Source: a virus
Strand: one strand, 5' to 3'
DNA length: 64,000 bases
IMG/VR virus record: IMGVR_UViG_3300049203_000068
Location: 1-64,000 of that record
The notes under the pieces are model-generated. The model saw only the letters and a program-made list of their open reading frames with translations, had not been told where the DNA came from and did not search any database. The first letter of the stretch is position 1, and every line of letters starts with the position of its first letter. The translations under genes were made by a program, and so were the position numbers. Shown one piece after another: positions 1 to 64,000 of this stretch.

Positions 1-164
1 GAGAATATCGATGCTGGTGGGACAACCCGGATGTGCTGGACATGGTTCCCGATCTGCAAAGAGTGCGCGGCGTCAAGAGGCCGATCCTATTTCACGTCAA
101 CGATGAAGGTGAACGAGTTTGATTTAAGAGCTGCGGCAGACTGGCTTGAAGGGGAGAAAGATGA
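1..164 (+). repeat. partial direct repeat of 6053-6358
   Basis: Bases 1-120 match 6053-6172 with three substitutions (at 110, 113 and 116). Bases 121-164 match 6315-6358 exactly. The copy at the window start therefore lacks the 142 bases 6173-6314. The match stops just after the ATG at 161. The two copies deliver the same leader and ribosome-binding segment (GGGGAGAAAG) to two different downstream genes. The left end of this copy lies outside the window. Confidence 0.95.
3..122 (+). CDS. 3' end of small phage protein, copy of the 5959-6174 product
   Basis: The reading frame is open from the window edge to TGA at 120-122. It encodes the last 39 residues of a protein identical in this part to the product at 5959-6174 (motifs CWWDNPD and RPILFHVNDEGERV). 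The start lies outside the window. No function is recognised. Its existence shows that this small gene family is duplicated in the genome. Confidence 0.7.
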   Translation, partial: EYRCWWDNPDVLDMVPDLQRVRGVKRPILFHVNDEGERV

Positions 165-346
165 ACCGGGTAGCCTGTGAGCGATGTTGTAAGCGGCCGA
201 GATTACCTTCGCGGAGATTCCGTTGCGCGGACTGTGGCCGACTCGTCTGCCGCGCCTGTTCGCTGAGCGGTGGACACGGGAAGGGGCAGGGCGCAACGCG
301 CTGTCATTCATGTTTCGACTGCGCGAACAAGACAGGCGCGAATTAG
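161..346 (+). CDS. small Cys-rich, probable zinc-binding protein
   Basis: A 61-residue protein starting at the ATG behind GGGGAGAAAG; an in-frame TTG at 146 is a poorer start. It has a series of CxxC-type pairs (CERCC, CADCG, CRAC, CHSCFDC), resembling treble-clef or FYVE-like zinc knuckles. This is a structural guess, not a family assignment. Its stop overlaps the GTG of the DpdA gene by one base, implying translational coupling. It belongs to a large set of tiny Cys-rich proteins in this phage. Function unknown. Confidence 0.65.
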   Translation: MNRVACERCCKRPRLPSRRFRCADCGRLVCRACSLSGGHGKGQGATRCHSCFDCANKTGAN

Positions 347-1080
347 TGAGGTTCTTTGTTGGCCTACATAAACCGCATCATGCGGCCAACTTTGATCGGG
401 CATTTATTTCCGTAAATCGTCTGCGCGAGCGCAAAAGCCTGTTCCCCGCGAAAGAGTGGATCATGGATTCAGGAGCATTCAGCACAATTCTTAAGCATGG
501 CGGCTATCCGTTCCCGCCAGATGAATACGCGAGAGAGATCGTTCGCTGGAAGTCTAACGGCAAACTGCTCGCGGCGGTCACGCAGGATTACATGTGCGAG
601 CGCGACATGCTAGCGATTACGGGGCTCACGGTCGCGGATCATCAACGACTAACTATCGAGCGCTACGACGCTCTGATCACGGCAGCCACCGGCGTTTACA
701 TCATGCCCGTACTGCAAGGTTACACGCCATGCGAGTACGTTGATCACATCGGGCAATACGGAGATCGTCTCACGCCGGGCATGTGGGTAGGTGTCGGCTC
801 GGTCTGCAAGCGCAACGGATCACCGAAGCGCGTCCTTGATGTTCTGATTGCGATTAAGACAGAGCGCCCGGATCTAAGGCTACACGGGTTTGGATTGAAG
901 ATTACGGCACTATCAAAGGGAACGATCCGAGCATTGCTGGAGAGCGCAGATTCAATGGCATGGAGCTTCGCGGCGCGAAAGAAAAAACAGAATGCGAACG
1001 ATTGGCGAAACGCAGAAAAGTTCCGAGCGCGTATCGATCAGCCTCTCGGCGAATATCAGGGCCACTTTATTGAACTGTGA
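346..1080 (+). CDS. dpdA: DpdA-like 7-deazaguanine DNA transglycosylase
   Basis: A 244-residue protein related to tRNA-guanine transglycosylases. Enzymes of the DpdA group exchange guanine in DNA for a 7-deazaguanine such as preQ0, which protects phage DNA from restriction. Visible signature blocks in order: MDSGAFS (40-46, putative catalytic Asp41), QDYMCE (80-85), TGL..HQ (92-100), PVLQG (121-125), VGVGSVCKR (148-156), HGFGLK (180-185) and SADSMAWS (200-207). The chosen GTG start overlaps the previous stop; a TTG at 223 would lie inside the preceding gene. The downstream HNH gene overlaps by 4 bases. No FolE, QueD, QueE or QueC gene is visible in the window, so the base precursor must come from the host or from genes outside it. 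Confidence 0.88.
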   Translation: MRFFVGLHKPHHAANFDRAFISVNRLRERKSLFPAKEWIMDSGAFSTILKHGGYPFPPDEYAREIVRWKSNGKLLAAVTQDYMCERDMLAITGLTVADHQRLTIERYDALITAATGVYIMPVLQGYTPCEYVDHIGQYGDRLTPGMWVGVGSVCKRNGSPKRVLDVLIAIKTERPDLRLHGFGLKITALSKGTIRALLESADSMAWSFAARKKKQNANDWRNAEKFRARIDQPLGEYQGHFIEL

Positions 1081-1511
1081 GCACTCTATATCTGCTTCTT
1101 TACGATCACTACGAACCGATGAACTACCGCAACTCGACATTCAGAATCCGAGAAGACGCTAAGCCGCTTCGATCTAAAACAGCGATGAAGCGTACCAGGA
1201 TAAAGAGATCTCTGCGTCCGACTTTGAAGAAGCGCAGCGAGTCGCCGGCAGAAACGAAGTTTAAGCGAGCAGTCAGAATCCGTGATGATTACAGGTGTCA
1301 GTTTCCGGGTTGTAATGTCCAGTCAAAACGCATCGATGTTCATCACATCGCAAAGCGATCACAGCGCCCTGACTTGAAATTTGAAGTGGGCAACGGAGTA
1401 TGCCTCTGCCGAGAGCATCACGACTGGACAGATCATAATCACGATAAAGCGGTGAGCATGGGCCTACTGTCAACGGATAGTTACGAACTGGCAAAGAAGA
1501 AAGAGAGTTGA
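1077..1511 (+). CDS. HNH endonuclease
   Basis: A 144-residue protein from a GTG that overlaps the DpdA stop (GTGA); ATGs at 1119 and 1186 are alternative starts. The N-terminus is basic. The C-terminal half is an HNH fold: CQFPGC, then DVHHI (first His pair), CLCREHHDWTDHNHD (second Cys pair and last His cluster). The paired cysteines suggest a zinc-stabilised beta-beta-alpha-metal nuclease. Such small HNH proteins in phages may nick DNA or help packaging, but packaging genes lie elsewhere here, so the target is unknown. Confidence 0.85.
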   Translation: MSTLYLLLYDHYEPMNYRNSTFRIREDAKPLRSKTAMKRTRIKRSLRPTLKKRSESPAETKFKRAVRIRDDYRCQFPGCNVQSKRIDVHHIAKRSQRPDLKFEVGNGVCLCREHHDWTDHNHDKAVSMGLLSTDSYELAKKKES

Positions 1512-1519
1512 GGGGACCA

Positions 1520-1756
1520 ATGCCAACACATGAACAGAAGTTAGCAATGCTGGAGATGCTCGACAGGTGCGATGCGGAAGCATGGCGAGCCACGGTTGCG
1601 TACTGCGCGCGGGAACTTGCAGCAGAGCAAGATTTGCTCGCGGAGATTGTCTGCCGCCGGCTGAGTTTGAAGCGGAGCAGGTCAACGCTGAATCAAAACA
1701 CCTTGACCATCATCCCGCCGATCACCTTGGCTCAGTACTGCGCTCAGTCGGGTTAA
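1520..1756 (+). CDS. hypothetical small protein
   Basis: A 78-residue product from ATG 1520, preceded by GAGGGG at good spacing. The first 45 residues are helical and acidic. The C-terminal part is less convincing, because the +2 frame is also open through 1794, so a small frameshift in this gene cannot be excluded. No family recognised. Confidence 0.55.
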   Translation: MPTHEQKLAMLEMLDRCDAEAWRATVAYCARELAAEQDLLAEIVCRRLSLKRSRSTLNQNTLTIIPPITLAQYCAQSG

Positions 1757-1780
1757 AGATCGTTACCGCGGAGACTACGC

Positions 1781-1975
1781 ATGCCAATGATTAGACCCAT
1801 CACCGATCCACAAGAGTTACTACAGGCTCAGATAGATGAGGTTCACGTAGGGAATCTTGCAATGCGCGAGAAGATCAAAAACTACCGCGCCATATTGAAG
1901 GCTGGAGAACAAGCTGAGGAAGAGTTACGAGCGGAGTTAAAGGTATTGAAGGCGACAGAGAAAGGGGAGGGTTAG
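1781..1975 (+). CDS. hypothetical coiled-coil protein
   Basis: A 64-residue, strongly helical, charged protein (heptad-like stretch from about residue 22 to 60) ending in EKGEG. It starts at ATG 1781. It lies in the string of small rightward genes and is followed after 2 bases by the GTG of the next. No family recognised. Confidence 0.6.
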   Translation: MPMIRPITDPQELLQAQIDEVHVGNLAMREKIKNYRAILKAGEQAEEELRAELKVLKATEKGEG

Positions 1976-1977
1976 TT

Positions 1978-2343
1978 GTGGCTGAGAAAATCAAGATAAC
2001 GAAGTCGCGGGACTTTTTTGTTACGGAGACACGCAATCTTAATAAGAACGGGTGTCCTTACGGCGCGAAGAAAACAGAACGGCGTGAGCTTGAACCGTGG
2101 GAATCGTGGGCGCTGGATATGCTCAGTCGCTATAACAACGGCAATCGCAAACGGGCATTACTGAGCTTGATTCCGATCCTTGTAGGTGAAACCTGCGAAA
2201 CGTTGCTCAGGTCAGGGATGGAAGGCTCTAAAGTCACAGACATGCGATTCAAATTGGTTCAGGAATACAAAGACGACCTATTGTCTCGTTTAGGCGAGAC
2301 CGCCGCAGACTCTGCCGTTACCACCAGAGAGGGGATGGATTAG
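1978..2343 (+). CDS. hypothetical protein
   Basis: A 121-residue protein with a GTG start preceded by AAAGGGGAGGG. Residues 40-100 are predicted helical (WESWALDMLSRYNNGNRKRALL...), followed by an acidic tail. The next gene starts directly after its TAG. No recognised domain. Confidence 0.65.
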   Translation: MAEKIKITKSRDFFVTETRNLNKNGCPYGAKKTERRELEPWESWALDMLSRYNNGNRKRALLSLIPILVGETCETLLRSGMEGSKVTDMRFKLVQEYKDDLLSRLGETAADSAVTTREGMD

Positions 2344-2553
2344 ATGGATAAGTGGCGCTGGGCCATCATTTCGTTCTGCGTCGTATTTACCGCGATCATG
2401 ACGTACTTCAACTGGTCGCGGTTAGTGAGAATCGAGCGGGCCTTAAAGGATAAGGAGCAACCCAATGACCCAAGAGAAGGCAACAGCAACATGGACCAAA
2501 GACGCGCCAACGGCGGAGGGCGTGTATTGGTGGCGCGACTCTGCCGTAGATAA
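2344..2553 (+). CDS. small membrane protein
   Basis: A 69-residue product with one probable transmembrane helix at residues 5-22 (WAIISFCVVFTAIMTYF), then a polar tail. The last 30 residues overlap, in another frame, the start of the gene at 2465. Starts immediately after the previous stop. Function unknown. Confidence 0.55.
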   Translation: MDKWRWAIISFCVVFTAIMTYFNWSRLVRIERALKDKEQPNDPREGNSNMDQRRANGGGRVLVARLCRR

Positions 2554-3025
2554 CGATCCTGATGTTCATTTAGTGCAAGGCGAATTCTTTTATCAAGTCG
2601 GGTTTGCCTCGTCGGAGTTGGTTGCGAACTTCGGGGGCGAGTGGTTAGGACCAATAACGCCCGAACAAGTCAGCGAACGCAATGCGCTACTCAGTGAAGT
2701 AGCTACACTTCGCACCGAGGCTCTCAAGGGCATCTGTGTTTACTGCGGCTATGTCGAACAGTACGAATCACTAGAGCAGAAGGCGGGCGAAGAGGGTAAC
2801 GCGATGCGAGTGGGGCATATTCGCCAGTGCGAGGCGCGGCCTGAGGTGAAGTTGATTGCGTTTAGTGAGCAGTTGATAGATGAAGTGGCGCGACTGCGAG
2901 AGGCGCTGGAGGGATTACGGCAACGTCACGGATGCTTCTGCGAGCTACCGCCAAATGTGGGGAGTCCAGATCATACCGTCGAGTGTGACCGCGCTCGCGC
3001 CGCCCTCGCGGGAAAGGACAGGTAA
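2465..3025 (+). CDS. hypothetical protein with coiled coil and Cys clusters
   Basis: A 186-residue protein from ATG 2465 behind AAGGAG. The N-terminal 70 residues are a small beta domain (TKDAPTAEGVYWWRD...). The middle is a coiled coil (65-90 and 130-150). Cysteine pairs ICVYCG and CFCELPP suggest zinc binding. The C-terminal pattern RxxHGCFC....C.RARAAL recurs in the next gene, so the two tails are related. Function unknown. Confidence 0.65.
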   Translation: MTQEKATATWTKDAPTAEGVYWWRDSAVDNDPDVHLVQGEFFYQVGFASSELVANFGGEWLGPITPEQVSERNALLSEVATLRTEALKGICVYCGYVEQYESLEQKAGEEGNAMRVGHIRQCEARPEVKLIAFSEQLIDEVARLREALEGLRQRHGCFCELPPNVGSPDHTVECDRARAALAGKDR

Positions 3026-3027
3026 CG

Positions 3028-3279
3028 GTGATGGCTAGTAAGTTCGCGCTGCAAGTCGCTGAGCGACACTTTGAAACAACGAAGACCATCGGAGCACAAA
3101 GATTAGCCGATAACGTGGATGCGGCGCTTCAGGAAGTTTGGGCCGTGCTCGAAGGGCTGCGCAATAGCCACGGCTGTTGGTGTCACGCCACTGAGGAATA
3201 CGAATTCAAGCCTCCGTTTGTATGTGGCGAGCAATGTCAACGCGCTCGCGCCTTGATGGAGAAACTGGAGTTGAAGTGA
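3028..3279 (+). CDS. hypothetical Cys-containing protein, tail related to upstream gene
   Basis: An 83-residue product (GTG 3028 or ATG 3031). Its second half (LRNSHGCWCH...C.RARALMEKL) mirrors the tail of the preceding protein (LRQRHGCFCE...CDRARAAL), pointing to a duplicated module. The four cysteines probably bind a metal. The following gene overlaps by 4 bases. Function unknown. Confidence 0.6.
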   Translation: MMASKFALQVAERHFETTKTIGAQRLADNVDAALQEVWAVLEGLRNSHGCWCHATEEYEFKPPFVCGEQCQRARALMEKLELK

Positions 3280-3401
3280 CGATTTACTTCTGTCCCGCGT
3301 GTTATGGGAAGAAGGTTTACTGCCGCGGTTGCAAAACGCGCCATTGCCTTTGTTCGTGGAATTGCTGCCCGCGTAAAAAGAAACCGGAGGTTAGACCATG
3401 A
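3276..3401 (+). CDS. tiny Cys-rich protein (41 aa)
   Basis: A GTG start overlaps the previous stop (GTGA) and the TGA overlaps the next ATG (ATGA). The product has eight cysteines in 41 residues (CPACY, CRGCK, CLC, CC), typical of a zinc-ribbon-like micro-protein, with a basic C-terminus (PRKKKPEVRP). The double overlap supports real translation. Function unknown. Confidence 0.55.
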   Translation: MTIYFCPACYGKKVYCRGCKTRHCLCSWNCCPRKKKPEVRP

Positions 3402-3601
3402 GTAAGTCAACGGATGAGCGCAAGAAGTCGCTCTTGCAAAAGTGCAAACTCCAACGCGACATGCTCGCGTTCCTTGAAAAGTCGGTTGAGAATAACGAGG
3501 TCATTCACGCGGCGACGGTAGTTAAGACCATCACTGAGACGGCTGGCGATATAGTCTACGGAGCCGGAAGGTACAACGAAGCACTCATAGCGAAAGATTA
3601 G
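3398..3601 (+). CDS. hypothetical helical protein
   Basis: A 67-residue charged helical protein. ATG overlaps the previous stop and is preceded by GGAGG. No recognised motif. Confidence 0.6.
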   Translation: MSKSTDERKKSLLQKCKLQRDMLAFLEKSVENNEVIHAATVVKTITETAGDIVYGAGRYNEALIAKD

Positions 3602-3605
3602 ACCA

Positions 3606-3815
3606 ATGAGCACAACTAGGGACGAAACAATTGAACTGATCTTAGATCATTTGTTTACCAATGGCGACAAAGTAAAAGGGGATCGCCTGTTGCTGATTAC
3701 TGAAGACTACTCAGGCGCGGCTAAAGTCAGCAACGCGCGATATCTCGGCGGTTACAGCCGACCAGCCATCAGGAATTTATTACAGGACGCTCTCAGAGAA
3801 GGGAAGCCACGATGA
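3606..3815 (+). CDS. hypothetical protein
   Basis: A 69-residue product starting 4 bases after the preceding stop. The second half (YLGGYSRPAIRNLLQDALREG) could form a helix-turn-helix-like helical pair, but this is speculative. The ATGA overlap with the next gene indicates coupled translation. Confidence 0.6.
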   Translation: MSTTRDETIELILDHLFTNGDKVKGDRLLLITEDYSGAAKVSNARYLGGYSRPAIRNLLQDALREGKPR

Positions 3816-4036
3816 ATAACGATGATCTAACTAAGGAATCACGCTCGGTTTACGGATTAGCAATGGGCGAACTTGGCTATCGTGTCGGCAAGGATGGAAT
3901 TACCGCGATCGAGCCTATCGACGTGAACGGCCAGATGGCCTACGTGCCGTGGTTCAACGTCTGGCGTGGACAAACACTTGTCTGCAAGGTGAATGCTGCC
4001 CATGTTCATATTGTCGAGTACGCACCATCTAATTGA
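3812..4036 (+). CDS. hypothetical protein
   Basis: A 74-residue mixed alpha/beta protein (GYRVGKDGITAIEPIDVNG...). Overlaps the preceding gene by 4 bases. No domain recognised. Confidence 0.6.
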   Translation: MNNDDLTKESRSVYGLAMGELGYRVGKDGITAIEPIDVNGQMAYVPWFNVWRGQTLVCKVNAAHVHIVEYAPSN

Positions 4037-4053
4037 GAAGGGAAGCCACAGGA

Positions 4054-4344
4054 ATGAGTGAGAAGGAACAACCGCAGATGCTTCGGATGGAATCAATTAG
4101 TAACGGAATAATCCAAACCGGGTTTAGCTGCCATCCCGTCCGGGGGGATAGCCACCTGGAAGCCAACTGTGGACCCACGGCTGACGGGAAAAGACACCAG
4201 CCGCCACGGGTAGAGTTTTGGTGTGCTTCGGGCTGGTATAGCACGACCGAGGCTCGAACGTTCGCTAAAGCAATCATGGAAATCTGCGATAAAGCCGATT
4301 CTCTTTGGGAGCAAGTTAAAGATCGCGCGAGGGATACTCCATGA
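4054..4344 (+). CDS. hypothetical protein
   Basis: A 96-residue product. ATG 4054 follows GGAAG/AGG; an upstream in-frame TTG at 4033 is less likely. The C-terminal half is a helix, and the middle contains a short beta stretch (VEFWCASGWYSTTEA). Four-base overlap with the next gene. Function unknown. Confidence 0.6.
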   Translation: MSEKEQPQMLRMESISNGIIQTGFSCHPVRGDSHLEANCGPTADGKRHQPPRVEFWCASGWYSTTEARTFAKAIMEICDKADSLWEQVKDRARDTP

Positions 4345-4559
4345 CTCTCACTACTGAACAACTACCAGTTGGCACGAAGATTCGATTTACGCAAACGCTT
4401 GAGTGTGACGCGAACGAGGATCATCCTGCGTTTACTTATGCCGTGAAGGGCGACCTCGGTGAGATTACCGGACACGGTTGTCGTGAGGGTTACTGGGTGA
4501 CGTGGGAACATTGGCCCACGCCGTTTGGTGCCAGCCGAGAGGAGTTTGAGCCGGTATGA
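4341..4559 (+). CDS. small beta-rich protein
   Basis: A 72-residue protein that looks like a single SH3-like beta barrel (LPVGTKIRFTQTLE...YAVKGDLGEITG...YWVTWEHW). Such barrels occur in small phage nucleic-acid or protein binders; this is a fold guess only. Overlaps both neighbours by 4 bases. Confidence 0.6.
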   Translation: MTLTTEQLPVGTKIRFTQTLECDANEDHPAFTYAVKGDLGEITGHGCREGYWVTWEHWPTPFGASREEFEPV

Positions 4560-4834
4560 CTACTGAACAACTAGCCGCGCTAAAGGAAGTAGCAGAGCAG
4601 GTCAAGGGACCATTCCAAAGCGCTCTACACGAAGTTATGTGGCGAGAAGAGTTTCACCAGCGATTCACTCCAACTACGTGTTTAGAGTTACTGGAGGAAG
4701 TGGAGCGGCTGACAGCACAGATAGATCGATTGTATACGTGCGTGGTGTGTGAGGCTACGCTGTGCGAACCTGAAACGCCGCCGCATTGCGAGGATTGTAT
4801 TCTGAGGGAGGAACATTATGGATATGCCGACTAA
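4556..4834 (+). CDS. hypothetical protein with C-terminal zinc knuckle
   Basis: A 92-residue protein. A helical N-terminus is followed by a leucine-rich coiled coil (LELLEEVERLTAQIDRL), then CVVCEATLC...HCEDC, a four-cysteine knuckle. Layout resembles other phage Ea22-like accessory proteins. The last 17 bases overlap the Lar-like gene. Confidence 0.6.
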   Translation: MTTEQLAALKEVAEQVKGPFQSALHEVMWREEFHQRFTPTTCLELLEEVERLTAQIDRLYTCVVCEATLCEPETPPHCEDCILREEHYGYAD

Positions 4835-5168
4835 TTCATCAGAGGCGCAACCACAGGGAGTGGAACTGTTGCCGTGTCCATTCTGTAGACGTAAGTCGCT
4901 AGTCGAGGAGTTCCGTGATGGGGATGATCCGCAGCCGCTATTCGTGGTGACGTGCGAGGTCTGCCCGGTCAAGACCTACGATCAATTCTCGGCTCAAGAG
5001 GCCATTCGTATCTGGAACATCCGTGCAGATGATCGGTTCCGAGATCTGTGCCGTTCAGCGTTAGCTATTGCTAAGCGCAAGGGCAACGCTACTAACTGGG
5101 AGGCTTTCGTGAACCAACTAGAAAGGGCTTTCCACACAAACAAGCAGAAGGAGCACCTTGATGGCTGA
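4818..5168 (+). CDS. Lar-like restriction alleviation protein
   Basis: A 116-residue protein. Residues 18-70 fit the Lar / Ea8.5-type pattern: LLPCPFCRRKS, an acidic loop, VTCEVC, then a helix ending AIRIWNIR (the usual AIeaWNrR). Lar of the Rac prophage modulates type I restriction, and family members are common in phage accessory blocks. The C-terminal helical extension (85-116) has no recognised role. With DpdA and the methyltransferase at 54 kb it may form part of an anti-restriction set. Confidence 0.7.
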   Translation: MDMPTNSSEAQPQGVELLPCPFCRRKSLVEEFRDGDDPQPLFVVTCEVCPVKTYDQFSAQEAIRIWNIRADDRFRDLCRSALAIAKRKGNATNWEAFVNQLERAFHTNKQKEHLDG

Positions 5169-5658
5169 AGCACCCGAACGGCTATTCGTTCAATTAACAC
5201 CTATGGGCGGGACGATCTCTTATCTCAGTAGTCCACCTGATAATCGCAAACCCGTTTATGAATATATCCGCGTTGACCTTCCCCGCGCTACAGCAGACAC
5301 TGAAAAGGCGGCACAACTAGCGGACGACTTTGCGCGACGGCTGCGGAGCATTAACAATCACGCCACGGCAGCGGGAGTCGAAGTGTTAGCGAAAGAGATC
5401 CGCGAACTCACTCCCCGCGCTACTGGAGAAACAACAGTTGAGACGGCGCTGGCCGAGTTACGGGAGATGTTTCCGGGCAAGGTGATCATGGTTCGACGCG
5501 AAGACAGTTTTTATCCGCCTGACGGTCGGGATGCCGCAGAGACGAATTCGATGGTAACGATCAAGATCGGTTACTTGGAATCAGAACCAAAATTCAGAAG
5601 CTTTAGATCGCTTGAGGACTGCATGGCCCAAGTGCGCAAGTGGAAGGAATCGCAATGA
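5161..5658 (+). CDS. hypothetical protein
   Basis: A 165-residue product from ATG 5161 behind AGAAGGAG. The N-terminal 40 residues (RLFVQLTPMGGTISYLS...PVYEYIRVD) form a short beta domain common in phage accessory proteins. The middle is helical; the C-terminus is alpha/beta. Its TGA overlaps the next ATG. No function assigned. Confidence 0.6.
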   Translation: MAEAPERLFVQLTPMGGTISYLSSPPDNRKPVYEYIRVDLPRATADTEKAAQLADDFARRLRSINNHATAAGVEVLAKEIRELTPRATGETTVETALAELREMFPGKVIMVRREDSFYPPDGRDAAETNSMVTIKIGYLESEPKFRSFRSLEDCMAQVRKWKESQ

Positions 5659-5891
5659 CTAAAGACGAAATAAAAGATCTTAAAGACGTACTACGCGACG
5701 CTGCGTGGTCTATTGTTCGAGACTCTGCACTCTACAAAGATCGACTTCTCAGCAACGATGAATGCGACCGCAAGGCTGATTACTTAGCGGACTACTTACA
5801 TTCAACCGCTATCGTGTGGATCGTGGATCAAGAGTGCGCAGAGATAGCACGCAAAGAAGCGGCTAATGCAGTAATGGAGGATGCAGCGTAA
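5655..5891 (+). CDS. hypothetical helical protein
   Basis: A 78-residue, mostly helical, acidic protein. ATG overlaps the preceding stop (ATGA), preferred over an upstream GTG. No recognised family. Confidence 0.6.
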   Translation: MTKDEIKDLKDVLRDAAWSIVRDSALYKDRLLSNDECDRKADYLADYLHSTAIVWIVDQECAEIARKEAANAVMEDAA

Positions 5892-6014
5892 ATGCCGACC
5901 TTTGGGCAAGCCATCAGGGCCGCGCGGCTTGGTTATCACTGGAGCGTAAAGCACGTGCATGATTCGGATCGACGCGCAGGGACCGCCGTGGCAAATCAAT
6001 CTCTGCCCTCCTGA
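5892..6014 (+). CDS. possible micro-ORF (40 aa)
   Basis: ATG directly follows the previous TAA. The first residues (FGQAIRAARLG) look like a real protein start, but the frame closes after 40 residues, inside the ORF beginning at 5959 in another frame. It may be the 5' part of a gene frameshifted near 5950-5960, with 5959-6174 as its remainder, or a genuine micro-protein. Confidence 0.3.
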   Translation: MPTFGQAIRAARLGYHWSVKHVHDSDRRAGTAVANQSLPS

Positions 6015-6174
6015 CGCGTTACCAAAAGGGAAAGGCGATAGGCACACGAGCGGAGAATATCGATGCTGGTGGGACAACCCGGATGTGCTGGACATGGTTC
6101 CCGATCTGCAAAGAGTGCGCGGCGTCAAGAGGCCGATCCTATTTCACGTCAACGATGAAGGCGAGCGGGTTTAA
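5959..6174 (+). CDS. small phage protein, complete copy of the family at window start
   Basis: A 71-residue protein. The N-terminus (MIRIDAQGPPWQINLCPPDAL) has a poor ribosome site, so the true start may lie elsewhere. The C-terminal 39 residues are duplicated at 3-122. TAA overlaps the ATG of the next gene by one base. Function unknown. Confidence 0.55.
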   Translation: MIRIDAQGPPWQINLCPPDALPKGKGDRHTSGEYRCWWDNPDVLDMVPDLQRVRGVKRPILFHVNDEGERV

Positions 6175-6368
6175 TGGCAATTCTTAAATGGACATCCTTT
6201 CACGAGATCTCAGTAGCGCTAACAGATGAAGAAATGAGCGAAGTTGAGATCGGTCTATCTGGATTCGAGTCAAAGTATTCGATCTATTTTTCTACTCGTG
6301 AGGTAGCGATTAAAGATTTAAGAGCTGCGGCAGACTGGCTTGAAGGGGAGAAAGATGAGCGACGCTGA
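6174..6368 (+). CDS. hypothetical protein
   Basis: A 64-residue product starting on the last base of the preceding stop. The C-terminal region (AIKDLRAAADWLEGEKDERR) is encoded partly by bases duplicated at 121-164. The 142-base gap in the duplicate removes the first part of this gene there. Function unknown. Confidence 0.55.
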   Translation: MAILKWTSFHEISVALTDEEMSEVEIGLSGFESKYSIYFSTREVAIKDLRAAADWLEGEKDERR

Positions 6369-6534
6369 ATACGAAGAATTTATCCGATCCATACCGCCTG
6401 AGAATTGGCATTGTCAGAAGTGCGCGGGCCCGTTCGTCTTCGATGGCAACTCCTATGCGTGTGACCGCTGCGAAATGATGTGGCCTGCCGCCCATATCGT
6501 TCAGTTTGGTTATGCGGATCTAACACGCGAATGA
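6355..6534 (+). CDS. small zinc-ribbon protein
   Basis: A 59-residue protein from ATG 6355 behind GGGGAGAAAG. CQKCAGPF...YACDRCEMMW is a four-cysteine zinc ribbon. This gene and the one at 161 share an identical leader but differ completely after the ATG, so the upstream module has been recombined onto different zinc proteins. Confidence 0.65.
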   Translation: MSDAEYEEFIRSIPPENWHCQKCAGPFVFDGNSYACDRCEMMWPAAHIVQFGYADLTRE

Positions 6535-6559
6535 CCGCCTATTACAAAGAAATTTAGCG

Positions 6560-6904
6560 ATGTTCAGTGCTTATAAAATCACGAGCCAGGTGAGCCACAA
6601 GGCTTACATTGGAATAACCGCCGTTGGCGTCGACGTTCGCTGGCGCGAGCACGTTCAAGAATCAAGGCGTGGTAAAACGGGCGCACTTCATGCCGCCATC
6701 CGAAAATACGGGAGCGAAACGTTTAACGTTGTGCACATAGCGTCGGCGGTATCACGAGAAGACCTTTTGCTCCTTGAAAAACTGTTAATTGCCCAGCACG
6801 GAACCCGAGCACCCAACGGCTACAACCTAACGATAGGCGGTGATGGCTGTCTTGGGCTCAGGATAACGAGATTCACAGCCCATCTGCATGGAAGCGCGAT
6901 TTGA
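6560..6904 (+). CDS. GIY-YIG endonuclease
   Basis: A 114-residue protein with the GIY-YIG nuclease core: YKITSQVSHKAYIGIT (first strand, YIG at 17-19), VDVRWREHV (catalytic Arg in the following helix), a middle segment with RKYG, and LLEKLLIAQHGTRAPNGYNLTIGG ending in the conserved Asn. The last 20 residues run into a frame that overlaps the next gene. A free-standing homing-type or accessory nuclease is likely. The target is unknown. Confidence 0.85.
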   Translation: MFSAYKITSQVSHKAYIGITAVGVDVRWREHVQESRRGKTGALHAAIRKYGSETFNVVHIASAVSREDLLLLEKLLIAQHGTRAPNGYNLTIGGDGCLGLRITRFTAHLHGSAI

Positions 6905-7029
6905 TTGCGGCGGGATGGACCGAAGAGCGACATACAGTCTGGAAAGATCCTGAAGGCAACCTGTGGCGCGGGCCATATGGCGCATGGTGCGAGCTTCGGC
7001 GGCGGATAGCGAAGGAGTGTTTCAAATGA
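6901..7029 (+). CDS. small hypothetical protein (42 aa)
   Basis: A TTG start seven bases after GGAAG, overlapping the GIY-YIG stop (TTGA). The TGA overlaps the ATG of the next gene. The sequence (AAGWTEERHTVWKDPEGNLW...) looks like a compact phage domain. The frame remains open about 50 bases upstream inside the nuclease gene, so the product could originally have been longer. Confidence 0.5.
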   Translation: MIAAGWTEERHTVWKDPEGNLWRGPYGAWCELRRRIAKECFK

Positions 7030-8144
7030 CAACTAACAAGCATCAACCACCAGCACCGCCAGAGCGCGTGTGGTTAGAATTTTTTGGCGGCAACGTGCGC
7101 GGGGTATCGGTCTACGTTCCTGAGTGGCACGACAACACGCCGATTACTCACCGACTGGAACGGATTAAGCAGAACGGTTTTTCCTACGCCCGCGTCCACG
7201 AGGTTGACGAAGGGCGAGTGAGGGACGGTTCCGCGTGTCTGCACGAGACATGTACACGCCCGCTGGACTGTCGCTATTACTGCATGGAGCGTCATTCACG
7301 GCTTTGCGTTGAGCCTCGGAACCGAATCGGCTTAGCGCGGACGGAAGCAGGGAAGTGCGAGCACGGGGTCTTGTGGAGTATGGAATGTTTGTCGTGCGGA
7401 CATTCAGACTTCGAGGCCGCGCCTGTCTCCAGTAGTGAGCGCCGCTGTGGAGAATGTGGTCACGTTGATGCGATTGATCCACATGGTCGATGTATGTCCG
7501 TCTACTACGATGCCGGAGGCAGTCTGGTTTATTGCGGCTGCAAGTGCGTATTCCCTGCATCAACTAAAGAGACGGCGGAACAGTTTGAGCGTGACTTTGC
7601 GGCGTGGCAGCGCAAGGTGAATGAAAGCATTGAGGCAACGCGACAATTAGAGATACTAACCGCCGAAGACTTTAACATCCGTATCAACGCACGGGCCGAC
7701 GATCCCGCTCTCGCTATGGCACCAGCACCAAAGGAGCATATAGTTGAATGTGGGGTTTGGACCGATCCTAACGCCGCGTGTACGTGCATTGAGTCGGACA
7801 CTCCCACTGCTGCGGCAACAGCAGAGATTGATCGTCTAACCTCAGAACTAAAAGCGGTTCAAGAACGTGCAGCATCTGAAATATCAGAATTAGCTGTGGC
7901 GGTAACGGATCTGAAGTTTGAATTGTATAACGCCGGATTCGAGATTGAGCAGCTTAACGCGGAAGTAGAGCGACTGCGCAACCAACGTGATTCCGCTCGA
8001 GCTAACGCTATAAATGAAGCACTAATTGCGGTTGAAGATCTCCGCAAGGCTTATCCTGAGAGCGTATTTACGCGACATCTACTCAACGTGGTTATCGCTG
8101 CGCTTGAGTCTCTCAAGCAAAAAGAATCCAGTTTCCAAAAGTGA
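7026..8144 (+). CDS. large accessory protein with Cys clusters and C-terminal coiled coil
   Basis: A 372-residue product. ATG 7026 overlaps the previous stop and is preferred over an in-frame upstream start at 6963. The first 40 residues form a short beta domain (PERVWLEFFGGNVRGVSVYVPEW) like that at 5161. Next come many cysteines in zinc-type pairs, including CEHGVLWSMECLSCGH and RRCGECGHVDAIDPHGRC. A long coiled coil follows (about 270-330: IDRLTSELKAVQERAASEIS...). It looks like a mosaic of small phage modules strung together. Function unknown. Confidence 0.65.
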   Translation: MTTNKHQPPAPPERVWLEFFGGNVRGVSVYVPEWHDNTPITHRLERIKQNGFSYARVHEVDEGRVRDGSACLHETCTRPLDCRYYCMERHSRLCVEPRNRIGLARTEAGKCEHGVLWSMECLSCGHSDFEAAPVSSSERRCGECGHVDAIDPHGRCMSVYYDAGGSLVYCGCKCVFPASTKETAEQFERDFAAWQRKVNESIEATRQLEILTAEDFNIRINARADDPALAMAPAPKEHIVECGVWTDPNAACTCIESDTPTAAATAEIDRLTSELKAVQERAASEISELAVAVTDLKFELYNAGFEIEQLNAEVERLRNQRDSARANAINEALIAVEDLRKAYPESVFTRHLLNVVIAALESLKQKESSFQK

Positions 8145-8203
8145 GCGTTAATGCCCAAGTGCAACTTTGATTCTCCCATCCGTCTGATTCTACAATTGCG
8201 GCC

Positions 8204-8404
8204 GTGACTCCTGAAGAGCTTAAACAATGGCGAGACAAGCATAGGCTTTCACAATCAATGCTGGCCAGTCGTTTGGGCGTCAGCACTAATACCGTTGCTC
8301 GCTGGGAACGTGGTGAGATGGCGTACCCGCCCTTTCTGGAACTCGCATTGCGCACCATCGCGCTCGACCTAAAGCCGAAAACAAGATCCTCAAAACGGCC
8401 TTGA
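8204..8404 (+). CDS. XRE-family helix-turn-helix regulator
   Basis: A 66-residue single-domain DNA-binding protein. Helix-turn-helix: LKQWRDKHRLSQSMLASRLG (first helices), VSTNTVARWERGEMAYPP (recognition helix). GTG start without a clear ribosome site. A promoter with a perfect palindrome begins exactly at its stop codon, so it may regulate the downstream genes. Confidence 0.85.
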   Translation: MTPEELKQWRDKHRLSQSMLASRLGVSTNTVARWERGEMAYPPFLELALRTIALDLKPKTRSSKRP

Positions 8405-8429
8405 CTCCTATATACCGCCCGTATATACT
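8401..8429 (+). promoter_or_regulatory. sigma70-like promoter with embedded palindromic operator
   Basis: TTGACT at 8401-8406 and TATACT at 8424-8429 are separated by exactly 17 bases. The palindrome TATATAC-CGCCC-GTATATA (8409-8427, perfect 7-bp arms) covers spacer and -10. This is a classic repressible promoter; the adjacent XRE protein is the obvious candidate repressor. It would drive the genes from 8512 to the terminator at 9936. Confidence 0.8.
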
Positions 8430-8446
8430 GACTGCCTAATTGAAGC

Positions 8447-8481
8447 GGGTCGCCAAGGTGCTTAGAACACCCCGGCAACCC
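8447..8481. other. long imperfect hairpin in the 5' leader
   Basis: Arms 8447-8460 and 8468-8481 pair over 14 positions with a 7-base loop. In the plus-strand RNA three positions are A/C mismatches. In the minus-strand RNA the same three become G-U pairs, giving an uninterrupted 14-pair stem. There is no U-run after it on either strand, so it is not a standard terminator. Confidence 0.5.
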
Positions 8482-8511
8482 TGACCATAAACATCTAACT
8501 AGGAGATGATC

Positions 8512-8979
8512 ATGGCTTCCGCAAATCTTAACTCACGGCGTTCGCGCCAACAAACCTTCGACCTAACAACCATACTGGACGGAATAAGACAGCCGGAATA
8601 CGTCCATCTAGTTAATGCTGATGACGGCGAACTGCATAACGGCGACTATTTACTAGTGGATCGCCTGCGACGCCCGCGTAAAGGTGATTGGGTTGTCTGG
8701 AGCGAAGATAATCAGCACCATATCTGCCGATACGAGAGCGCAGCTAAAACCGGAGAGATCTACGCCGTTGTTGTTTCATTAATCCGCGACTTCCGCAAAA
8801 TCAAACGTCCAAAATCACAAGACAGAAAGATCTCTCAGTTAAATGACGCTCTTGCTCGCCTTGAGCGTGTGCCTGAAAACGAGGCTGAACGATTCAGGCT
8901 GGAGACGGAGATCTTTAAGTTGGGGCACGTCTCAGACATGGAAGAATGGCCGGACGTGATCGGGGTGCAGCATGAGTGA
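8512..8979 (+). CDS. S24/LexA-like beta-fold protein without catalytic serine
   Basis: A 155-residue protein. ATG 8512 is six bases after AGGAG; an ATG at 8506 would abut the ribosome site. Residues 28-95 (YVHLVNADDGELHNGDYLLVDRLRRPRKGDWVV...ICRYE...) follow the LexA/UmuD C-terminal pattern, in which a surface with 'GDxLLVD' and 'GDWVV' precedes a K/RRY strand. The usual SM serine motif is absent. A helical C-terminal domain (100-145) follows. It could be a repressor-binding or dead-peptidase protein. This assignment is a fold-level inference. Confidence 0.5.
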   Translation: MASANLNSRRSRQQTFDLTTILDGIRQPEYVHLVNADDGELHNGDYLLVDRLRRPRKGDWVVWSEDNQHHICRYESAAKTGEIYAVVVSLIRDFRKIKRPKSQDRKISQLNDALARLERVPENEAERFRLETEIFKLGHVSDMEEWPDVIGVQHE

Positions 8980-9139
8980 GCAGCACCCACACAACAAGAT
9001 TGGCAACGCGATCGGCCAGTGCAAGAGGCGGTTATTTGACGCCCTTCGGCTTGGCGCGGATCTCGAACTCGCGATCAGTAACTTCCTCGCGGATCTAACT
9101 CGCGAGCTAGCCGAAATCGTGAAAGGGGAACACAGATGA
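8972..9139 (+). CDS. small helical protein (55 aa)
   Basis: ATG lies 8 bases inside the previous gene; stop overlaps the following ATG (ATGA). An amphipathic helical protein (CKRRLFDALRLGADLELAIS...) of unknown function. Confidence 0.5.
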   Translation: MSEQHPHNKIGNAIGQCKRRLFDALRLGADLELAISNFLADLTRELAEIVKGEHR

Positions 9140-9255
9140 TCACCTTCACGTTCAGTCTATTCGGTCGGCCCTTTACATTTTGGTTTGGCTTCCATAGAGC
9201 GATCCGAGTGCCCGGATTCGAGAAGACAGGAGTGAGATCATGGCCACCCCGTTAA
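9136..9255 (+). CDS. micro-protein, aromatic/hydrophobic (39 aa)
   Basis: ATGA overlap with the preceding stop. The N-terminal half is Phe-rich (FTFSLFGRPFTFWFGF) and could associate with the membrane. It overlaps the start of the RAMP-like gene by 16 bases. Only the coupling argues for translation. Confidence 0.35.
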   Translation: MITFTFSLFGRPFTFWFGFHRAIRVPGFEKTGVRSWPPR

Positions 9256-9866
9256 AAGCGCTACTTCCGACAACGAACGATGCCGCGTCCACCATCTCTT
9301 TCGAGGAGCCGTACATCGTTGCATTTGCGATTGAGGGGACGGCTCCGCTAATCTTTCACCGCTGGTCTTGCGAGGCAGTAGAAGAAAAGGCCAAAGCCGC
9401 CAAGAATAGTAAGGCTAAGAAAACCGATAATATCGAGAGTTACGTTTACCGCAACGAACTGAATCAAATCTGTCTGCCCGGCGAATACATCCGACAAAGC
9501 ATGATTCATGCGGCGAAGTTCAAACAAGATCCACGCTCGCCACGCAAGTCAGCAATGGATCTTTTTAAGGCGGGTATCGTTGCGTTAACAGAACTCGCGC
9601 CGTTGAACGGCGGGACCGAAACATGGGATTACATCGATCAGCGTCGCGTTGTGGTTCAACGGAACGCCATCTCTCGGATGCGTCCAGCGTTTGCAAGGGG
9701 ATGGACCGCCGACTTTGAATTCTCGGTAATAATACCGGAGTATATCGACTCCCAGTTATTGCATGAGGTTCTAACATTGACTGGACGGTTGATAGGAACG
9801 GCTGACTGGCGGCCCTCTTACGGAAGGTTTCAAGTCAGTAAGTATGAGGTTTTACAGTTAAGGTGA
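9240..9866 (+). CDS. RAMP-like phage protein of unknown function
   Basis: A 208-residue protein from ATG 9240 behind AGGAGTGAG. Order of elements: beta strand YIVAFAIEGTAPLIFHRW (about 25-42), a Lys-rich linker, a helix after LPGEYIRQSMIHAAKF (79-94), a beta strand with R-rich segments (QRRVVVQRNAISRMRPAF), then a helix and glycine/aromatic loop LTGRLIGTADWRPSYGRF (180-197). This order of ferredoxin-like strand, 'PGxxIRxS' helix and terminal 'G-x-G-x-F' loop recalls RAMP/Cas7-type RNA-binding folds; that is inference. It is the last gene of the rightward operon. Its stop codon lies within the first unit of the pentamer tract at 9862-9936. Confidence 0.6.
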   Translation: MATPLKALLPTTNDAASTISFEEPYIVAFAIEGTAPLIFHRWSCEAVEEKAKAAKNSKAKKTDNIESYVYRNELNQICLPGEYIRQSMIHAAKFKQDPRSPRKSAMDLFKAGIVALTELAPLNGGTETWDYIDQRRVVVQRNAISRMRPAFARGWTADFEFSVIIPEYIDSQLLHEVLTLTGRLIGTADWRPSYGRFQVSKYEVLQLR

Positions 9867-9936
9867 GGAACGCTGGGGTATGGTGAGGTACGGTTTGCGG
9901 AGGTTAGGTGCGCCGTGCTATGGCAAGCTGAGGATA
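9862..9936 (+). repeat. 15 phased pentamers G[G/C]NNN between gene end and terminator
   Basis: From 9862 every fifth base is G, and the next base is G (10 times) or C (5 times), for 15 consecutive pentamers (9862, 9867, 9872 ... 9932). The third base is usually T. The first pentamer contains the TGA of the RAMP-like gene, and the phase holds up to the first base of the terminator stem. The tract is not an exact tandem repeat, so strand slippage alone does not explain it. It would be transcribed as the 3' UTR. A phased RNA-binding site, like the spaced triplets bound by TRAP rings, is a possible reading. Confidence 0.75.
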
Positions 9937-9965
9937 CGGCCAGTTTCGGCTGGCCGTTCTCTTTT
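9936..9965 (+). terminator. rho-independent terminator of the rightward operon
   Basis: Perfect 8-bp stem ACGGCCAG (9936-9943) / CTGGCCGT (9950-9957) with a 6-base loop, followed by TCTCTTTT. It ends rightward transcription shortly before the convergent leftward operon. Confidence 0.9.
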
Positions 9966-10089
9966 GGTGCATATTGAAGCAACTGTTCGCTGGTGAGCAT
10001 CGCTCATGAGCAGAATGATCAGAACTGCGGCGCTTTTTATAAGGCACTCGGATTGCTAAGGCTGAATGTGTGACTGGCTTTATGAAACT

Positions 10090-10197
10090 ATGAAACGAGT
10101 TTTTCTCATCCTCGCTTTGTTCTTTGTGGCCGCAGTCTTTGTCGCCGCACTCTATATTGCTTTGTGGGCCGCGTCAAAGGGCATGGGTGCGTTATGA
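10090..10197 (+). CDS. possible transmembrane micro-protein (35 aa)
   Basis: Open frame from ATG 10090 encoding one long hydrophobic helix (VFLILALFFVAAVFVAALYIA). It lies after the terminator and its 3' end overlaps the convergent tail gene by 6 bases. No clear ribosome site or promoter. The remaining bases 9966-10089 hold nothing recognisable beyond a 5-bp inverted repeat at 9994-10006. Confidence 0.3.
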   Translation: MKRVFLILALFFVAAVFVAALYIALWAASKGMGAL

Positions 10198-10917
10198 AGC
10201 GCTCAGCCCAAATCTACTGTTTATGTAATTGATCAATGTGGTCCTATCCCCACTGCTCAGCTTTGCGGAGCAGAGATACATTCCGGCATATTGACCCACA
10301 AACCATGAAGTCCCTGCACCGGAGAGACCTAGACGCATGCTGTTGTTAAATCCAACGGCATTAGTCCCTGACGTAAACAGCGTTTCCGTCCCGTCCAGCA
10401 GGACCGTGTACTCGGTGGACGTTGTAATTATTTCTAGTAGTCGCCAAGAGGCGAGGGATAATGTTGGATTTGTACAAGTGCGTCGAGTCGTACTTCCCGC
10501 GCCCATGTACACCTTGCTGTCAGTAAACGGGTACGCATCCGGTATGGCAATGCTGACTGTGCCAATATTCCAAAGCTGATTTCTTGAAGCAATACCTGGA
10601 TCGTTTACGGCCTTGACTATCAGGAAAATATGCCCTGCGGTGAGCGCGGTGCCATCTACCCCTGACCATCCCTGTCGAACACTCGCACCTACATCAGCCA
10701 CAGCCAACCCGTTGAGTTGGTTTGTTTTGAACGTTGGTCGATCAGTTCCCGCGGAGGTAAAGTTCTTCGCAGCGAACTGCCCAGTCAGCGTTCCCATTGG
10801 ATCGTTGTCGGCGTAAGAGTCCCGCGAAGGTTCCCACCATTCCCAAATACTGGAGAGTGTTGAGGGAACGGCGGGTCCGGCGGGAGCTAGCAAATACGGA
10901 TTAACTAAATTGCTCAC
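10192..10917 (-). CDS. tail-associated lectin-like (ConA/LamG-type) protein
   Basis: A 241-residue protein, the last gene of the leftward structural block. After a short N-terminus (IWEWWEPSRDSY) it shows the beta-sandwich pattern of phage fibre lectin domains: LTAGHIFLIVKAVND, VYMGAGS, ASWRLLEIITTS, TEYTVLLDGTETLFTSG, MRLGLSG, and the closing helix TLINYINSRFGLSAS, usual at the end of such domains. Probably binds host surface glycans. ATG overlaps the stop of the fibre gene upstream. Confidence 0.6.
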   Translation of the reverse strand: MSNLVNPYLLAPAGPAVPSTLSSIWEWWEPSRDSYADNDPMGTLTGQFAAKNFTSAGTDRPTFKTNQLNGLAVADVGASVRQGWSGVDGTALTAGHIFLIVKAVNDPGIASRNQLWNIGTVSIAIPDAYPFTDSKVYMGAGSTTRRTCTNPTLSLASWRLLEIITTSTEYTVLLDGTETLFTSGTNAVGFNNSMRLGLSGAGTSWFVGQYAGMYLCSAKLSSGDRTTLINYINSRFGLSAS

Positions 10918-11966
10918 TGCCGTGTACCTGTAAATGAAACCTTGAGCCCTTTCGCTCCCGTGCCCGCCCCATCAATATCAATCGTCACTTTATCGGTTAA
11001 GGCAAATGCTGTAGGACTGGATGTCAGCGCGGCGGGCGTTGCGGCTGTGTGGCTCGTGTCCTCGTTGGCGTCAATCGTCGGGTTAGTAGAAAAGATGGTA
11101 GTCCCGCCCTTATTTACATCGATTGTGATCGCCCCTGAGCTTGATTGCGTGGAAAGTCCAGCGCTAACGCCAGTAATGTTTACAGCAACGGGGAAGTAAA
11201 AGGTGATCTTCGCTGCGCCAGTTGTGATTGCAGTGGATTCATCGGAAACCGCAACCGTAAATTCAAATCCGAGGCTTGATTTAATCAGGGCCGCAAGCTG
11301 GGCCATTGTCACGTCTTCGGGATCTCCCGTGCCCGCAGTATTACGTCCTTTGATGGTGGCGTTAGCCATATTTGCGAGCTTGGTATTAGTAACAGCATCA
11401 TTTGCTATTGCCGCACCCTGGCTTCCACTTCCTGGACCCGCAGTAACATCGCCAGTGAGTTCTGTAATGCCGCCGCCAACACCGGCAACTGCTGTATCAA
11501 CATAAGTCTTAGTAGCTTTTTGTGAGGCATATTTAGTATCTGAATCCGCTGCCAGAGTGCCGTCTGTATCTTTGTTTGCGACGTCTTCTGGTGTGTAGGC
11601 AATGTTGGTTTGAATGACATCCCAGTTGGCCCCTACTGCGGCTTGGGTTCCTGAACTTGTGCCGTCAGTTTTACAGACAAACAGATCGCCAGCCTCAACA
11701 ACGATTCCAGATGCGCCTCCGATCTTTCCTGCGACGCTTGCTATGTAGATATGCCCAGCATCGGCTGCGGGATAGTTCGGATTGGTGGAACAGTCAATAG
11801 TGCCTTTGTAAACGAGAGTGTCAGCAACGCCGGCGATCGAGGTGGCCAACTGAGAGATCGATGTATTCTCGTTTACCGGAGTGCCGACGGGATCGCTTAC
11901 GATTTCAAGGAGGGCGGTCCCTGCGGGATTTGGATTGTTTGGTAACTGTGTAATCTTGCTTCCCAT
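10914..11966 (-). CDS. tail fibre-like structural protein
   Basis: A 350-residue protein, Gly/Ala/Thr-rich and beta-prone. The N-terminus (KITQLPNNPNPAGTALLEIV...ISQLATSI) is a common virion-attachment-type segment. The middle has ELTGDVTAGPGSGSQGAAIAND, a repeat-like motif frequent in phage fibres and appendages. The C-terminal 110 residues form a beta domain (FEFTVAVSDESTAI...LKVSFTGTRQ). It presumably forms part of a tail-tip appendage with its two neighbours. Confidence 0.65.
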   Translation of the reverse strand: MGSKITQLPNNPNPAGTALLEIVSDPVGTPVNENTSISQLATSIAGVADTLVYKGTIDCSTNPNYPAADAGHIYIASVAGKIGGASGIVVEAGDLFVCKTDGTSSGTQAAVGANWDVIQTNIAYTPEDVANKDTDGTLAADSDTKYASQKATKTYVDTAVAGVGGGITELTGDVTAGPGSGSQGAAIANDAVTNTKLANMANATIKGRNTAGTGDPEDVTMAQLAALIKSSLGFEFTVAVSDESTAITTGAAKITFYFPVAVNITGVSAGLSTQSSSGAITIDVNKGGTTIFSTNPTIDANEDTSHTAATPAALTSSPTAFALTDKVTIDIDGAGTGAKGLKVSFTGTRQ

Positions 11967-11981
11967 AAATTTGACTCCAGT

Positions 11982-14027
11982 TTAATCGGGTGAATGTAAT
12001 AACTCTCTGAACTTCCAAGTTGCCAGCATCACGTCATCTGTTGAGAGCGCCTTTTCAAGACTATCTGCATCGATCCGACAGAACTTGAGGAATGATACTG
12101 AGCGTAGGTTTGTTTGAGTCGGCACAGTAGTATTCAATGTCAGGACGTCATTTGCCCCTGAGGTCGTTGAAGAATTGATCCGTCTCAAGATCATTGTGTT
12201 GTTGTTATACACGAAAGCCAGATCGCGCCTTGCCTCACTCCCTGCGTAAACTTCCGTGTAAATGTGACCACTCACGGTTAAGTTGCCACCGACCGCAGAG
12301 ACGATTGTGAAGTCTCTTTGCATTGAGGCAACCCAAAGATAGACCAAAGAACCTGCGTGGTAGTAAAACCATCCTAAGAATTTCGCGATCTGCTCCAGAC
12401 CTTTCAGTTTAACGCTGTAGCTGAATGCCTCTGCCGCGCTCGCAGTATCCGATTCGACTTCAAAGATGCCAGTTTCAAAGTCTACTTCGTGTGTTAAGCG
12501 ATCTACGTCGTACTCGCGCGGATCGCTCCAGTCATGTGACTGCCAGATTGCCGGATCGTGGACCTCGTATCCTTTGTACGTGATCGTTGGCGTCCATTCA
12601 ATAATTCTATTTGGAGTAGCGCTCTCATCCTCTGCTAGCAGTCTCGCAGTAATGCCTAGCTCTTCCACTTCGGCGGTATGGCCACGGGGCTGAATAGAGG
12701 GCGGGAGATAACCCCGTCTTGCCGGGCACACTTGACTGAGATTTGCAACGTAAGCGTTAACTGTTGGCGTCATTGGCACGACCGCCGATCCGGTGAATGA
12801 CTCAACTTGGAGATACTCGGATTTCGTAACCTGCCCGGCATCGTTCAATTCTCGTAAATGAACATAACTATCCACTTCGTAGTCTTTGTACTGAGTCGAT
12901 GCCGGAATACTTGTTGCTCCTGATGAGAGCGGAACTAGTAATTGCTCGCGATGCTCAAGTATTGGAATGAACCATTTCCTATCCTGGTAAGCCTTAATCT
13001 TTGCTCTTAGATCCTGACGTTCAGCGTTGTCTCGAATCACTTGCGCAAATTCAATCTCGCGGCGTGGTTTTGGGCGTACTCCGTTGCCTTCTTCCCTGCC
13101 TGAAACAGTCGTAGATAATCCTGACATAAAACTAAGCCGCTCAATCAGGTTCTGGCTCCAGTTGTGGCGAAAGGGAAAATTCACAGGATCTGGTTCTAAG
13201 TCGGAATAAAGAATTGCCGAGGGAACCACATTCGAGAAACCATTGAGAAGCGTGGCGTTGATCGCCGACTCGTAATGAACAGTGGTTCTTGTTGATCCAA
13301 GTGAGTGAGTGTAATAAGCAACTTCATCATAATGCGCATCGCACGCGGAGACCTGAAACGGATGAACAAAGAACCCCGGAAGGTCCTGGACGCTGCCGCT
13401 TGCGTTAAGAAACGTGCCGGGCGCATCCATACGATTCGGCAATCCGCTGGTTATAGTGGTCGTATCTTTCAAAATGGTATCGACACGCAGCGCAAGAGCA
13501 TTTCCCACTCGCTCGAAAACCACGTGGTAGGATTGGCCAAACTCCACCGCATCAGGATTAACGACCAGCCAGCCGTTACCGGCTGTATCAATCACGCAGC
13601 CTGCGATTTGATCGAAATGATCGATGTAAATAAACGTTGAGCCTGTGCGGCCAAACATAGGCTGCATAATGGTTCCGAATTGTGCGCCCCCGCCGACTGC
13701 CGCGGGAAGTCGCAGCCACCCCTCTAAGGCGAAGTCTCCGGAGGGTTCAATCAAGGGATCGGTTCCAGCACCGATTCGTGATACGCGCGTTGCTCCAAAT
13801 ATCCCGTCATTGAATCCGCGGAATTCAACACTTGACGGATCAGTCTCGATCGGAGATGGATAACCATAAGCCTCTGGCGTTGTGCCGGGCTGGATATATT
13901 CGAGCTCTCCGTGCAGCTCGTTCCCTGACAGGTCCGTGATCTCATCCCCGTTTGCGGCCGCACCTACATTGTTCAGCCGCCAAAACAGCGCCGGTGTATC
14001 CGCCAGAACTTCGCTCTCATAACTCAT
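11982..14027 (-). CDS. tail tip protein with N-terminal LamG-like domain
   Basis: A 681-residue protein. Residues 1-260 form a concanavalin/LamG-like sandwich (ALFWRLNNVG...DLSGNELHGELEY...FALEGWLRLP...YHVVFERVGNALALRVD). The rest (290-681) resembles a tail-assembly core, with segments such as DLRAKIKAYQDRKWFIPILE, SYSVKLKGLEQIAKFLGWFYYHAGS and LKFCRIDADSLE. Starts immediately after the hub-like gene. The lectin domain suggests glycan binding at the tail tip. Confidence 0.65.
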   Translation of the reverse strand: MSYESEVLADTPALFWRLNNVGAAANGDEITDLSGNELHGELEYIQPGTTPEAYGYPSPIETDPSSVEFRGFNDGIFGATRVSRIGAGTDPLIEPSGDFALEGWLRLPAAVGGGAQFGTIMQPMFGRTGSTFIYIDHFDQIAGCVIDTAGNGWLVVNPDAVEFGQSYHVVFERVGNALALRVDTILKDTTTITSGLPNRMDAPGTFLNASGSVQDLPGFFVHPFQVSACDAHYDEVAYYTHSLGSTRTTVHYESAINATLLNGFSNVVPSAILYSDLEPDPVNFPFRHNWSQNLIERLSFMSGLSTTVSGREEGNGVRPKPRREIEFAQVIRDNAERQDLRAKIKAYQDRKWFIPILEHREQLLVPLSSGATSIPASTQYKDYEVDSYVHLRELNDAGQVTKSEYLQVESFTGSAVVPMTPTVNAYVANLSQVCPARRGYLPPSIQPRGHTAEVEELGITARLLAEDESATPNRIIEWTPTITYKGYEVHDPAIWQSHDWSDPREYDVDRLTHEVDFETGIFEVESDTASAAEAFSYSVKLKGLEQIAKFLGWFYYHAGSLVYLWVASMQRDFTIVSAVGGNLTVSGHIYTEVYAGSEARRDLAFVYNNNTMILRRINSSTTSGANDVLTLNTTVPTQTNLRSVSFLKFCRIDADSLEKALSTDDVMLATWKFRELLHSPD

Positions 14028-15947
14028 TTATTCCAGTATCCTTGCGCTTCCGTCCTCAAGTAACCGGGTTGATCCGTCTTCTAAAAGTCTTAGACTTAAT
14101 GCGGTCACGGTAATCGTTGCGCAAACCTTCGTACCATTTGTGACTTGTCTGAGTGAATAGGTTTGAATGCAAAACGTGTAAGGACCAATTGTTAATGCGG
14201 GCCACCTAAACGAGTCTTTGTTATTCGCGTCCGGGGCTAGAAACATAGGTGATAGGGTTTCGGTGCCATCAGGTTCCGTGACATAGAGACGTGCGTATTG
14301 ACCTCCTGGCGTATAAGTGTCAAAGATAATCCCACCCTGAATAAAATTATCGATGGACCCGTCGACAGTTTCTAATGCCACTTGGGTTAAGCCATCGGAT
14401 GGAAATTCCACGCTATCCCAGCTTGCAGACGGTGGTGCAGTATTGAGTCCGGTTGATGGATCTGTATGTGAGGTTCCTGAAGGCTCACCAAACGTCCGAG
14501 CTCCCGTTGCGAACTGATCTTCTATGCTTAAAATTCGGTAGTCGGGATCGCGCGCGGTTCCCGGTGTTACCGCAAGTATCCTCATAATCTTGCTGAATGT
14601 CGGGTTAGTCCATTCCCACTTGATCACTTCGCCCCGGTATCGCAATTTGCCCCACGAAGGCACAACCCAATTAGTTAACGGGCCGCGAGGGAAACTCAGC
14701 GCGCGGCCGTCTCGTGTCACTAAAAGATTGCCCGTCGTAGTATCCGCGACACCTAAGTACTCCTGTGTTCCGGGAACTGTGCGACCGCCTTGGATCTTCT
14801 GATTTGCCGGATCGATGTAGATTGATTTGCGGTCAGCGAAATTATTGTTCTGATCTTTGAATGCAACCTCTACTTTATTGAGTGTGTCTTCGTAGGCTCC
14901 GGGTGAATAGCGATCAATCCGCGTAATTACATCCCGATTCATTACCGGCAGAGATCCAAAAGAGTAGTCGCGCCTGATGAGTCTAAGAGTTAGACCAAGT
15001 GAGGGTGACGGATCGGCGATCATGTCGCATTGAGCCTGGATGTTTTTGCAAACCTCAATTGGTGACGTCGGGTTTTCAATCTTCCCGGTCCATCCGAGAC
15101 CCTCAGAGTGCAAGGTTTGGGCGACGAGTCGGAACGAGTTAAGGTTTAATTCATCGACGGGAACTTGTGCGCCGTACTCCAGTGACGTCGCGTGTTCAAA
15201 CCAGACTTCGACCGGGTTAGCATGTCTGCCGATCTTTGAATATTCAGGAACGCCAAGATTACTCGGCTGGCCCCTAACTGTTACTTTCCATTCCTTGAAT
15301 CGCGGCGTGAATCCAACCCCACCGGCAGCAAAGTATCCCGATTCTGTAAATCCAGTTGGACCACGAGAGATCAGGGCCAGAATCCCGTTTAATCCGGGGA
15401 TGTTTGCCGGAGGAGTCGCCAAGAGGTTATTCAGATAAGCATTGGGAGGATCTGTGTAGTTTCCCCGTGTGATGTCACACAAAGAATACTGCCCACCTTC
15501 ACCGGGAGGCTGATCGCCGCCCCATGCCTGGGGGTCGTCAATCAGAAATGAGCCACCAGCGTTATCTGTGCCGGGCGTAGCTGCGTAAACAAGCCGATCA
15601 GCAATCTTAATCTGCTCAATGTGCCTGTCTGGCCCATAGCAAAGGGCAAATGCCTCTCCGCAGTAGTAGCGGTATGCAACCGTGATCGTATCAAGCAATG
15701 CCGCCGAAAGCCCCAAAAACAGGTAATCAGTCCAGTGCGAGTCACGTTCGACAGCTCGAGCCTTGAAGTCGCCGTACCAGATGCGTGAGGGGGTAATTTC
15801 TTCAGTGCCTGCCACATATGCTAGAGATCGCGTCTCTGACGGAGCGTTGTCTTTCCGGAACTCTTCAAGGGTGGTCTTGTGTGGTCTTTGCCGGGTAACT
15901 TCACCGAGAAACATTTGACCCGCAAGGAGTGCTAACTGAAGCCACAT
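14028..15947 (-). CDS. tail tip / host-specificity (J-like) hub protein
   Basis: A 639-residue protein with a hydrophobic N-terminus (MWLQLALLAGQMFLGEVTRQ), typical of hub proteins in this operon position. It continues with ETRSLAYVAGTEEITPSRIWYGDFKARAVERDSHWTDY..., a phage tail protein pattern. A fibronectin-like region lies at about 500-620. The C-terminus carries short repeats (RLLEDGS twice, then RILE), a common end of capsid- or tail-associated proteins. It lies between the BR0599-type gene and the LamG tip protein. Confidence 0.65.
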   Translation of the reverse strand: MWLQLALLAGQMFLGEVTRQRPHKTTLEEFRKDNAPSETRSLAYVAGTEEITPSRIWYGDFKARAVERDSHWTDYLFLGLSAALLDTITVAYRYYCGEAFALCYGPDRHIEQIKIADRLVYAATPGTDNAGGSFLIDDPQAWGGDQPPGEGGQYSLCDITRGNYTDPPNAYLNNLLATPPANIPGLNGILALISRGPTGFTESGYFAAGGVGFTPRFKEWKVTVRGQPSNLGVPEYSKIGRHANPVEVWFEHATSLEYGAQVPVDELNLNSFRLVAQTLHSEGLGWTGKIENPTSPIEVCKNIQAQCDMIADPSPSLGLTLRLIRRDYSFGSLPVMNRDVITRIDRYSPGAYEDTLNKVEVAFKDQNNNFADRKSIYIDPANQKIQGGRTVPGTQEYLGVADTTTGNLLVTRDGRALSFPRGPLTNWVVPSWGKLRYRGEVIKWEWTNPTFSKIMRILAVTPGTARDPDYRILSIEDQFATGARTFGEPSGTSHTDPSTGLNTAPPSASWDSVEFPSDGLTQVALETVDGSIDNFIQGGIIFDTYTPGGQYARLYVTEPDGTETLSPMFLAPDANNKDSFRWPALTIGPYTFCIQTYSLRQVTNGTKVCATITVTALSLRLLEDGSTRLLEDGSARILE

Positions 15948-16787
15948 TCAGATAACTCCTTTGACTGCCGGGTCTACGTTCGGCATGAATGGCCAGCCGC
16001 CATGCTTAGCTCCACTATTTGTTTGGGCATCGAACTTCACGGACCAGACTCCGTAAGTCAGATCATCGCCCGGATAAATATCGGCAGTAAACCCTACGTC
16101 TAAAGTGAATTGAGGGAAAGCAGCATTAAGCGTTAATGTTTTTACTCCCAAGACAGTTGTGTGAGTGAGGATTGTTCGCATGTCGCGATCGGGGGCAATG
16201 ATCAATCCACCTCTGAACCAATCATCCGGTTCGGATATTCCGGTAACGGTAATTACGTCTCGCTCATCATTAACAGAATCTATCGTGATTCCGGTTCGCA
16301 GTGTTTCGATGTCGATACCTGAGCGCGGATCGAAGATTGAATAACGGGACAATGCTGACAGGGAGTCATTAAACGATTGCCGTTCAAAGAAGTGCCAAAC
16401 CGACTTACAGTGAAAGCTGACAATTGAGCGATCAAGTTCGAAGTTTGGGCGCACAATCCAGCCGTGATACTCGTGAGTTGCGGTATCCAGGTCCCGGTCA
16501 TAGTTGTAAATATCCACGATCACCGGGTAGGCCGGTGGACCAAGTACCCAAAGAGCCGCAACGCTCGACGTATCCTTCATGCTGACGTCGATTTCCGCGT
16601 CTTCAGGATCTTCGCTAAAGGTGGGGGGTGTATGGTCCACTTGTGGCTTGTCACCACTACTGCTGTCACCGATGTAAACCTCTCCGTTATAAATTTGGTT
16701 CTCGCCAACAGCAGTAAGGCGCCGAATATTCCCGCCACAGTCGAAGCGGTAAAGAAAGTTAGTCTTGATTGGATCAGTGACAGCCAT
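15948..16787 (-). CDS. DUF2163/BR0599-type tail tip protein
   Basis: A 279-residue protein. The N-terminal part (NFLYRFDCGGNIRRLTAVGENQIYNGEVYIG...DVSMKDTSSVAALW) and the end (YPGDDLTYGVWSVKFDAQTNSGAKHGGWPFMPNVDP) match the DUF2163 plus BR0599 layout of lambda-type tail tips. The usual Cys pair in the last motif is replaced, so no Fe-S site is expected. Forms the tail tip with its neighbours. Confidence 0.75.
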   Translation of the reverse strand: MAVTDPIKTNFLYRFDCGGNIRRLTAVGENQIYNGEVYIGDSSSGDKPQVDHTPPTFSEDPEDAEIDVSMKDTSSVAALWVLGPPAYPVIVDIYNYDRDLDTATHEYHGWIVRPNFELDRSIVSFHCKSVWHFFERQSFNDSLSALSRYSIFDPRSGIDIETLRTGITIDSVNDERDVITVTGISEPDDWFRGGLIIAPDRDMRTILTHTTVLGVKTLTLNAAFPQFTLDVGFTADIYPGDDLTYGVWSVKFDAQTNSGAKHGGWPFMPNVDPAVKGVI

Positions 16788-17198
16788 TTAGAAAGAGAAC
16801 TGTAATTTGCCGATCCCGAACTTTGGCGGCTTGCCAATTTCAATAGCCTTTGCTGGCAGAATCGGGCCACCGTTATAGATCTTTGTGAACGCACCTGATG
16901 ATGTATCTACTATGTCAAATGAATTCAGGTCTCCGTTGCCGGCCGTAGAGGGAGAAGGGAATTCCAGGATTACTGAATTGCTCATCTGACCATTCGATGA
17001 AGCGCCGAAAATCGTTGTCCCGCGAGGTAGTATGAGACGCGCATAACCCCCATAGGTGGACTCCGTTCCGCCCCCGCCGCGATTTGAAGGGGCAACTAAC
17101 AACCGAATGTAGAGATTTGATCCGATAGAGATCGCCGTGCCTCTGTAGAAGAAGTTCAGGATCTCATCGGCAGTCGTAAATCCGCACCAGCCAGCCAT
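16788..17198 (-). CDS. minor tail protein
   Basis: A 136-residue protein directly downstream of the tape measure gene. Beta-rich (SNLYIRLLVAPSNRGGG...YGGYARLILPRGT...ILEFPSPST...AFTKIYNGGPILP), similar in pattern to small phage tail/baseplate 'YARV' proteins. Role inferred from position. Confidence 0.6.
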   Translation of the reverse strand: MAGWCGFTTADEILNFFYRGTAISIGSNLYIRLLVAPSNRGGGGTESTYGGYARLILPRGTTIFGASSNGQMSNSVILEFPSPSTAGNGDLNSFDIVDTSSGAFTKIYNGGPILPAKAIEIGKPPKFGIGKLQFSF

Positions 17199-17202
17199 TT
17201 AC

Positions 17203-20200
17203 TTACCCTCCATTGCCGCCAAACGAACGCTTCATTAACGTATTCCGAACCAGTCTTTCAACGATTACCTGTTCCCCTTCCGGGCTATTGACGTAATTGC
17301 GCACATCGCGGCCATCGTCCAGAAAGACAAACCGGATGTTGCGAGGTTGATTTGTAACCAGTGCCGCATTAGGAATGGACTGGAAGGACGGAGTTGAGCG
17401 TTGAATTGACTCCAGCATGCCCATCTCTGCATCTGAACGCGAGATGAAGCCCCCGGCCTCGAATTTTGGAATTCGACCGAATAGCCCCTTCGTTTGTTGT
17501 AGGTATGCGCGGAGAATGCCGACTTGACGCGTAGCGTGTTTCGGATCTGTGGTGAGCACCGCTTCTGGATAACCACCCTCAACAACATGCACCATTCCAC
17601 CCGGCACAGCTGGAAACAGGCCTGTAGCTGCACCTAATGCCCCTCCCAAGCCTCCAACTGCCTGAGTGGCGCTAGATGCGGCCACGGTGGCGGCAAACGC
17701 GGCCCCAGCGGCCGTCACGGCAGCGGCAAAGGATGCGGCAGCAGCCGTAAGGCTTCCAACCAGTGTTGTTGAGGCAGCAGCGCCTCCAGTTGTTAAAGCG
17801 GTAGCGGCGGCAGTGCCTCCAGTCGTAAGAGCGGTTCCTGCGGCTGTTCCAGCACTCGCTAAGCTAGTAGCGGCGGTCGTGTCTGCGGCTTTAGGCGAAA
17901 GGCCAAAAAGTTTTGAAAGAAAGCCGCCTGGCGTGCCCTTGGTATTTGTCGCATCTGGCTTAAAAAGTCCCTCCAGTTGCTTAGTAAGACTCTGCGCGGC
18001 GATCTTATTGAAAGTATTCAGAACGGTCTCGCCAAACGAGATCGCGGCATCCTTTAGGCCATCAAACCCGAGCCGCGCGTTTTGAAAGAAGCCTTCGAAG
18101 CCCTGCTCGATATTTGAAAACAACTCCTGATTGATTTGCTGACCAACGTCATCAATTACGGCCCCTAGACGTTCTATTTCCTGAATCTGCGCCCTGATTC
18201 TAAGCACCTCATCTTCCTGCCCCTGCGTCGCTTCTGCGATCTGTAGTTGAGCCGCAAGAATGTCTAGGAGTCGAGCACGGCTGATTTGCTGAAGCCCCAA
18301 GATCGCGGCGCGCGCATCTCTTTCATTCAACACACCGTCCAGAACTTTATTCTGTATCGTCTGCTCGTGAAGTCGTAACTCTGAAAGCGTGCGCTCAATA
18401 TCCACGCTCTGCTGTTGGATAATGGCTTTCTTGAAAGAGCTATCCAGCAAGTCAATGAGATCACGAACCGGCTCTGGTAATTCATCCAATCGCGCTCTGA
18501 GTGTTTTAAAATCGACGGAGTTGAGGGCAGTCTGTAACTCGGGTGCCAGTGAGGTAACATCAACACGTAGATCTTGGATGGCGTCCTTGAACCTTTGTCG
18601 TAGTCGAATCGCGGCAGCGTCCGTAGAAAGACCTCGCTCTTCAAGAACACTCGCAGTAAGTTCCGTCTCCTGTTTTTGGATTTCTTTAAGTAGATTTGCT
18701 TCTTCACGCGTGAGATCTGCCGCTATATCTTTTCGTTTGCGTTGTAGGGTAAGAATCCTGGTTGAGACTTCGGCGTTTTGCGTCTCAAACTCAGTTTGTG
18801 CCTTTGCGAGTTCTGTCTGCTTCTTTGTCTCCGCGGTCTGAAGTTGTAAGTCTTTGGCGCGGCCTTTGAGTTTTGGATCGCGATTTATTACATCAACAGT
18901 GGCTTGAAACTCTCGCTCAATTTGTTTTCTGCGCTCGGCCCATTCATCAAAGAGAGCTCCACTAAGACTCTTTTCCTTGGCCAGTTCCGCATCAACTTGA
19001 GACTCTTCGAGGCGTCTTCGTTCAGCAAAGTATTTTCTGACGCTGGCAAGCCGGTCTTCAAAATTGGCCTTGAGAACTTCAAGCTCACGATCTAACCCAT
19101 CCTTAGTGAGATCGAATTGTTGTTGTATACCTGTGCGGGCTAAGGCAATTCGATTCGCAGCCTGAGTCTCAGTAAACTCGTTTTGCGCCTCTTCAAAGTC
19201 TTTCTGAGCCTTACGTAGGGCATTAGCAGCTTGCTTGTCTCCTTTATCGGTCGCACCCTTCGGTGTAAATCCCTTTTTGCGAAAGACCCCGGCACCAGCT
19301 ACCGCTTCTCCGCCTACATTTGGACCTAGGTTAGCCGCAACGGTTACGCCTTGTGCGGCAGCCCTTTGTAGGGCAGCGATAAACTTGGCCACGAGCACGG
19401 CGGCGATCGTTGTTGGATCTAGACCGGACACGGCCAAAACCAACATATCAATGAGCGCCGCACGGATCTGTGCGTCCGCCGCTACAAGTGCCTCAGCAAT
19501 TGAAAGGATCAGTTTCGCTGCTAAAACCTGCCCGGCCTGAGCAAATTTAATTGCCTGCGCAACCAGAAAGGCATTTACACGGACGAAGGCGCGAGCAATG
19601 GCGGGTAGAAGTTTCGCGATGAATTGATCCAATGCGCCCAACGCCGTCAGGAGTATGCGGGCAAATGCGGCCCACGCTCCGCGGAAATCCCCGTCAATCA
19701 GCTTTAGGATCAGATCAACGAAGTTACCGAACGTTCTTAGAAACCCCTCAGTGACCTTTGTCACAAACTCAAATGCCACCCCGACGATCTCAACAATCTT
19801 CTTGCCGTAGTTTTCCCACGCGACAGTTATGAGACGGAGAACCTTTGCGGTGATCGATTGCAGTGTTGGCAGAATTCTTTGACCTATCTCATTAAAGACT
19901 GCTCGAATCCGATTGAATGCGCCAAGTACGGCGGCAGCTGCGTTTTGTACGAGCCCCTGAATACCGAGGAAGTTAGTCTGCCACGCCTTGAAAACAGCAA
20001 ATGCTGCCGTAGCAAGTGCTGTCAGCTGAATGGCGAGTCCAGCAAGAACTAAAAGCAATTCGGGAAACCCGATAGCGCCGATAACGCCAGCCAACGCAGC
20101 GAATCCTGTAATCATCCCGCCAGCCGCAGTAACTAAACTTCCCAGCACCAGGAGAAGCGGACCAGCGGCGGCAGCGAGCGCCGCAACGGCGATCACGGCT

Positions 20201-21294
20201 GTCTGGACTTGGGGAGATAGATTTTTAAACGAGTCAGCCAGGCCGAGGATGAGCGGCTCGAGCGTATTTATGAGTTTAGTTAACGGAGGCAGGATTGCGT
20301 CACCGATCGCTACCGATGCAACAAAAATTGAGTCGGTGAAATTCTCGAAAGAATTCTTTGCGCCAGCGGCAGCTCGAGGTAGCTTAGCAAGCGCGTCGAG
20401 TAGTTTCCCAATAAATTCCTGAGACGATAAGCCGAGCTTTTGTATGTCTTCTGAGTTAACCGTTCCAAACGCTTGTAAGAGCGCCTGACCGACTGCCGGA
20501 CCGGCTTCGATTATCGGTTTTAGATCTTGAGCTACTACCTTCCCCTTCGCGGCCAACTGTCCGAGCTGGACTGTAATACGCTCAAGCTCTTCTCGACCGC
20601 CGCCGGTTAATGCAACTGCATTTGCGAATTGTGTGAGAGCCCGTTCAGCAACTTCAGCAGAGAAACCTACCGCCTGAAGTCGAATCGATCCCTGTATTGC
20701 CTCCTGAAACCCAATGCCCGGAGACTTTGCGATTTCTCTCAACCGAGCGAGTTGCTTGCCCGCTTCATCTGCGGACCCGGCCATCACCTCGAGACCACGA
20801 CGAAGGGAATCAAACTCAACGGCATTTTTAGTTGCGAGTACTGCTATGGCGGTCAACGGCGCCGACAGGGCTACGGTCAATAATCGTCCGGCCGAACTTA
20901 TCCCTGAGCCGATGCGGTTAAGAGTGCCGCCTACCTTTGATAGTGACTTCTCAAGCTTGATTGAGGTTTGATTGAGCCGATTCTTTTGTTGTTCAAGCTT
21001 TTGTGCTGAAAGCCTCGCGCGCTCCATCGCAGTCGCGTTTCTAAGATTCGCAACTTCGAGGCGTTTCTGTCGAGCATCAAGCGCGGCTGAGGCAAGTTCT
21101 AAACGTCGGAGTGCCTGTGCTTGCTTCTCTGATGCCTGTGTAACCCTTCCAAAGTTTTGAGCGGTATTCCCCGATTTAACGTTCGAAACTGTTTCGAGTT
21201 TTTTCTTAATGCGGTCCAAGCCCTGAAGGGTAGGGTTGAGCCCCTTCAGAATTGACTCTAATGAAATGATTAAGCGAGTGGTGTCTTGATCCAA
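17203..21294 (-). CDS. tape measure protein
   Basis: A 1363-residue protein, by far the longest in the window, placed after the frameshifted chaperones as in other siphoviruses. It would set tail length. N-terminal coiled coil (1-125) leads to a tape-measure core (FDSLRRGLEVMAGSADEAGKQLARLREIA), hydrophobic helices (about 365-445), extensive coiled coil (680-1130) and an Ala/Thr-rich low-complexity stretch (about 1180-1240). The start is TTG 21294 behind GAGGCG. Several long antisense frames within it are composition artefacts. Confidence 0.95.
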   Translation of the reverse strand: MDQDTTRLIISLESILKGLNPTLQGLDRIKKKLETVSNVKSGNTAQNFGRVTQASEKQAQALRRLELASAALDARQKRLEVANLRNATAMERARLSAQKLEQQKNRLNQTSIKLEKSLSKVGGTLNRIGSGISSAGRLLTVALSAPLTAIAVLATKNAVEFDSLRRGLEVMAGSADEAGKQLARLREIAKSPGIGFQEAIQGSIRLQAVGFSAEVAERALTQFANAVALTGGGREELERITVQLGQLAAKGKVVAQDLKPIIEAGPAVGQALLQAFGTVNSEDIQKLGLSSQEFIGKLLDALAKLPRAAAGAKNSFENFTDSIFVASVAIGDAILPPLTKLINTLEPLILGLADSFKNLSPQVQTAVIAVAALAAAAGPLLLVLGSLVTAAGGMITGFAALAGVIGAIGFPELLLVLAGLAIQLTALATAAFAVFKAWQTNFLGIQGLVQNAAAAVLGAFNRIRAVFNEIGQRILPTLQSITAKVLRLITVAWENYGKKIVEIVGVAFEFVTKVTEGFLRTFGNFVDLILKLIDGDFRGAWAAFARILLTALGALDQFIAKLLPAIARAFVRVNAFLVAQAIKFAQAGQVLAAKLILSIAEALVAADAQIRAALIDMLVLAVSGLDPTTIAAVLVAKFIAALQRAAAQGVTVAANLGPNVGGEAVAGAGVFRKKGFTPKGATDKGDKQAANALRKAQKDFEEAQNEFTETQAANRIALARTGIQQQFDLTKDGLDRELEVLKANFEDRLASVRKYFAERRRLEESQVDAELAKEKSLSGALFDEWAERRKQIEREFQATVDVINRDPKLKGRAKDLQLQTAETKKQTELAKAQTEFETQNAEVSTRILTLQRKRKDIAADLTREEANLLKEIQKQETELTASVLEERGLSTDAAAIRLRQRFKDAIQDLRVDVTSLAPELQTALNSVDFKTLRARLDELPEPVRDLIDLLDSSFKKAIIQQQSVDIERTLSELRLHEQTIQNKVLDGVLNERDARAAILGLQQISRARLLDILAAQLQIAEATQGQEDEVLRIRAQIQEIERLGAVIDDVGQQINQELFSNIEQGFEGFFQNARLGFDGLKDAAISFGETVLNTFNKIAAQSLTKQLEGLFKPDATNTKGTPGGFLSKLFGLSPKAADTTAATSLASAGTAAGTALTTGGTAAATALTTGGAAASTTLVGSLTAAAASFAAAVTAAGAAFAATVAASSATQAVGGLGGALGAATGLFPAVPGGMVHVVEGGYPEAVLTTDPKHATRQVGILRAYLQQTKGLFGRIPKFEAGGFISRSDAEMGMLESIQRSTPSFQSIPNAALVTNQPRNIRFVFLDDGRDVRNYVNSPEGEQVIVERLVRNTLMKRSFGGNGG

Positions 21295-21340
21295 ACGGAC
21301 GCCTCATTAAATAAGGTGTCCACTCGGCTCTCTGGCGGGT

Positions 21341-21529
21341 TTACGCGCTGGTGCTCACTGTGGTAGGTGACTGTAGTTTATCAGATTCAGTTTGTTTGAG
21401 AGTTGAGGCTAAAGAAATGTCGTTGTACTTTTTGCAGCGTGAGCATTTTAACCTAACGACGCCGATCAGGTTGTGGCTGATCTGGCAGAGGAAGTTGTTG
21501 CAGTGGTGGCAGCGGACGTCAATCAGCAC
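21341..21529 (-). CDS. Com-like zinc-ribbon protein
   Basis: A 62-residue protein from a GTG overlapping the previous stop. Cysteines at 7, 10, 29 and 32 (CHHC...LKCSRCKKYN) fit the Mu Com family. In phage Mu, Com activates translation of the DNA-modification gene mom. No Mom-like gene lies next to it; the gene sits between the tail chaperones and the tape measure. Its target here may be a tail mRNA, or the gene may be a remnant. Confidence 0.7.
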   Translation of the reverse strand: MLIDVRCHHCNNFLCQISHNLIGVVRLKCSRCKKYNDISLASTLKQTESDKLQSPTTVSTSA

Positions 21530-21644
21530 GGTTGCGAAGAGCCTTCTTGAAGTGGTAGCGCGCGAAAAGAGCGTAAAGAACCCCGCCGATTAGTTGGCCC
21601 GCTCCTACCCCCATGCAAAAGCTAAACCAATCCCATCTATTCAA
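21519..21644 (-). CDS. transmembrane micro-protein (41 aa)
   Basis: TTG start six to ten bases after TTGGGGAT, overlapping the previous stop as TTGA. One membrane helix (FCMGVGAGQLIGGVLYALFARY) then a basic tail (HFKKALRNRAD). Its end overlaps the Com-like gene. The chain of overlaps supports expression. Function unknown. Confidence 0.45.
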   Translation of the reverse strand: MNRWDWFSFCMGVGAGQLIGGVLYALFARYHFKKALRNRAD

Positions 21645-21751
21645 TCGTATATCCCCAACTCTGTACCGGAGCGAAGCCTGTTGCCTGGGCCAGCAGGCAA
21701 CCGACCGCTAAAGCGCCACATTGCTATCGTGAATTCTTCAATGGTAAACAT
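21641..21751 (-). CDS. micro-protein (36 aa) downstream of the tail chaperone
   Basis: ATG 21751, stop overlapping the next TTG. Sequence begins MFTIEEFTIAMWRFSGRL. The position after the G-T fusion frame and the start with a short helix resemble small tail-assembly ORFs seen before tape measure genes. Function unknown. Confidence 0.4.
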   Translation of the reverse strand: MFTIEEFTIAMWRFSGRLPAGPGNRLRSGTELGIYD

Positions 21752-21769
21752 GATTGAATTATACACTTC

Positions 21770-22665
21770 TCAATGCCCTCGCGCCATTCTTTCTGCCTTG
21801 GCTCTTAAATGTTCTGGTATCTGTGCCCACATAGCCGACTGCTCAGATTTGAATCTTTCCTGCTCTTGTGGTGTCCAGTCACTAAAGTATTCGTGCCGTT
21901 GGGCATCTAACGCCTCAGCTTCTTTGTCGGAAATGCTTTCCTGATAACGCTGTCCGTCTTCTCTGGCTTGCAGCATTCGGATCGTTCGATCTTCCTGCTG
22001 CATCTTGCGGATCGCCTCATTAAAGCCTTTCCGCTCTGCCTGGGCAACGCGATAATTATAGATGGTCTGAACGCGCTCGCGGCGTGCGCGAGCGTCAATC
22101 TCGCGCAGGAACTTATTGACGTGAGCGAGGGTGTAGTTATTGAGTAGGTTTTCTAGTGGTCCGTGTCCGTGGGCAATGAGGTCGTTGATGTGCTGCCACC
22201 ATACGCGAGGGCTGCGCGTTGAAGCCTGCCGAGAACCTTGGTGACCTTTTCGATGTTCTCGGGGGAGAAAAAACCCAGGTTCTTCTCCAGTATCGCTGCG
22301 AGGATGTCCAAACCCTCGAGCGGATCTTTGTCTTCCAGCCATTCGGGCGGCTCGTTTGTGGCAACGGAAATGAGCCCTAAAGCCGAGGGGCCACTAATTG
22401 AGATGGCGGTAACCGCCAGATCGATCATTCTGTGCTGATCAATCTTAAAGTTTCCGTCTGCGCCGCGCGGTAAAGCGAGGATCGTCCGCAACAGATAGCC
22501 AAATGGACCAACGTATTCGAGAGCCCGGAACGCCGGTCCAAGCGTGAAGCGCTTGATCTGGTAAGTCTTACCAAAGGCCGGGACCGGGACAGGAGTATTA
22601 GCGATGTCGTCAGTCGTGCTGGCTTGCTGCTGAGCGAAGGCCTGAGTAGCCGGATCAGTAATCAT
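21770..22665 (-). CDS. tail assembly chaperone, -1 frameshift fusion (GT-like)
   Basis: Predicted 298-residue product of ribosomal slippage. The first 132 residues are shared with the short chaperone; after the slip at 22270-22276 translation continues in the -1 frame for 166 residues. The extension contains WWQHINDLIAHGHG, a helical region and an acidic tail (QESISDKEAEALDAQRHEYFS...). The downstream frame has no start of its own with a ribosome site. This matches the G/GT arrangement of siphoviruses, needed for tape measure folding and tail assembly. Confidence 0.85.
22153..22665 (-). CDS. tail assembly chaperone, short form (G-like)
   Basis: A 170-residue product read without slippage. 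ATG overlaps the end of the previous gene. A compact helical protein (YQIKRFTLGPAFRALEYVGPFGYLLRTIL...IDLAVTAISISG...EWLEDKDPLEGLDILAAILEKN) ending in a polar tail. Position before the tape measure and the slippery site identify it. Confidence 0.8.
   Translation of the reverse strand: MITDPATQAFAQQQASTTDDIANTPVPVPAFGKTYQIKRFTLGPAFRALEYVGPFGYLLRTILALPRGADGNFKIDQHRMIDLAVTAISISGPSALGLISVATNEPPEWLEDKDPLEGLDILAAILEKNLGFFSPENIEKVTKVLGRLQRAALAYGGSTSTTSLPTDTDH
22267..22276 (-). other. slippery sequence for -1 frameshift
   Basis: On the minus strand the codons read CTG GGT TTT TTC. This includes G-GGT-TTT (22276-22270), a perfect X-XXY-YYZ heptamer, immediately followed by a second possible one, T-TTT-TTC. 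The -1 frame is open from before this point to 21770. Confidence 0.85.
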
Positions 22666-22976
22666 TTCTTTTCAGGCCCCACTTTGGTTTCAGCCTCAGC
22701 AACTACCGCTTTTAGCCCTGCGAGTTTTGAAGGCTTTTCTTTCTCATAGCTTCCGGTCTTGGCGTAGTAATGTGTCACGCCCTCAGTACGCAATCCATCA
22801 GGATCGCCATCAACAGAGGCGATGTATTCATAACCGGCCGGAGCTGAGCGGGCCTTGCTTGCCTCAGCAGACCACGAGCGCAGGAGCGCATCGGGATCTT
22901 TTTTCAGCGTGGCCTCACTGATGACATAAGTCTCCAGCAGTGCGCCATCCTTATCACGTTGATCAAATCTAGGCAT
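22662..22976 (-). CDS. small tail-module protein
   Basis: A 104-residue protein between the tail tube and chaperone genes. An N-terminal beta segment (RFDQRDKDGALLETYVISE) is followed by a charged helical end. Overlaps the chaperone start by 4 bases. Function unknown. Confidence 0.6.
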   Translation of the reverse strand: MPRFDQRDKDGALLETYVISEATLKKDPDALLRSWSAEASKARSAPAGYEYIASVDGDPDGLRTEGVTHYYAKTGSYEKEKPSKLAGLKAVVAEAETKVGPEKK

Positions 22977-22998
22977 TTTGTGATTCTCCCTCTTGTGA

Positions 22999-23754
22999 TT
23001 ACGCGTCGAAGTAAATCAGGCGCATGAACTGTCCGGTCGCGGAAGCCGCCGCCTTCGTGGTATCAACCAGCACTGATCCGTTGATGACCATTGTGCCAAA
23101 CTCGTCGTTGATCATTCCAAGAGTTTCCAGCGGATCAAGTCGGCACTTAAATGCGTCCATCACAACGCGCTCAAAGTCGCCACTCACAGTACGCGCTGTG
23201 TTGTAACCATCAATGCGGATGTGCTTCTCCGGTGGCGCAGTCTTGAAGACTCCCACCTGACGGGAGGCGGCGTTCGTGTAGTCAGCGGTGATCGGTCCGG
23301 TCATCCCGGCCACGTCACTGAATACGATCACGCCAGAAGGATCAACGGTGTACTTGGTGCTGGTGATTGCAACGCCGTTGTCTTTAAGCGTCACCGCCGA
23401 AACCCTGCCGGTCGCTTTAAGCGCGTAACGCTCGCTAACAACTGGAGGCGCGGTCAACACTGCTTCGCCTGTGATAGCACCGCCGGAAATGGCCGCCGCG
23501 TCACCGTAACTTGCGACTTCAAAGTTTGCTTCCTTGAAGTCATCAACCGTGATCGTGATCGTAGCCGTCAGCTCGGTGATAATTCGAGCATCCGTAGTGC
23601 GATTGCCGGTGTACGACTCTTTGTGTGTCAGCGTGTCGGTTGAAAGACCAACCGAGGCGTCTGGGGCGTTGCCAAACCAAGCATAGTTAACGGGGTTGCC
23701 TGAACCATCACGTTCCGCGTGAAAGGCTGGGCCTTGACCTGAAAAAAGCGGCAA
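22999..23754 (-). CDS. major tail tube protein
   Basis: A 251-residue protein. It starts LFSGQG..., then has beta-rich segments (ITELTATITITVDDFKEANFEVASYG) typical of tail tube proteins. A middle insertion (about 90-165: APPVVSERYALKATGRVSAVTLKDNG...) may be an added Ig-like domain. It ends in DPLETLGMINDEFGTMVINGSV. Position before the chaperones supports the call. A shorter paralogue lies two genes upstream. Confidence 0.8.
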   Translation of the reverse strand: MPLFSGQGPAFHAERDGSGNPVNYAWFGNAPDASVGLSTDTLTHKESYTGNRTTDARIITELTATITITVDDFKEANFEVASYGDAAAISGGAITGEAVLTAPPVVSERYALKATGRVSAVTLKDNGVAITSTKYTVDPSGVIVFSDVAGMTGPITADYTNAASRQVGVFKTAPPEKHIRIDGYNTARTVSGDFERVVMDAFKCRLDPLETLGMINDEFGTMVINGSVLVDTTKAAASATGQFMRLIYFDA

Positions 23755-23769
23755 AATAGCACCTCCTGA

Positions 23770-24393
23770 TTAGTTAACGTAATGACGATAATTGGAAGCG
23801 CGTTGATGTCGCGCGATTTCTCGCTGACGCGCCGCTAAAACTTCCCTCTGCCCGATTGTCTGGCGTAGCGATTCGCTTTGATAATGCTCAAAAGTCTGCG
23901 CAATCAATATCGGCTGCTGACTCTCATACCACTCCACGGCTTGCGCTACTTGCTCACTGCTCCAGTTGTGAGCATAGAAGACGTGCTCTACAAACCCGGC
24001 CAGGTGAACAACTCTGCGACATTCACTCGTGATCGGGCCGATATCAAGCGCTCGCTCTCCCTCAGTTTTACACTCACCCCTGCGGTTGACGATTCTTCGC
24101 CCCTCTTCAACACACGTGCGCGGGCGTGCGCCAGGGCAGATAGCGGGCATCTGGAAATACTTACCAAAGTACTTCCGTTGAACTTCGCGGAAGTATTCAA
24201 TATCGGCGCCGCGAGTCGCTTCCGTCCACGGACGTTTTGCAACGAGAGAATGGACCGCTTCGGTTGCCGCGCCCCAAACATCACTGAATAGATCATCGGC
24301 GTTGGCAACGCGAACGAATGGATCGCCCTGATGTGATTCGGGTCGAAAAGTCCGGCCCTGCCTTATAGCCTCACTTAATCGCATCTTTTGCAA
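23770..24393 (-). CDS. hypothetical protein between two tail tube paralogues
   Basis: A 207-residue protein, rich in Arg and Gln, with five scattered cysteines (CPGARPRTC, ECK, EC). The C-terminus is helical and basic (AARQREIARHQRASNYRHYVN). Start overlaps the upstream paralogue gene by 23 bases. No family recognised. The same transcript position suggests a tail function. Confidence 0.55.
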   Translation of the reverse strand: MQKMRLSEAIRQGRTFRPESHQGDPFVRVANADDLFSDVWGAATEAVHSLVAKRPWTEATRGADIEYFREVQRKYFGKYFQMPAICPGARPRTCVEEGRRIVNRRGECKTEGERALDIGPITSECRRVVHLAGFVEHVFYAHNWSSEQVAQAVEWYESQQPILIAQTFEHYQSESLRQTIGQREVLAARQREIARHQRASNYRHYVN

Positions 24394-24967
24394 ATTCTCC
24401 CTTTAGTCGAAGTCCGGTCACTGACTCCCGGTAAGCCTTTTCTTTATCGAATCGCTCAATAACAAAGAACTTGCCGCGCTTGCCTTGATGGCGTTCGTCG
24501 CAACGCGCCTCAGCAGTAATTTTTACACTCGCAAATTCGTCGGAAATCAAGTCAAAGCTCTGTCCTGCCCTAGTAATGACGCGATGCAGTTCAAGCCGGA
24601 CTAATCGACCCCAGCCGACACCCTTCGCATCAGTAGTCGCCGTATCGATCCCGTCAAAGAACAGCGCATACTCAAAAGGCGCTGATTCACCGATATCGAA
24701 TGCCAGCACGTTATGGTTCGGGTAATGAGCACGAAGATCATCATCAGCAAGTGAAGTAAATTCATTCGTAGTCGATTGCCGGATCGTGGAGCCGCAAATA
24801 ACTTCCAGATTCACTTCGTCAAGTCGCTGGACGTAGAACTCAATCTCTCCCGTCAGGAAACTGACCGTAAACTTTGGGACATTACCAACGAAGCGCACAT
24901 CACCCATGTTGCCCTGAGCGTCTAATTTTGCCGCTCTAAGTTTTCCTTGCCCGCTATAAAGTTCCAT
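24371..24967 (-). CDS. second tail tube-like protein
   Basis: A 198-residue protein whose start (ELYSGQGKLRAAKLDAQGN...FVGNVPKFTVSF) aligns with that of the major tail tube protein (PLFSGQGPAFHAERDGSGN...WFGNAPDASVGL). The ends also correspond (LISDEFASVKITAEA versus MINDEFGTMVINGSV). It lacks the middle insertion. Probably a duplicated tube or tail-terminator-adjacent ring subunit. Confidence 0.6.
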   Translation of the reverse strand: MELYSGQGKLRAAKLDAQGNMGDVRFVGNVPKFTVSFLTGEIEFYVQRLDEVNLEVICGSTIRQSTTNEFTSLADDDLRAHYPNHNVLAFDIGESAPFEYALFFDGIDTATTDAKGVGWGRLVRLELHRVITRAGQSFDLISDEFASVKITAEARCDERHQGKRGKFFVIERFDKEKAYRESVTGLRLKGEFAKDAIK

Positions 24968-24970
24968 ACA

Positions 24971-25549
24971 TCAGGTTCCTTCCAATGGCTCAATAAGCCT
25001 TAAAGTCAATAACATCTCCGCAACGTGGACCAGGACCATACCAAACGCGTCAGGAGCAAATGAAGGCATCTGTACTTTGTCATGTCCCTCAATAAATTCT
25101 GCCGGCCCTGCTTTCATGTTCACCACCGTCGCAAATCCTAACTTTGGAGCGCTATTGATCGTTGTCCTGATCAACTCTACGTTTGTTGACGCTACGTTTT
25201 CGCTGCCTTCACCCATTTGGTAGAAGTACGTCAACCGAAACCGTCTCGTGATTCGATTCCTACCCCGCGCCTGCGTCAAAGATCGGACAGCATCTTCCGG
25301 CGGTGGTGTCTGACTGAACGATTCTTCGGAAATCATCAGGCAGTTAATGCGCTGAATCGTTCCACCACCTTCGATTGAGACCGTATCGAGATCCGACCTC
25401 AGGTTCGACGGGTCTTCACCGCTATCCGCTCGGAATGCAAAAGCTAATTGGTCAATGATCTTTGCCTTCTTCGTTCCCGAAGTGGCGATTACAGGAGTCA
25501 ATAAAGTCGCGAGCTGCGTCTTAATCTCATTTGCTGTCGGCGGCGGCAT
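24971..25549 (-). CDS. tail terminator / completion-like protein
   Basis: A 192-residue protein in the usual place of a tail terminator between HK97 gp10-like and tail tube genes. An N-terminal helix (ANEIKTQLATLLTPVI) is followed by mixed beta structure (RFRLTYFYQMGEG...AEMLLTLRLIEPLEG). Assignment from position and pattern only. Confidence 0.5.
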   Translation of the reverse strand: MPPPTANEIKTQLATLLTPVIATSGTKKAKIIDQLAFAFRADSGEDPSNLRSDLDTVSIEGGGTIQRINCLMISEESFSQTPPPEDAVRSLTQARGRNRITRRFRLTYFYQMGEGSENVASTNVELIRTTINSAPKLGFATVVNMKAGPAEFIEGHDKVQMPSFAPDAFGMVLVHVAEMLLTLRLIEPLEGT

Positions 25550-25667
25550 ACGTGCTATTCTGTTCCGGGACGGCCACTCCGGGTGGAAACACTTCCCGTT
25601 TCGAGTTACGGGCCACAGCGGGTTGGCCGCTGGGTGACAACAAGTTCCTTGGCTCCGACCGTCCCAT
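25527..25667 (-). CDS. small Pro/Ser-rich protein (46 aa)
   Basis: Fills the gap between two connector genes. ATG shares its A with the upstream TGA (TGATG), and the end overlaps the next gene by 23 bases. The frame is fully open, but composition is low-complexity (REVFPPGVAVPEQ). Function unknown. Confidence 0.4.
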   Translation of the reverse strand: MGRSEPRNLLSPSGQPAVARNSKREVFPPGVAVPEQNSTYAAADSK

Positions 25668-26101
25668 CACGCCCTTGTCAGGTTTTGAGCAAACTCGCGC
25701 ACCTTCAATAAATGAATATCCCGAATCTCACCACGTGACTCTGCCAGTGCAATCCGAGCAAATCTTCGGGCAGCCATGCCAGGACGTTTGCCATACTTGT
25801 ATCCGCGCGGTGCTGGCTGGCCTGTCGTTGAACCTCTTCGACCAGTCCCGTATTCACCAAAGATCATGTAGAAAGCAGTCGGGAAGAGACGGTAGATCTT
25901 CTTTAACCCTTCGGTCACAAACTCTTCCTGCAAAGATCGTAATCCTGCGCCGGTGCGATAGAAGCGTGCGCGTATGCTGCTCTCAACATGACGGCGCAAG
26001 ATTGGCGCAGAGTCTTGGAGCGCTTCATCTCGCGCCCTTTCCAGATCGCTCTGGTAATGCGTGAACACTCGGCCAAGTTTTAGCGTTACCAGATCGCTCA
26101 A
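25667..26101 (-). CDS. HK97 gp10-like head-tail joining protein
   Basis: A 144-residue protein. A long N-terminal helix is followed by FYMIFGEYGTGRRG...GYKYGKRPGMAARRFARIAL, the typical loop and terminal helix of the HK97 gp10 family (putative tail completion/neck). Stop and start overlap neighbours. Confidence 0.7.
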   Translation of the reverse strand: MSDLVTLKLGRVFTHYQSDLERARDEALQDSAPILRRHVESSIRARFYRTGAGLRSLQEEFVTEGLKKIYRLFPTAFYMIFGEYGTGRRGSTTGQPAPRGYKYGKRPGMAARRFARIALAESRGEIRDIHLLKVREFAQNLTRA

Positions 26102-26334
26102 CTTAGAACCTTTCTTGCCTGCGCTTTATTTCGAGCGAGCTTTCTGACGATGATGTCATCCTTAACCCCGGACGCACTGAAACGCTCAATTGTGCGCGCG
26201 TCGTCAACAAGCACGATTCGCATGTCGGTCTTACGCACGACGCGATCTGATTGCGCGCGTTGCTGTGTAGCCTTGGTCGCCATTACAACTCCGCTCAAAC
26301 CAATCAATCCCGCAATGAAACCTCGTCGATTCAC
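26098..26334 (-). CDS. small connector-module protein with Tat-like N-terminus
   Basis: A 78-residue protein overlapping both neighbours by 4 bases. The N-terminus NRRGFIAGLIGLSGVVMAT looks like a twin-arginine signal or membrane anchor, which is unexpected in a head-tail connector cluster. The rest is basic. It could be a membrane-associated accessory; no family recognised. Confidence 0.5.
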   Translation of the reverse strand: MNRRGFIAGLIGLSGVVMATKATQQRAQSDRVVRKTDMRIVLVDDARTIERFSASGVKDDIIVRKLARNKAQARKVLS

Positions 26335-26690
26335 GCCAACTGCTCCCCTATCGCCTGCACCTTAAATTCGTAACTGGGCACGCTGCCGGTAAATGAGTCT
26401 TTACCGATTATCTTATAGTTCATTCCTTTAATTCTGACTGCGGTCATTGTCTTGAGGTGCGTTAACCGATCACCTTGAAGATCTTCCACAAACAGCTTGA
26501 AATATCTTGGCCCAGCTTCAATGTCCTGATATTCATGACGACCCAAATCCCAGTTAGTTGTTAACGTTGCGAGCGTCGTATATGGACCATTCCCTTTCAG
26601 TAGCAATAAGGTGTCTGTGCCAACGAATAGCTGGCGGCTAACGTTATGCCCTGCCGCCCTTGCGGTTGCCACGTCACTAGGAAACGTCAT
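26331..26690 (-). CDS. head closure/stopper-like protein
   Basis: A 119-residue beta-rich protein (TLATLTTNWDLGRHEYQDIEAG...IKGMNYKIIGKDSFTG...YEFKVQAIG) located after the connector adaptor. The size and the ending fit small neck proteins of siphoviruses. Call from position and size. Confidence 0.5.
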   Translation of the reverse strand: MTFPSDVATARAAGHNVSRQLFVGTDTLLLLKGNGPYTTLATLTTNWDLGRHEYQDIEAGPRYFKLFVEDLQGDRLTHLKTMTAVRIKGMNYKIIGKDSFTGSVPSYEFKVQAIGEQLA

Positions 26691-27217
26691 GCCCTCACCA
26701 CGCTTATCTCTCGCCTGAATGGCCGGAAACTATTCGCGATCTCAATACACCGCTTATACATCTGAGAGATCTCCGGTTCACCGTCCGCGTCTATAAACTG
26801 GCTGGACTTCCTGGCTTTCAGTAACCAGCATGCGTGCGCGGCACGTTCGATGTCGTAGACATTATATTCCGCTCCCACTATTCGCGGGTTAAACCTCGCT
26901 GTCCCGATCTCGCGCCATGTCAATTGCGGATTGCTCGTGCCCTCCCCAATTAAGGCGCCTGAGTATATCGGCCAATCGTTTGCGATAAGCTCCGTGGCCT
27001 GAGAGGTTCCGGGTTGCTCGACCTGATAAGCGTGGCCATTGCCGACCACTACCACGCTCCCCGCAACATAGGCGGTATTGATGGCCCACCTACTCGCGAG
27101 TTTGGCTCGATCAATCTCAGTTTCTATCTCCGTAGAGGTTAATGTTGGAGCCACCGCAGATTGAACCAGCGTGTTGACGATTGTGATGGCGTCACTCCTG
27201 TCAGAAGCGTCAGACAT
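26687..27217 (-). CDS. head-tail connector (adaptor) protein
   Basis: A 176-residue protein. N-terminal helices and an inserted beta segment (AINTAYVAGSVVVVGNGHAYQVEQPG), which is a chitin-binding/carbohydrate-like 'YxxGDVV' insertion. A C-terminal helix YDIERAAHACWLLKA...YKRCIEIAN follows, resembling adaptor proteins. Position next to the decoration genes supports the call. Confidence 0.55.
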   Translation of the reverse strand: MSDASDRSDAITIVNTLVQSAVAPTLTSTEIETEIDRAKLASRWAINTAYVAGSVVVVGNGHAYQVEQPGTSQATELIANDWPIYSGALIGEGTSNPQLTWREIGTARFNPRIVGAEYNVYDIERAAHACWLLKARKSSQFIDADGEPEISQMYKRCIEIANSFRPFRREISVVRA

Positions 27218-27226
27218 TAATTACCT

Positions 27227-27613
27227 TTATGTCCCGATCGCGACCCATGCAATCTTCACGTTGTCGGTGAAATCGGTCGCGGCTATCGGGGTAACATCAT
27301 TAACCGCAGTGGGCTTGTAAGTGGTGATTAGGATTGAGCCAGCCGCGGGAGTGCCGGCCTGATCACCGATCGAGCCTGCGCAGAATAATTGATTGACTGT
27401 CGGTGCTCCGCCAAAGGCAACAATTACCGCGACCACCGTTGCAAGGCCAGTAACTACAGTATCTGACGCCGCAACTTGCGTATGTACACCGCGAGCAATC
27501 TTGTAACCAGCACCAACGCCCTGCGTAAGAAGTTCAAGTTGCGCTTTTGTCAGGTTGGTTAGCTTGGTAGCCGCTTCAGACTGCGCTTGATCGGATTCCG
27601 GGTTATAGGACAT
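27227..27613 (-). CDS. capsid-associated structural protein
   Basis: A 128-residue protein with a helical N-terminus (SDQAQSEAATKLTNLTKAQ) and a beta-rich Ala/Gly/Val domain (SDTVVTGLATVVAVIVAFGG...GSILITTYKPT...NVKIAWVAIGT), the composition of virion decoration proteins. Starts one base after the previous stop region. Confidence 0.5.
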   Translation of the reverse strand: MSYNPESDQAQSEAATKLTNLTKAQLELLTQGVGAGYKIARGVHTQVAASDTVVTGLATVVAVIVAFGGAPTVNQLFCAGSIGDQAGTPAAGSILITTYKPTAVNDVTPIAATDFTDNVKIAWVAIGT

Positions 27614-28105
27614 TTATTTCTCCTTTAGCGCGTCTTCAATGGCTCCAAATCGCTTTTCGCCAATGTCGGGTACGTCTTTGTACCAGCCCTCTCCCCTGGC
27701 GACGAGTTTGCGCACCTTTGCATAGGTGCCATAACCAGCCGCATCTAGCGCAGAGCGCGAAGGAAAGTCATCAGGTAGTGGACCACGCAGAGTCATATTT
27801 AGATCATCGTCGTCATCTGCCTTATGTTCCAATTCAGCCAGCGGCAACGCCATTTCTGGCATTAAGCCCGTGACGGTTTCTGGCCTGATCGGCTTATGCA
27901 CGTTCTCGCCTTCCAGCGAGACGATCGGTACTTCCATTGTGTACTCCCCAGATGCCACGGCCTCCTTAGCGTCCACCGGAAATACATCCTGATGGGATCC
28001 GTCAGACTTGTGGTAGATCCGCACTTGCTGTGGCGCTGGTGAATCTTTGATTACCTGTCGGGTTGACGTGACCTTGTTAGTTGTTGCCACTACTTCCTTT
28101 GCCAT
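27614..28105 (-). CDS. virion-module protein with C-terminal helical hairpin
   Basis: A 163-residue protein. ATG 28105 follows AAGGAG at eight bases; an upstream ATG at 28138 lacks this. The N-terminal half is beta/polar, with an acidic DDDDD stretch (about 112-116). The end (RSALDAAGYGTYAKVRKLV...DVPDIGEKRFGAIEDALK) looks like two helix-hairpin-helix units, common in head-tail region proteins. Function unknown. Confidence 0.55.
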   Translation of the reverse strand: MAKEVVATTNKVTSTRQVIKDSPAPQQVRIYHKSDGSHQDVFPVDAKEAVASGEYTMEVPIVSLEGENVHKPIRPETVTGLMPEMALPLAELEHKADDDDDLNMTLRGPLPDDFPSRSALDAAGYGTYAKVRKLVARGEGWYKDVPDIGEKRFGAIEDALKEK

Positions 28106-28172
28106 CCGAACTTCTCCTTTTTCTGAAACCCAAAACAACTAAAGGGGCTTGACTGCTGGTTACGGCGCCGGG

Positions 28173-28640
28173 CTATTCCTTTGCAACAAATGCCGTGAAG
28201 TTGATCCCGGTGGCGATCGCGCCCGTCACGACTGTAAAGCCGCGGATATAGCGATAGTAGACGTTGTTTCGTTCGTTAGTGAACGGCAGCACGTAGCGTC
28301 CGGCGGCATCATCAACATCAACTCCTGATCCGGCATAGGCAGCTCCGATGGTTGAGCCGTCACCCACTGGAAGTGCGGCCAGGATCACGATGTCTGAGGC
28401 AAACGTTGCGCTATTACTACCCTGAATTAACAGATCGTAGCGTTCGTCTCCAGAGGCGATCTCCAGTGCGCTAATGTCCATCACGCATTTTCCGCAGAAG
28501 CGGCCGGTGCCGACATCAAGAACTTTGGCAGATCCGCCGACGCCCCATGCGGCATCAGCGGCAACGAGACCTGTGTCTTTCATTTCCAAGTCTGCGTCAT
28601 ACGTGTAAGACTCGCGGTGTTTTGCAGCGGTGTAAGTCAT
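28173..28640 (-). CDS. capsid cement/decoration protein (Bbp16-like pattern)
   Basis: A 155-residue beta-rich protein directly downstream of the major capsid gene. The pattern VLDVGTGRFCGKCVMDISALEIASGDERYDLLIQGSNS..., and the ending YYRYIRGFTVVTGAIATGINFTAFV, fits Bbp16-type cement proteins that bind the capsid surface. Confidence 0.65.
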   Translation of the reverse strand: MTYTAAKHRESYTYDADLEMKDTGLVAADAAWGVGGSAKVLDVGTGRFCGKCVMDISALEIASGDERYDLLIQGSNSATFASDIVILAALPVGDGSTIGAAYAGSGVDVDDAAGRYVLPFTNERNNVYYRYIRGFTVVTGAIATGINFTAFVAKE

Positions 28641-28666
28641 ATCGTTTTCTCTCCTATGCAGCCGCC

Positions 28667-29593
28667 TTACGCGGTAACTGCGGCATTGCTAATTGACCAC
28701 AGACGCGCAGCAGCGCGCGGATGAAACAGCGCGATTCCTGCGTACCACTCGACTCGCGTTCGCTTTACTGGCTGCGTTTGCAGTTCACCAAGATCGCGCA
28801 CGCTCATCACTCCACTTTGAATGCCCTGTAGCATTCCTTCCATGAACGACACAACATAGATCGAAGTCGCAGTGGCAGTGCCTGAGGTTGCCGCCTCTGT
28901 GAACGGAAGGATTTCGTTGCCGGCGTTGTCCTGCTCGATGATTAAAATCGGTAAGTCGTTGTATTGCGTCACGCGACGGCCAAACGCATCTACTGTGTAG
29001 GTGATATTTCCGCTAACGGTTTCGGTACGAGCGGCCGCTGTAAGCAACCGGCGCATCGTCTTGTTCATGATCAAGTGCGTCGGGTTGTCTACCGCATCAA
29101 TCGCCTCATCCAACTTAGCTAGGCTCAGCGGCGTGCCGTTCGCGGTGGCGCCGGCAGCGATCTTTTGCGTGCCCGTGAGCCTTACTTGCAGCCCGTCGTA
29201 CAGCCGCGGATCGACGGTGGAGTCGCCCTTGATGATTGCCTGCGACCAACGCAGCGCAAGTGCTTTGGTTTTCATTGCCTCCTGCACGGCGCGTTGATCC
29301 TGGCCCATCGTTTCGAGGATGAACACATCGACGTCGAGATCACCACCCGCAATTACTAGAGGCTCAGTGACGGGATTGATTACGCCGGTAGACTCCGTGT
29401 AGGCTTCATTAACGCCGCGAAAGCCAATACCGGGCAAAGTCTCTTCGCGGTTGTATTGAAGGGCATTACCGGCAATAGTGTCGAAGGGGAGCGTTCGCAG
29501 GATGTCCGAGCTCGCTGCAAACAGTTCAATAATCGCGCTGCGCTTGACTTCTCCTGAGTGGAGTTTCGCAGCTTCTACGAGCGTCAGTGCCAT
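28667..29593 (-). CDS. major capsid protein
   Basis: A 308-residue HK97-fold-type protein after the scaffold gene. N-terminal helix, then beta strand, E-loop and spine helix (ETMGQDQRAVQEAMKTKALALRWSQAIIKGD), P-domain and the closing ALFHPRAAARLWSISNAAV. Position between scaffold and cement protein is canonical. Confidence 0.85.
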   Translation of the reverse strand: MALTLVEAAKLHSGEVKRSAIIELFAASSDILRTLPFDTIAGNALQYNREETLPGIGFRGVNEAYTESTGVINPVTEPLVIAGGDLDVDVFILETMGQDQRAVQEAMKTKALALRWSQAIIKGDSTVDPRLYDGLQVRLTGTQKIAAGATANGTPLSLAKLDEAIDAVDNPTHLIMNKTMRRLLTAAARTETVSGNITYTVDAFGRRVTQYNDLPILIIEQDNAGNEILPFTEAATSGTATATSIYVVSFMEGMLQGIQSGVMSVRDLGELQTQPVKRTRVEWYAGIALFHPRAAARLWSISNAAVTA

Positions 29594-29632
29594 AAGGTCT
29601 CCTGATTAGCGCCCGCCGTAGAAATTTATTAC

Positions 29633-30391
29633 CTAAGCAGCGGCTGATTGCTTATTGGCCGCTTTCAGGCGTTCCACGGGCGAAAGCTTGGATAGATCGG
29701 CTCCCTGAACCGAGCGCCCGTCATGAGTGGCCCCACCACCGCCGACTGTGTTTGCATCAAAAGCCCTGAGATAGTCTTCTGACACCTTCATTTCCTCAAC
29801 CAACTGCTCGATCGTCATTGGCGTGCCTTGCGCATCCCCAATGCGCGGGTTGCCCTTCTCATCAATTACCTTAGCGGTAAACTTCCCGTCTTCGTTGAAC
29901 ACCTTAACCCTGGCCTTAACGTGCGGCTCAAGAAGTTTCACCGCCTTTGTATGCTTCGACAGCGCCGAAACGACTTCCGCGTCAACCAACTTGGCTTCAA
30001 GAGCACTGGAGAGCGATTTAATACTTGTTTCGCGCTCTTCGATTTCTTTTTGGTGCTTATCAAGTAGCTGCTTTTCACGTTGGGCAGCTTGGTCCTTTAA
30101 CTGCTGCTCCAATACTTGCCACTGGCCTTTGCCTTCGAGTGCAGCTCGCTCAGCGGCCTCATGAGCTTCCATCAGTTCGGCGTATTTCGCCGGATCGATG
30201 CCGCTGTATCCGGCCAGATCATCTTTTGCCTTTTTAAGATCCGCGAGCACCTTGTCGCGGTTCTGTTTTAGCCCCGCGACTTCTGAAGGAGTCTCAAACT
30301 CAAAAGTGTACTTGCCGTCCTTTTCAGCGCACAGCTTCTGTTGCGCCACGGGTAGGGCGTCAAACTGTTCTTTTGTGTATTCGATTAGCAT
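29633..30391 (-). CDS. scaffolding protein from internal start
   Basis: Internal in-frame ATG at 30391 is preceded by AAAGGAAG five bases upstream, much better than expected by chance. It gives a 252-residue protein beginning MLIEYTKEQFDAL with the scaffold-type coiled coil and C-terminus. This parallels lambda, where scaffold Nu3 is made from a start inside gene C. Confidence 0.65.
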   Translation of the reverse strand: MLIEYTKEQFDALPVAQQKLCAEKDGKYTFEFETPSEVAGLKQNRDKVLADLKKAKDDLAGYSGIDPAKYAELMEAHEAAERAALEGKGQWQVLEQQLKDQAAQREKQLLDKHQKEIEERETSIKSLSSALEAKLVDAEVVSALSKHTKAVKLLEPHVKARVKVFNEDGKFTAKVIDEKGNPRIGDAQGTPMTIEQLVEEMKVSEDYLRAFDANTVGGGGATHDGRSVQGADLSKLSPVERLKAANKQSAAA

Positions 30392-30853
30392 TGGCTTCCT
30401 TTGCTGTTGTGACTCGGCCTCACCGAGATCTCGTGAACGGAAAATATCTATAGCATCTTTCGGATCTTTAAGTTTGTGGACACGCGCCCCGCGCTTAGCT
30501 AACTCGCCCTGAATCTCGCGAAAGACCGTGAACATCCCCTTGGTCATCGACTCCTGACCGGGTAGTCGCATCTCAAACGGATGATGAAGTGTCAGAATAT
30601 CCGCGTCTAATGGCTTGTCAGGATTTGCACGCAGCCACTTTCTGAGTGCTCGCGCCATCTGCACGCCTTCAATGATCCAATCCCCTTGATCGTCAAACCA
30701 CTTACTCGCAAAGTCACTTGATTCGCTCCAGCCGAGATGCTCAACGTCATGACTACATCGAAGAGTTTTGATTCCGAGTTCATCTCTTAGTTTCTCGGAT
30801 AAGGTTGATTTGCCAGCCCTTGGACCTCCGATGATGATGATCCGACGTGACAT
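29633..30853 (-). CDS. P-loop kinase-like domain fused in frame to scaffold protein
   Basis: A 406-residue reading frame. Residues 1-150: a nucleotide-kinase-like fold with Walker A GGPRAGKST (9-17), DWIIEGVQMARALRKW and DADILTLHHPFEMRL. Residues 155-406: a phage capsid scaffold pattern (EYTKEQFDALP..., Lys/Glu-rich coiled coil 200-290, C-terminal SPVERLKAANKQSAAA). A second start with a strong ribosome site at 30391 suggests the scaffold is also made alone. The kinase domain may act during capsid assembly, or may be an independent enzyme trapped in this frame. Confidence 0.7.
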   Translation of the reverse strand: MSRRIIIIGGPRAGKSTLSEKLRDELGIKTLRCSHDVEHLGWSESSDFASKWFDDQGDWIIEGVQMARALRKWLRANPDKPLDADILTLHHPFEMRLPGQESMTKGMFTVFREIQGELAKRGARVHKLKDPKDAIDIFRSRDLGEAESQQQRKPMLIEYTKEQFDALPVAQQKLCAEKDGKYTFEFETPSEVAGLKQNRDKVLADLKKAKDDLAGYSGIDPAKYAELMEAHEAAERAALEGKGQWQVLEQQLKDQAAQREKQLLDKHQKEIEERETSIKSLSSALEAKLVDAEVVSALSKHTKAVKLLEPHVKARVKVFNEDGKFTAKVIDEKGNPRIGDAQGTPMTIEQLVEEMKVSEDYLRAFDANTVGGGGATHDGRSVQGADLSKLSPVERLKAANKQSAAA

Positions 30854-30856
30854 GCA

Positions 30857-31339
30857 TCATCCCCGCGGCCCTGCATAAGGCTGATTTTCGGTCGGAGAAA
30901 CACCCCGCACAGAATGGCCTTCCAGAACGAGGCGAGTTAAATCCTGTGTAACCGACTCGCATCGCTCTTCGATCTGCTTTAGCGTGGCGTTGTTGAACTT
31001 CTGCGCCTCGCTTTCAGGCACAAGCAGCCTAAGCATGTCGCGGGCGTAGTCCGAAAGTGGGGCGACAAACAAGTGCATCAACTCGTGAACCAAACCCTCA
31101 CGCTTAAATTCTTCTGTTTGATCAAGCCAAGAAGCATAAACATTCATCCGCGCCCATCTGTAATCATAGTGAGCCGTAATATCTGCCACTGTTGAGGCGT
31201 TGGCGGTATCGCCCGCGCACCATGCGACCCAAACATGTGAGCACCAGTCAGGCACGAGGTGGTTTAGATCGTTCAAAAAGCGCTCAAGCTCAGGCCGCAC
31301 TACTGCGGGTGTCTCATCGTAGAGTCGGATTTTTGTCAT
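30857..31339 (-). CDS. metalloprotease-like protein (HExxH)
   Basis: A 160-residue protein with VHELMH at 84-89, a zinc-metallopeptidase motif (His85, Glu86, His89); the third ligand would lie in the following helix. ATG overlaps the portal stop. It lies between portal and scaffold/capsid genes, the usual location of the prohead protease, but no serine/ClpP-type protease is visible here. It may process the capsid, or be an unrelated inserted enzyme. Confidence 0.6.
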   Translation of the reverse strand: MTKIRLYDETPAVVRPELERFLNDLNHLVPDWCSHVWVAWCAGDTANASTVADITAHYDYRWARMNVYASWLDQTEEFKREGLVHELMHLFVAPLSDYARDMLRLLVPESEAQKFNNATLKQIEERCESVTQDLTRLVLEGHSVRGVSPTENQPYAGPRG

Positions 31340-32727
31340 TGCACGCCGCCATTCATTACGCTCGCTCCCGGCATCTCTTGCCCCTTCGGCGCATTGATTG
31401 CCGTTACTGCCTCAGGATCGACTTCATCGAATCCGAGAATGATTGATCCGCCAGTAGGTAATCCGAGATAGTCAACCGCGTGGATCTTAAATAGCGCTTC
31501 GATTCCATCTTTCAGTGCGCGCAGCCAAGTTGCGAGTTCAGACATGCGCTCATCTTGATCCATCTGCTTTTCGCCGAGCGTCACTTCTTTATCCTGCTTC
31601 GCCGCTATGATTGACAGGCCCACGGCCGACATGCGCTGTTCCAGATCTGTGAGCGCTTGTCGCAAAGCATCCGTAGCGCTCGGATCGGCCGCCTCATACT
31701 TTACGTCTCCGTCCTTATCAGTCTGAACAACCGTGCCCGGACCAAGCTTTAACTTCGGCTTGTGTGCGCCCTCTGCTGTGGCCTCAGGGTTATTCAGAAT
31801 CTCGCCCTTGATGTGCAGGATTGGCACCAGCATGCGTAGTTGACAGTTCAGATCCGACCATTGCTGCCAGTGCCCGATATTCAAATATGCGAGGTCAAGG
31901 AGAGGAGGATCGGACTCCATGAATGCTTTACGCCGCGAATAAATCGTGACTAAAGGAATTCTGCTTAGTGCAGTAGATCCGCCGTCTTTCTTTACGAGGT
32001 CTTTGCCTTTTTCGATCTCTTCATAAAGCGTCCACTCCATCGGCCCGTAAATGGCGGGGGAATCGTCCGTCTTAGGCGAGATCACGATCAACCTTAGAAC
32101 CCTGTAGCGAGTTACTTCTTTCTCGCCAAACTCGCCATCGTCTTCAGTTGCTGATTCAATAAGCGTGACTTGCGTCAGAACCTTTTCGCCGTTGATGCGA
32201 GCTGACTTCCAGTTGATCGCTTCATCCTTGCGATACTTGGTCCAATAGGGACGACGGCCTGAAACCTGATCATCTAACGCGGTTGGGGTCGGAGAGAGTG
32301 AGGTGATCGATCTCGTGGCGGGCTTTTGCATGTCTACGAGTACATGCGCATGACCGTCATTAATTACGTCTCGAAAGAGTTCTTTTGCAAATACATCTAA
32401 ATGGTTCCCTGCAAGATCAATATCTTCAACATGTGCTTTTAGCTGCGTTGGAACATCCGGCTCAAGTTCGGGATTGCGCTTCAGAGCCATGCCGATTAGC
32501 CCCTCGCGTACCTTTACGAAGGTATTGAACAGCAGTGAGCGTGAGAGTCGAACCTCATAAGCCTGGATTGACTCGCCAGCCTCCATTGGCAGATATGTAC
32601 CGCCGCGTTCCCGTAACCGCTCCGTACCGGCAGCGAGGTCTCGGACTACAGTTAGCGACTTAGCTTGCCGTTCGGTAGCAGCGTTTCGGAATGCGGGTGA
32701 GTTGACTTCGTTTGGAGTTGTGGCCAT
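31336..32727 (-). CDS. portal protein (DUF4055 type)
   Basis: A 463-residue protein directly after the large terminase. Pattern ERLRERGGTYLPMEAGESIQAYEVRLSRSLLFNTF, FRDVINDGHAHVLVD, PYWTKYRKDEAINW, HWQQWSDLNCQLRM and ending with a helical crown fits the DUF4055 portal family. It forms the dodecameric DNA channel of the head. Confidence 0.85.
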   Translation of the reverse strand: MATTPNEVNSPAFRNAATERQAKSLTVVRDLAAGTERLRERGGTYLPMEAGESIQAYEVRLSRSLLFNTFVKVREGLIGMALKRNPELEPDVPTQLKAHVEDIDLAGNHLDVFAKELFRDVINDGHAHVLVDMQKPATRSITSLSPTPTALDDQVSGRRPYWTKYRKDEAINWKSARINGEKVLTQVTLIESATEDDGEFGEKEVTRYRVLRLIVISPKTDDSPAIYGPMEWTLYEEIEKGKDLVKKDGGSTALSRIPLVTIYSRRKAFMESDPPLLDLAYLNIGHWQQWSDLNCQLRMLVPILHIKGEILNNPEATAEGAHKPKLKLGPGTVVQTDKDGDVKYEAADPSATDALRQALTDLEQRMSAVGLSIIAAKQDKEVTLGEKQMDQDERMSELATWLRALKDGIEALFKIHAVDYLGLPTGGSIILGFDEVDPEAVTAINAPKGQEMPGASVMNGGVQ

Positions 32728-32783
32728 TCACGGAAGAGAATAACTAGAAATGCAGGTTTATTTCGTGGAAGTCCTCGACCGGC

Positions 32784-34397
32784 TTACCCTAATATCCTTC
32801 CCACTACTACAACCTGCCCATGTTTCGGCGGATCGTAAAACGCTAAATTTGAGCCATCCGCTAGATCCGGTGAGTATCCCAATCGCTTTTTCATCGTCGC
32901 CTTATCCTCAACAACCTTCTGCCCTGGTGCTTTGTACTTTGGTGCTGACAACTCACGTTCTAATCGTTCTCGAATGTCCTTCCTGAGCCGCGAAAGATCA
33001 AGTCGCTTCGTCCGTGCGCGCTCACGCTGATCAAACCACAGTTCTGAGCGGACATTTTTATACTGCTCTTCGTCCTTTGCCTTGGCACTTGAATTAACCG
33101 GAATCGCGTTATAGCCCCAGCTCTTTAAGAGGTCACATGGCCCGGCCCCTAATCCGCCCGTTACATCCACTTTTATGCGAAGTGTCTTTGCGAGTCTTTC
33201 GTTTTCTTCGGTCGACAAGCCAGGCTTGAAGTTACGGGCCGCTTCGAGGGCGTCATCGCGGCACGCTGTTGCGACCTCAACCGTGTCCATCTTGCGAATC
33301 TCGCGACCCTTCAACAAGCACGGGCCACGGCGCACAAAAATCGTTGTCCGGTCATCACCAAACCTTGCTGGGTCACAGCCCAACTCTGGAACGTCAGTGT
33401 CAGCGGGCTCGAGTACCGGCTGGTGCTTCAACCATGTTTTAGGAATAACCTGCTGATCCGCCTGTGTTGGGAACTCGCCCAGTACGCGGCCCTGAAAGTA
33501 CGCCGTGGGCATGTACTCCCATTTCTCCTCCAGATTTGCGGTCGTACCTTCAAGTGCGTTCTTTATCTCAGGTAAAGACACGAACGGAAATGAATCCTCC
33601 GAAGGCTTATCAACCAACTCGCACTCTTTTTCCAACATTTCATACAGCCACAGCAGCCGAACCGCGTCAGGGAACGGCGGTCTTTCCCCTCGCAGTTCCG
33701 CAACGATGTTCGGATGATTTAGCGCAGAGATCGAAAGCGTGTTGTAGAGTGAAGACTCTGAGGCTAACCCAAACTCCGTCGCTTCATCCGTCGGGTTGCC
33801 GATCGCAAACACTCGGTTATCTGGATGCGTCATCAGACCACCGACCGCATCCCAAATGTATTTCGGAACACCAACGCCTTCCTCGATCACGATCAGGATA
33901 GGCGCTGAATGCTCGCCTTGAAAACCTTCGCCCTTCTCCGCATTCAGAGCTCGAACATAATGCTCGCCTTCTTTCAATTTGTCGGCATCACGGATTATTC
34001 CAGTATCCAGGATTATTCCGGGCAAGCCTTTAGCCCGACGCAGTGTTTTTAGTTGTTTGAATGTAAGCCCGAGCGCCTGTGGCCACGTTGGCGCTGTGAT
34101 ATACCCGATATGCTTCGACCAACAGTCGTACCACCACGAAGTAGCAACTGCGGCTGTAAAGGTCTTTCCTACCGCATGCGAGGCTTTGACCAGCGTTCGG
34201 CGCTTATCCAAAACGCTTTGCAGCATCTCATCCTGATCCGGAGTGAGGGAAACACCAAGGACCTCTTTGGCGTAGGCTTGTGGGCGGGTTTGATATTTGG
34301 CGAGCGGATTAGTGAACTGTCTCGCTCGGAGTTTCGCCAGCGCCTGCCTCTTGATCGGCTCCGGCCACTCGCGCCAGTTCTCGCTCAAGGGCTGCAT
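32784..34397 (-). CDS. terL: terminase large subunit
   Basis: A 537-residue packaging ATPase/nuclease. Walker A SHAVGKTF (73-80), Walker B ILIVIEEG (about 165-172), coupling motif AIGNPTDE. RNase H-like nuclease segments ELGCDPARFGDDRT (first Asp) and VDVTGGLGAGPCDLL (second acidic residue), then a basic C-terminus. Overlaps the small subunit gene by 89 bases. Confidence 0.95.
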   Translation of the reverse strand: MQPLSENWREWPEPIKRQALAKLRARQFTNPLAKYQTRPQAYAKEVLGVSLTPDQDEMLQSVLDKRRTLVKASHAVGKTFTAAVATSWWYDCWSKHIGYITAPTWPQALGLTFKQLKTLRRAKGLPGIILDTGIIRDADKLKEGEHYVRALNAEKGEGFQGEHSAPILIVIEEGVGVPKYIWDAVGGLMTHPDNRVFAIGNPTDEATEFGLASESSLYNTLSISALNHPNIVAELRGERPPFPDAVRLLWLYEMLEKECELVDKPSEDSFPFVSLPEIKNALEGTTANLEEKWEYMPTAYFQGRVLGEFPTQADQQVIPKTWLKHQPVLEPADTDVPELGCDPARFGDDRTTIFVRRGPCLLKGREIRKMDTVEVATACRDDALEAARNFKPGLSTEENERLAKTLRIKVDVTGGLGAGPCDLLKSWGYNAIPVNSSAKAKDEEQYKNVRSELWFDQRERARTKRLDLSRLRKDIRERLERELSAPKYKAPGQKVVEDKATMKKRLGYSPDLADGSNLAFYDPPKHGQVVVVGRILG

Positions 34398-34920
34398 CTA
34401 AATCCTCCGGCTGAACAATTTCGAGTTTGTCAACAAACAGTTTGTGGTACTTACCGAGATCCACATGCGCTCCGTGCGCGTTGTGCAACTCCAGTTTTGT
34501 GAGTTTACCTGTGTCTTTGTCGAAGGCCATACTTTTAATTAACCGGGACACACCGCGCCTCTTGGCGCTTGCGAGGTCAAAAGTTCCGTCTAACTCAAAA
34601 ACCTCAGCAATGTCTGCATCTGCTATCCGGGTTAAGCCGACCAGTACTTCGGTCGCGCTCAGTATCTTACCTTTTGCCGCTCTTTCGGCGTCCGCGCGTA
34701 GTTCGGCTATAAATCGCGAGACATTAAGTTTTATTAAGTTCTGTGACGCTATCACGGCGAGTGTCAAACCCGCGCCTTTGTAGCCGGCTAACCTTGCGGC
34801 CTCAGCGCCGTTTCCATTCGCTTCCCCAACAAAAGCGAGGCAAAACTTCCGCTGTTTGAGCGTGAGACGTACCAGGTCTCCACCCGGTGGACGACCCTCA
34901 TTTCTATTAACCTTTTTCAC
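34309..34920 (-). CDS. terS: terminase small subunit
   Basis: A 203-residue protein of the Terminase_2 type. LTLKQRKFCLAFVGEANGNGAEAARLAGYKG is the DNA-binding helix-turn-helix, followed by a long helix and an oligomerisation region. The C-terminus is acidic. Recognises the packaging site and loads DNA to TerL. Overlaps the large subunit gene. Confidence 0.9.
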   Translation of the reverse strand: MKKVNRNEGRPPGGDLVRLTLKQRKFCLAFVGEANGNGAEAARLAGYKGAGLTLAVIASQNLIKLNVSRFIAELRADAERAAKGKILSATEVLVGLTRIADADIAEVFELDGTFDLASAKRRGVSRLIKSMAFDKDTGKLTKLELHNAHGAHVDLGKYHKLFVDKLEIVQPEDLDAALERELARVAGADQEAGAGETPSETVH

Positions 34921-34988
34921 TTTTCCTCAGTTCTGCTTCCCGGCGTTCTTTAATCCAGGTTCAGGGCTCTTTCTTCTGTTTGGGTCAC

Positions 34989-35381
34989 TCACAAAACCAT
35001 CCTATAGTCCGTTCCGTAATCCAGCGCGACTAGCTGCCCCTGATAGTATCCAAAGTTGAAATAGTAGTTATCGAAAGGCATTCCCTTTGCGCTCCAGAAC
35101 TGCCATTCAACGGGACACATCGCCATTGATGCTTCTTTGCGGTACGGCTCTAGAGGCTTTGCGGGTTCGCAACGCGGCATAATGACTAATAGTCCGAATC
35201 GATCCGCAAACAAGACTGGGCACAGCTTCTCGTGACCTAATCCCCCAAAGCGCCGCTCGAGGCGATTGCAGTGAAACCCAAGACGAAACAAAACCCAGGA
35301 CCACGGATAAAAGCGCGGCACTTTAAGGACGTAACGCTTAGTCAGCATTACGTTGCGCGTTGATCCCCATGTAACTTTCAC
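34989..35381 (-). CDS. hypothetical protein, kinase-like N-lobe pattern
   Basis: A 130-residue protein. GTG start overlaps the stop of the upstream membrane protein. TKRYVLKVPRFYPWSW (a VxK strand), NRLERRFGGLG (an E-containing helix), and CPVLFADRFGLLVIMPRCEP resemble the N-lobe and hinge of a protein-kinase-like fold seen in some phage proteins, without a visible catalytic loop. A low-confidence fold guess. Confidence 0.4.
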   Translation of the reverse strand: MKVTWGSTRNVMLTKRYVLKVPRFYPWSWVLFRLGFHCNRLERRFGGLGHEKLCPVLFADRFGLLVIMPRCEPAKPLEPYRKEASMAMCPVEWQFWSAKGMPFDNYYFNFGYYQGQLVALDYGTDYRMVL

Positions 35382-35530
35382 AAAATGCTTCCACGTAAGA
35401 GATACAGCAAGGTCAACGCAACCAGAGTTACAAACAAGATTACTCGAATCGTCTCTGAGATTCGCGGCACATAACTAATCAGAATTGCCAATAGAATCAA
35501 GATCAGCACGGCAACAACAACTCCGGTCAT
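35378..35530 (-). CDS. two-TM membrane protein (50 aa), holin-like
   Basis: ATG 35530. Two hydrophobic segments (VVVAVLILILLAILISYV and VILFVTLVALTLLYLL) separated by PRISETIR, with a short basic end. Stop overlaps the next GTG. The size and hairpin topology fit a small class II holin or other membrane accessory. Confidence 0.6.
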   Translation of the reverse strand: MTGVVVAVLILILLAILISYVPRISETIRVILFVTLVALTLLYLLRGSIL

Positions 35531-37245
35531 GGCAGTTTCACTCCTGTATAAACAAATTCAGCCTTCTTTCCTGAGAGATTACGATAGAAATAGTAACCCT
35601 GTGCTCTTTGCGTCGCGGCTTGCTGATTCTGTTTTCCCTCAGTAGTTTCCCAAACAACTGTTATGCGACTGCCTACGACAGGACCGGGATCAGGAGTCGG
35701 AGAAGGCGTAGGGCTGGGCGTCGGCGTCGGAGTAGGTGTCGGAGTCGGGGTCGGGCTGGGGTCTGCAACGCTCGTTGCGCCCTCTCTCCAAGCTAAGTAT
35801 CTTCCGCCCGATCGGTATGACTCGTCATATTCCTTCGCCCGAAATGACGCGAGACTTCTATAGTTATCTGCTCCGGAATAACTTGAATCAAACATCTCAT
35901 CCGCTGCCGCTTGTAGTTTTGGATCGCCGGTCAGCGAATAAGCATATGCGAGTGCGTGAATGCTCGGGTTGTTTAATTGTCGCCCTTCCGCTATCTGGCT
36001 GAGATCCGATGGAGGGAAAAGGCTAGCTACCGTTCCGCAACCATTCGTGCAGTCTGTACCGTCATTGAAACTTCCGCCAACGAAGTAGTACGTCGCACGC
36101 CAGCCATTTGGATTGTAGCCCAACGAATAAACTGCTTGAGCGCCGCGCACAATAGACTGAGCAATGTTCGAATCACCCGTCAGTCGGTGCGCTTGGATCA
36201 TTCCCTCAAGCAAGATGCCAACATGAAACGGCTGCATTGTGTCGCCCACGTCGATCGCGCCGCCCCAGCGCCATGATCCGTCAGACTGCTGCATCTTCAG
36301 ATAGTAATCAAGGCAAGCACTTACGGCCTTTCCTCGCATTTCATCACGCACGACAGCGTCAGGATGTACTCGAGCAAGGTTTGACGCGTAGAGCACCGTA
36401 AAGCCGCCATCACGGACGCCGAAATAGAGGCCCGTGAACTTCAGGCGAATCGGGGTTCCTATCCATTGCTCAAAGTGCGTGCGCACGTAGTTGGTAATCC
36501 ACGGCCACATTTCAGGGCGGCCATCGAGCGCGCGCAGTATTAGGCCGTTCAAGCTAATGTTCCGCGGCGCAAGCGAGAATTCGGCCGGCGTGCGGCCTTC
36601 GTCAATGAATGGCGCCCGCCACCAACCGTCGGCAATCTTGCGGGCGTAATCTCTGAAACGTATATCACCCGTGCGGTAGAAGTTAATCCAGTGAACGGAC
36701 GCCTGGTCATAATAGTTCGTATCAATGAACGGGTTGAGTTCGTCACCTATTGTCAACACGACAGATAGTCCGCTTTGTGATGGCTGCCCCCATGACTCGG
36801 AAGATTCATTCCCCCAGCGCATTGTCAATTCAAGCGACGTGTCATCGACGACACGTTTGATGTAGTGCGAACGTAGTACGCCGGTCGTATCTCTGATCCA
36901 GAACGCTGTATCAGGCGCGTTTGTGATTACCTGTGTAAACTTTGTGTTCGTGCCCGTGACGAGGTTCGATCCCCATTCGACCGCGACCGTACCTGTAAGT
37001 TGACGCATCGGCGGATCCATAGGGAACGCTGCGCCATGTACCAGACCGCGATCGATGGCGGTCTGATCGAACCAAGAAGCACCTGAGATTTGAGATGTTC
37101 CTGATTTACTCTGTGGGCCAATAATGAATTCAACTTCAGGAGAAGGGAAGATTACTTGTTCATCAATCATAGTTTGATTATTCCAGTTACCTGCCAGTAA
37201 GAGCGGCAATAAGATCGGGATCAAATATGCTCTGAGTTTAATCAC
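35527..37245 (-). CDS. secreted alpha/alpha-toroid-like protein with TP-rich linker
   Basis: A 572-residue protein. N-terminal signal peptide (LRAYLIPILLPLLLAGN). Residues 200-470 show repeated helical pairs (YARKIADGWW, ISLNGLILRALDGRPE, GKAVSACLDYYLKMQQSDGSW, HVGILLEGMIQAHRLTGD, SIHALAYAYSLTGDPKLQAAADE) as in glycosidase/lyase toroids. Then a Pro-Thr linker (about 495-522), and a C-terminal 45-residue module (VVWETTEGKQNQQ...). Probably a polysaccharide-acting or virion-associated enzyme; the signal peptide is unusual for a tail protein. GTG start directly after the previous stop. Confidence 0.55.
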   Translation of the reverse strand: MIKLRAYLIPILLPLLLAGNWNNQTMIDEQVIFPSPEVEFIIGPQSKSGTSQISGASWFDQTAIDRGLVHGAAFPMDPPMRQLTGTVAVEWGSNLVTGTNTKFTQVITNAPDTAFWIRDTTGVLRSHYIKRVVDDTSLELTMRWGNESSESWGQPSQSGLSVVLTIGDELNPFIDTNYYDQASVHWINFYRTGDIRFRDYARKIADGWWRAPFIDEGRTPAEFSLAPRNISLNGLILRALDGRPEMWPWITNYVRTHFEQWIGTPIRLKFTGLYFGVRDGGFTVLYASNLARVHPDAVVRDEMRGKAVSACLDYYLKMQQSDGSWRWGGAIDVGDTMQPFHVGILLEGMIQAHRLTGDSNIAQSIVRGAQAVYSLGYNPNGWRATYYFVGGSFNDGTDCTNGCGTVASLFPPSDLSQIAEGRQLNNPSIHALAYAYSLTGDPKLQAAADEMFDSSYSGADNYRSLASFRAKEYDESYRSGGRYLAWREGATSVADPSPTPTPTPTPTPTPSPTPSPTPDPGPVVGSRITVVWETTEGKQNQQAATQRAQGYYFYRNLSGKKAEFVYTGVKLP

Positions 37246-37326
37246 CTAATGAGTTATCACCACCAAGACAAGAAAGAGCCACAAAGCCCCAACTGAGGTT
37301 AATCCGACAAACACATTCTTGGGCAT
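37246..37326 (-). CDS. transmembrane micro-protein (26 aa)
   Basis: ATG immediately follows the upstream TGA (TGAATG), and its TAG abuts the next GTG. One membrane helix (VGLTSVGALWLFLVLVVITH). The tight packing supports translation. It may be a small lysis or membrane accessory. Confidence 0.45.
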   Translation of the reverse strand: MPKNVFVGLTSVGALWLFLVLVVITH

Positions 37327-37797
37327 TCAGGCATCCCCTTTAACCGAGGTTTCGCTGGAACTCGGCGGCTTGATCTTGTCCAGTTGCTCCAGCGTTACTC
37401 CCAGTTCAATCGCCGCCTGCAACCTCTTGATATAGTGAGCATCCACTTTTCTTCGATCTTCCTGTTTTGCCAGCTCGAGTCGTAATTGACGCAACTCAAA
37501 ATCCGCGTTGTCTCTGTCTGCGTTTGCTGCGTCTCTCTCCGTTCGTAGCCGATCATTTGTATTTAATGCAGTCTCCAATCGATCCATCATCCGCATCATT
37601 GACTCACCGGCGGTTGAGTGGGAACGAATCGTTATCTCAGTAGCTTCAGCCTCCGTCTTACGCGCTTCAAAAAATGGCCTTCTGCGGTTCTGCCACAACT
37701 CGTAAATCTTGAAAATACCTCCACCTATTCCGAGGGTTAAGCCGGTTCTTATAAGCTCGAAGGCCCAGTGAGGAAGTGCTGTTTGCGTATCCTGCAT
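37327..37797 (-). CDS. membrane-anchored coiled-coil protein
   Basis: A 156-residue protein. One N-terminal membrane segment (LIRTGLTLGIGGGIFKIYEL), then a long coiled coil (60-130) with QEDRRKVDAHYIKRLQA, and a Ser-rich end. Topology resembles inner-membrane spanin subunits or phage membrane accessories. It lies at the edge of the lysis cassette. Confidence 0.5.
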   Translation of the reverse strand: MQDTQTALPHWAFELIRTGLTLGIGGGIFKIYELWQNRRRPFFEARKTEAEATEITIRSHSTAGESMMRMMDRLETALNTNDRLRTERDAANADRDNADFELRQLRLELAKQEDRRKVDAHYIKRLQAAIELGVTLEQLDKIKPPSSSETSVKGDA

Positions 37798-37800
37798 TTA

Positions 37801-38265
37801 TCATGCGCTCGCAGACCTTGCTACTTGTTCGATCTTCGCCTGCAGTAACTCCCACTCACTGAGGCGAAAACTTACTATCTCCAACTTTCTCGCTTGATAT
37901 TGGCGCTGCGCTCTCCCATCCAGTGCAGGCCAAACCTCAGATCCAAATGCTACAGTTTCCGGCGGTAACGGAGATCTCCACGGCACCCGCTTAACCGCCC
38001 CACCTTCGCAGTTAGCATCGTGCCAAGCATCTACCTCGTTTGGGTGCGCAACTCTTAACTCGATGTTGTGAAAGTCAGTCTTGGGCGTGTCTTCATCATC
38101 ACTCGCGGCGAAGCCGTAATGTTGGTTCACCCAGCGCATGAAGGCATAACATGCTCGCAGACCGAACTTCACCCAATCCGGCATCGGAAAGGTGCGCATC
38201 GGCTTGCGCTGAACGGTGATATATATCTCCTCCAGCGATTCGCATACGCAGCGCTGAGAGTCCAT
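37801..38265 (-). CDS. hypothetical protein
   Basis: A 154-residue protein. ATG 38265 is chosen because the open frame upstream overlaps another well-supported gene; AAAGGA abuts the ATG, so initiation may depend on coupling. Contains KFGLRACYAFMRWVNQHYGF, a charged middle, and a helical C-terminus (YQARKLEIVSFRLSEWELLQAKIEQ). No family recognised. Confidence 0.5.
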   Translation of the reverse strand: MDSQRCVCESLEEIYITVQRKPMRTFPMPDWVKFGLRACYAFMRWVNQHYGFAASDDEDTPKTDFHNIELRVAHPNEVDAWHDANCEGGAVKRVPWRSPLPPETVAFGSEVWPALDGRAQRQYQARKLEIVSFRLSEWELLQAKIEQVARSASA

Positions 38266-38269
38266 TCCT

Positions 38270-38419
38270 TTAGGGTTGCTTGCCGGGACCAATTGGATCG
38301 CCCCCTCCCGGATCTGTTGGCGTCGGCTCTTCGCTGTCCTGTGTTGTTGGTGCAGATGGTTTCGACTCTTCAGGACTCTCCGGCTGTTCGTGCTCATTGG
38401 GTTTCTCGTTCTCTTCCAT
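38270..38419 (-). CDS. acidic Pro/Glu-rich small protein (49 aa)
   Basis: ATG 38419 behind GGAGAAAG. Almost wholly Glu, Pro, Ser, Thr and Gly (EENEKPNEHEQPESPEESK...), so probably disordered. Its stop lies 4 bases before the next ATG. Function unknown; possibly a linker or decoy for a basic partner. Confidence 0.55.
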   Translation of the reverse strand: MEENEKPNEHEQPESPEESKPSAPTTQDSEEPTPTDPGGGDPIGPGKQP

Positions 38420-38536
38420 TGACTTTCTCCAAGCGAGTAAGTTCAAATCCGTGCGCCTTCGTGGATACTTCTTAGCGGGAGGTCCACGAGGAGCGGTTGA
38501 GGGTGGTCACGCGAGTGCCGCCCTCGCCTCTGCTAT

Positions 38537-38899
38537 TCAAATCTGATATTCAAACCTGATCATCCGCAGCAGCCCTTGTGCTTTAAGGCGCTCTTCCTCA
38601 CTGTCTGTGCGAGACTCCAGTTTTTGTACTCTCGCCACCAGTTCAACCAATTCATCCTTTTCAATCGTGCCCTTTATGTACCTCAAAAGCAGATCATCGA
38701 TCCCGAGGTGATCCGTGGGACTATGTAGGCCCATCGCGGTGACGAACTTGACCTGCGGCCAGATCACCGTCATCTGCGTTTCCAGTGCTGTTACCTTGCG
38801 CGAGATCGAGAATGCAAACCCGAACGCTGCGCCCCCGAGCGTAACCGCCAGCGCTGCGAAGAAACTGGCGACAGCCATTAGTATGTTTGCGGTGCTCAA
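38537..38899 (-). CDS. membrane protein with coiled coil, holin-like
   Basis: A 120-residue protein. One or two hydrophobic segments (ILMAVASFFAALAVTLGGAAFGFAF), then a coiled coil (ELVELVARVQKLESRTDSEEERLKAQ). ATG overlaps the PAS gene stop. Could be a holin or spanin-like protein of the lysis cassette. The 117 bases downstream (38420-38536) hold nothing recognisable. Confidence 0.5.
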   Translation of the reverse strand: MSTANILMAVASFFAALAVTLGGAAFGFAFSISRKVTALETQMTVIWPQVKFVTAMGLHSPTDHLGIDDLLLRYIKGTIEKDELVELVARVQKLESRTDSEEERLKAQGLLRMIRFEYQI

Positions 38900-39318
38900 C
38901 CATTTTTCCTTCGCAGCACAGCCAGGGTAAGGACACCCTTACTGGCGTGAATGACCGGCGATAAGTGGATCGTTACCGGAATTTCCGCCCCGCCGGAATC
39001 AACCGCCCAAAGTTCCAACCCGCTGCCCATTTCCCGCTTCACCGGGTTCATGTAGTACTTCTTGAAATGCTCATCGTGTGCGGCGTGAAACCTGTCGGGC
39101 AGCAGGATTGACAACGGCTTGCCTACAAGCTCATCGCGCTCGCGGATAAAAAAGATCTGCGCCTTGTCGTTGACCCGCTCAATCAATCCTTCTCTGTTGA
39201 CGATGATCGCCGGGTCAGGCAGGTCAAGAAAGATCCGGCGGTTAAACCGCTCTTCTTCTTCCAGTCGTTCGAGAATATGACTCGGGGGGTCAAGCCCCTC
39301 TAGCCTATCATCCGGCAT
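38896..39318 (-). CDS. PAS-domain protein in the lysis cassette
   Basis: A 140-residue protein. After an acidic helix (SHILERLEEEERFNRRIF) comes a complete PAS fold: DLPDPAIIVNREGLIERVND, FFIRERDELVGKPLSILLPDRF, HDEHFKKYYMNP, LELWAVDSGGAEIPVTIHLSPV, VLTLAVLRR. PAS domains sense ligands, redox or light. No kinase or output domain is attached. A role in timing lysis to cell state is possible but inferred. Confidence 0.8.
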   Translation of the reverse strand: MPDDRLEGLDPPSHILERLEEEERFNRRIFLDLPDPAIIVNREGLIERVNDKAQIFFIRERDELVGKPLSILLPDRFHAAHDEHFKKYYMNPVKREMGSGLELWAVDSGGAEIPVTIHLSPVIHASKGVLTLAVLRRKNG

Positions 39319-39363
39319 ACGGTTCTCCCGACGGAATTATGTTTAGATCTGCTACTCGTTTTC

Positions 39364-39462
39364 TCAACCCAGGACACCTTTCTTTACAAAGATCCAATAC
39401 AAAGCAGCTGCTCCTACTAAAGAGCCGATGAAACCGATCAATAAGTCAATGAAGTAGTGCAT
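39364..39462 (-). CDS. transmembrane micro-protein (32 aa)
   Basis: ATG 39462, directly after the preceding gene. A single membrane helix (FIDLLIGFIGSLVGAAALYWIF) with a Lys-containing end (VKKGVLG), as in tiny pinholin-like or lysis accessory peptides. Confidence 0.45.
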   Translation of the reverse strand: MHYFIDLLIGFIGSLVGAAALYWIFVKKGVLG

Positions 39463-39464
39463 CG

Positions 39465-40034
39465 CTATCTCTTAATCACCGCTACAAGAATTCCGGCGAC
39501 CGTGAGAATAGTTCCCAGCGTGGCCGTGCGCGCGTTGGCCTTGTCAACCTTCTTCTCCAGGACATCGACGCGCTTCATTGCCATATCAACCATTGTCTGC
39601 AACGTAGCGATCGCGCGTTCATAAGTCGCAATCAGCCCTTGCTGCTGTTGAATTGCCTTTTCTCCAATTGCCAGCGTCCGCTCAAAAGCTGCGCGTTCCT
39701 TTGCGCCTGCCGCTATTGCATCGTTCGCCGCCTTGATGGCCTTTTCCTGCTCCTCAATAGCCACCGCCGCCGCCGCCAGTTGCCTCTTGAGGTTCGCAAT
39801 GTCATCAAGCGCTGCGCTAACCGCTCGCTTGAGTTGGCACCTCTCAGAGAGATCATTGTCCGCACACGGCTGTGATTGTTGCGGCAGAGGCGTTGATGGC
39901 CTTGGCCCTTGCGCACAAATCCTCTGTTGTAACGTTGTCAGTAGGAGTATGCACAGGATCATCCGCCACGGCTTTTTTGAACTCAGCAACCTTTTCTGCG
40001 GCTGTCTTTGATTGATCATTAAATACCTTTTCAA
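39465..40034 (-). CDS. spanin-like protein, overlapping partner
   Basis: A 189-residue protein with an N-terminal signal/anchor (KPWRMILCILLLTTLQQRICAQ), a periplasmic coiled coil (65-165) and a C-terminal membrane segment (TATLGTILTVAGILVAVIKR). It begins inside the preceding coiled-coil gene in another frame, an Rz/Rz1-like arrangement. Rz1 proteins are normally lipoproteins; the sequence before Cys40 (QQRIC) is not a good lipobox, so the partner role is uncertain. Confidence 0.5.
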   Translation of the reverse strand: MKRYLMINQRQPQKRLLSSKKPWRMILCILLLTTLQQRICAQGPRPSTPLPQQSQPCADNDLSERCQLKRAVSAALDDIANLKRQLAAAAVAIEEQEKAIKAANDAIAAGAKERAAFERTLAIGEKAIQQQQGLIATYERAIATLQTMVDMAMKRVDVLEKKVDKANARTATLGTILTVAGILVAVIKR

Positions 40035-40329
40035 GTCTGTTCTTCTCGGCCTTCACGGAAGTTAATTCCTGTTTGGATTGCGCAAGCTCGAGCAGTGTCT
40101 TGTCGATCTCTTTCTTCTGTTCGGTGGCGCTATCGAGTTCCTTTTGTAACTCCCTGCCCTGCCATGACATCTTTGTGGCAAACCACGTGTTTCCGAGAGC
40201 GTTTAATATGCCGGCCGACTTGTACCAAATAAAGAATCCCAGAATCAGAACCATGCCAACTGAGAGCGGAATCGTGATTAAGGCATTTGCCTTGAACCAC
40301 TTCCCAAAACTGTTGATCGCGTAATTCAT
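39853..40329 (-). CDS. inner-membrane spanin-like protein
   Basis: A 158-residue protein. One N-terminal membrane helix (LITIPLSVGMVLILGFFIWY) followed by a periplasmic coiled coil (ELQKELDSATEQKKEIDKTL...) and a Thr/Ala tail. Size and topology fit Rz-type inner spanins. The downstream partner overlaps by 182 bases. Confidence 0.55.
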   Translation of the reverse strand: MNYAINSFGKWFKANALITIPLSVGMVLILGFFIWYKSAGILNALGNTWFATKMSWQGRELQKELDSATEQKKEIDKTLLELAQSKQELTSVKAEKNRLEKVFNDQSKTAAEKVAEFKKAVADDPVHTPTDNVTTEDLCARAKAINASAATITAVCGQ

Positions 40330-40518
40330 CTATTTATTTCGCTTCGCTAGATTGCGGTGAAACTGTTCCTGCTGCTCCGCGACCGTCTCAGGCCGCCGAC
40401 TGGTTTTTGATTCACTCAAGTGAAACTTCTGTCCGCAGGCATCACAGACAATCTGGACGTGGTCACTATCAAAGAAGTCGTGGCCACAGTTAGGGCAGAT
40501 GATGTGGTTGAGTCTCAT
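40330..40518 (-). CDS. zinc-ribbon protein
   Basis: A 62-residue protein from ATG 40518 (an in-frame ATG at 40590 would overlap the tail of the gene before). CPNCGHDFF...VCDACGQKF is a four-cysteine zinc ribbon, followed by a basic helical tail (HRNLAKRNK). The start lies 4 bases after the ancestral stop of the amber-interrupted gene. Confidence 0.6.
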   Translation of the reverse strand: MRLNHIICPNCGHDFFDSDHVQIVCDACGQKFHLSESKTSRRPETVAEQQEQFHRNLAKRNK

Positions 40519-40522
40519 CACT

Positions 40523-40930
40523 TCACGCGCCAGCGGTTTGACTTTTCTCCGTTTCACTTTCGGCTGGCGTGAAGTCCACGAAGAACTCATGCCCTTGCGA
40601 GAGTTTGTTCATAGCATCCGGGTTGTTAATGGTGATCGAGAACTGAGCACTTGGCGTCTACTTAGACCACTGCGCGTTGTCGGTCCCATCCGCGCCGTAC
40701 ACTGCGGTTAGTTTTACTTCTTCTTGCGTTGTTTCGCCTTTTTCGCATTTGTAATGCGCTACTGACTGCACACGCATCTTGCATCGTAAAATTCCTGACA
40801 TTGGTTTTACTCCCTTTAGAATTTGCTTAACCATCTTGTCGATTGCCTCTGTTCGTTCTTCTTCAAAGCGGGCCCAGTCTTCTTCCGTAGGGCCAAAGCG
40901 GATGTGGTCAATATCGCCGCGGCAATCCAT
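40523..40930 (-). pseudogene. small conserved-looking phage protein interrupted by in-frame amber codon
   Basis: The frame runs from ATG 40930 (or the nested ATG 40801 behind AAAGGGAG) to TAG at 40658-40660, then continues open to TGA 40523-40525. The part before the TAG (LRCKMRVQSVAHYK...VKLTAVYG.DGTDNAQWSK) and after it (TPSAQFSITINNPDAMNKL...GHEFFVDFTPAES) join into the layout of a widespread ~90-residue phage protein ('...KaTPsg...i.I.NP.A...f..G.eyyvdFtpa'). Either a recent nonsense mutation, readthrough/suppression, or a sequencing error. Nothing else in the frame is damaged. Confidence 0.65.
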
Positions 40931-40936
40931 GAACCC

Positions 40937-41923
40937 TCACTCCGATACCTTCGTCGCGACCACGTTGTCTTTTCCGCGATCAGCAAGGTTGTTAACGCTC
41001 AACTCCTGACGCTTCCAGCGTCGCTCTTGGCTCTGATTCCACAGAAACCCGGCAACAATGATGCTCACCACGAATACCGTACACAGCGCAATGATGGAGT
41101 TTTCTGATAGCTGTATGCCGCCGATCTTGATTCCTAACGCCGCGGCCGCAGTTCCTACCGGCCCGGCCGCTGCCGCCACCTTCGTGGCCATGGACGTTTG
41201 AGGCGCCGCAACTTCGATTACGGGCGGGTTAGTTGGTACTGTCTGGACAGTCGGTGTCTCTGGTTTTTCTATAACAACAGGAGTTACAGACGCGTCTTCT
41301 TGTTTCGCTGGTTCGTCTTTGGTGAGAGCGGGAGAATCCGCGACTTCTACCGGCGGCTCCTTTTTGAATCGCTCATACGCCGCTGCCATCTTTGCATCGT
41401 AATTGTTTTTTTTGTAAGCCGCCCCATTGTATTGCCGTGCGAATGATGCCCAATCGTGGGCGCGTAACTCTCCAACTAAACCGAAGCTCTTGATTATGTT
41501 GACGAAGGCTTTTAACTGTTCGTCCTCGCTCACCTTCATTGCATCAACAAATTCTCCAACAGTCTTAAATCCCGCCGCTTCATGGTTGAAGCCCATGATC
41601 TGAAACTTGCCCCAGCTCGCAGACTTCATAGCCGCGATAGGATCTAGCGCAAACGCTTCGCTGAAACGGGCGTACTGGTGCGCTCCGGCTTTGCCGTAAC
41701 CGCCTGACTTTGGATTCGAAATATCTGGATGTGAGGCGCTGAACTTCCCGTGAGTAAAGTGGTGGAATTTATGCCGTTCGAAAAGTATTTTTACCCGACC
41801 ATCAGGCAGGAATCCGTCACCACGGCTCTCAACCTCATCAACCGCTTTGATTACAGCGGGCTCGACGCCCAGTTCTTCTGCGGCTGACCGGAATGCGGAT
41901 TCTGTAATCGATTTGAGGCTCAC
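40937..41923 (-). CDS. N-acetylmuramidase endolysin with C-terminal membrane anchor
   Basis: A 328-residue lysozyme-type enzyme. Residues 10-190 fit the N-acetylmuramidase (DUF3380) family: VDEVESRGDGFLPDGRVKILFERHKFHHFT, catalytic Glu32, and SWGKFQIMGFNHEAAGF. A Pro/Thr/Val-rich linker (190-240) follows, then a membrane helix (IIALCTVFVVSIIVAGFLW, about 277-295) and a basic-charged tail. It has no N-terminal signal, so it probably reaches the periplasm with holin help or by the C-terminal anchor. Confidence 0.85.
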   Translation of the reverse strand: MSLKSITESAFRSAAEELGVEPAVIKAVDEVESRGDGFLPDGRVKILFERHKFHHFTHGKFSASHPDISNPKSGGYGKAGAHQYARFSEAFALDPIAAMKSASWGKFQIMGFNHEAAGFKTVGEFVDAMKVSEDEQLKAFVNIIKSFGLVGELRAHDWASFARQYNGAAYKKNNYDAKMAAAYERFKKEPPVEVADSPALTKDEPAKQEDASVTPVVIEKPETPTVQTVPTNPPVIEVAAPQTSMATKVAAAAGPVGTAAAALGIKIGGIQLSENSIIALCTVFVVSIIVAGFLWNQSQERRWKRQELSVNNLADRGKDNVVATKVSE

Positions 41924-41959
41924 GCCTCAGTAGATTAGCTTTTGTTGAGGTTTTAAGTT

Positions 41960-42433
41960 TTAGGGAGTCGCAAAGCGAAGCGCTGAATCATGCGCCTCTT
42001 TTAACTTGATAAAGTCTTGAGAGTTGCCGCCGAGATCAGGATGCGTTTTGAGCGCGAGGCGTTTGTATGCCCGCCGCACGTCCTTTTCAGAGAAGGGAGA
42101 TGATAACCCGAGGACGGTAAACGCTTCGGGTGTGAGGCAGGGACTGCTGCCCATCCAATTCCAGTCTGCGGAGCTTGGCGCGGGCTTTTCTGCGTAGAAG
42201 TATTCGTGAAACCTTGTGTGATATTGCTTTCCTTCACGCTCCATCGTGACTCGATTAAGTTGGATGCGAGTGTCTTTGTGCTCAACGTGAATCCGAGCTG
42301 CCGTGATCTTCGTAATGCGATACGGCAGATACAGCGTATTCCAGCCAATGATCTCGCCCGCTTCTAAGCCTTCGGACTTCCAGTATCGCCAGCCATGATA
42401 AACGGTTTGCCCAACTGTAAATGTGCGTTTCAT
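41960..42433 (-). CDS. J-domain (DnaJ-like) protein
   Basis: A 157-residue protein. A unique N-terminal domain (1-100) precedes a compact J-domain: FTVLGLSSPFSEKDVRRAYKRLALKTHPDLGG, with HPD at 131-133. J-domains stimulate host DnaK; phages may use this in replication or assembly. The HPD motif and helices II/III are intact. Confidence 0.85.
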   Translation of the reverse strand: MKRTFTVGQTVYHGWRYWKSEGLEAGEIIGWNTLYLPYRITKITAARIHVEHKDTRIQLNRVTMEREGKQYHTRFHEYFYAEKPAPSSADWNWMGSSPCLTPEAFTVLGLSSPFSEKDVRRAYKRLALKTHPDLGGNSQDFIKLKEAHDSALRFATP

Positions 42434-42471
42434 TATCTCTTACCTATATGAAAAGAGCAGAGAATCAACCT

Positions 42472-42738
42472 TCAGTCAATTGCGATTTTTACACTCACGT
42501 TTGTTCTGATCGGCGCGTTACTGGCATCGATTACGAGGTGCTGAAGGTCGAAGCGCTCCAGCTTGGCAAGTCTCTCCGGCTCATTCAGATTCCGAATTCC
42601 CGCGAGTAAATCCCGCAAGTTGATTGAGAGGTCCGATTTGGCCTTCTTCAGGATCACGTCAACATCCGAATCGCCGAGAGTTATACCCATCTGTTCGGCC
42701 TCGAAGCGCACCCATTCTTGATCGGTCATTCTAGCCAT
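42472..42738 (-). CDS. hypothetical protein
   Basis: An 88-residue helical protein (EWVRFEAEQMGITLGDSDVDVILKKAK...). An Asp-rich loop lies in the middle. No family recognised. One of several short genes between the integrase region and the lysis genes. Confidence 0.55.
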   Translation of the reverse strand: MARMTDQEWVRFEAEQMGITLGDSDVDVILKKAKSDLSINLRDLLAGIRNLNEPERLAKLERFDLQHLVIDASNAPIRTNVSVKIAID

Positions 42739-42773
42739 GTCTTAATTGTCCTACCTTCCTACTGGAGTGCCAA

Positions 42774-43025
42774 CTAATCCCAAAGTGCTCCCGATGCAAC
42801 CATGCGCAGCGGTTCGGAATTTCCTTTCATCGCCTCATCGACAACATGATCAGTCAACCTATTCATTAGGAAGTCGAATCGACCGGAACTACCTTTAGTC
42901 AATAGCACAAGCGCCTCCTGAGTTTTGACTTCATTGCCCGCTTCGATGTGTGCGATCAGTTCCGGGATCTCCGCTTCCAGCCTTTGCAGGTCGCGAATTA
43001 ACGCTTGGCGTTTTTCTAATCTCAT
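42774..43025 (-). CDS. small protein with shared N-terminal helical module
   Basis: An 83-residue protein. Its first 27 residues (MRLEKRQALIRDLQRLEAEI, then PELIAHI) are nearly identical to the start of the 46495-46932 product. The rest is different. The module is probably a short coiled coil for homo- or hetero-pairing. ATG overlaps the upstream gene. Confidence 0.6.
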   Translation of the reverse strand: MRLEKRQALIRDLQRLEAEIPELIAHIEAGNEVKTQEALVLLTKGSSGRFDFLMNRLTDHVVDEAMKGNSEPLRMVASGALWD

Positions 43026-43207
43026 ACGCCGCCATCCATTTCTTCCGCGTCTTCAACTGTGTAGCACTCGCAACGCAGATGATCCGCGTAGCCCATTAAG
43101 CACTCGCCCGGATACGCGCAATCCCATGAATCGTCTTCGTCTTCATCCTCGAAATCGTCGTCTGCCTCACAATCGAACGGTTCAATGTAGTCTTCACAGT
43201 AGATCAT
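43022..43207 (-). CDS. acidic Cys-rich small protein
   Basis: A 61-residue product from the inner ATG 43207 behind AGAAAAG; the longer frame upstream overlaps another gene. A run of Asp/Glu (DDDFEDEDEDDS) and six cysteines (CAYPGEC, CEC). Looks like a DNA-mimic-like or metal-binding acidic protein; unproven. Confidence 0.5.
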   Translation of the reverse strand: MIYCEDYIEPFDCEADDDFEDEDEDDSWDCAYPGECLMGYADHLRCECYTVEDAEEMDGGV

Positions 43208-43571
43208 CTTTTCTGGGCTCCCGCCTTGCGTCGCGATACATCCACCAACGACCATCAGCCCACCTAACACGCCCGTTGTAGACCCGAAAGCGTTGCTCGC
43301 GAAATACTACGATCGAATCATGGTGCAGCCGAGTTTCAACACGATCCCATTCTTCAAACGAATGCCCCGGCTTTTCAGCTTTACGCTTTCCGTTGCACGT
43401 CCAGAAGTGATGCCACGGTCGGACAACGAAAGGCCGCAGATAGAAAATCACCGTGTTCGCGTAGCAGCAATACGGCTGCGTCTTGTCAGGACAGGGCGCC
43501 TTAGTTAGCAGAGGTTCGCGCACTTGGATCAAGTGTTCGTGCTCAGTTGGAATGATAATTAGATCGTCCAT
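43194..43571 (-). CDS. hypothetical protein
   Basis: A 125-residue protein. It has four cysteines (CPDKTQPYCC, TCNGK), Trp/Arg-rich segments (RPWHHFWTC, RWADGRWWMYRDARREPRK) and a basic C-terminus. Possibly a nucleic-acid binder. No family recognised. Confidence 0.55.
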   Translation of the reverse strand: MDDLIIIPTEHEHLIQVREPLLTKAPCPDKTQPYCCYANTVIFYLRPFVVRPWHHFWTCNGKRKAEKPGHSFEEWDRVETRLHHDSIVVFREQRFRVYNGRVRWADGRWWMYRDARREPRKDDLL

Positions 43572-43608
43572 TCAATTATATCTTCCACCTATAGGCTCTC
43601 CAACCTGT

Positions 43609-44553
43609 CTAGCGGACCCTCACGTAGTCACTGCCTAACGGTTGGCCAACGAGATGCCAAACCCAAGGTGGCGTACCTTTGGCGCCCTCTGTTTTTGCGC
43701 GCACAACCTTTTCAAATAATCCGTCGCGCTTGTACGCCAGCATGACCGCATGAATCTGACCGGTCGGAACATTTGCGAACTTGGCTATCTGAGATTCTTC
43801 ACGGTTCCCCTTTGCCCATGCGTGAATCACAATCTCTTTCAGGGATTCGAGCGTATATTTCTCCAAGTGATCGTCCAACTCCTCGATCCATCCGTCGATC
43901 ACATCTTGTTTGAATTTAGGTTTAGGACATCGGATGCCTAGTTCAACCAGTGTGCTCCTCGCCTCAAGGCAGAAGTCGATCATTGCCTGATCGCCGATAA
44001 TCTTGATCGCCGGAATCGGAGTTGCGCCAACCAAAGAAAGCGCGACAGTCGCCACGTCAATATCCGACTTCTCGCCTGGCTCGAGTCCGGTTTCAACGTA
44101 GCGTTTGACTTGTGGCGATCTCCATCCCTTAGTGGCGGCAATTGCTATCACCGCATGAGGATCGGCGGCTTCCTTGGCTTCCTGATACACCTTGAACTTT
44201 AAGTTTTCCACCCAGGTGGAATTTTCAAACGTCTTATAGGTTTTCTCGATCTCATAAATTCTGCTTTTACCTAGCCCGACTTCTTTGGCGAAGTTCACAA
44301 CGGCCCCGTCTCCGTGCTTACGAATTAGCGAAGCCGCAATAGCGCCAAGCTTCCATAGATCGTGTTCGGTATCACTCACCGTCTCGCGCCATGCGGCAAC
44401 ATGCTCGTCATAGGTAACGCCGTTGAAGACTGGCATTCCCTTAGGCGCCCTACCGAAGTCAATTTGCGTGTTCATACTTGGGGGAATTTTGGATACGGGT
44501 TCCATTGTTTCTACTTGCATTATTTTGTTTTCGTCTCCCACTTTTGTCGCCAA
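43609..44553 (-). CDS. DNA-binding-like protein with helix-turn-helix
   Basis: A 314-residue protein. LWKLGAIAASLIRKHGDGAVVNFAKEVGLGKSRIYEIEKTYKTF is a ParB- or plasmid-replication-like helix-turn-helix at about 65-110. The C-terminal half has a second helical region (LESLKEIVIHAWAKGNREESQIAKFANVPTGQIHAVMLAYKRDGL), also helix-turn-helix-like. It may be a regulator or partition/replication accessory. Confidence 0.6.
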   Translation of the reverse strand: MATKVGDENKIMQVETMEPVSKIPPSMNTQIDFGRAPKGMPVFNGVTYDEHVAAWRETVSDTEHDLWKLGAIAASLIRKHGDGAVVNFAKEVGLGKSRIYEIEKTYKTFENSTWVENLKFKVYQEAKEAADPHAVIAIAATKGWRSPQVKRYVETGLEPGEKSDIDVATVALSLVGATPIPAIKIIGDQAMIDFCLEARSTLVELGIRCPKPKFKQDVIDGWIEELDDHLEKYTLESLKEIVIHAWAKGNREESQIAKFANVPTGQIHAVMLAYKRDGLFEKVVRAKTEGAKGTPPWVWHLVGQPLGSDYVRVR

Positions 44554-44566
44554 TCTCCAATCCGGT

Positions 44567-45043
44567 TTACTCCTGTGAGGTGTTCGCTCGTGAGGATTTC
44601 AAGGGTTCCTGAATCAGTCGCGATGTGCTCGCGATCAATTCGTGCGTCCAAACTTGTCTGGCCGCGGGATGCGGGATTTCTAACACCCTGCCGCTCTCAT
44701 TCTTGAGTTTGTATCCCGATTCTTTGAACGTGCGCTGCGCCACTTTCCCGCAGACTAATAACACGTCGATGTGTGCCGCGTGCGGGTCATTAGTCTCGAT
44801 CTCTGCGAGGTTCTCGGCTAACCATTTCGGATCGGGTGTACCGTGTTGGTTGGCACGCGACACCAACTCACGGCAGGCATTCGTTACAAGCAGTTTGGCG
44901 TTTGGCCCGCAGAGTTTATATAACCGTCGCCCGCTGTGGTTTTCAGGGTTGATGCGGAAGAAGCGCGGCGCTTCCTGATAACCGGCGCTGGAAGTCATGC
45001 TGCGCCAGTCCCACATGGTTTCTAAGACTGCAACAACGTTCAT
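44567..45043 (-). CDS. uracil-DNA-glycosylase-like protein
   Basis: A 158-residue protein. ATG overlaps the previous stop (ATGA). YKLCGPNAKLLVTNACREL, IDVLLVCGKVAQRTFKESGY and LEIPHPAARQVWTHELIASTSRLI match the pattern of the UDG superfamily (strand-end motif and HPaxR motif). The usual N-terminal catalytic GQDPY-type motif is not evident, so activity is uncertain. It may act on modified or damaged bases. Confidence 0.6.
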   Translation of the reverse strand: MNVVAVLETMWDWRSMTSSAGYQEAPRFFRINPENHSGRRLYKLCGPNAKLLVTNACRELVSRANQHGTPDPKWLAENLAEIETNDPHAAHIDVLLVCGKVAQRTFKESGYKLKNESGRVLEIPHPAARQVWTHELIASTSRLIQEPLKSSRANTSQE

Positions 45044-45483
45044 TTTGTTTCGGCTGCTCTCAAAGCATCTTCTACCCACTTTAATGCTTGCCCATTAGGT
45101 ATGAACTTCGGCGTTATTCGAATCACGGTCCACCCTGCGATCGCTGCGGCGTTGTACTTTTCTATATCCCGCAAGATGTTTCCCACGGCTTTGTGTGCGC
45201 CGCCGGACTCCATGAATAACCCGCCTTCGTACTCAACCAACAGCTTTGAGCCGGTCACGCGCCAGTCGGATCGCCACTTGCGCGGACGTGCGAAATAGAA
45301 CTCGCGCTCAACCTGAATTCCCACTAAAGACAACTGTTGTTCAAACTCTGCCTTGTAGTCGTGCTTTACTTCTCGAGTAATCTGGACGTTAGTTGCCTTC
45401 GGTTCAACTGAGACAATCTCTATCTTCAAACCTTTACGGGCTTGATAATCCGCATAGTCCTGATCTGTCCAGCGTGCGCTCAA
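45040..45483 (-). CDS. VSR/PD-(D/E)XK-like endonuclease
   Basis: A 147-residue protein from a TTG start overlapping the upstream stop. The C-terminal half (EREFYFARPRKWRSDWRVTGSKLLVEYEGGLFMESGGAHKAVGNI...KYNAAAIAGWTVIRITP) has the D-x-VE-x-x-G core and the 'gWtviRitp' strand of VSR-like nucleases. It probably cuts or resolves DNA structures. Confidence 0.7.
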   Translation of the reverse strand: MSARWTDQDYADYQARKGLKIEIVSVEPKATNVQITREVKHDYKAEFEQQLSLVGIQVEREFYFARPRKWRSDWRVTGSKLLVEYEGGLFMESGGAHKAVGNILRDIEKYNAAAIAGWTVIRITPKFIPNGQALKWVEDALRAAETK

Positions 45484-45596
45484 TTCTTTCTCTCCGCTTC
45501 TCTTGCCCTAGCGCGAGCGCTAGAACACTGTTTACAGCCACACTGGCAGTGAATTACTACTCGACAATTCTTACAGTGCTCGTGACGGTTAGTCAT
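45480..45596 (-). CDS. tiny zinc-knuckle protein (38 aa)
   Basis: ATG 45596; TGA overlaps the next TTG. CKNCRVVIHCQCGCKQC gives six cysteines in 17 residues, followed by a basic Arg/Ala tail. A typical short metal-binding phage protein. Confidence 0.55.
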   Translation of the reverse strand: MTNRHEHCKNCRVVIHCQCGCKQCSSARARAREAERKN

Positions 45597-45597
45597 T

Positions 45598-45822
45598 TCA
45601 CTCACTATCTGGTCTCCTCAGCACTGGCCGGTCATAGCCAATTCCTTCCTTATAAACAGCCCTGCCATTTAGTGGCGTTAGGTAGACAGCATTCCGAAAT
45701 TTTACGCTTACATAACCATCAGCAAGTTGGTTCATCGAAATGAACTCTCCCGGATCTTCCCTGCGACGGGACGCAAAGCCTTCTACTCGCTCACGTGGCT
45801 CAGGCTTTTTGTCAGACGTCAC
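45598..45822 (-). CDS. hypothetical protein
   Basis: A 74-residue protein with an N-terminal charged stretch and a small beta unit (GYVSVKFRNAVYLTPLNGRAVY). Follows directly on its neighbours. Function unknown. Confidence 0.55.
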   Translation of the reverse strand: MTSDKKPEPRERVEGFASRRREDPGEFISMNQLADGYVSVKFRNAVYLTPLNGRAVYKEGIGYDRPVLRRPDSE

Positions 45823-45845
45823 TCTTTACTCCCAATAGCAGCTAA

Positions 45846-46487
45846 TCAAATTCCAGTGTTAGCAAAGTTGCCCGCCGCCTTCCCCTTTAACTCTTGGAAC
45901 AAGGCACCCCTGCCGGCGACGTAACCATTACGAGTCTTGATCCACTGCGGCAGATCTAGATGTTCGGTCTTCTGAATCCCATTGCCGTTTGCCGAAAGCG
46001 TGGCCGCGATCTGCTTGCCTTTAATAAACTGATAGGGCAGGAAAGAATGAAGGTATCCATCCCGGACCACTGCCGCGATGTTCTGAAACGCGTACAACTC
46101 CAGATCGCCTTCGCGCTCGGATGCCTCTAAGCATGGACGAATAGCAAACTGCGGCGTCTTTACTTTGTGCGAGCGATTCAGCCACATTGAGAAGTAACGT
46201 TCTAGATCTGCGGGAACGTTATGCGGCGTTGATGTTTGAATGGTCGAAACGAACGCATCAAAGACACCGGCTATCTTGGCCTGCTCAGCCGCCGGATATA
46301 CGGTCTTGGGCTTTGGTGTCGGCACCGGGGCCTTCTTTGGCCGTACCTCTGGCTCTTCGGCCTCGTGAACACTTATAACGCTGACGCGCACAAGGAATTG
46401 CAAATGAGCGCCGCACGATGGGCAGTCAAAGGCTTTGGTCTCTTTCTTGATTGCTTCTATTTTTAATGGTGTTAGTGCTTCACTCAT
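45846..46487 (-). CDS. hypothetical protein with CPSCG motif
   Basis: A 213-residue protein. One Cys pair (FDCPSCGAHLQF) at residues 21-24, a Pro/Lys-rich linker (KKAPVPTPKPKTVYP), then a globular helical domain (AKIAGVFDAFVSTIQTS...PADLERYFSMWLNRSHKVKTPQF). The end contains GYVAGRGALFQELKGKA. No family recognised. Confidence 0.6.
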   Translation of the reverse strand: MSEALTPLKIEAIKKETKAFDCPSCGAHLQFLVRVSVISVHEAEEPEVRPKKAPVPTPKPKTVYPAAEQAKIAGVFDAFVSTIQTSTPHNVPADLERYFSMWLNRSHKVKTPQFAIRPCLEASEREGDLELYAFQNIAAVVRDGYLHSFLPYQFIKGKQIAATLSANGNGIQKTEHLDLPQWIKTRNGYVAGRGALFQELKGKAAGNFANTGI

Positions 46488-46494
46488 GATTTAC

Positions 46495-46932
46495 TCAACT
46501 CTTTTGCTCCATAGCAGCTAATGCAGCACGACAGATCGCTAACGCGGGACTCTCAACGGTCGCGGATTCGATGAATGGTTCCGCTGGCGGGTACATACAG
46601 CACCACCAACCGCCCGCGCTGCTCGCGTTAACGCTGACCATGTATTCCTGCTTCTGAAAATGCTCAACCACTTTCATTGCGGCTTCAATGGATGACGAAT
46701 ATGGTCTGACGCCTATTCGGTAGCCGCCCGGATCACCGTGCGATGGTCCTACAGTCGGATCGCTCCATACTTCTGGCAATGTATTCCCCATCACACGCTC
46801 GGCAACGGCGCGATCTAATTCCTCTCCACTTAATTCTTTGGTTGACTCAGGCATATAAGCGATCAATTCAGGGATCTCGGCTTCCAGCCTCCGCAAGTCG
46901 CGTATCAAGGCTTCACGCCGTTCAAGTCTCAT
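46495..46932 (-). CDS. protein with shared helical module and phage ABA-sandwich domain
   Basis: A 145-residue protein. The start (MRLERREALIRDLRRLEAEI, then PELIAYM) nearly copies that of the 42774-43025 product. Residues 70-140 (YSSSIEAAMKVVEHFQKQEYMVSVNAS...GWWCCMYP...SPALAICRAALAAM) fit the phage ABA-sandwich (DUF2591-like) domain. A mosaic of two modules. Confidence 0.65.
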   Translation of the reverse strand: MRLERREALIRDLRRLEAEIPELIAYMPESTKELSGEELDRAVAERVMGNTLPEVWSDPTVGPSHGDPGGYRIGVRPYSSSIEAAMKVVEHFQKQEYMVSVNASSAGGWWCCMYPPAEPFIESATVESPALAICRAALAAMEQKS

Positions 46933-47268
46933 CTACCCCTCTCCAATCTCGTGATCTGCTTCAAAAGCAATAAGAGCAGAGTTGGCTGCGATCAATTCCC
47001 GGATGAATGTTCCCACGTCCACATTCAAGAATGTTATGGACGCAAGTGACCGCTGGGCGGCCTTGGACTTTTCAACTACAGCCGCTCGTAGACGTTCGTG
47101 TTCAGTAGTTATCCGCGCTTTCTCTGCGCTATCCGTGCTCGCAAGATCGCGGATCGGATCTTTAGCGGTGCTGTTCCGAATGAGCGTTCTTAATCGCGCG
47201 CCATGCGACGCCGCAGAAGATTCTCTCGACTTATAATCAGGTGCGTACTCTACTTTTCCGGTTTCCAT
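46933..47268 (-). CDS. hypothetical helical protein
   Basis: A 111-residue protein from ATG 47268, ten bases after CGGAGG. Charged and helical (STDSAEKARITTEHERLRAAVVEKSKAAQRSLAS), with a hydrophobic C-terminal helix. No family recognised. Confidence 0.6.
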   Translation of the reverse strand: METGKVEYAPDYKSRESSAASHGARLRTLIRNSTAKDPIRDLASTDSAEKARITTEHERLRAAVVEKSKAAQRSLASITFLNVDVGTFIRELIAANSALIAFEADHEIGEG

Positions 47269-47476
47269 CAGTACCTCCGTTGTGTTCGTTAGCGTATGCC
47301 TGAGCGATGCTGCCACATACGATGTCACCGATGGCGGCTATCACCATCAGCGTAAGAATCGCCCCGACAGGTATGGCTACGAATTCACCAACCCGCAACA
47401 CTACAAGCGTCAGCGCTGCTGTTGTAAGACGATCAAAAGCACGTTCACCCGCTTTCCAGAAGCGATATGAGTTCAT
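47237..47476 (-). CDS. small membrane protein
   Basis: A 79-residue protein with two hydrophobic segments (AALTLVVLRVGEFVAIPVGA, ILTLMVIAAIGDIVCGSIA). Its 3' end overlaps the next gene by 32 bases. Function unknown. Confidence 0.55.
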   Translation of the reverse strand: MNSYRFWKAGERAFDRLTTAALTLVVLRVGEFVAIPVGAILTLMVIAAIGDIVCGSIAQAYANEHNGGTDGNRKSRVRT

Positions 47477-47509
47477 TAGATCTCCCCTTCGTCTACTCTG
47501 GTTAATACT

Positions 47510-47908
47510 TCAGGCATGGCCAATCCCATCCACGCGCACGCGTTTTTCCTTCATCATGTCTTTTATGAATCCTTCTTGACTTCCGATTGCCGTGTCTAGG
47601 ATGAGGTAGTAAACGGTCTCGCGCTTGGGTTTGATGGTCCGCTGCATCAAGAGCGTTGTGCCTGGATCGTACCAGTGCATCGGCCCGTTTGATCTTGGAT
47701 CGTCTACCAAGGCGCGGTACTGATCCAAGGTGCGGATCTTGCGGCCGCGCAGGAAGTCATTCTGCACCTTACTCTTGGTCGTTTTGCGGATGCCTCCATC
47801 TTTGCCCCTGAATCCCAACGCGCTCAATCGACGCACCGCATCAAAATCACAAAACGCTATGCCCGCTCCCGGCAAGACTGTTAGACGAATCGTTTCACCC
47901 AACTCCAT
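47510..47908 (-). CDS. hypothetical protein
   Basis: A 132-residue alpha/beta protein (AFCDFDAVRRLSALGFRGKDGG...RETVYYLILDTAIGSQEGFIKDMM). ATG behind GAGGGG. No family recognised. Confidence 0.55.
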   Translation of the reverse strand: MELGETIRLTVLPGAGIAFCDFDAVRRLSALGFRGKDGGIRKTTKSKVQNDFLRGRKIRTLDQYRALVDDPRSNGPMHWYDPGTTLLMQRTIKPKRETVYYLILDTAIGSQEGFIKDMMKEKRVRVDGIGHA

Positions 47909-47986
47909 TTACCCCTCCGCTCTAACCGCACACAAAAGAGTTCCCAAAACCACAAAGGCTGTTAGTAAGAGAATTGATTTAGACAT
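47909..47986 (-). CDS. membrane micro-protein (25 aa)
   Basis: ATG 47986; the TAA immediately precedes the next ATG. One hydrophobic segment (SILLLTAFVVLGTLLCAV) with a lipobox-like LLCA. Could be a tiny lipoprotein or leader. Support is positional only. Confidence 0.35.
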   Translation of the reverse strand: MSKSILLLTAFVVLGTLLCAVRAEG

Positions 47987-47987
47987 T

Positions 47988-48227
47988 TCAGATCGCTAGT
48001 ACCTGTTCGCCTTCGCTCATCAGTTTCTTTTCCAGTGCCTCCGCTTCGGCGCGAAGTTCTTCAACCTGAGCTTGCTTCTTTTCATATTCGCCTATGCGCG
48101 AGACGCAGGAATTGACGGTTGAGCGTCCGTACTTCTTGCAAAGCGCTTGGACTTCGGGCATTGCGGCCCGTATCGCGGCACGGTGCTGATCGCGTTTGCT
48201 GGCCTTCTTAACGAGTTTTGGTTTCAT
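47988..48227 (-). CDS. hypothetical coiled-coil protein
   Basis: A 79-residue protein. A basic N-terminus (KPKLVKKASKRDQHRAAIRA), a possible helix-turn-helix (CKKYGRSTVNSCVSRIGEY), then a coiled coil (EELRAEAEALEKKL). ATG behind AAAGGAG. Possibly a small DNA binder. Confidence 0.6.
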   Translation of the reverse strand: MKPKLVKKASKRDQHRAAIRAAMPEVQALCKKYGRSTVNSCVSRIGEYEKKQAQVEELRAEAEALEKKLMSEGEQVLAI

Positions 48228-48375
48228 AAATTCTCCTTTGGAGTTGAACTCCGGTTGCTTCAGTTTCTGCTACTTACTTCAGGGTCGCTAGTCCGCTGCT
48301 ATTTCGGACTGTCGGCCCTGAAATCTAAACTGCTTCTGTTAAAGGCGCCTGACCGTGTTACTCAACGTCTGCGAT
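48228..48375 (-). promoter_or_regulatory. 148-base control region with two hairpins
   Basis: Gene-free stretch upstream of the 47988-48227 gene. It contains a long inverted repeat, 48278-48295 / 48305-48322 (15 of 18 positions match, 9-base loop), and next to the ribosome site a short palindrome, GGAGTTxAACTCC. Attenuator or operator roles are possible. No clear promoter was found. Confidence 0.45.
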
Positions 48376-48684
48376 TTATTTGCTGCCCGTTCTTATGTCT
48401 TTCACCTTTTGCCGGGCCCGTCTGTATCCGATCTCCAGCGCTTCCCAGTCCGCGTCATTCTCTTGAAATCTGATAACGCCTTTAAGCGCCGTATAAGTGC
48501 AGGAGTTCAGATCGTTATTATGCTCAACTCCGTCGTAGATGAACTTCACCGGACGATTCATCATGCCGAAACAGAAGAACGACTCACCGGGAACAGGTCG
48601 CGTAACGTCTGCATAGTCCGAATCCTTAACCTGATAGACGGGCGTACAACGAGGTTCTGGGCAACACCACGGGCGCTTAGGCAT
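48376..48684 (-). CDS. hypothetical protein
   Basis: A 102-residue protein with an N-terminal Cys cluster (CCPEPRC) and a charged helical end (WEALEIGYRRARQKVKDIRTGSK). Overlaps nothing important; close to neighbours. Function unknown. Confidence 0.55.
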   Translation of the reverse strand: MPKRPWCCPEPRCTPVYQVKDSDYADVTRPVPGESFFCFGMMNRPVKFIYDGVEHNNDLNSCTYTALKGVIRFQENDADWEALEIGYRRARQKVKDIRTGSK

Positions 48685-48828
48685 TTACGCTCCGATCTCA
48701 ATTCCGCGCTCGCGCAGAAACGCCGCGTCAATCTCCTGCGGCCAATCCGTAGGCCATTCAACAGGCTCTCCTTGCGCGTCAAATAAGATCCATCCCTCGG
48801 CGTCACGATAAGCAGAGTTAATTGTCAT
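48685..48828 (-). CDS. small hypothetical protein (47 aa)
   Basis: ATG 48828; ends next to the following ATG. A compact acidic sequence (GWILFDAQGEPVEWPTDWPQEID...). ATG overlaps the previous stop by four bases. Unknown. Confidence 0.5.
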   Translation of the reverse strand: MTINSAYRDAEGWILFDAQGEPVEWPTDWPQEIDAAFLRERGIEIGA

Positions 48829-48992
48829 TGATTCGGCCACCTCACTGCGTCACATTTACCAGTAAGAACGTACCAAGCATCACGCAAACGATGCCAGAAG
48901 CAACAACGCAACGGGCGCGACGGAACCCACTCGCCGCCAATGTTTGCCATGTTGGAGTTTGCGCCAATTATTAAGTTAGCCAGTAAAATCAT
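48825..48992 (-). CDS. small hypothetical protein (55 aa)
   Basis: ATG 48992 is preceded by GGGGAGGG. A hydrophobic start (ILLANLIIGANS) is followed by a Trp/Cys/Arg segment (RPLRCCFWHRLRDAWYVLTGKC). Possibly membrane-associated. Confidence 0.5.
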   Translation of the reverse strand: MILLANLIIGANSNMANIGGEWVPSRPLRCCFWHRLRDAWYVLTGKCDAVRWPNQ

Positions 48993-49060
48993 TTTTAATC
49001 CCTCCCCTTCGCAGTTTCCAACTCCCAACTTCTCTCCATTCGCATGTATGGCTATCTAAA

Positions 49061-50557
49061 TCATGCCGCTATCCCCAGTGGTATCCAGATCCTTTCGTTA
49101 CCTGGAGACGCCGTATAAGAGCGGCGCTCACAGATACCGAACGATATGCCCTTTATCCAGTAATCCTTCACTTCGATCTGTGGGGTCATCGTATTCAGCA
49201 GCCGGCGCTTCTGATCGCGATTCAGTTCATCGAATGAGACGAACGCTCTGAATATCTTGGCCAGTAATTCAACCCCAAACGCTGGCTCTTGTTCGCGACT
49301 CAGCATCTCTTCCGTCGTTTGTTGCTCGCGCTGGATTGTCAGGAGACGTGTATTGCGTTCGTCTTGCCCGATGACACCTTCAAAGTAAGAATCCAGCACT
49401 CGTTGGCGTTTTGCCGTAAGACTCTTGATCTGTGATCCAAGACGCTCGCGGTCAAGGGGCTTTGCTGACAGCTTTGATGCTTGAAGTTGAGACTGAAGAA
49501 AAGCCGGGTTCGTTAGCTTCTTAGTGAACGCTTCGTCCAGTCGCGGATCAAGCCGGTCACGTCGCATGTACCTAGCTCCGCATCCGTCACGACACTTGTA
49601 ATAATCGCCGCGGTGGATCGCTGTGTAGATCCTTGCTCCGCATAGGCATTTCAAAAAGCCGTTGTAGGTAAACCGATGCTCGAATCCTTCTATATGTCGC
49701 CATGCCTGTAGTTTCTTGACGTCGAGAATTCGTTGCACGTGATCGAACTCCGACTCTGATACGAGTGGATCGAGCACTCGCACCCTGATCACCTCATCGG
49801 CAGCTCGGTTGATTTTGCGCTTGCTTCCTTGGCGTCCGTTCTTTGTCGCGTACTTGCCGGTCGGTGATGGGTCACACTTCTTATCGATCACTCTGACGCC
49901 GGTATAGATCGGGTTTCTGAGAATCCGTCGCAGCCTATGAGCAGGCAATCCCAGCTTGTCGCCTATCGCGGCGTAAGATGTTTCGCCAGCCAGAATTAAA
50001 CGAAACGCTTCTTTGACCTTTTCGGCGTTAGCGGTGTATGACCACGTACCGTTGAAATCAACCCCATAAGGCAGACAGTTTTTACCGGCCGGAAATCCTC
50101 CAGCTCTTCGTTTTTCTTCTTTTGCGGTCCACGTTCTTTCTAGTATCTCAGACCGCTCCATGCCCGCGATCGCCGCGCGGATCGTTCCCATCAATCTGCC
50201 TGTCTTTGATGAGAAGTCTATCGGTCCTTCGGGCAAGTAAAGCATCGTGTTTGAATCTGCGAACGCCTGAAGCAGAGCGTAGTCAGAAAACTTTTCCGGC
50301 CTCATTAATCTTGAGAACTCCCGCGCAACTACGGCATGTATTTCAGGGTCATTCATCAGGGTTACAAGTTCCTGAATCTCGGGAGCTAGCAACACGGCAG
50401 CACCAGACACATCCGATATCTCAATCGAGCGAATGATCGTCAACCCGTAAGCAAGCGCAGTCTTACGGTTAATTGCTCGCTGTGCCGGAATCGAGGCTCT
50501 ATCCTCTGCGGCCTGCGATTCTGTGGACACTCTTATGAGTTCGATTGCGTGCTTCAT
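49061..50557 (-). CDS. large serine recombinase (integrase)
   Basis: A 498-residue recombinase. N-terminal resolvase domain with catalytic Ser11 (IRVSTESQ), conserved REFSRLMR and GRLMGTIRAAIAGMER. A recombinase domain (GGFPAGKNCLPYGVDF, helix-turn-helix HRLRRILRNPIYTGVR) follows, then a zinc ribbon (CLCGARIYT...YKCRDGCGARY) and a coiled coil (about 385-425), as expected for phage integrases. It marks the phage as temperate. It lies inside the leftward operon. attP could not be located. Confidence 0.92.
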   Translation of the reverse strand: MKHAIELIRVSTESQAAEDRASIPAQRAINRKTALAYGLTIIRSIEISDVSGAAVLLAPEIQELVTLMNDPEIHAVVAREFSRLMRPEKFSDYALLQAFADSNTMLYLPEGPIDFSSKTGRLMGTIRAAIAGMERSEILERTWTAKEEKRRAGGFPAGKNCLPYGVDFNGTWSYTANAEKVKEAFRLILAGETSYAAIGDKLGLPAHRLRRILRNPIYTGVRVIDKKCDPSPTGKYATKNGRQGSKRKINRAADEVIRVRVLDPLVSESEFDHVQRILDVKKLQAWRHIEGFEHRFTYNGFLKCLCGARIYTAIHRGDYYKCRDGCGARYMRRDRLDPRLDEAFTKKLTNPAFLQSQLQASKLSAKPLDRERLGSQIKSLTAKRQRVLDSYFEGVIGQDERNTRLLTIQREQQTTEEMLSREQEPAFGVELLAKIFRAFVSFDELNRDQKRRLLNTMTPQIEVKDYWIKGISFGICERRSYTASPGNERIWIPLGIAA

Positions 50558-50717
50558 TCGGAATTAATTCCTTTGCGATCTGTTCCGCCGTCTCAAAATC
50601 TTCGTCTAAGACAGCGCGGGCAAGTCGGCGCGTAGTATTTTCCCTTTCCTCCGCAATGGCAAGAGCGGCATCGATCAAGCCCTGATCTGAATTGTTTTTT
50701 ATTAACTCAAGACTCAT
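50499..50717 (-). CDS. small protein overlapping the integrase start
   Basis: A 72-residue protein from ATG 50717 behind GGGGAGAT. Acidic helical (LELIKNNSDQGLIDAALAIAEERENTTRRLAR) with a DEDFETAEQIAKELIP element and a basic tail. Its end overlaps the integrase start by 59 bases, so it is co-translated. A recombination directionality or control role is possible. Confidence 0.5.
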   Translation of the reverse strand: MSLELIKNNSDQGLIDAALAIAEERENTTRRLARAVLDEDFETAEQIAKELIPNEARNRTHKSVHRIAGRRG

Positions 50718-50737
50718 ATCTCCCCTACAATCCTCAA

Positions 50738-51409
50738 TCAACCAATCTTTCGAAACCCGATCACCCAAACCCAAGGATTTGACTCCCATGAGAAGCCGCG
50801 CTTTGCGTTGATCGAATCCCAGCCGTTACGAAAGCGTCCGATGATCGTTACGTCCGAGGCGCGCGGGTCTACCTGCTCAACGCCTTCCGCAAGACAGTCT
50901 GCGGCGCTGATGCCCTGTATGCGCTCAACTCTTATGTCTGTTATTTCGAGTGTGGTACGACTGGCCCATCGGAACATAAAGCGCGGATTAAGGTTCGGTT
51001 TGACTCGATAGTGTGTTGTCCAGTCCCGTCTGCTTTCCATGAACCGGACGAAGCGATCGTTTCCAACGCCTTGGCCATCAGCGGAGTAATAGAAGTTCGT
51101 GTGCTCAAGCGAATAATGAATCGCCTCTTTAACCCAAATGCGATCTCCTGGCCCGCCGTGTGGGCAAGCGATCTCTTTATTTTCTGTTGGATGACAAATC
51201 CATAGATGCTTCTTTAGTCCGAAGCGACCGCGCTTGTAATATTCAGACCAGTCCGTGATTTCGTGCCGCATCCACGATTCGAGCGGTTGCGGTTTGATAA
51301 TGCGACGCGTCTGCGTCTTCTTTCCGTTGAGGATCGCACGTATGCTTTCCCCGGTGAAGATCATCCCCGTCTCTTTCACTTCTACTGCTGTTGCTGTGGT
51401 CATAAACAT
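50738..51409 (-). CDS. ASCH-domain phage protein
   Basis: A 223-residue protein. GMIFTGESIRAILNGKKTQTRRIIKPQP, PGDRIWVKEAI, PRFMFRWASRTTLEITDIRVERIQGIS, and FRNGWDSINAKRGFSWESNPWVWVIGF match the phage ASCH-type family. ASCH folds bind RNA or modified bases. ATG 51409 follows GAGGGAC. Its function in phages is unknown. Confidence 0.75.
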   Translation of the reverse strand: MFMTTATAVEVKETGMIFTGESIRAILNGKKTQTRRIIKPQPLESWMRHEITDWSEYYKRGRFGLKKHLWICHPTENKEIACPHGGPGDRIWVKEAIHYSLEHTNFYYSADGQGVGNDRFVRFMESRRDWTTHYRVKPNLNPRFMFRWASRTTLEITDIRVERIQGISAADCLAEGVEQVDPRASDVTIIGRFRNGWDSINAKRGFSWESNPWVWVIGFRKIG

Positions 51410-51840
51410 AGTCCCTCGCCGCTTACGTGCGTCACGTTTCGCCATGCAAATTTTAGATACTCCGGCATGATCCATAGATGACGCATGTTGGAGACATTAA
51501 CCACGTCCCGATCGCGCGGATAGACCTCAACCGCATCCTGTTCCGAGTATCCGACGCCGTTCTTTATCTTTTGCAATTCATCCCATGTGATATGGGCCAG
51601 CCAATTCCCCGCCGCGTCAACGGTCGTGCGGCAGATTGAGAGCCTGATGACGCCGCCATTCTCGTTGAATGCTTGGACTAGAAAACGGTTAGAGCGAAAC
51701 ACCGCGAACCGTGTTGGCTCAGTGTCGTGCGGCCAGTTCTCTCTCGTAAGCTGCACGAAGTCATCCGAGAGGTTGCGGTTAACTTTCCGCAGATGCGATC
51801 TCGCTAACGATAGGTTTACCCGCCGCTCTTGTCGGTTCAT
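51400..51840 (-). CDS. phage protein (DUF7694-like)
   Basis: A 146-residue protein. The block IRLSICRTTVDAAGNWLAHITWDELQKIKN, GYSEQDAVEVYPRDRDVVNVSNMRHLWIMPEYLKF matches a family frequent in phage accessory regions. Usually found close to ASCH genes; no known activity. Confidence 0.65.
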   Translation of the reverse strand: MNRQERRVNLSLARSHLRKVNRNLSDDFVQLTRENWPHDTEPTRFAVFRSNRFLVQAFNENGGVIRLSICRTTVDAAGNWLAHITWDELQKIKNGVGYSEQDAVEVYPRDRDVVNVSNMRHLWIMPEYLKFAWRNVTHVSGEGLCL

Positions 51841-52082
51841 GCGTTGATCTTCCTTCGCGCCTTATGCGCGCTCATCTTTGAAGCTATCGCCATCTCAACT
51901 CTTCCCGGTGGATGTCCGAGATGCCAATGAGACCTGCACGGATACTCGTTGAGTAAATCGCCTCCCATTTCGTGAAACTTTCTTGCTGCTGCTCGCGCCT
52001 GTCCCGCAGTGCGGTATTGAATCTTTCGCTCGCACTTGGATCTCCTTATGTGGCGCTTGCTGCTCATGCTGCTGTTGGCCAT
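51837..52082 (-). CDS. small basic Cys/His protein
   Basis: An 81-residue protein. SKRHIRRSKCERKIQYRTAGQARAAARKFHEMG...LNEYPCRSHWHLGH is a common phage small protein with a Cys...Cys-His-type zinc site. ATG 52082 overlaps the end of the DUF5131 gene. Possibly nucleic-acid binding. Confidence 0.6.
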   Translation of the reverse strand: MANSSMSSKRHIRRSKCERKIQYRTAGQARAAARKFHEMGGDLLNEYPCRSHWHLGHPPGRVEMAIASKMSAHKARRKINA

Positions 52083-53032
52083 TCCTTCATTGCCCACACG
52101 TCATTAGGTATGCGGCCCTGCATTCCCGGCCTTGGTCCACTGTCCTGTTTGACGTAAACGCTCACGCCTGCGGCTCGCGCTGACTCGGCAAGTATCAGCG
52201 CTTCGGTCAACGGCATTTCTCTATGTCCAGCGCCGCTCTCGCCGCCGATGACTATTCCGTCAATCGCTGCTCTTCTGCCGTCCTCAGAGTCAAGCCAGTT
52301 CCGGTAAAGCAGGCCGCCCGATCCCCCGCACTGCGGACAAACGAGTGATGACGAGGGCGACGGCAATAAGGTAGATTCCGATCCGAGCCATCCGCAGGCG
52401 CAATGCCATGTTCGGGCGTTGATTCCGGCCAGTAAGGGCTCCACACTGATCCATCTAACCGCCGCCGGGGTTTCAAGAAGTTCCGGTATCCGTTCGTCAG
52501 CGTTCTCTTGATCTTCGACTGAGACGCCTAGGTGAACATTAGGCAAGGGCCACGACGCGGCCGCTTCGCGTAGCGCCCTCATGTGGTCAAGTACGAGAAC
52601 CCACGTTCGCGTGCGGTTCATGTGATAAGGATCGGAGAAGTAGTCGCGCATCCGCTTCGCCCGTTTAGTGAGAAGTTGGAATGTAACGTCAGGCCGCAGA
52701 CAGAAAACGGCGAAATGCTGATCGATAATTTCATCAGACACCCAGTCGCCAAACAGATCCGTCATATCGTCAACAAAGACTTTCTTGCCCGCGATCTTCT
52801 TTGACTTCAAAACCTGATTCGCCTCTGCCATGTCGAAGTACGGCGTCAGTGATTTCATGTTCTCAGCCGTGAACGATTCGCCCCGGCCCCAACGTTTTGC
52901 AAGTGCTTCGCTATAACAAAATCGGCATCCCTCAGAAGCATGAACACACGCCCAAACCGTCTCGCCCTTGGCGTTTCGATATTTCAAGAAGTTAACCGAG
53001 AAGTCTGTCCACCCGATGCTTGTTTGCTGCAT
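52064..53032 (-). CDS. DUF5131 (phage Gp37/Gp68) radical-SAM-like protein
   Basis: A 322-residue protein. IGWTDFSVNFL...WACVHASEGCRFCYSEALAKRWG, FVDDMTDLFGDWVSDEII, FQLLTKRAKRM, VHLGVSVEDQENADERI, VRWISVEPLL, GGESGAGHREM and YVKQDSG are all standard blocks of the Gp37/Gp68 family. Cys29, Cys36 and Cys39 would hold the Fe-S cluster. A zinc-like insertion (CACGWLG...CPQCGG) lies at about 213-240. Chemistry unknown. Confidence 0.85.
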   Translation of the reverse strand: MQQTSIGWTDFSVNFLKYRNAKGETVWACVHASEGCRFCYSEALAKRWGRGESFTAENMKSLTPYFDMAEANQVLKSKKIAGKKVFVDDMTDLFGDWVSDEIIDQHFAVFCLRPDVTFQLLTKRAKRMRDYFSDPYHMNRTRTWVLVLDHMRALREAAASWPLPNVHLGVSVEDQENADERIPELLETPAAVRWISVEPLLAGINARTWHCACGWLGSESTLLPSPSSSLVCPQCGGSGGLLYRNWLDSEDGRRAAIDGIVIGGESGAGHREMPLTEALILAESARAAGVSVYVKQDSGPRPGMQGRIPNDVWAMKEWPTAA

Positions 53033-53117
53033 TCTCTACCTCTTACTTTGTTTGAGCCTTTGCGGCCATTCCCAAAACTCCAGAAAGGAAACAGCCGCGC
53101 TTGCTCAGTTGAAAAGG

Positions 53118-53402
53118 TTACGGTGTTGGCGTTGCCGGATTTAGTGTCGCGTTGATCTGGTCTGCCATTGACTGTCCTGCCGCCTTGATGCCGTCGATCT
53201 CATCCTGTATCGCTGGATTATCCGTTGGCAGCGCGTTGAGCCGGTTGATGATTTCAGTTACGCCGGGCGCAACCACGTCCGTCAATAAAGTCTGCACTTC
53301 TTTCAGTTGATCCTCTTGGCCCATAATTCTCCTTCGTAAGATTAAGACTCCAACGATCGCGATGACCGTCAAAATCAAGTTAATTAGCATGAGAACTTTC
53401 AT
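53118..53402 (-). CDS. membrane-anchored small protein
   Basis: A 94-residue protein from ATG 53402 behind AAGGAG. One membrane helix (VLMLINLILTVIAIVGVLIL), an inner basic stretch and a helical periplasmic-type tail. Unknown; possible superinfection or lysis accessory. Confidence 0.55.
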   Translation of the reverse strand: MKVLMLINLILTVIAIVGVLILRRRIMGQEDQLKEVQTLLTDVVAPGVTEIINRLNALPTDNPAIQDEIDGIKAAGQSMADQINATLNPATPTP

Positions 53403-53422
53403 GTACGTTCTCCTTCGATGGT

Positions 53423-53509
53423 CTAAATCATGTACTTCCGTTTCATGCGCCCGCATTGACACACCCGACTGTTATTCGGGAAGACGTGGATCAGTCCCGC
53501 GCATTTCAT
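53423..53509 (-). CDS. micro-protein with Cys motif (28 aa)
   Basis: ATG 53509, stop TAG. Three cysteines (KCAGLIHVFPNNSRVCQCGRM) and a basic end suggest a metal-binding peptide like others in the window. Weak evidence: packing and composition only. Confidence 0.35.
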   Translation of the reverse strand: MKCAGLIHVFPNNSRVCQCGRMKRKYMI

Positions 53510-53513
53510 GTCA

Positions 53514-53951
53514 CTATCTCTCCTGAATCTCAAAATGGTTGATTCGTTCATGCTTCATGCTCAGGGCCATCGGTATCAACCATTGGAGATTCGGCAATGC
53601 CTCCGATTTACTAAGCGCCGGCAGCCCGCAGCACACGACCGCCTCATCGGTTAGGGACTTCGCTTTCAACACATCTCCCGTTGCATAGAAGAAGTGGACC
53701 AGCCAACCACGATCATCGCGCAGCGTGCAGAAACACTGCCACGCCTGATGCTCAATGCCTGTCTCTTCAAAGAACTCTCGCCGCATGGCCTGATCTGGTG
53801 TTTCCTCGCTTTCAATTCGCCCACCAATACCGTTTAGTTTTCCGGCTTGCCACGCTGGGCGATTCTTACGAATCAAGAGAACTGCTTCCCCGATGTGGTC
53901 AAACATAAAGCCAACGACGTATTCGCGGTTTGGTTCTAGATGTTCGCTCAA
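53514..53951 (-). CDS. Nudix hydrolase
   Basis: A 145-residue protein. The Nudix box is complete at 44-66 (G-x5-E-x7-RE-F-F-EE-x-G-I). Substrate unknown; phage Nudix enzymes hydrolyse (deoxy)nucleotide derivatives or caps. It lies next to the methyltransferase. Confidence 0.9.
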   Translation of the reverse strand: MSEHLEPNREYVVGFMFDHIGEAVLLIRKNRPAWQAGKLNGIGGRIESEETPDQAMRREFFEETGIEHQAWQCFCTLRDDRGWLVHFFYATGDVLKAKSLTDEAVVCCGLPALSKSEALPNLQWLIPMALSMKHERINHFEIQER

Positions 53952-53993
53952 TTTCTCTCTCTCCGTGTTGAATAGGTTAGTTCAGAGTTCATT

Positions 53994-54773
53994 TCATGCC
54001 GTTGCGAAGTCCATTGTTTCCTGCCTGCCTTCAAGGGTTTGATCCGCAGAGAAATCAAGAACTTCCTGTGACATCCGCTTTGCGGCGATCTCGCAGTATC
54101 TTTCATCTACGTCGATGCCGATTGCGCGATGGCCTAGATTTTTGGCCGCTCGCAACGTCGTACCACTACCCATGAACGGATCGAGAACAAGAGCGTCAAC
54201 CGGAACCAGTTGCATTACCCATCGCATAACGTCTTGCGGTTTCTGCGCTATATGATCGCGTTCGCTATCAATCTTGCAGGCATATACGTTTTGGGGCGAT
54301 CCTTGTCCGTCGAGTGCGGGGCCATTGGTTGCGTAAATCACGTATTCGGCTGAGGACGAAAAGCGTCCTTTCTGCATCCGGCATCCGGGCTTCCACCATG
54401 TCCCAAGATTGCGCCACGTCCAACCGCCCGCCTGCACCGCGTCTGTAAGAATCGGAAGCTGCCTCCAGTCGATAAAAGAAGCCAATACCGCGCCCGTGAG
54501 TGATGCGCCACGAGCCGCGTTGAGCCACATAGATGACCAAGCCAGAAATCCGCGTTGATCACGTGTGTCACCTGCAAATTCAGGACGGTAAGCCGCCGTG
54601 TCACTGTTGACGTATTTCATGGTTGTCAATTGCGCTCTGTCGCCACGAAAAGCGCCGCCGGACGAATAGGGAGGATCTGTAACCAGTGCACCAATCCCGC
54701 CAAGCTGATGCAAAACTTCAAAACAATCCGCGTGATAGATCGTTACTGCTTCATCTTGATAGTACGGATTCAT
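53994..54773 (-). CDS. DNA methyltransferase (N6-adenine/N4-cytosine type)
   Basis: A 259-residue beta-class methyltransferase. DPPY at 33-36 is the catalytic motif. FxGxG-type AdoMet site DPFMGSGTTLRAAKNLGHRAIGIDVD lies near residues 200-225. A target-recognition insert lies between. No restriction endonuclease partner is adjacent, so it is probably a solitary protective methylase. Confidence 0.9.
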   Translation of the reverse strand: MNPYYQDEAVTIYHADCFEVLHQLGGIGALVTDPPYSSGGAFRGDRAQLTTMKYVNSDTAAYRPEFAGDTRDQRGFLAWSSMWLNAARGASLTGAVLASFIDWRQLPILTDAVQAGGWTWRNLGTWWKPGCRMQKGRFSSSAEYVIYATNGPALDGQGSPQNVYACKIDSERDHIAQKPQDVMRWVMQLVPVDALVLDPFMGSGTTLRAAKNLGHRAIGIDVDERYCEIAAKRMSQEVLDFSADQTLEGRQETMDFATA

Positions 54774-54821
54774 TTACGCTGCTAAACTCTTTCTATCTGC
54801 CTGATACCTAACAAATGATCT

Positions 54822-55208
54822 TTACGCCGCAAGGTGGAATTCTCTTTCCTGAATTCTGATGGCTTTGCAATCAAAAATAAGTTCTGTTAACGCGTCTCCA
54901 ATTAAGTCATAATCAAGTTTTGTTTCTCTGCGAATTGCTTCTCGTGTTCTGCATCCATTGTTAACCGCGTCATACACTTGACTGAATGCCATGCTTGGAG
55001 ATAGCACCATCGGCTTGCGTTCAATTCCTAATTCACGTCTGCGATATTCACGAGCGCCGCGGGCCGCGCGTAACTCTCTTGACCGTCTGCGGCAGCAGGA
55101 CTTGCAGTAAACATATCTTTGGTCCACTGCTCGCCGGTCGCGTGGAAATTCGTTCAGGCTTAATTTCTGGCCAGCACGTTTACAGTTGATGTCTTTGCAG
55201 ATCTTCAT
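54822..55208 (-). CDS. zinc-finger plus winged-helix protein
   Basis: A 128-residue protein. N-terminal four-Cys finger (CKDINCKRAGQK...VYCKSCCRRRSREL) with an Arg-rich helix, then a winged-helix-like domain (SQVYDAVNNGCRTREAIRRETKLDYDLIGDALTEL). Likely DNA-binding regulator. Overlaps the LexA-like gene by 4 bases. Confidence 0.65.
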   Translation of the reverse strand: MKICKDINCKRAGQKLSLNEFPRDRRAVDQRYVYCKSCCRRRSRELRAARGAREYRRRELGIERKPMVLSPSMAFSQVYDAVNNGCRTREAIRRETKLDYDLIGDALTELIFDCKAIRIQEREFHLAA

Positions 55209-55432
55209 GCTGCCTTCGTCTGCTCCTGCTCTACGATCTCAATCCCGCGCCAGCGTCGTGATCGTTTTATCCAGTTCCGCGCTTCCATCTTCTTCAAGTG
55301 AGCGTGTACCGTCGCACTCGATTCCATCTCAAACACCTGCCCGATCTCTTTGAACGTGGGTGCGAATCCGTTTCGGCTCAAGTAGCGCTTGATGAACTCG
55401 AAGATTCGTAATGTTTTGTTGATAGTTGCCAT
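55205..55432 (-). CDS. LexA-type DNA-binding domain protein (no peptidase)
   Basis: A 75-residue protein. NKTLRIFEFIKRYLSRNGFAPTFKEIGQVFEM, SATVHAHLKKMEARNWIKRSRRWRGIEI is the LexA winged helix-turn-helix; the autoproteolytic domain is missing. ATG 55432 (the longer frame starts at 55450). A stand-alone peptidase-type gene exists at 63025. Confidence 0.75.
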   Translation of the reverse strand: MATINKTLRIFEFIKRYLSRNGFAPTFKEIGQVFEMESSATVHAHLKKMEARNWIKRSRRWRGIEIVEQEQTKAA

Positions 55433-55434
55433 AT

Positions 55435-55794
55435 TCAGATCCTGCACCACACAGCTAAATCGGTAGCGTTCATGTTTGGACGTTTGGCTTTCACGTAGTA
55501 GCCGGTCTTCTTTGCTAATCCCAGTCTTGCAACCATCATCATCAAACTACCCATGCAGTTCGGACTCACTTCATTCGATGGAGGATCGCCCGCAATCTCT
55601 CTGACATCCTCAACCGTAAACGTCTTTCCACTTGGAAACCCCGCGACTGCGGATCGAAACGCGTCTCGATACCAATCCGGCGTATGGCGAAGGACGGATC
55701 GCATACCGCTCTTTTTCAGTTCTTCACCTGTAAGCGGTTGAGAAACCGATGCGGGAGCGCCTTCGAAGATCTTGTCTAGTAGTGGCATGCTCAT
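55435..55794 (-). CDS. hypothetical replication-region protein
   Basis: A 119-residue protein. DWYRDAFRSAVAGFPSGKTFTVEDVREIAGDPPSNEVSPNCMGSLMMMVARLGLAKKTGYYVKAKRPNMNA looks like a winged-helix fold common next to phage replication genes. ATG overlaps the RNase H stop. Confidence 0.55.
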   Translation of the reverse strand: MSMPLLDKIFEGAPASVSQPLTGEELKKSGMRSVLRHTPDWYRDAFRSAVAGFPSGKTFTVEDVREIAGDPPSNEVSPNCMGSLMMMVARLGLAKKTGYYVKAKRPNMNATDLAVWCRI

Positions 55795-56348
55795 AGATGC
55801 CCGTACCTCGCTCGGAACATTTCCAGGGCTTCGTCTTCGCTGACTTGCGGTATTTGTTCGCGTCTGCGCTGTCCGTAGTTTTTAACTTTCGGAAGTGGTA
55901 ACGGAGTGATTCCGGGGTCAAGTTGAAAACCAATTGTGCTAGGTCGCTGCGTCACCGCGCGCTTAGAAAGTTCGTCGGCTTCTCCGTTTTGCTCACGGGG
56001 TATCCAAACAATCACAACTTCTGGCAGTTGGGCTTTCAGCGCATGCGCTTCGTGGAAGTAGGGAACGTATGCGCCGTTCTTCACTTTCCAATGTCCAGTG
56101 ATTTGCTTGACGACTAGGTTCGCATCTCCGTAGACCACGGCGCGAGAAATGTTTTCACGGATGAAGTATCGCAGCACGGCGATACATCCAGCGTACTCGA
56201 CACAGTTATTTGAGAGTGAGGGCCAACGCCCTACGTAAACCGCATCCGAATGAATCACGACGCTATTTCGTTTGATAACAATTCCGTAACCGCCGTGGCC
56301 GCCGGGATTGTGCGGCTGGACCGCTCCATCAAACCACGCCTCGATCAT
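55791..56348 (-). CDS. RNase HI-like protein
   Basis: A 185-residue protein from ATG 56348 overlapping the previous stop. Catalytic carboxylates: Asp7 (WFDGAVQP), Glu51 (NNCVEYAG), Asp75 (VYGDANLVVKQI), Asp125 (EQNGEADELS). Removes RNA primers during phage replication. A C-terminal extension of about 50 residues has no recognised domain. Confidence 0.85.
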   Translation of the reverse strand: MIEAWFDGAVQPHNPGGHGGYGIVIKRNSVVIHSDAVYVGRWPSLSNNCVEYAGCIAVLRYFIRENISRAVVYGDANLVVKQITGHWKVKNGAYVPYFHEAHALKAQLPEVVIVWIPREQNGEADELSKRAVTQRPSTIGFQLDPGITPLPLPKVKNYGQRRREQIPQVSEDEALEMFRARYGHL

Positions 56349-56818
56349 TTCAGTACCTCGCACGGCACGCCGTATGTGTAATCTCTTTGCAGGAACGGAT
56401 CGCGTTTCACGATCAGTCTTGTCCCCGTGTTGTTGCAGTGAGGGCAAACCTCCTTGCCCCGAAAGTCGTATCGGCCAATCCGTGGCATAGATTCACGTTC
56501 CGCCACTTTTATCCGTTGCCAGGCAACGCACACTTCGGAAACATCAAGCGTGAAAGTTGACGTGCGTTCGCGGCGTGCGCTTGCGATGCACTCAGCAAGT
56601 CTGTGTTCGGGTACAAGATCTTGAAGTGTGAGCGTCCACGCTTCCACCATCAGATCGAATTCATCCTCAACCGGACGGGCTGGATTACCGGCGAAGTATC
56701 GATTCAACTGGTTCATCACCGAGGCTGCGTAACTCGGCCGCACGTTCGCGTGCCCTGACGGTTGCGGCGTTCCTTCGTTCAGAAGCTGTTTGATACGTTC
56801 CGAGTTGATTTGTTCCAT
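56345..56818 (-). CDS. probable replication accessory protein (helicase-loader-like region)
   Basis: A 157-residue protein from ATG 56818. Helical middle (FDLMVEAWTLTLQDLVPEHRLAECIASARRERTSTFTLDVSEVCVAWQRIK) fits phage replication proteins following the initiator. A C-terminal CPHCNNTG zinc-like motif lies near residue 135. Overlaps the initiator gene by 134 bases. Function by position. Confidence 0.55.
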   Translation of the reverse strand: MEQINSERIKQLLNEGTPQPSGHANVRPSYAASVMNQLNRYFAGNPARPVEDEFDLMVEAWTLTLQDLVPEHRLAECIASARRERTSTFTLDVSEVCVAWQRIKVAERESMPRIGRYDFRGKEVCPHCNNTGTRLIVKRDPFLQRDYTYGVPCEVLK

Positions 56819-57578
56819 TACCGTTTCCGTTTCTTCGTGCGCGACCTTCAAGTTCGCGCATTCGATTTCGCCATGTGGCGGGCCAGTCGAGTTTCTTCCC
56901 TCGCTGCCCGGGAATCCCGCGCCAGTAGTCGCAAAACTCGGCCAACGCGATATCAAGATTTACGTGCGGAGCGTCTAGCGCTGCCCATTCCCTCATGCTT
57001 GAGTTGAGACAGAAATCGTCAGGCAAACGTGTACCCCGCGAATCAGCGCGCGACCTAGTGCGCTGTGGTTCCTCTTGGGTTCTTTCCTCTAGGGTTCCTT
57101 CTTCACTGGGTTTCTTCCTTATTTCATGTGGTGAACTTGTAACTTCACTGTATGAACTTGCAACTTCATCCTGTGAACTTGCGTGTTCATGTGGTGAACT
57201 TGGCCCTTTAGCAACTTCATCCTGTGAACTTGCGAAGTGGGACATATTCTGGGGCCAAATATCCGCGACCGTGATCGAATGGTTAGGCTTGCCGCCCTTC
57301 TGATTAACCTCATCCGACACGGTGATTAACGGGATAGTCAGCGGCTTAAAAACGCGCTGAAGCGATAGTTTTGCTTTGCTCACCATCCCGCTACTCATGC
57401 CGGTCTCGCGCGCGAGAGTCGCGGTTGACTTCCAGCACACACCATCCGATCCCGCAGTGCGTTTCAGATGGACGTAGAGAGTTAGTTCGTATGGTGTTAG
57501 TCCGAGTAGTAGCACGATGTTTGGTATCTCGGTTCGATACTTTCGGGGGTCGCCCCTGTCGGTTACGCGTTGGGCCAT
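56685..57578 (-). CDS. replication initiator (O-like, winged helix)
   Basis: A 297-residue protein. N-terminal winged helix (TEIPNIVLLLGLTPYELTLYVHLKRTAG...CWKSTATLARETGMSSGMVSKAKLSLQ). Middle segment (about 115-155) made of near-repeats (ASSQDEVA, SSPHE) encoded by the iterons. C-terminal part (FCDYWRGIPGQRGKKLDWPATWRNRMRELEG) matches O/DnaT-like phage initiators. It probably binds the repeats inside its own gene. Confidence 0.8.
   Translation of the reverse strand: MAQRVTDRGDPRKYRTEIPNIVLLLGLTPYELTLYVHLKRTAGSDGVCWKSTATLARETGMSSGMVSKAKLSLQRVFKPLTIPLITVSDEVNQKGGKPNHSITVADIWPQNMSHFASSQDEVAKGPSSPHEHASSQDEVASSYSEVTSSPHEIRKKPSEEGTLEERTQEEPQRTRSRADSRGTRLPDDFCLNSSMREWAALDAPHVNLDIALAEFCDYWRGIPGQRGKKLDWPATWRNRMRELEGRARRNGNGNGTNQLGTYQTASERRNAATVRARERAAELRSLGDEPVESILRR
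57123..57232. repeat. iteron array: probable replication origin inside the initiator gene
   Basis: Five 17-base units with consensus TTCAnnnnnTGAACTTG at 57123, 57144, 57165, 57186 and 57216 (+ strand). The first four are spaced exactly 21 bases; the fifth follows at 30. Each unit contains an inverted TTCA/TGAA pair. Next to them (57066-57120) lies a pyrimidine-rich tract with repeated GGGTT motifs, a possible unwinding element. The arrangement resembles lambda ori within gene O. Confidence 0.8.
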
Positions 57579-57589
57579 TGAAAGGAAAG

Positions 57590-57673
57590 AACCTCATTTC
57601 AGGTGCTTGGTGCGTTTGGGCTGGGACTTTGCACTGGTACAAAGTAGCGACCGAAAGCACCTGAAATCAGGTT
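57590..57673. promoter_or_regulatory. paired palindromic operators upstream of the initiator
   Basis: Arms 57590-57608 and 57655-57673 form a 19-bp inverted repeat with one mismatch, 46 bases apart. Each arm includes a palindrome: ACCTGAAATCAGGT (57659-57672, perfect) and ACCTCATTTCAGGT (57591-57604, one change). A further inverted repeat ACTTTG / CAAAGT lies between them (626-631 / 640-645 of 57 kb). Probably repressor sites for the replication operon, or a long leader hairpin. 57674-57777 holds only a 20-codon ORF. Confidence 0.65.
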
Positions 57674-57777
57674 CCTCATGTCCAGTGACTTGTCCGCAGT
57701 TGCCTAAGCCGCGCCCCAAGCGGGGAATGTAATGTCATGGTTGTTCTAGCACCTTTCGAGAAGTTAAGTTTTGGATC

Positions 57778-58023
57778 TCACTCTCCCGCGCTTGCGCCGA
57801 CACCGATAGCGCTTTCAGTCTTAGCTATCGCCTCAGTAACTAGATGGTCTATATTTCTTGTGTGTCGCGCCGCGTTCAGCAACGCTTCGATTTCGGAGTT
57901 GCCTTCGCCCAGGATGCAGAAAGTTTCAAACCACACTTCGTAGCGATGGTCATCACCGGGTTGTGCCTTTTCGACGTAGATACAACCGGCCTCGCCCTTG
58001 AACTCACTGATTGATTTAATCAC
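57778..58023 (-). CDS. hypothetical protein
   Basis: An 81-residue protein of mixed alpha/beta type (CIYVEKAQPGDDHRYEVWFETFCILGEGNSEIEALLNAARHTRN). ATG overlaps the previous stop. No family recognised. Confidence 0.6.
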   Translation of the reverse strand: MIKSISEFKGEAGCIYVEKAQPGDDHRYEVWFETFCILGEGNSEIEALLNAARHTRNIDHLVTEAIAKTESAIGVGASAGE

Positions 58024-58498
58024 CGCTCACACCTCCGCTTGCTGCGAGGGCTGCATCCGTAGCACTTTCCGAGCTTGTCTCTGAACTCGGAATAGATAAC
58101 GTCGCCTCTGATTTCTTGTTTGGTTTGCGCGGTGCACGCGCTACAGACTTTGGGGGTTCAAAATCGTGAGACTTGATGTAGCCGCGGTCATGATCGGGAT
58201 GCTCTTTGACGTTCCCGCAAACGCCACACTTCGCCTCTTTGTCTGCTGTGGGTTCTTTCTGCGCCAGCGGACTTGCGGAGGACTTCTTTGTGGACCGCTG
58301 ACGTGGCTGTGGCGCCAGAGACTTCTCCAGCGCACCATACGCCGCTCGTAAGGCGTTAACCACGGCTTCTTCCTTCTCCACTACGCCTATCGCCGCAACC
58401 GCCTCCGAACGCCGCTTTGCCAGCAAGTCTTCCGCAAGTGTTAATTGCTGTCGCGCGTCACTCAGCACCTGTTCGTATTTAGTAATCGGCTTCGCCAT
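58016..58498 (-). CDS. coiled-coil protein with Cys/His motif
   Basis: A 160-residue protein from ATG 58498. Helical N-terminus (YEQVLSDARQQLTLAEDLLAKRRSEAVAAI), then a basic Ser/Lys linker. CGVCGNVKEHPDHDRGYIKSHDF is a possible zinc site, followed by a disordered Ser/Thr tail. Function unknown. Confidence 0.55.
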   Translation of the reverse strand: MAKPITKYEQVLSDARQQLTLAEDLLAKRRSEAVAAIGVVEKEEAVVNALRAAYGALEKSLAPQPRQRSTKKSSASPLAQKEPTADKEAKCGVCGNVKEHPDHDRGYIKSHDFEPPKSVARAPRKPNKKSEATLSIPSSETSSESATDAALAASGGVSGD

Positions 58499-58887
58499 CT
58501 CGATTTCCTTTCGCATCAATCCCCGATCTGGAAGTTTTAGGACCAGCGACCCCTGCCCCTAGCGAGAAAGATCGCCAGCCCCTCGTTCGCGCGACTATTT
58601 TCCGGGCGTGTCACGCGAACTAATCTGGAGCGGGAATGTCCCCTCACAGGAGCACGAATCCCAGAAGATCAAGAAATTCGCACTCGCAAACATCCCCGCA
58701 TAACTTTTCAAAGACGCCTGACGCTCATTTTCAACTAAATGATTTTGAGGGGCGGCCTGTCACCAAAGACGTACAGCTACCTCCGACATCCTTTGATTTG
58801 CATCGTTGGCCTGTAAGCCGCCCGTAAATTTACTGAGAGGCGTTGGTAAGTTCGGACACCTAAGCGCCCTAGCCTCGTAAGAACGTT
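58499..58887. other. gene-free region with an 11-bp inverted repeat
   Basis: About 390 bases without a convincing gene. It contains GTTCGCGCGAC (58585-58595) facing GTCACGCGAAC (58610-58620), 10 of 11 paired, loop 14. No U-run follows, so an operator is more likely than a terminator. A 63-codon plus-strand frame at 58636-58827 lacks a ribosome site and has low-complexity composition. Confidence 0.45.
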
Positions 58888-60003
58888 CTATGCAAACGCC
58901 GGCTCCTCAGTGCTGATCAGGTTTGGATCTTTCTTCGCCGCCTCTCTTGCTCTGTCAACCAAGTCATCCCATGCTGGAAACGCTCGCTTGGCGTTAGCGA
59001 TTACCTGAACATTAAGATCCGTCATCTTTGCGTTAGTCACACAACGCTTGAATACCCGATTCATATCCGAGATGGACTTATCGACTTTCTCTCGATACTC
59101 CATTGGGGTTTTGAATCCGTAGAGCATCGTTAGATAGTTTGAGTACTCAATCTTCCAATTCTTTTCGAAGCGAAAGAGTTTTTCGTCAAATAGGATTTCT
59201 TGCTCCAGTCGCGGACGCTCTTTGTTCAAAACGTATCCCGTGATCTCGGTAAGATCCGCAACGTACTCGCTCTCGACCGGCGAGGGATTCAGGATCGGAA
59301 ACTCAAGTAGCATGCAGTCATCGCGGCAGACGTAAACTATGTGCGCCTCGTTCATCCCCAGCGACTTGAGATAGTGAAACGCCTGTGATCGATGGTTAAC
59401 GCCCGGCTGTTGTGATCGGTCATACTTCGCGTACATGAACGTCGAACAACTTTTGATTTCTAAGACGATAGTCTTTAATGCGTCGTTACCAAATTGCTTT
59501 TCAAGGCTGTCAATGATCGCCAGCGAAGCGTTTTCCAGCATTTCCGGTAAGCCAAGAAAGCTTAGTTCCTTGCGCGCCTTGCGCCAGTCGGGTTGGCCGC
59601 CCGCCAGGAAGTCAAGTTTGCCCGACACTCGCAAGAGGCCCGGATACTGGTAGCTGAGTCTGGTTTGCTGTTCGACCAATATCCCGGCCCGCTTCAGTAC
59701 CAATGCGCAAAGCCATTCCCAAATGTCACCCGCCTGAAACTTTCTTAGGCTGCGATTGTTTGGCGCGTTACTCGGCTGAACGCCGCTCATCTTCAAATAA
59801 CGGTCAAGCATCCCGCCGCCGATCTCCGAAGCCCACACGTAGTCTCGCGGGACCAGCAAACGCTCTTGACGAACCACTAGCGATTGATTCCAAACGTTCG
59901 CAAAGTCCCACGATGGACCATCGTGAACCACTCGCGGCTCAGGCAGGGGCGCGGTCCACCCAAGCGCGGCCTTAAGTTTTTGCAGTAGAGCGTTAGCGAT
60001 CAT
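58888..60003 (-). CDS. PD-(D/E)XK nuclease (RecB/Cas4-like)
   Basis: A 371-residue protein. GDIWEWLCALVLKRAG (Glu96), VSGKLDFLAG (Asp131), TIVLEIKSC (Glu182, Lys184) and HRSQAFHYL (motif IV Gln) form a complete PD-(D/E)XK site. A four-Cys cluster is not evident. It is probably a recombination exonuclease acting with the SSB-like protein upstream. Confidence 0.8.
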   Translation of the reverse strand: MIANALLQKLKAALGWTAPLPEPRVVHDGPSWDFANVWNQSLVVRQERLLVPRDYVWASEIGGGMLDRYLKMSGVQPSNAPNNRSLRKFQAGDIWEWLCALVLKRAGILVEQQTRLSYQYPGLLRVSGKLDFLAGGQPDWRKARKELSFLGLPEMLENASLAIIDSLEKQFGNDALKTIVLEIKSCSTFMYAKYDRSQQPGVNHRSQAFHYLKSLGMNEAHIVYVCRDDCMLLEFPILNPSPVESEYVADLTEITGYVLNKERPRLEQEILFDEKLFRFEKNWKIEYSNYLTMLYGFKTPMEYREKVDKSISDMNRVFKRCVTNAKMTDLNVQVIANAKRAFPAWDDLVDRAREAAKKDPNLISTEEPAFA

Positions 60004-60011
60004 GGTTGCCC

Positions 60012-60713
60012 CTAAAAAGGAATATCGTCGTCTTCAATTGGAGGCGCGTCACCATACGGATCTTCGTCTGCCGGCCGTTCGTTAAATTCGTGATGGCCGT
60101 TTGACTGTTCCCCGAGCGCGGCCCGTGCTGCCGCCACACGTGGGATTACGACGTTAACCATCCGCTCTTGTAAGAATTCCATCTGATCATCAAAGTTCCA
60201 CTTGCCCCCAAGTCGCTGAATTGGCTCCGGACATTCGCCGGGGTTTTGCCGCGTGTACTTTTGTGGAACCGAAACGCTCTTTTCGTCTTCTTCGTTTTCC
60301 CGCTGCCCGACAAAGAAAGCGGTGGAATCCGTTTTCGGATCAAGCCAGGCGCGAAACTCAACCGGACGCAGAAAGTCGATGTTCTCCGCAAGCTTCATAA
60401 AGCGACTCGAAACGCGTGATTGAAACGGAAGTTCAAGCACCCCCTTTTCACCGTTGGCGTCAAGGTAAATCTTCCAGCTCATGTATCGCTGGTCGTACTT
60501 ATCTTCAGTGTCGCGCCACTCGATCTTCGTCACCATTGCCTCCACGGTTTGGTAGCGCTTTATAAACTTAATGACGATCTCTTTTGTTGACGGATTCATA
60601 ACCTCGACGGGTACAAATCCCGGCCTCTCTTTTGACGACTCTTCGCAAATCGAGTTGTGCTTAATCACAAAGAATCGACCGTTGCTTTCAGTGCGTTCCT
60701 GAAATCCTCTCAT
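60012..60713 (-). CDS. single-stranded DNA-binding-like protein
   Basis: A 233-residue protein. A beta-rich N-terminal domain (IKRYQTVEAMVTKIEWRDTEDKYDQRYMSWKIYLDANG...) and an acidic C-terminal tail ending in DDDIPF, the SSB peptide that recruits repair and replication proteins. Placed before a RecB-like nuclease. Overlaps the previous gene by 4 bases. Confidence 0.75.
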   Translation of the reverse strand: MRGFQERTESNGRFFVIKHNSICEESSKERPGFVPVEVMNPSTKEIVIKFIKRYQTVEAMVTKIEWRDTEDKYDQRYMSWKIYLDANGEKGVLELPFQSRVSSRFMKLAENIDFLRPVEFRAWLDPKTDSTAFFVGQRENEEDEKSVSVPQKYTRQNPGECPEPIQRLGGKWNFDDQMEFLQERMVNVVIPRVAAARAALGEQSNGHHEFNERPADEDPYGDAPPIEDDDIPF

Positions 60714-60925
60714 TGCTTTCCTTCTCTCAGTCCCGCTGCTTTACCCGTGAAGTAAGCCTTGCGAAACATAAATTCGTAAGTCTCTTTTAGTGACGCGATG
60801 CCTAACTCGGCAGTCTGTTTGAAGATCAATTCAAACTCACAACGCATTCGCGCTTCTTCAAACTCCGTCTCTCCGCGCATCATTAGCGGATTTGGATCAA
60901 CTGGATTTGATTGAGCACGTTTCAT
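60710..60925 (-). CDS. hypothetical helical protein
   Basis: A 71-residue helical protein (TEFEEARMRCEFELIFKQTAELGIASLKETYEFMFRKAYFTGKAAGL). Overlaps the SSB gene start by four bases. Unknown. Confidence 0.6.
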   Translation of the reverse strand: MKRAQSNPVDPNPLMMRGETEFEEARMRCEFELIFKQTAELGIASLKETYEFMFRKAYFTGKAAGLREGKQ

Positions 60926-61156
60926 TTAGCCTCTTGCTGCTCTTTCTGCTTTAGCTGCAAGTACTTTTCCAAGTAGTTCGTAGTTCACGTGTTCACCGCG
61001 AAGGATTGCTGGCCGCTCGATCTCTATCGCCTCGCCTCTTAACAGCAAATCCGTTCCACGCTCGCTATATCGAAGCGCTTCATCGATCGAGCCCCGCTCA
61101 GCAGCGAGTGCGGCGAGTCTGAAATATTCAGAAGCAGTTTCAGTGATGATGCTCAT
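60926..61156 (-). CDS. hypothetical protein
   Basis: A 76-residue helical protein whose first half (ETASEYFRLAALAAERGSIDEALRYSERGTDLL) resembles a single TPR-like hairpin. Overlaps the upstream gene by four bases. Unknown. Confidence 0.6.
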   Translation of the reverse strand: MSIITETASEYFRLAALAAERGSIDEALRYSERGTDLLLRGEAIEIERPAILRGEHVNYELLGKVLAAKAERAARG

Positions 61157-61497
61157 TGCTTGACCTCCGGTGGATCCGGTATGTGGCCCCTGATGAACGC
61201 AAAGAAGTCTTCGGCTCTAGCGCCCTCAGGCGTTTCCGCGTCATAGTGGAAGTATGGCAACGAGACGAAGTAGTCACTGCGGACCTTCTGAAGTGCCGCG
61301 AAAACGCACTTCCACGAACAGCAATCAACCTGATCAGCCCGCTGCTCACCGTTCCGAAAGACAGTAAAGTTCAGCGCCGCGCCATCTTCGGGAAACACGC
61401 GCCCGCATTCATCGCAACCACGAACCTCATCGCTCAAGCGCTTGCGCGAGCCGCAGTGATCGCAAGTTTCGAATTCAGCTTCTTTAACGATTCCCAT
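61153..61497 (-). CDS. zinc-binding small protein
   Basis: A 114-residue protein. CDHCGSRKRLSDEVRGCDECGRVF is a four-Cys ribbon; CCSWKC lies in the middle. The C-terminal helix is acidic. One of the first leftward genes after the immunity region; unknown role. Confidence 0.6.
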   Translation of the reverse strand: MGIVKEAEFETCDHCGSRKRLSDEVRGCDECGRVFPEDGAALNFTVFRNGEQRADQVDCCSWKCVFAALQKVRSDYFVSLPYFHYDAETPEGARAEDFFAFIRGHIPDPPEVKQ

Positions 61498-61702
61498 TCC
61501 ATCTCCACCTAAGCCGACCGTCTCTCAAACTTGGATCGCAGATCAATTCGCTATTGCAGTTCAAACACCCGATCGTGTCGCCTTCGCGCATTAAGGGTTC
61601 TTTCTGATCTCCCCGGCGATACATTTCGTATTCAAGAGCCATGCGGCAACACTTCTCCACGCCGTTGTAATTCACTCGCCATGTAGAGTTAGGTTCGGAC
61701 AT
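61484..61702 (-). CDS. zinc-binding small protein
   Basis: A 72-residue protein with CCRMALEY and GCLNCNSELIC. ATG 61702 or 61705, both behind AAAAAGG. The basic, Trp-rich C-terminus (RLRWRWNGNR) suggests nucleic-acid binding. Confidence 0.6.
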   Translation of the reverse strand: MSEPNSTWRVNYNGVEKCCRMALEYEMYRRGDQKEPLMREGDTIGCLNCNSELICDPSLRDGRLRWRWNGNR

Positions 61703-61977
61703 CATCCTTTTTGCGTTTCGCGCGCCCGTGTCTCAAACATGTCATACAGAACGGTGTCCGGTTCGACGCCTTCCTTCTCAGCAACGGCAATCACCGCATT
61801 GCGCGCGGCTTGGCAATACTCAGCAGAGGGGTTCAGATCGTCACACTGGCCGACGCGATAGGTAGCCCATATTCTTTGCTGCATCGGTCGCGGGACCATC
61901 TTCCAGTGCGGGTAACACATGAAGACTTCCGGCTTGATCGGCGTCGTGCAATTCGTTGCATGGCAGTGATGGGCCAT
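61702..61977 (-). CDS. phage Cys/His protein
   Basis: A 91-residue protein. HHCHATNCTTPIKPEVFMCYPHWKMVPRPMQQRIWATYRVGQ is a frequent phage N-terminal Cys/His zinc motif; the C-terminus is helical. Seen in many phage early regions, function unknown. Confidence 0.65.
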   Translation of the reverse strand: MAHHCHATNCTTPIKPEVFMCYPHWKMVPRPMQQRIWATYRVGQCDDLNPSAEYCQAARNAVIAVAEKEGVEPDTVLYDMFETRARETQKG

Positions 61978-62015
61978 TTCTCTTCCTCTCCCTCAGTAGA
62001 GACAGCAGACAGCGG

Positions 62016-62225
62016 TTATTCTTCGAAGATCTCGCTTACAAAGTAGACGCGCTTACCTCCCTCGAAAACCTTTTCAAAGTCTTCCTGCTTCTTGCCGTCG
62101 GTGCCTTCTTTTTGTCTCCAGTGGCTGAAGTCGCAGTAGTTTTCACCGATGCCATCCGACATCTGTCCGGCGAATTTATCTGCGGTCTTTTGGTTTGGAA
62201 ATCTAACAATGATGTCGTAGCTCAT
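62016..62225 (-). CDS. hypothetical protein
   Basis: A 69-residue alpha/beta protein (YDIIVRFPNQKTADKFAGQMSDGIGE...). ATG behind GGGCTA; the first regular gene after the RHH gene in the leftward operon. The 250 bases upstream (62226-62481) contain an 8-bp inverted repeat (GAAACTTT 62417-62424 / AAAGTTTC 62443-62450) but no gene. Confidence 0.6.
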   Translation of the reverse strand: MSYDIIVRFPNQKTADKFAGQMSDGIGENYCDFSHWRQKEGTDGKKQEDFEKVFEGGKRVYFVSEIFEE

Positions 62226-62481
62226 TAGCCCTGCTCCTGCACTTTCAATCTCAGACCGTTCATTCCTAAGTTCTGTGTCTTCATAAACCTAATTTTCATT
62301 TCTCTCTGTGGGGGATAAATCCCTCAGTACCGGGAATTCGCTAGCAATGAAAATAATGTTTGCAATTTAGAAAAGATGCCCTCATAATGCCGCGCCTTAC
62401 TTCCCCTAACGGCTTAGAAACTTTCGGCGTGTGCGGCGTCTAAAAGTTTCCCGCCCGCCCCTTTTCCTTCTCAATCTAAAC

Positions 62482-62670
62482 TTACGCAGCTTGCGCCCGA
62501 CGGAGGGCCGCTTTGACTTCAGGGACGCGTTCCAAGAGTTTTCTCAATACTTGCGACTCGGTACGCCCGTCTTTTTCTGCGATGTCTTTGATTAGATCTT
62601 TAACTGGAAGCGGGACGAATCCGGCCACAAGATGTAGCCGCTGACGTTCGGATTTTGACTTGGTTCCCAT
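62482..62670 (-). CDS. ribbon-helix-helix regulator, leftward
   Basis: A 62-residue protein. LHLVAGFVPLPVKDLIKDIAEKDGRTESQVLRKLLERVPEVKAAL fits the ribbon-helix-helix (Arc/MetJ/CopG) fold. ATG 62670 is used; the longer frame would read through the operator and promoter. Candidate repressor at the CTTAAGG operators. Confidence 0.75.
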   Translation of the reverse strand: MGTKSKSERQRLHLVAGFVPLPVKDLIKDIAEKDGRTESQVLRKLLERVPEVKAALRRAQAA

Positions 62671-62677
62671 ATCGCCG

Positions 62678-62709
62678 TGGATAATACTTAAGGTTCTTAA
62701 GGTTTGCAA
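62678..62709 (-). promoter_or_regulatory. leftward promoter with CTTAAGG operator
   Basis: On the minus strand: TTGCAA (-35, 62709-62704), 17-base spacer containing ACCTTAAGAACCTTAAG, then TATTAT (-10, 62686-62681). The spacer carries two CTTAAG units 9 bases apart (plus-strand 62687-62704). It drives the RHH gene and probably the whole leftward operon. Confidence 0.8.
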
Positions 62710-62717
62710 GTGTTATT

Positions 62718-62746
62718 TTGTTTTTGATTTTGCTTAAGGATATAAA
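62718..62746 (+). promoter_or_regulatory. rightward promoter for the RHH/UmuD-like pair
   Basis: TTGTTT (62718-62723), 17-base spacer, TATAAA (62741-62746). The spacer contains CTTAAGG (62733-62739), the same operator core as the other two promoters in this region. Confidence 0.7.
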
Positions 62747-62767
62747 GCTAGAAACGGGGACATTAAG

Positions 62768-63028
62768 GTGCTAAAACCTCATGGCATGGCAAAGGCAAAG
62801 CGCGCGGCGATGGTCGGAACGATGGTTCCTGACGAGCTCAAGGAAGAATTACAAAGGATTGCCGACGCGGATTCGAGGTCTCTCAGCTTCGTAGTGTTTG
62901 CTATGATTGAACGCGGCCTTACGCAGTACAGAAAAGACAAACAACTCCGCCCGAAAAATGACTCACGACTCGCGGTGATTAGGGCTAGGGCAGAAGATTC
63001 TCCCGCACAGAAGAAAACGAAGCCGTGA
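62768..63028 (+). CDS. ribbon-helix-helix regulator, rightward
   Basis: An 86-residue CopG/Arc-like protein (AAMVGTMVPDELKEELQRIADADSRSLSFVVFAMIERGLTQYRK) with a basic C-terminal tail. The GTG start follows GGGGACATTAAG; ATG 62786 is an alternative. Its stop overlaps the GTG of the UmuD-like gene (GTGA), implying coupled expression. Confidence 0.75.
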   Translation: MLKPHGMAKAKRAAMVGTMVPDELKEELQRIADADSRSLSFVVFAMIERGLTQYRKDKQLRPKNDSRLAVIRARAEDSPAQKKTKP

Positions 63029-63432
63029 TAATATCCCCCGTTATCAGCAGCTCAACAACAGTGGTTCCGCTCTATTCTATGAAAATTGCCGCCGGTCCTC
63101 CGTCACCAAATGAAGACTCGATTGAAGACCGCATAGATCTGACTGAATATCTAATTCCACGGCCCGAAAAATCCTTTTTGATCCGCGTTGAAGGCGAAAG
63201 CATGATTGACGCCGGGGTTTTTCCCGACGATCTTTTGGTGGTTGAGCGCGCAGATGAAGCCCAAAACGGCGATGTGGTAGTCGCCCTGATCGGCGGGCGG
63301 TTTACGGTAAAGCGATTTCAGCGGCACGGCGATCGACTGCGCCTGGTTTCGGCCAACAAAGAGCGTCCCGAATCACGCCATGAAGACTTCTCCGTGTGGG
63401 GCATCGTCCGGTATTGCATCCATAAGTTCTAG
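63025..63432 (+). CDS. UmuD-like S24 peptidase
   Basis: A 135-residue protein. Cleavage site Ala23-Gly24 (IAAGPPSPNED), Ser59 in VEGESMIDAG and Lys96 in FTVKRFQ correspond to UmuD's Cys24-Gly25, Ser60 and Lys97. There is no DNA-binding domain. Autocleavage on RecA filaments is expected from the family. No UmuC/polymerase gene follows in the window. It could regulate the neighbouring RHH protein or act as SOS sensor. Confidence 0.85.
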   Translation: MIISPVISSSTTVVPLYSMKIAAGPPSPNEDSIEDRIDLTEYLIPRPEKSFLIRVEGESMIDAGVFPDDLLVVERADEAQNGDVVVALIGGRFTVKRFQRHGDRLRLVSANKERPESRHEDFSVWGIVRYCIHKF

Positions 63433-63521
63433 GTAATCCCAACCACAAAATCCCTTAAATCGCGGCAAGTACTCAGGTTCCCGTCTGCCTGAAAATAAAT
63501 CATTAAAGAGCAAAATATGTC

Positions 63522-63551
63522 TTGCAAACCTTAAGGTTCTTAAGGTAGTAT
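63522..63551 (+). promoter_or_regulatory. rightward promoter with CTTAAGG operator
   Basis: TTGCAA (63522-63527), 18-base spacer with ACCTTAAGGTTCTTAAGG, then TAGTAT (63546-63551). The -35 and the following bases match the leftward promoter at 62709, in mirror orientation. It would start the rightward operon. The preceding 63433-63521 contains nothing clear. Confidence 0.8.
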
Positions 63552-63576
63552 CTGTCTATTGAAACGGAGACGCTAA

Positions 63577-63738
63577 ATGAACAACAACGACTTATTAAAC
63601 AAAGATTCACTAATGCTAACGCTGGTAGTGCTGGCAATGATTCTTGCCTTGGCTATTTCAGTAGGCCCGGCCGCAAAGAAACGGCTGGGAGAGATGCTTA
63701 CCGATCCACTCAAGGTTCAGCAAGTAACGAAGGCGTAA
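63577..63738 (+). CDS. small membrane protein (53 aa)
   Basis: ATG 63577, the first gene after the rightward promoter. One hydrophobic segment (LMLTLVVLAMILALAISVG) followed by a basic helix (PAAKKRLGEML). Likely an early membrane protein. Confidence 0.6.
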   Translation: MNNNDLLNKDSLMLTLVVLAMILALAISVGPAAKKRLGEMLTDPLKVQQVTKA

Positions 63739-63754
63739 CGAAAGGCAAACTCAG

Positions 63755-63979
63755 ATGCGAGTTACTTACACGATTTTCGAAAAGTCACGGCGCGGCGGCG
63801 AGTACGTCCGTGGACAAGTGGCATTCAACCACTACGGGCGCAGCGAAGACAACCGACTTGAGGATCGCATTGTGTCGGATCTGCAAAGCGACTACGGCCT
63901 TGACTGGACAGGGGATACGAACGGCATCCGCATTGAAAGACGCGGGGCGGTTCAGGTTCAACAGATGGTGAAGGCGTGA
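63755..63979 (+). CDS. hypothetical protein
   Basis: A 74-residue alpha/beta protein (RVTYTIFEKSRRGGEYVRGQVAFNHYGRSEDNRLEDRIVSDLQSD). Second gene of the rightward operon. Unknown. Confidence 0.6.
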   Translation: MRVTYTIFEKSRRGGEYVRGQVAFNHYGRSEDNRLEDRIVSDLQSDYGLDWTGDTNGIRIERRGAVQVQQMVKA

Positions 63980-63996
63980 ACCGGGGAGAGACGCAA

Positions 63997-64000
63997 ATGG
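63997..64000 (+). CDS. start of the next rightward gene (cut by window end)
   Basis: ATG at 63997, nine bases after GGGGAGAG, with one base following. The reading frame continues outside the window. Confidence 0.5.

Follow-up and report, generated by a model that had tools for sequence, protein, structure and literature searches.

A putative minimal VIPR locus with one guide tract in the 3′ UTR of vipr in a probably temperate phage

A probable minimal VIPR locus

We found that a short locus in viral DNA, in which a gene for a RAMP-fold protein is followed directly by an in-phase tract of pentamers and an intrinsic terminator, is very probably a minimal VIPR system carried by a temperate phage. 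The window analysed here is a 64,000-nucleotide stretch (positions 1 to 64,000 of the IMG/VR virus record IMGVR_UViG_3300049203_000068), and all coordinates without a locus name refer to it. Our analysis establishes the tract, its conservation beside vipr, the homology and fold of the protein, and the skip code of the clade. A sequence-only reading of this DNA had proposed an undescribed phage ribonucleoprotein; the system instead belongs to an already known family, published in 2026 as VIPR (PMC13142463).

VIPR, reported in a preprint of April–June 2026, combines a RAMP protein, Vipr, with a guide vrRNA (PMC13142463). Vipr is a small, single-RRM, ancestral RAMP homologue, and the vrRNA consists of 9–16 tandem YNNGG (GGY/NN) repeats, with ‘a related consensus’ allowed for some of the seven published types (PMC13142463). 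In recognising double-stranded DNA, the NN letters leave out one base of the target per repeat, and the system represses competing phages and prophages (PMC13142463). Loci ‘typically’, but not universally, include a vap accessory gene, and VIPR has been proposed as a CRISPR ancestor (PMC13142463). Expression of the vrRNA, RNP formation, DNA binding and repression have been shown for SUSP1 and P. fulva (PMC13142463).

The window locus has the following features.

9228–9232, + strand: Shine-Dalgarno-like AGGAG, 7 bases 5′ of the vipr ATG (read from sequence)
9240–9866, + strand: vipr gene, RAMP/Cas7-fold protein of 208 aa (homology and predicted fold)
9783–9830, + strand: glycine-rich loop region, GRLIGTADWRPSYGRF, residues 182–197 (alignment)
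9862–9936, + strand: predicted guide part of the vrRNA, a tract of 15 G[G/C]Y-NN pentamers in phase (sequence; homologous tracts in relatives)
9936–9965, + strand: intrinsic terminator, stem 9936–9957 followed by a T-rich tail (sequence and folding)

The gene product belongs to the Vipr family

By sequence homology and predicted fold, the product of the ORF at 9240–9866 is a member of the Vipr family with a RAMP fold. A phmmer search of the PDB with the single sequence gave one meaningful match, 36pp_D, annotated ‘SUSP1 Vipr protein’ (E=1.6e-6), and a profile of 46 homologues matched the 36pp SUSP1 Vipr chain over most of its length (E=5.4e-36). The ORF falls in phrog_4652 (function unknown; E=1.1e-18), and its product matched no Pfam family. 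AlphaFold2, run on the homologue alignment, returned a confident model (pLDDT 85.9, pTM 0.78), in agreement with the RAMP-like protein proposed from the letters. The best Foldseek matches of this model among solved structures were Csm3 and type VII Cas7 subunits (probability 1.00, E about 1e-7, TM about 0.55), and this evidence is independent of 36pp because the structure library predates that entry. Within the glycine-rich loop region, G182, G186, P192, G195 and R196 are invariant among the 46 aligned homologues; by analogy with the published protein, this region may correspond to the RAMP G-loop (PMC13142463).

The window Vipr shares its fold with the RAMP proteins of Class 1 CRISPR systems (Csm3 and type VII Cas7) at 12–17% identity, but its locus contains no CRISPR array or cas operon, and VIPR guides are read discontinuously. 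A Class 1 CRISPR–Cas assignment was rejected: the locus has no direct-repeat array, its pentamers share only G[G/C]Y, and the neighbouring genes are not cas genes.

Fifteen in-phase pentamers extend from the stop codon to the terminator

The sequence count gave 15 unbroken in-phase G[G/C]NNN pentamers at 9862–9936, exactly the tract first noticed. Every pentamer starts with G, and the second base makes GG in ten and GC in five. At the third position, 12 of the 15 have a pyrimidine (the remaining three being two A and one G), which gives the window consensus G[G/C]Y-NN, although strict GGY occurs in just 8 of 15. Of the three bases written as N in G[G/C]NNN, the first is thus a conserved pyrimidine; constraint falls on three positions of each pentamer, and the last two vary freely. 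These two, which read GA AC GG AT GA AC TT GA TA GC GT AT AA GA TA, are variable but not filler: by analogy with the published systems, they are information-bearing guide letters that would read DNA.

As had been claimed, a tract of this length is beyond chance, since neither simulations nor shuffles ever reached 15 pentamers. The longest other such runs within the window were 6 on the + strand and 7 on the − strand, and a first-order Markov simulation of 20 windows gave longest runs of 5–6. The maximum was 7 in 2,000 simulations with the composition of the tract itself, and 20,000 mononucleotide shuffles produced zero runs of 14 or more. A period-6 G-rich repeat elsewhere in the window (35681–35763) encodes a Pro-Thr linker on the minus strand and is unrelated to the pentamers.

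The tract spans the interval from stop codon to terminator stem, as originally described. The TGA of vipr (9864–9866) sits inside the first pentamer, GGTGA, and a terminator-like hairpin starts at 9936, flush with the end of the tract, with T-rich sequence to about 9965. This hairpin is an intrinsic terminator. Its sequence shows no conservation among relatives, and the hairpin is presumed to form the 3′ end and tail of the vrRNA. The tract did not fold better than its shuffles (z −0.47), in keeping with an RNA that is extended and coated by protein and not structured. Rfam searches of 20 loci found no family, and no hammerhead at the gathering score.

Phased tracts accompany vipr across distant relatives

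Phased GG tracts lie near the homologous genes of felixounaviruses, Pseudomonas phage Medea1, phage DSL-LC04 and IMG/VR contigs. We collected 105 homologous loci, 89 of them distinct. At least one scored GGYNN tract was present near vipr in 88 of the 89, nearly always on the vipr coding strand, with a finder whose GGY weights were learned from this Vipr family, so that weaker tracts may be missed. Among 39 unrelated viral loci taken as a control (758 kb of strand-bases in all), not one GGYNN tract was found. The proposed tie between tract and protein thus extends to distant homologues; homologues without tracts and a non-RNA-binding fold, which the sequence-only reading had listed as evidence against itself, were both checked for and neither occurred.

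The tracts lie just 5′ of the vipr Shine-Dalgarno, just 3′ of the stop codon, or at both places, and the first downstream tract is mostly within 40 bases of the stop codon. Across 257 unique tracts, the composition was 95% G, 83% G and 90% Y, followed by two near-random positions. Very long in-phase arrays, of up to about 99 unbroken pentamers, occur in L033 (−1160 to −666 from the vipr stop), L022, L070 and L013; they far exceed the 9–16 repeats of a single published vrRNA and are possibly the ‘staggered overlapping’ arrays of the preprint.

Strict phase without sequence identity can also mark a DNA element, in which case the phased GG steps would serve, as double-stranded DNA, as a site for protein binding or replication. 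We regard this as the least probable of the readings considered, with very little weight left to it, as the tracts are almost always on the vipr coding strand (reverse-strand tracts occur in 3 of about 104 loci), the window terminator follows flush after its tract, and vrRNAs of the VIPR family are transcribed and Vipr-bound (PMC13142463). Across the clade, a terminator lay flush after the last tract in 14 of 65 cases, compared with 22 of 1,300 control positions.

The one-base skip code is reproduced in this clade

The NN letters of the 257 unique tracts were searched against all collected loci and matches with a score of at least 17 were counted. Reading with a single skipped base gave 30 such matches, whereas skips of 0 and 2 gave none and a skip of 4 gave one; a skip of 3 was left out of the comparison as it is self-matching by construction. 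Reversing the NN order at skip 1 gave 0 matches and eight random orders gave 0–2. The 30 matches come from 9 guides and, with several homologous copies among the targets, do not amount to 30 independent events. Inside vipr ORFs, the skipped base is codon position 3 in all 15 of the 15 matches, which come from three guides. The one-base skip rule is thus independently reproduced in this clade.

Several of these guides point to apparent VIPR-against-VIPR targeting between phages. Arrays of L070 (2208–2452 and 3133–3447) match the vipr motifs TD-IESYV-RNE and NLPEYIP, and an array of L022 (3086–3385) matches RTRPAM-GW; the matched conserved codons belong to vipr of L018–L020, L029, L035, L038–L043, L066, L074, L084 and L085. 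Guides of L093 (2317–2456) and L069 (4660–4734) match DUF669 genes (Pfam PF05037, E about 1e-16), which lie directly upstream of vipr in the Phycisphaerae-associated elements L077 and L089–L094, and a further such gene in L096. An L025 guide matches a portal-like gene of L037 (P22_portal, E=2e-5, narrowly missing the family cut-off).

The skip code also bears on a TRAP-like alternative, in which multimers of the protein on the 3′ UTR of vipr would regulate the vipr mRNA. The five-base step and the short, conserved G motifs are reminiscent of TRAP sites, and the tract does lie within the 3′ UTR of vipr. Even so, such autoregulation is highly improbable: the fold is RAMP and not TRAP, it takes a one-base skip for the variable NN letters to decode to targets in other phages, and in many relatives there are several distinct tracts, or some that lie 5′ of vipr. 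TRAP-type binding of (G/U)AG triplets was rejected on the RAMP fold together with the G[G/C]Y-NN consensus. The suggestion that the protein coats its own 3′ UTR or unspecified RNAs therefore gave way to a VIPR guide whose NN letters would read DNA instead. A ribonucleoprotein nevertheless appears, by analogy, to be the best reading, as originally put forward, because SUSP1 Vipr co-purifies with its vrRNA (PMC13142463).

The window locus differs from type II VIPR and resembles three environmental phages

The SUSP1/felixounavirus VIPR (type II; 36pp; wV8 gp95-gp94) has the same Vipr family and pentamer code as the window, with about 25% identity between the SUSP1-type Vipr and the window protein, and its tracts likewise lie near vipr, within about 600 bases (L007). 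Type II systems encode several vrRNAs, and their 3′ tail, which contains a pseudoknot, is invariable (PMC13142463). By contrast, the single tract of the window begins on the vipr stop codon and is followed by a plain terminator, of a sequence that relatives do not share. Type II loci also carry vap1 (phrog_5926 in wV8 and Medea1) directly downstream of vipr, whereas no vap1 homologue was detected in the window. We found no match in the window to vap1 of wV8 or Medea1, the gene downstream of vipr in L006, or the L089 helicase. In relatives, a helicase-like ORF lies downstream of vipr in 11 loci (for example, L089 3445–5376) and is a candidate accessory gene there. A lysine-rich protein of ~147 aa overlaps the vipr stop by 4 bases in L006 (3600–4043) and seven similar loci; it matched no Pfam or PHROG family and had no detectable similarity to vap1 of wV8 or Medea1.

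The IMG/VR environmental phages L001, L010 and L011, at 75–78% protein identity, are like the window in having a tract at the stop codon, a flush terminator and a relaxed G[G/C]Y motif. Their last tracts are also flush with terminators, which are of unrelated sequence. They differ in carrying a tract just 5′ of the vipr Shine-Dalgarno, whereas no upstream tract was found at the window locus, and in having more downstream pentamers (about 19–38, compared with 15 in all).

The predicted target of the window guide and the possibility of decay

Decoded with a one-base skip, the window guide gives the predicted target GANACNGGNATNGANACNTTNGANTANGCNGTNATNAANGANTA, which in the wobble frame reads [DE]TG[IM][DE]T[FL][DE]YAV[IM][NK][DE]Y. 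No target was found in a local search with 3 mismatches, in viral_contigs with exact seeds of 8 to 11 NN (exact 11-NN, exact 10-NN and four 8-NN seed scans with extension; best 23/30 letters), or in about 650 genomes from two phyla, where as many as 3 mismatches were allowed. No match in these searches stood out from chance. Seed matches to the peptide ‘TGIET’ were rejected because extension failed. The pilin-like peptide DESGMETLEYAMIAGLI of L153 (about 3272; 23/30 letters) is a weak lead that was not accepted as a target, because its last three NN mismatch and follow-up genome scans were empty.

Five of the 15 window pentamers being GC rather than GG could mean weakened binding or decay, and one alternative is that the locus is a degenerate VIPR remnant, with vipr intact and its single guide decaying. 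Along with these five pentamers, the three purines at the pyrimidine position, the low count of strict GGY, the lack of an upstream tract or recognisable accessory gene in the window, and the lack of a match for the guide all speak for such a remnant. However, L001, L010 and L011 are relaxed in the same way (C 27% versus 8% elsewhere) and yet keep long arrays, so that the relaxation looks like a clade-specific motif; furthermore, all 15 first Gs are retained and the terminator is intact. We therefore consider a remnant unlikely. Taking the window and these three relatives together, C occupies the second pentamer base in 27–31%, compared with 8% in other loci, and this relaxed position may reflect either a clade-specific reading rule or early guide decay.

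Proposed mechanism and significance

In the minimal VIPR system that we favour, vipr and the pentamer tract are most likely co-transcribed, with the transcript ending at the terminator (9936–9965). The 3′ UTR would yield a vrRNA of about 75–100 nt, and Vipr subunits would bind this RNA in step with its pentamers, with one subunit at each G[G/C]Y, as processing and binding in published relatives suggest. Each NN dinucleotide would be left free to pair with DNA at GANACNGGNATNGANACNTTNGANTANGCNGTNATNAANGANTA, on either strand and probably within coding sequence, where the skipped bases would fall at codon third positions. Binding would then repress the target gene, presumably in a competing phage or prophage. 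More tentatively, and with somewhat less than an even chance, the locus may represent a variant of VIPR, in which a 3′-UTR guide is cut from the vipr mRNA and a plain terminator and relaxed G[G/C]Y motif occur without an accessory gene, within a wider clade with arrays of up to ~99 pentamers and guides directed at the vipr genes of rivals, at conserved codons.

As a form of RNA-guided DNA recognition, VIPR has only recently been reported and rests so far on one preprint (PMC13142463). The window locus and about 100 relatives back the skip code with independent sequence evidence from beyond the two experimentally studied clades, and the relatives suggest that phages target the vipr genes of rivals and a DUF669 family. 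With one gene and one guide, apparently on one transcript, the window layout is among the smallest, and its relaxed G[G/C]Y motif allows the requirements of Vipr for reading an RNA to be tested directly.

Genome neighbourhood

An integrase-type serine recombinase is encoded at 49061–50557 (−; phrog_95, E=5e-49), and the phage is therefore probably temperate. Terminase matches, tried for host inference, were distant only (about 30% identity). A Cas4-domain-like exonuclease at 58888–60003 (−; phrog_1706 and phrog_1990) is of a kind common in phages and lies away from vipr. Two genes upstream of vipr, the protein encoded at 8506–8979 (+) contains a weak S24/UmuD-like stretch.
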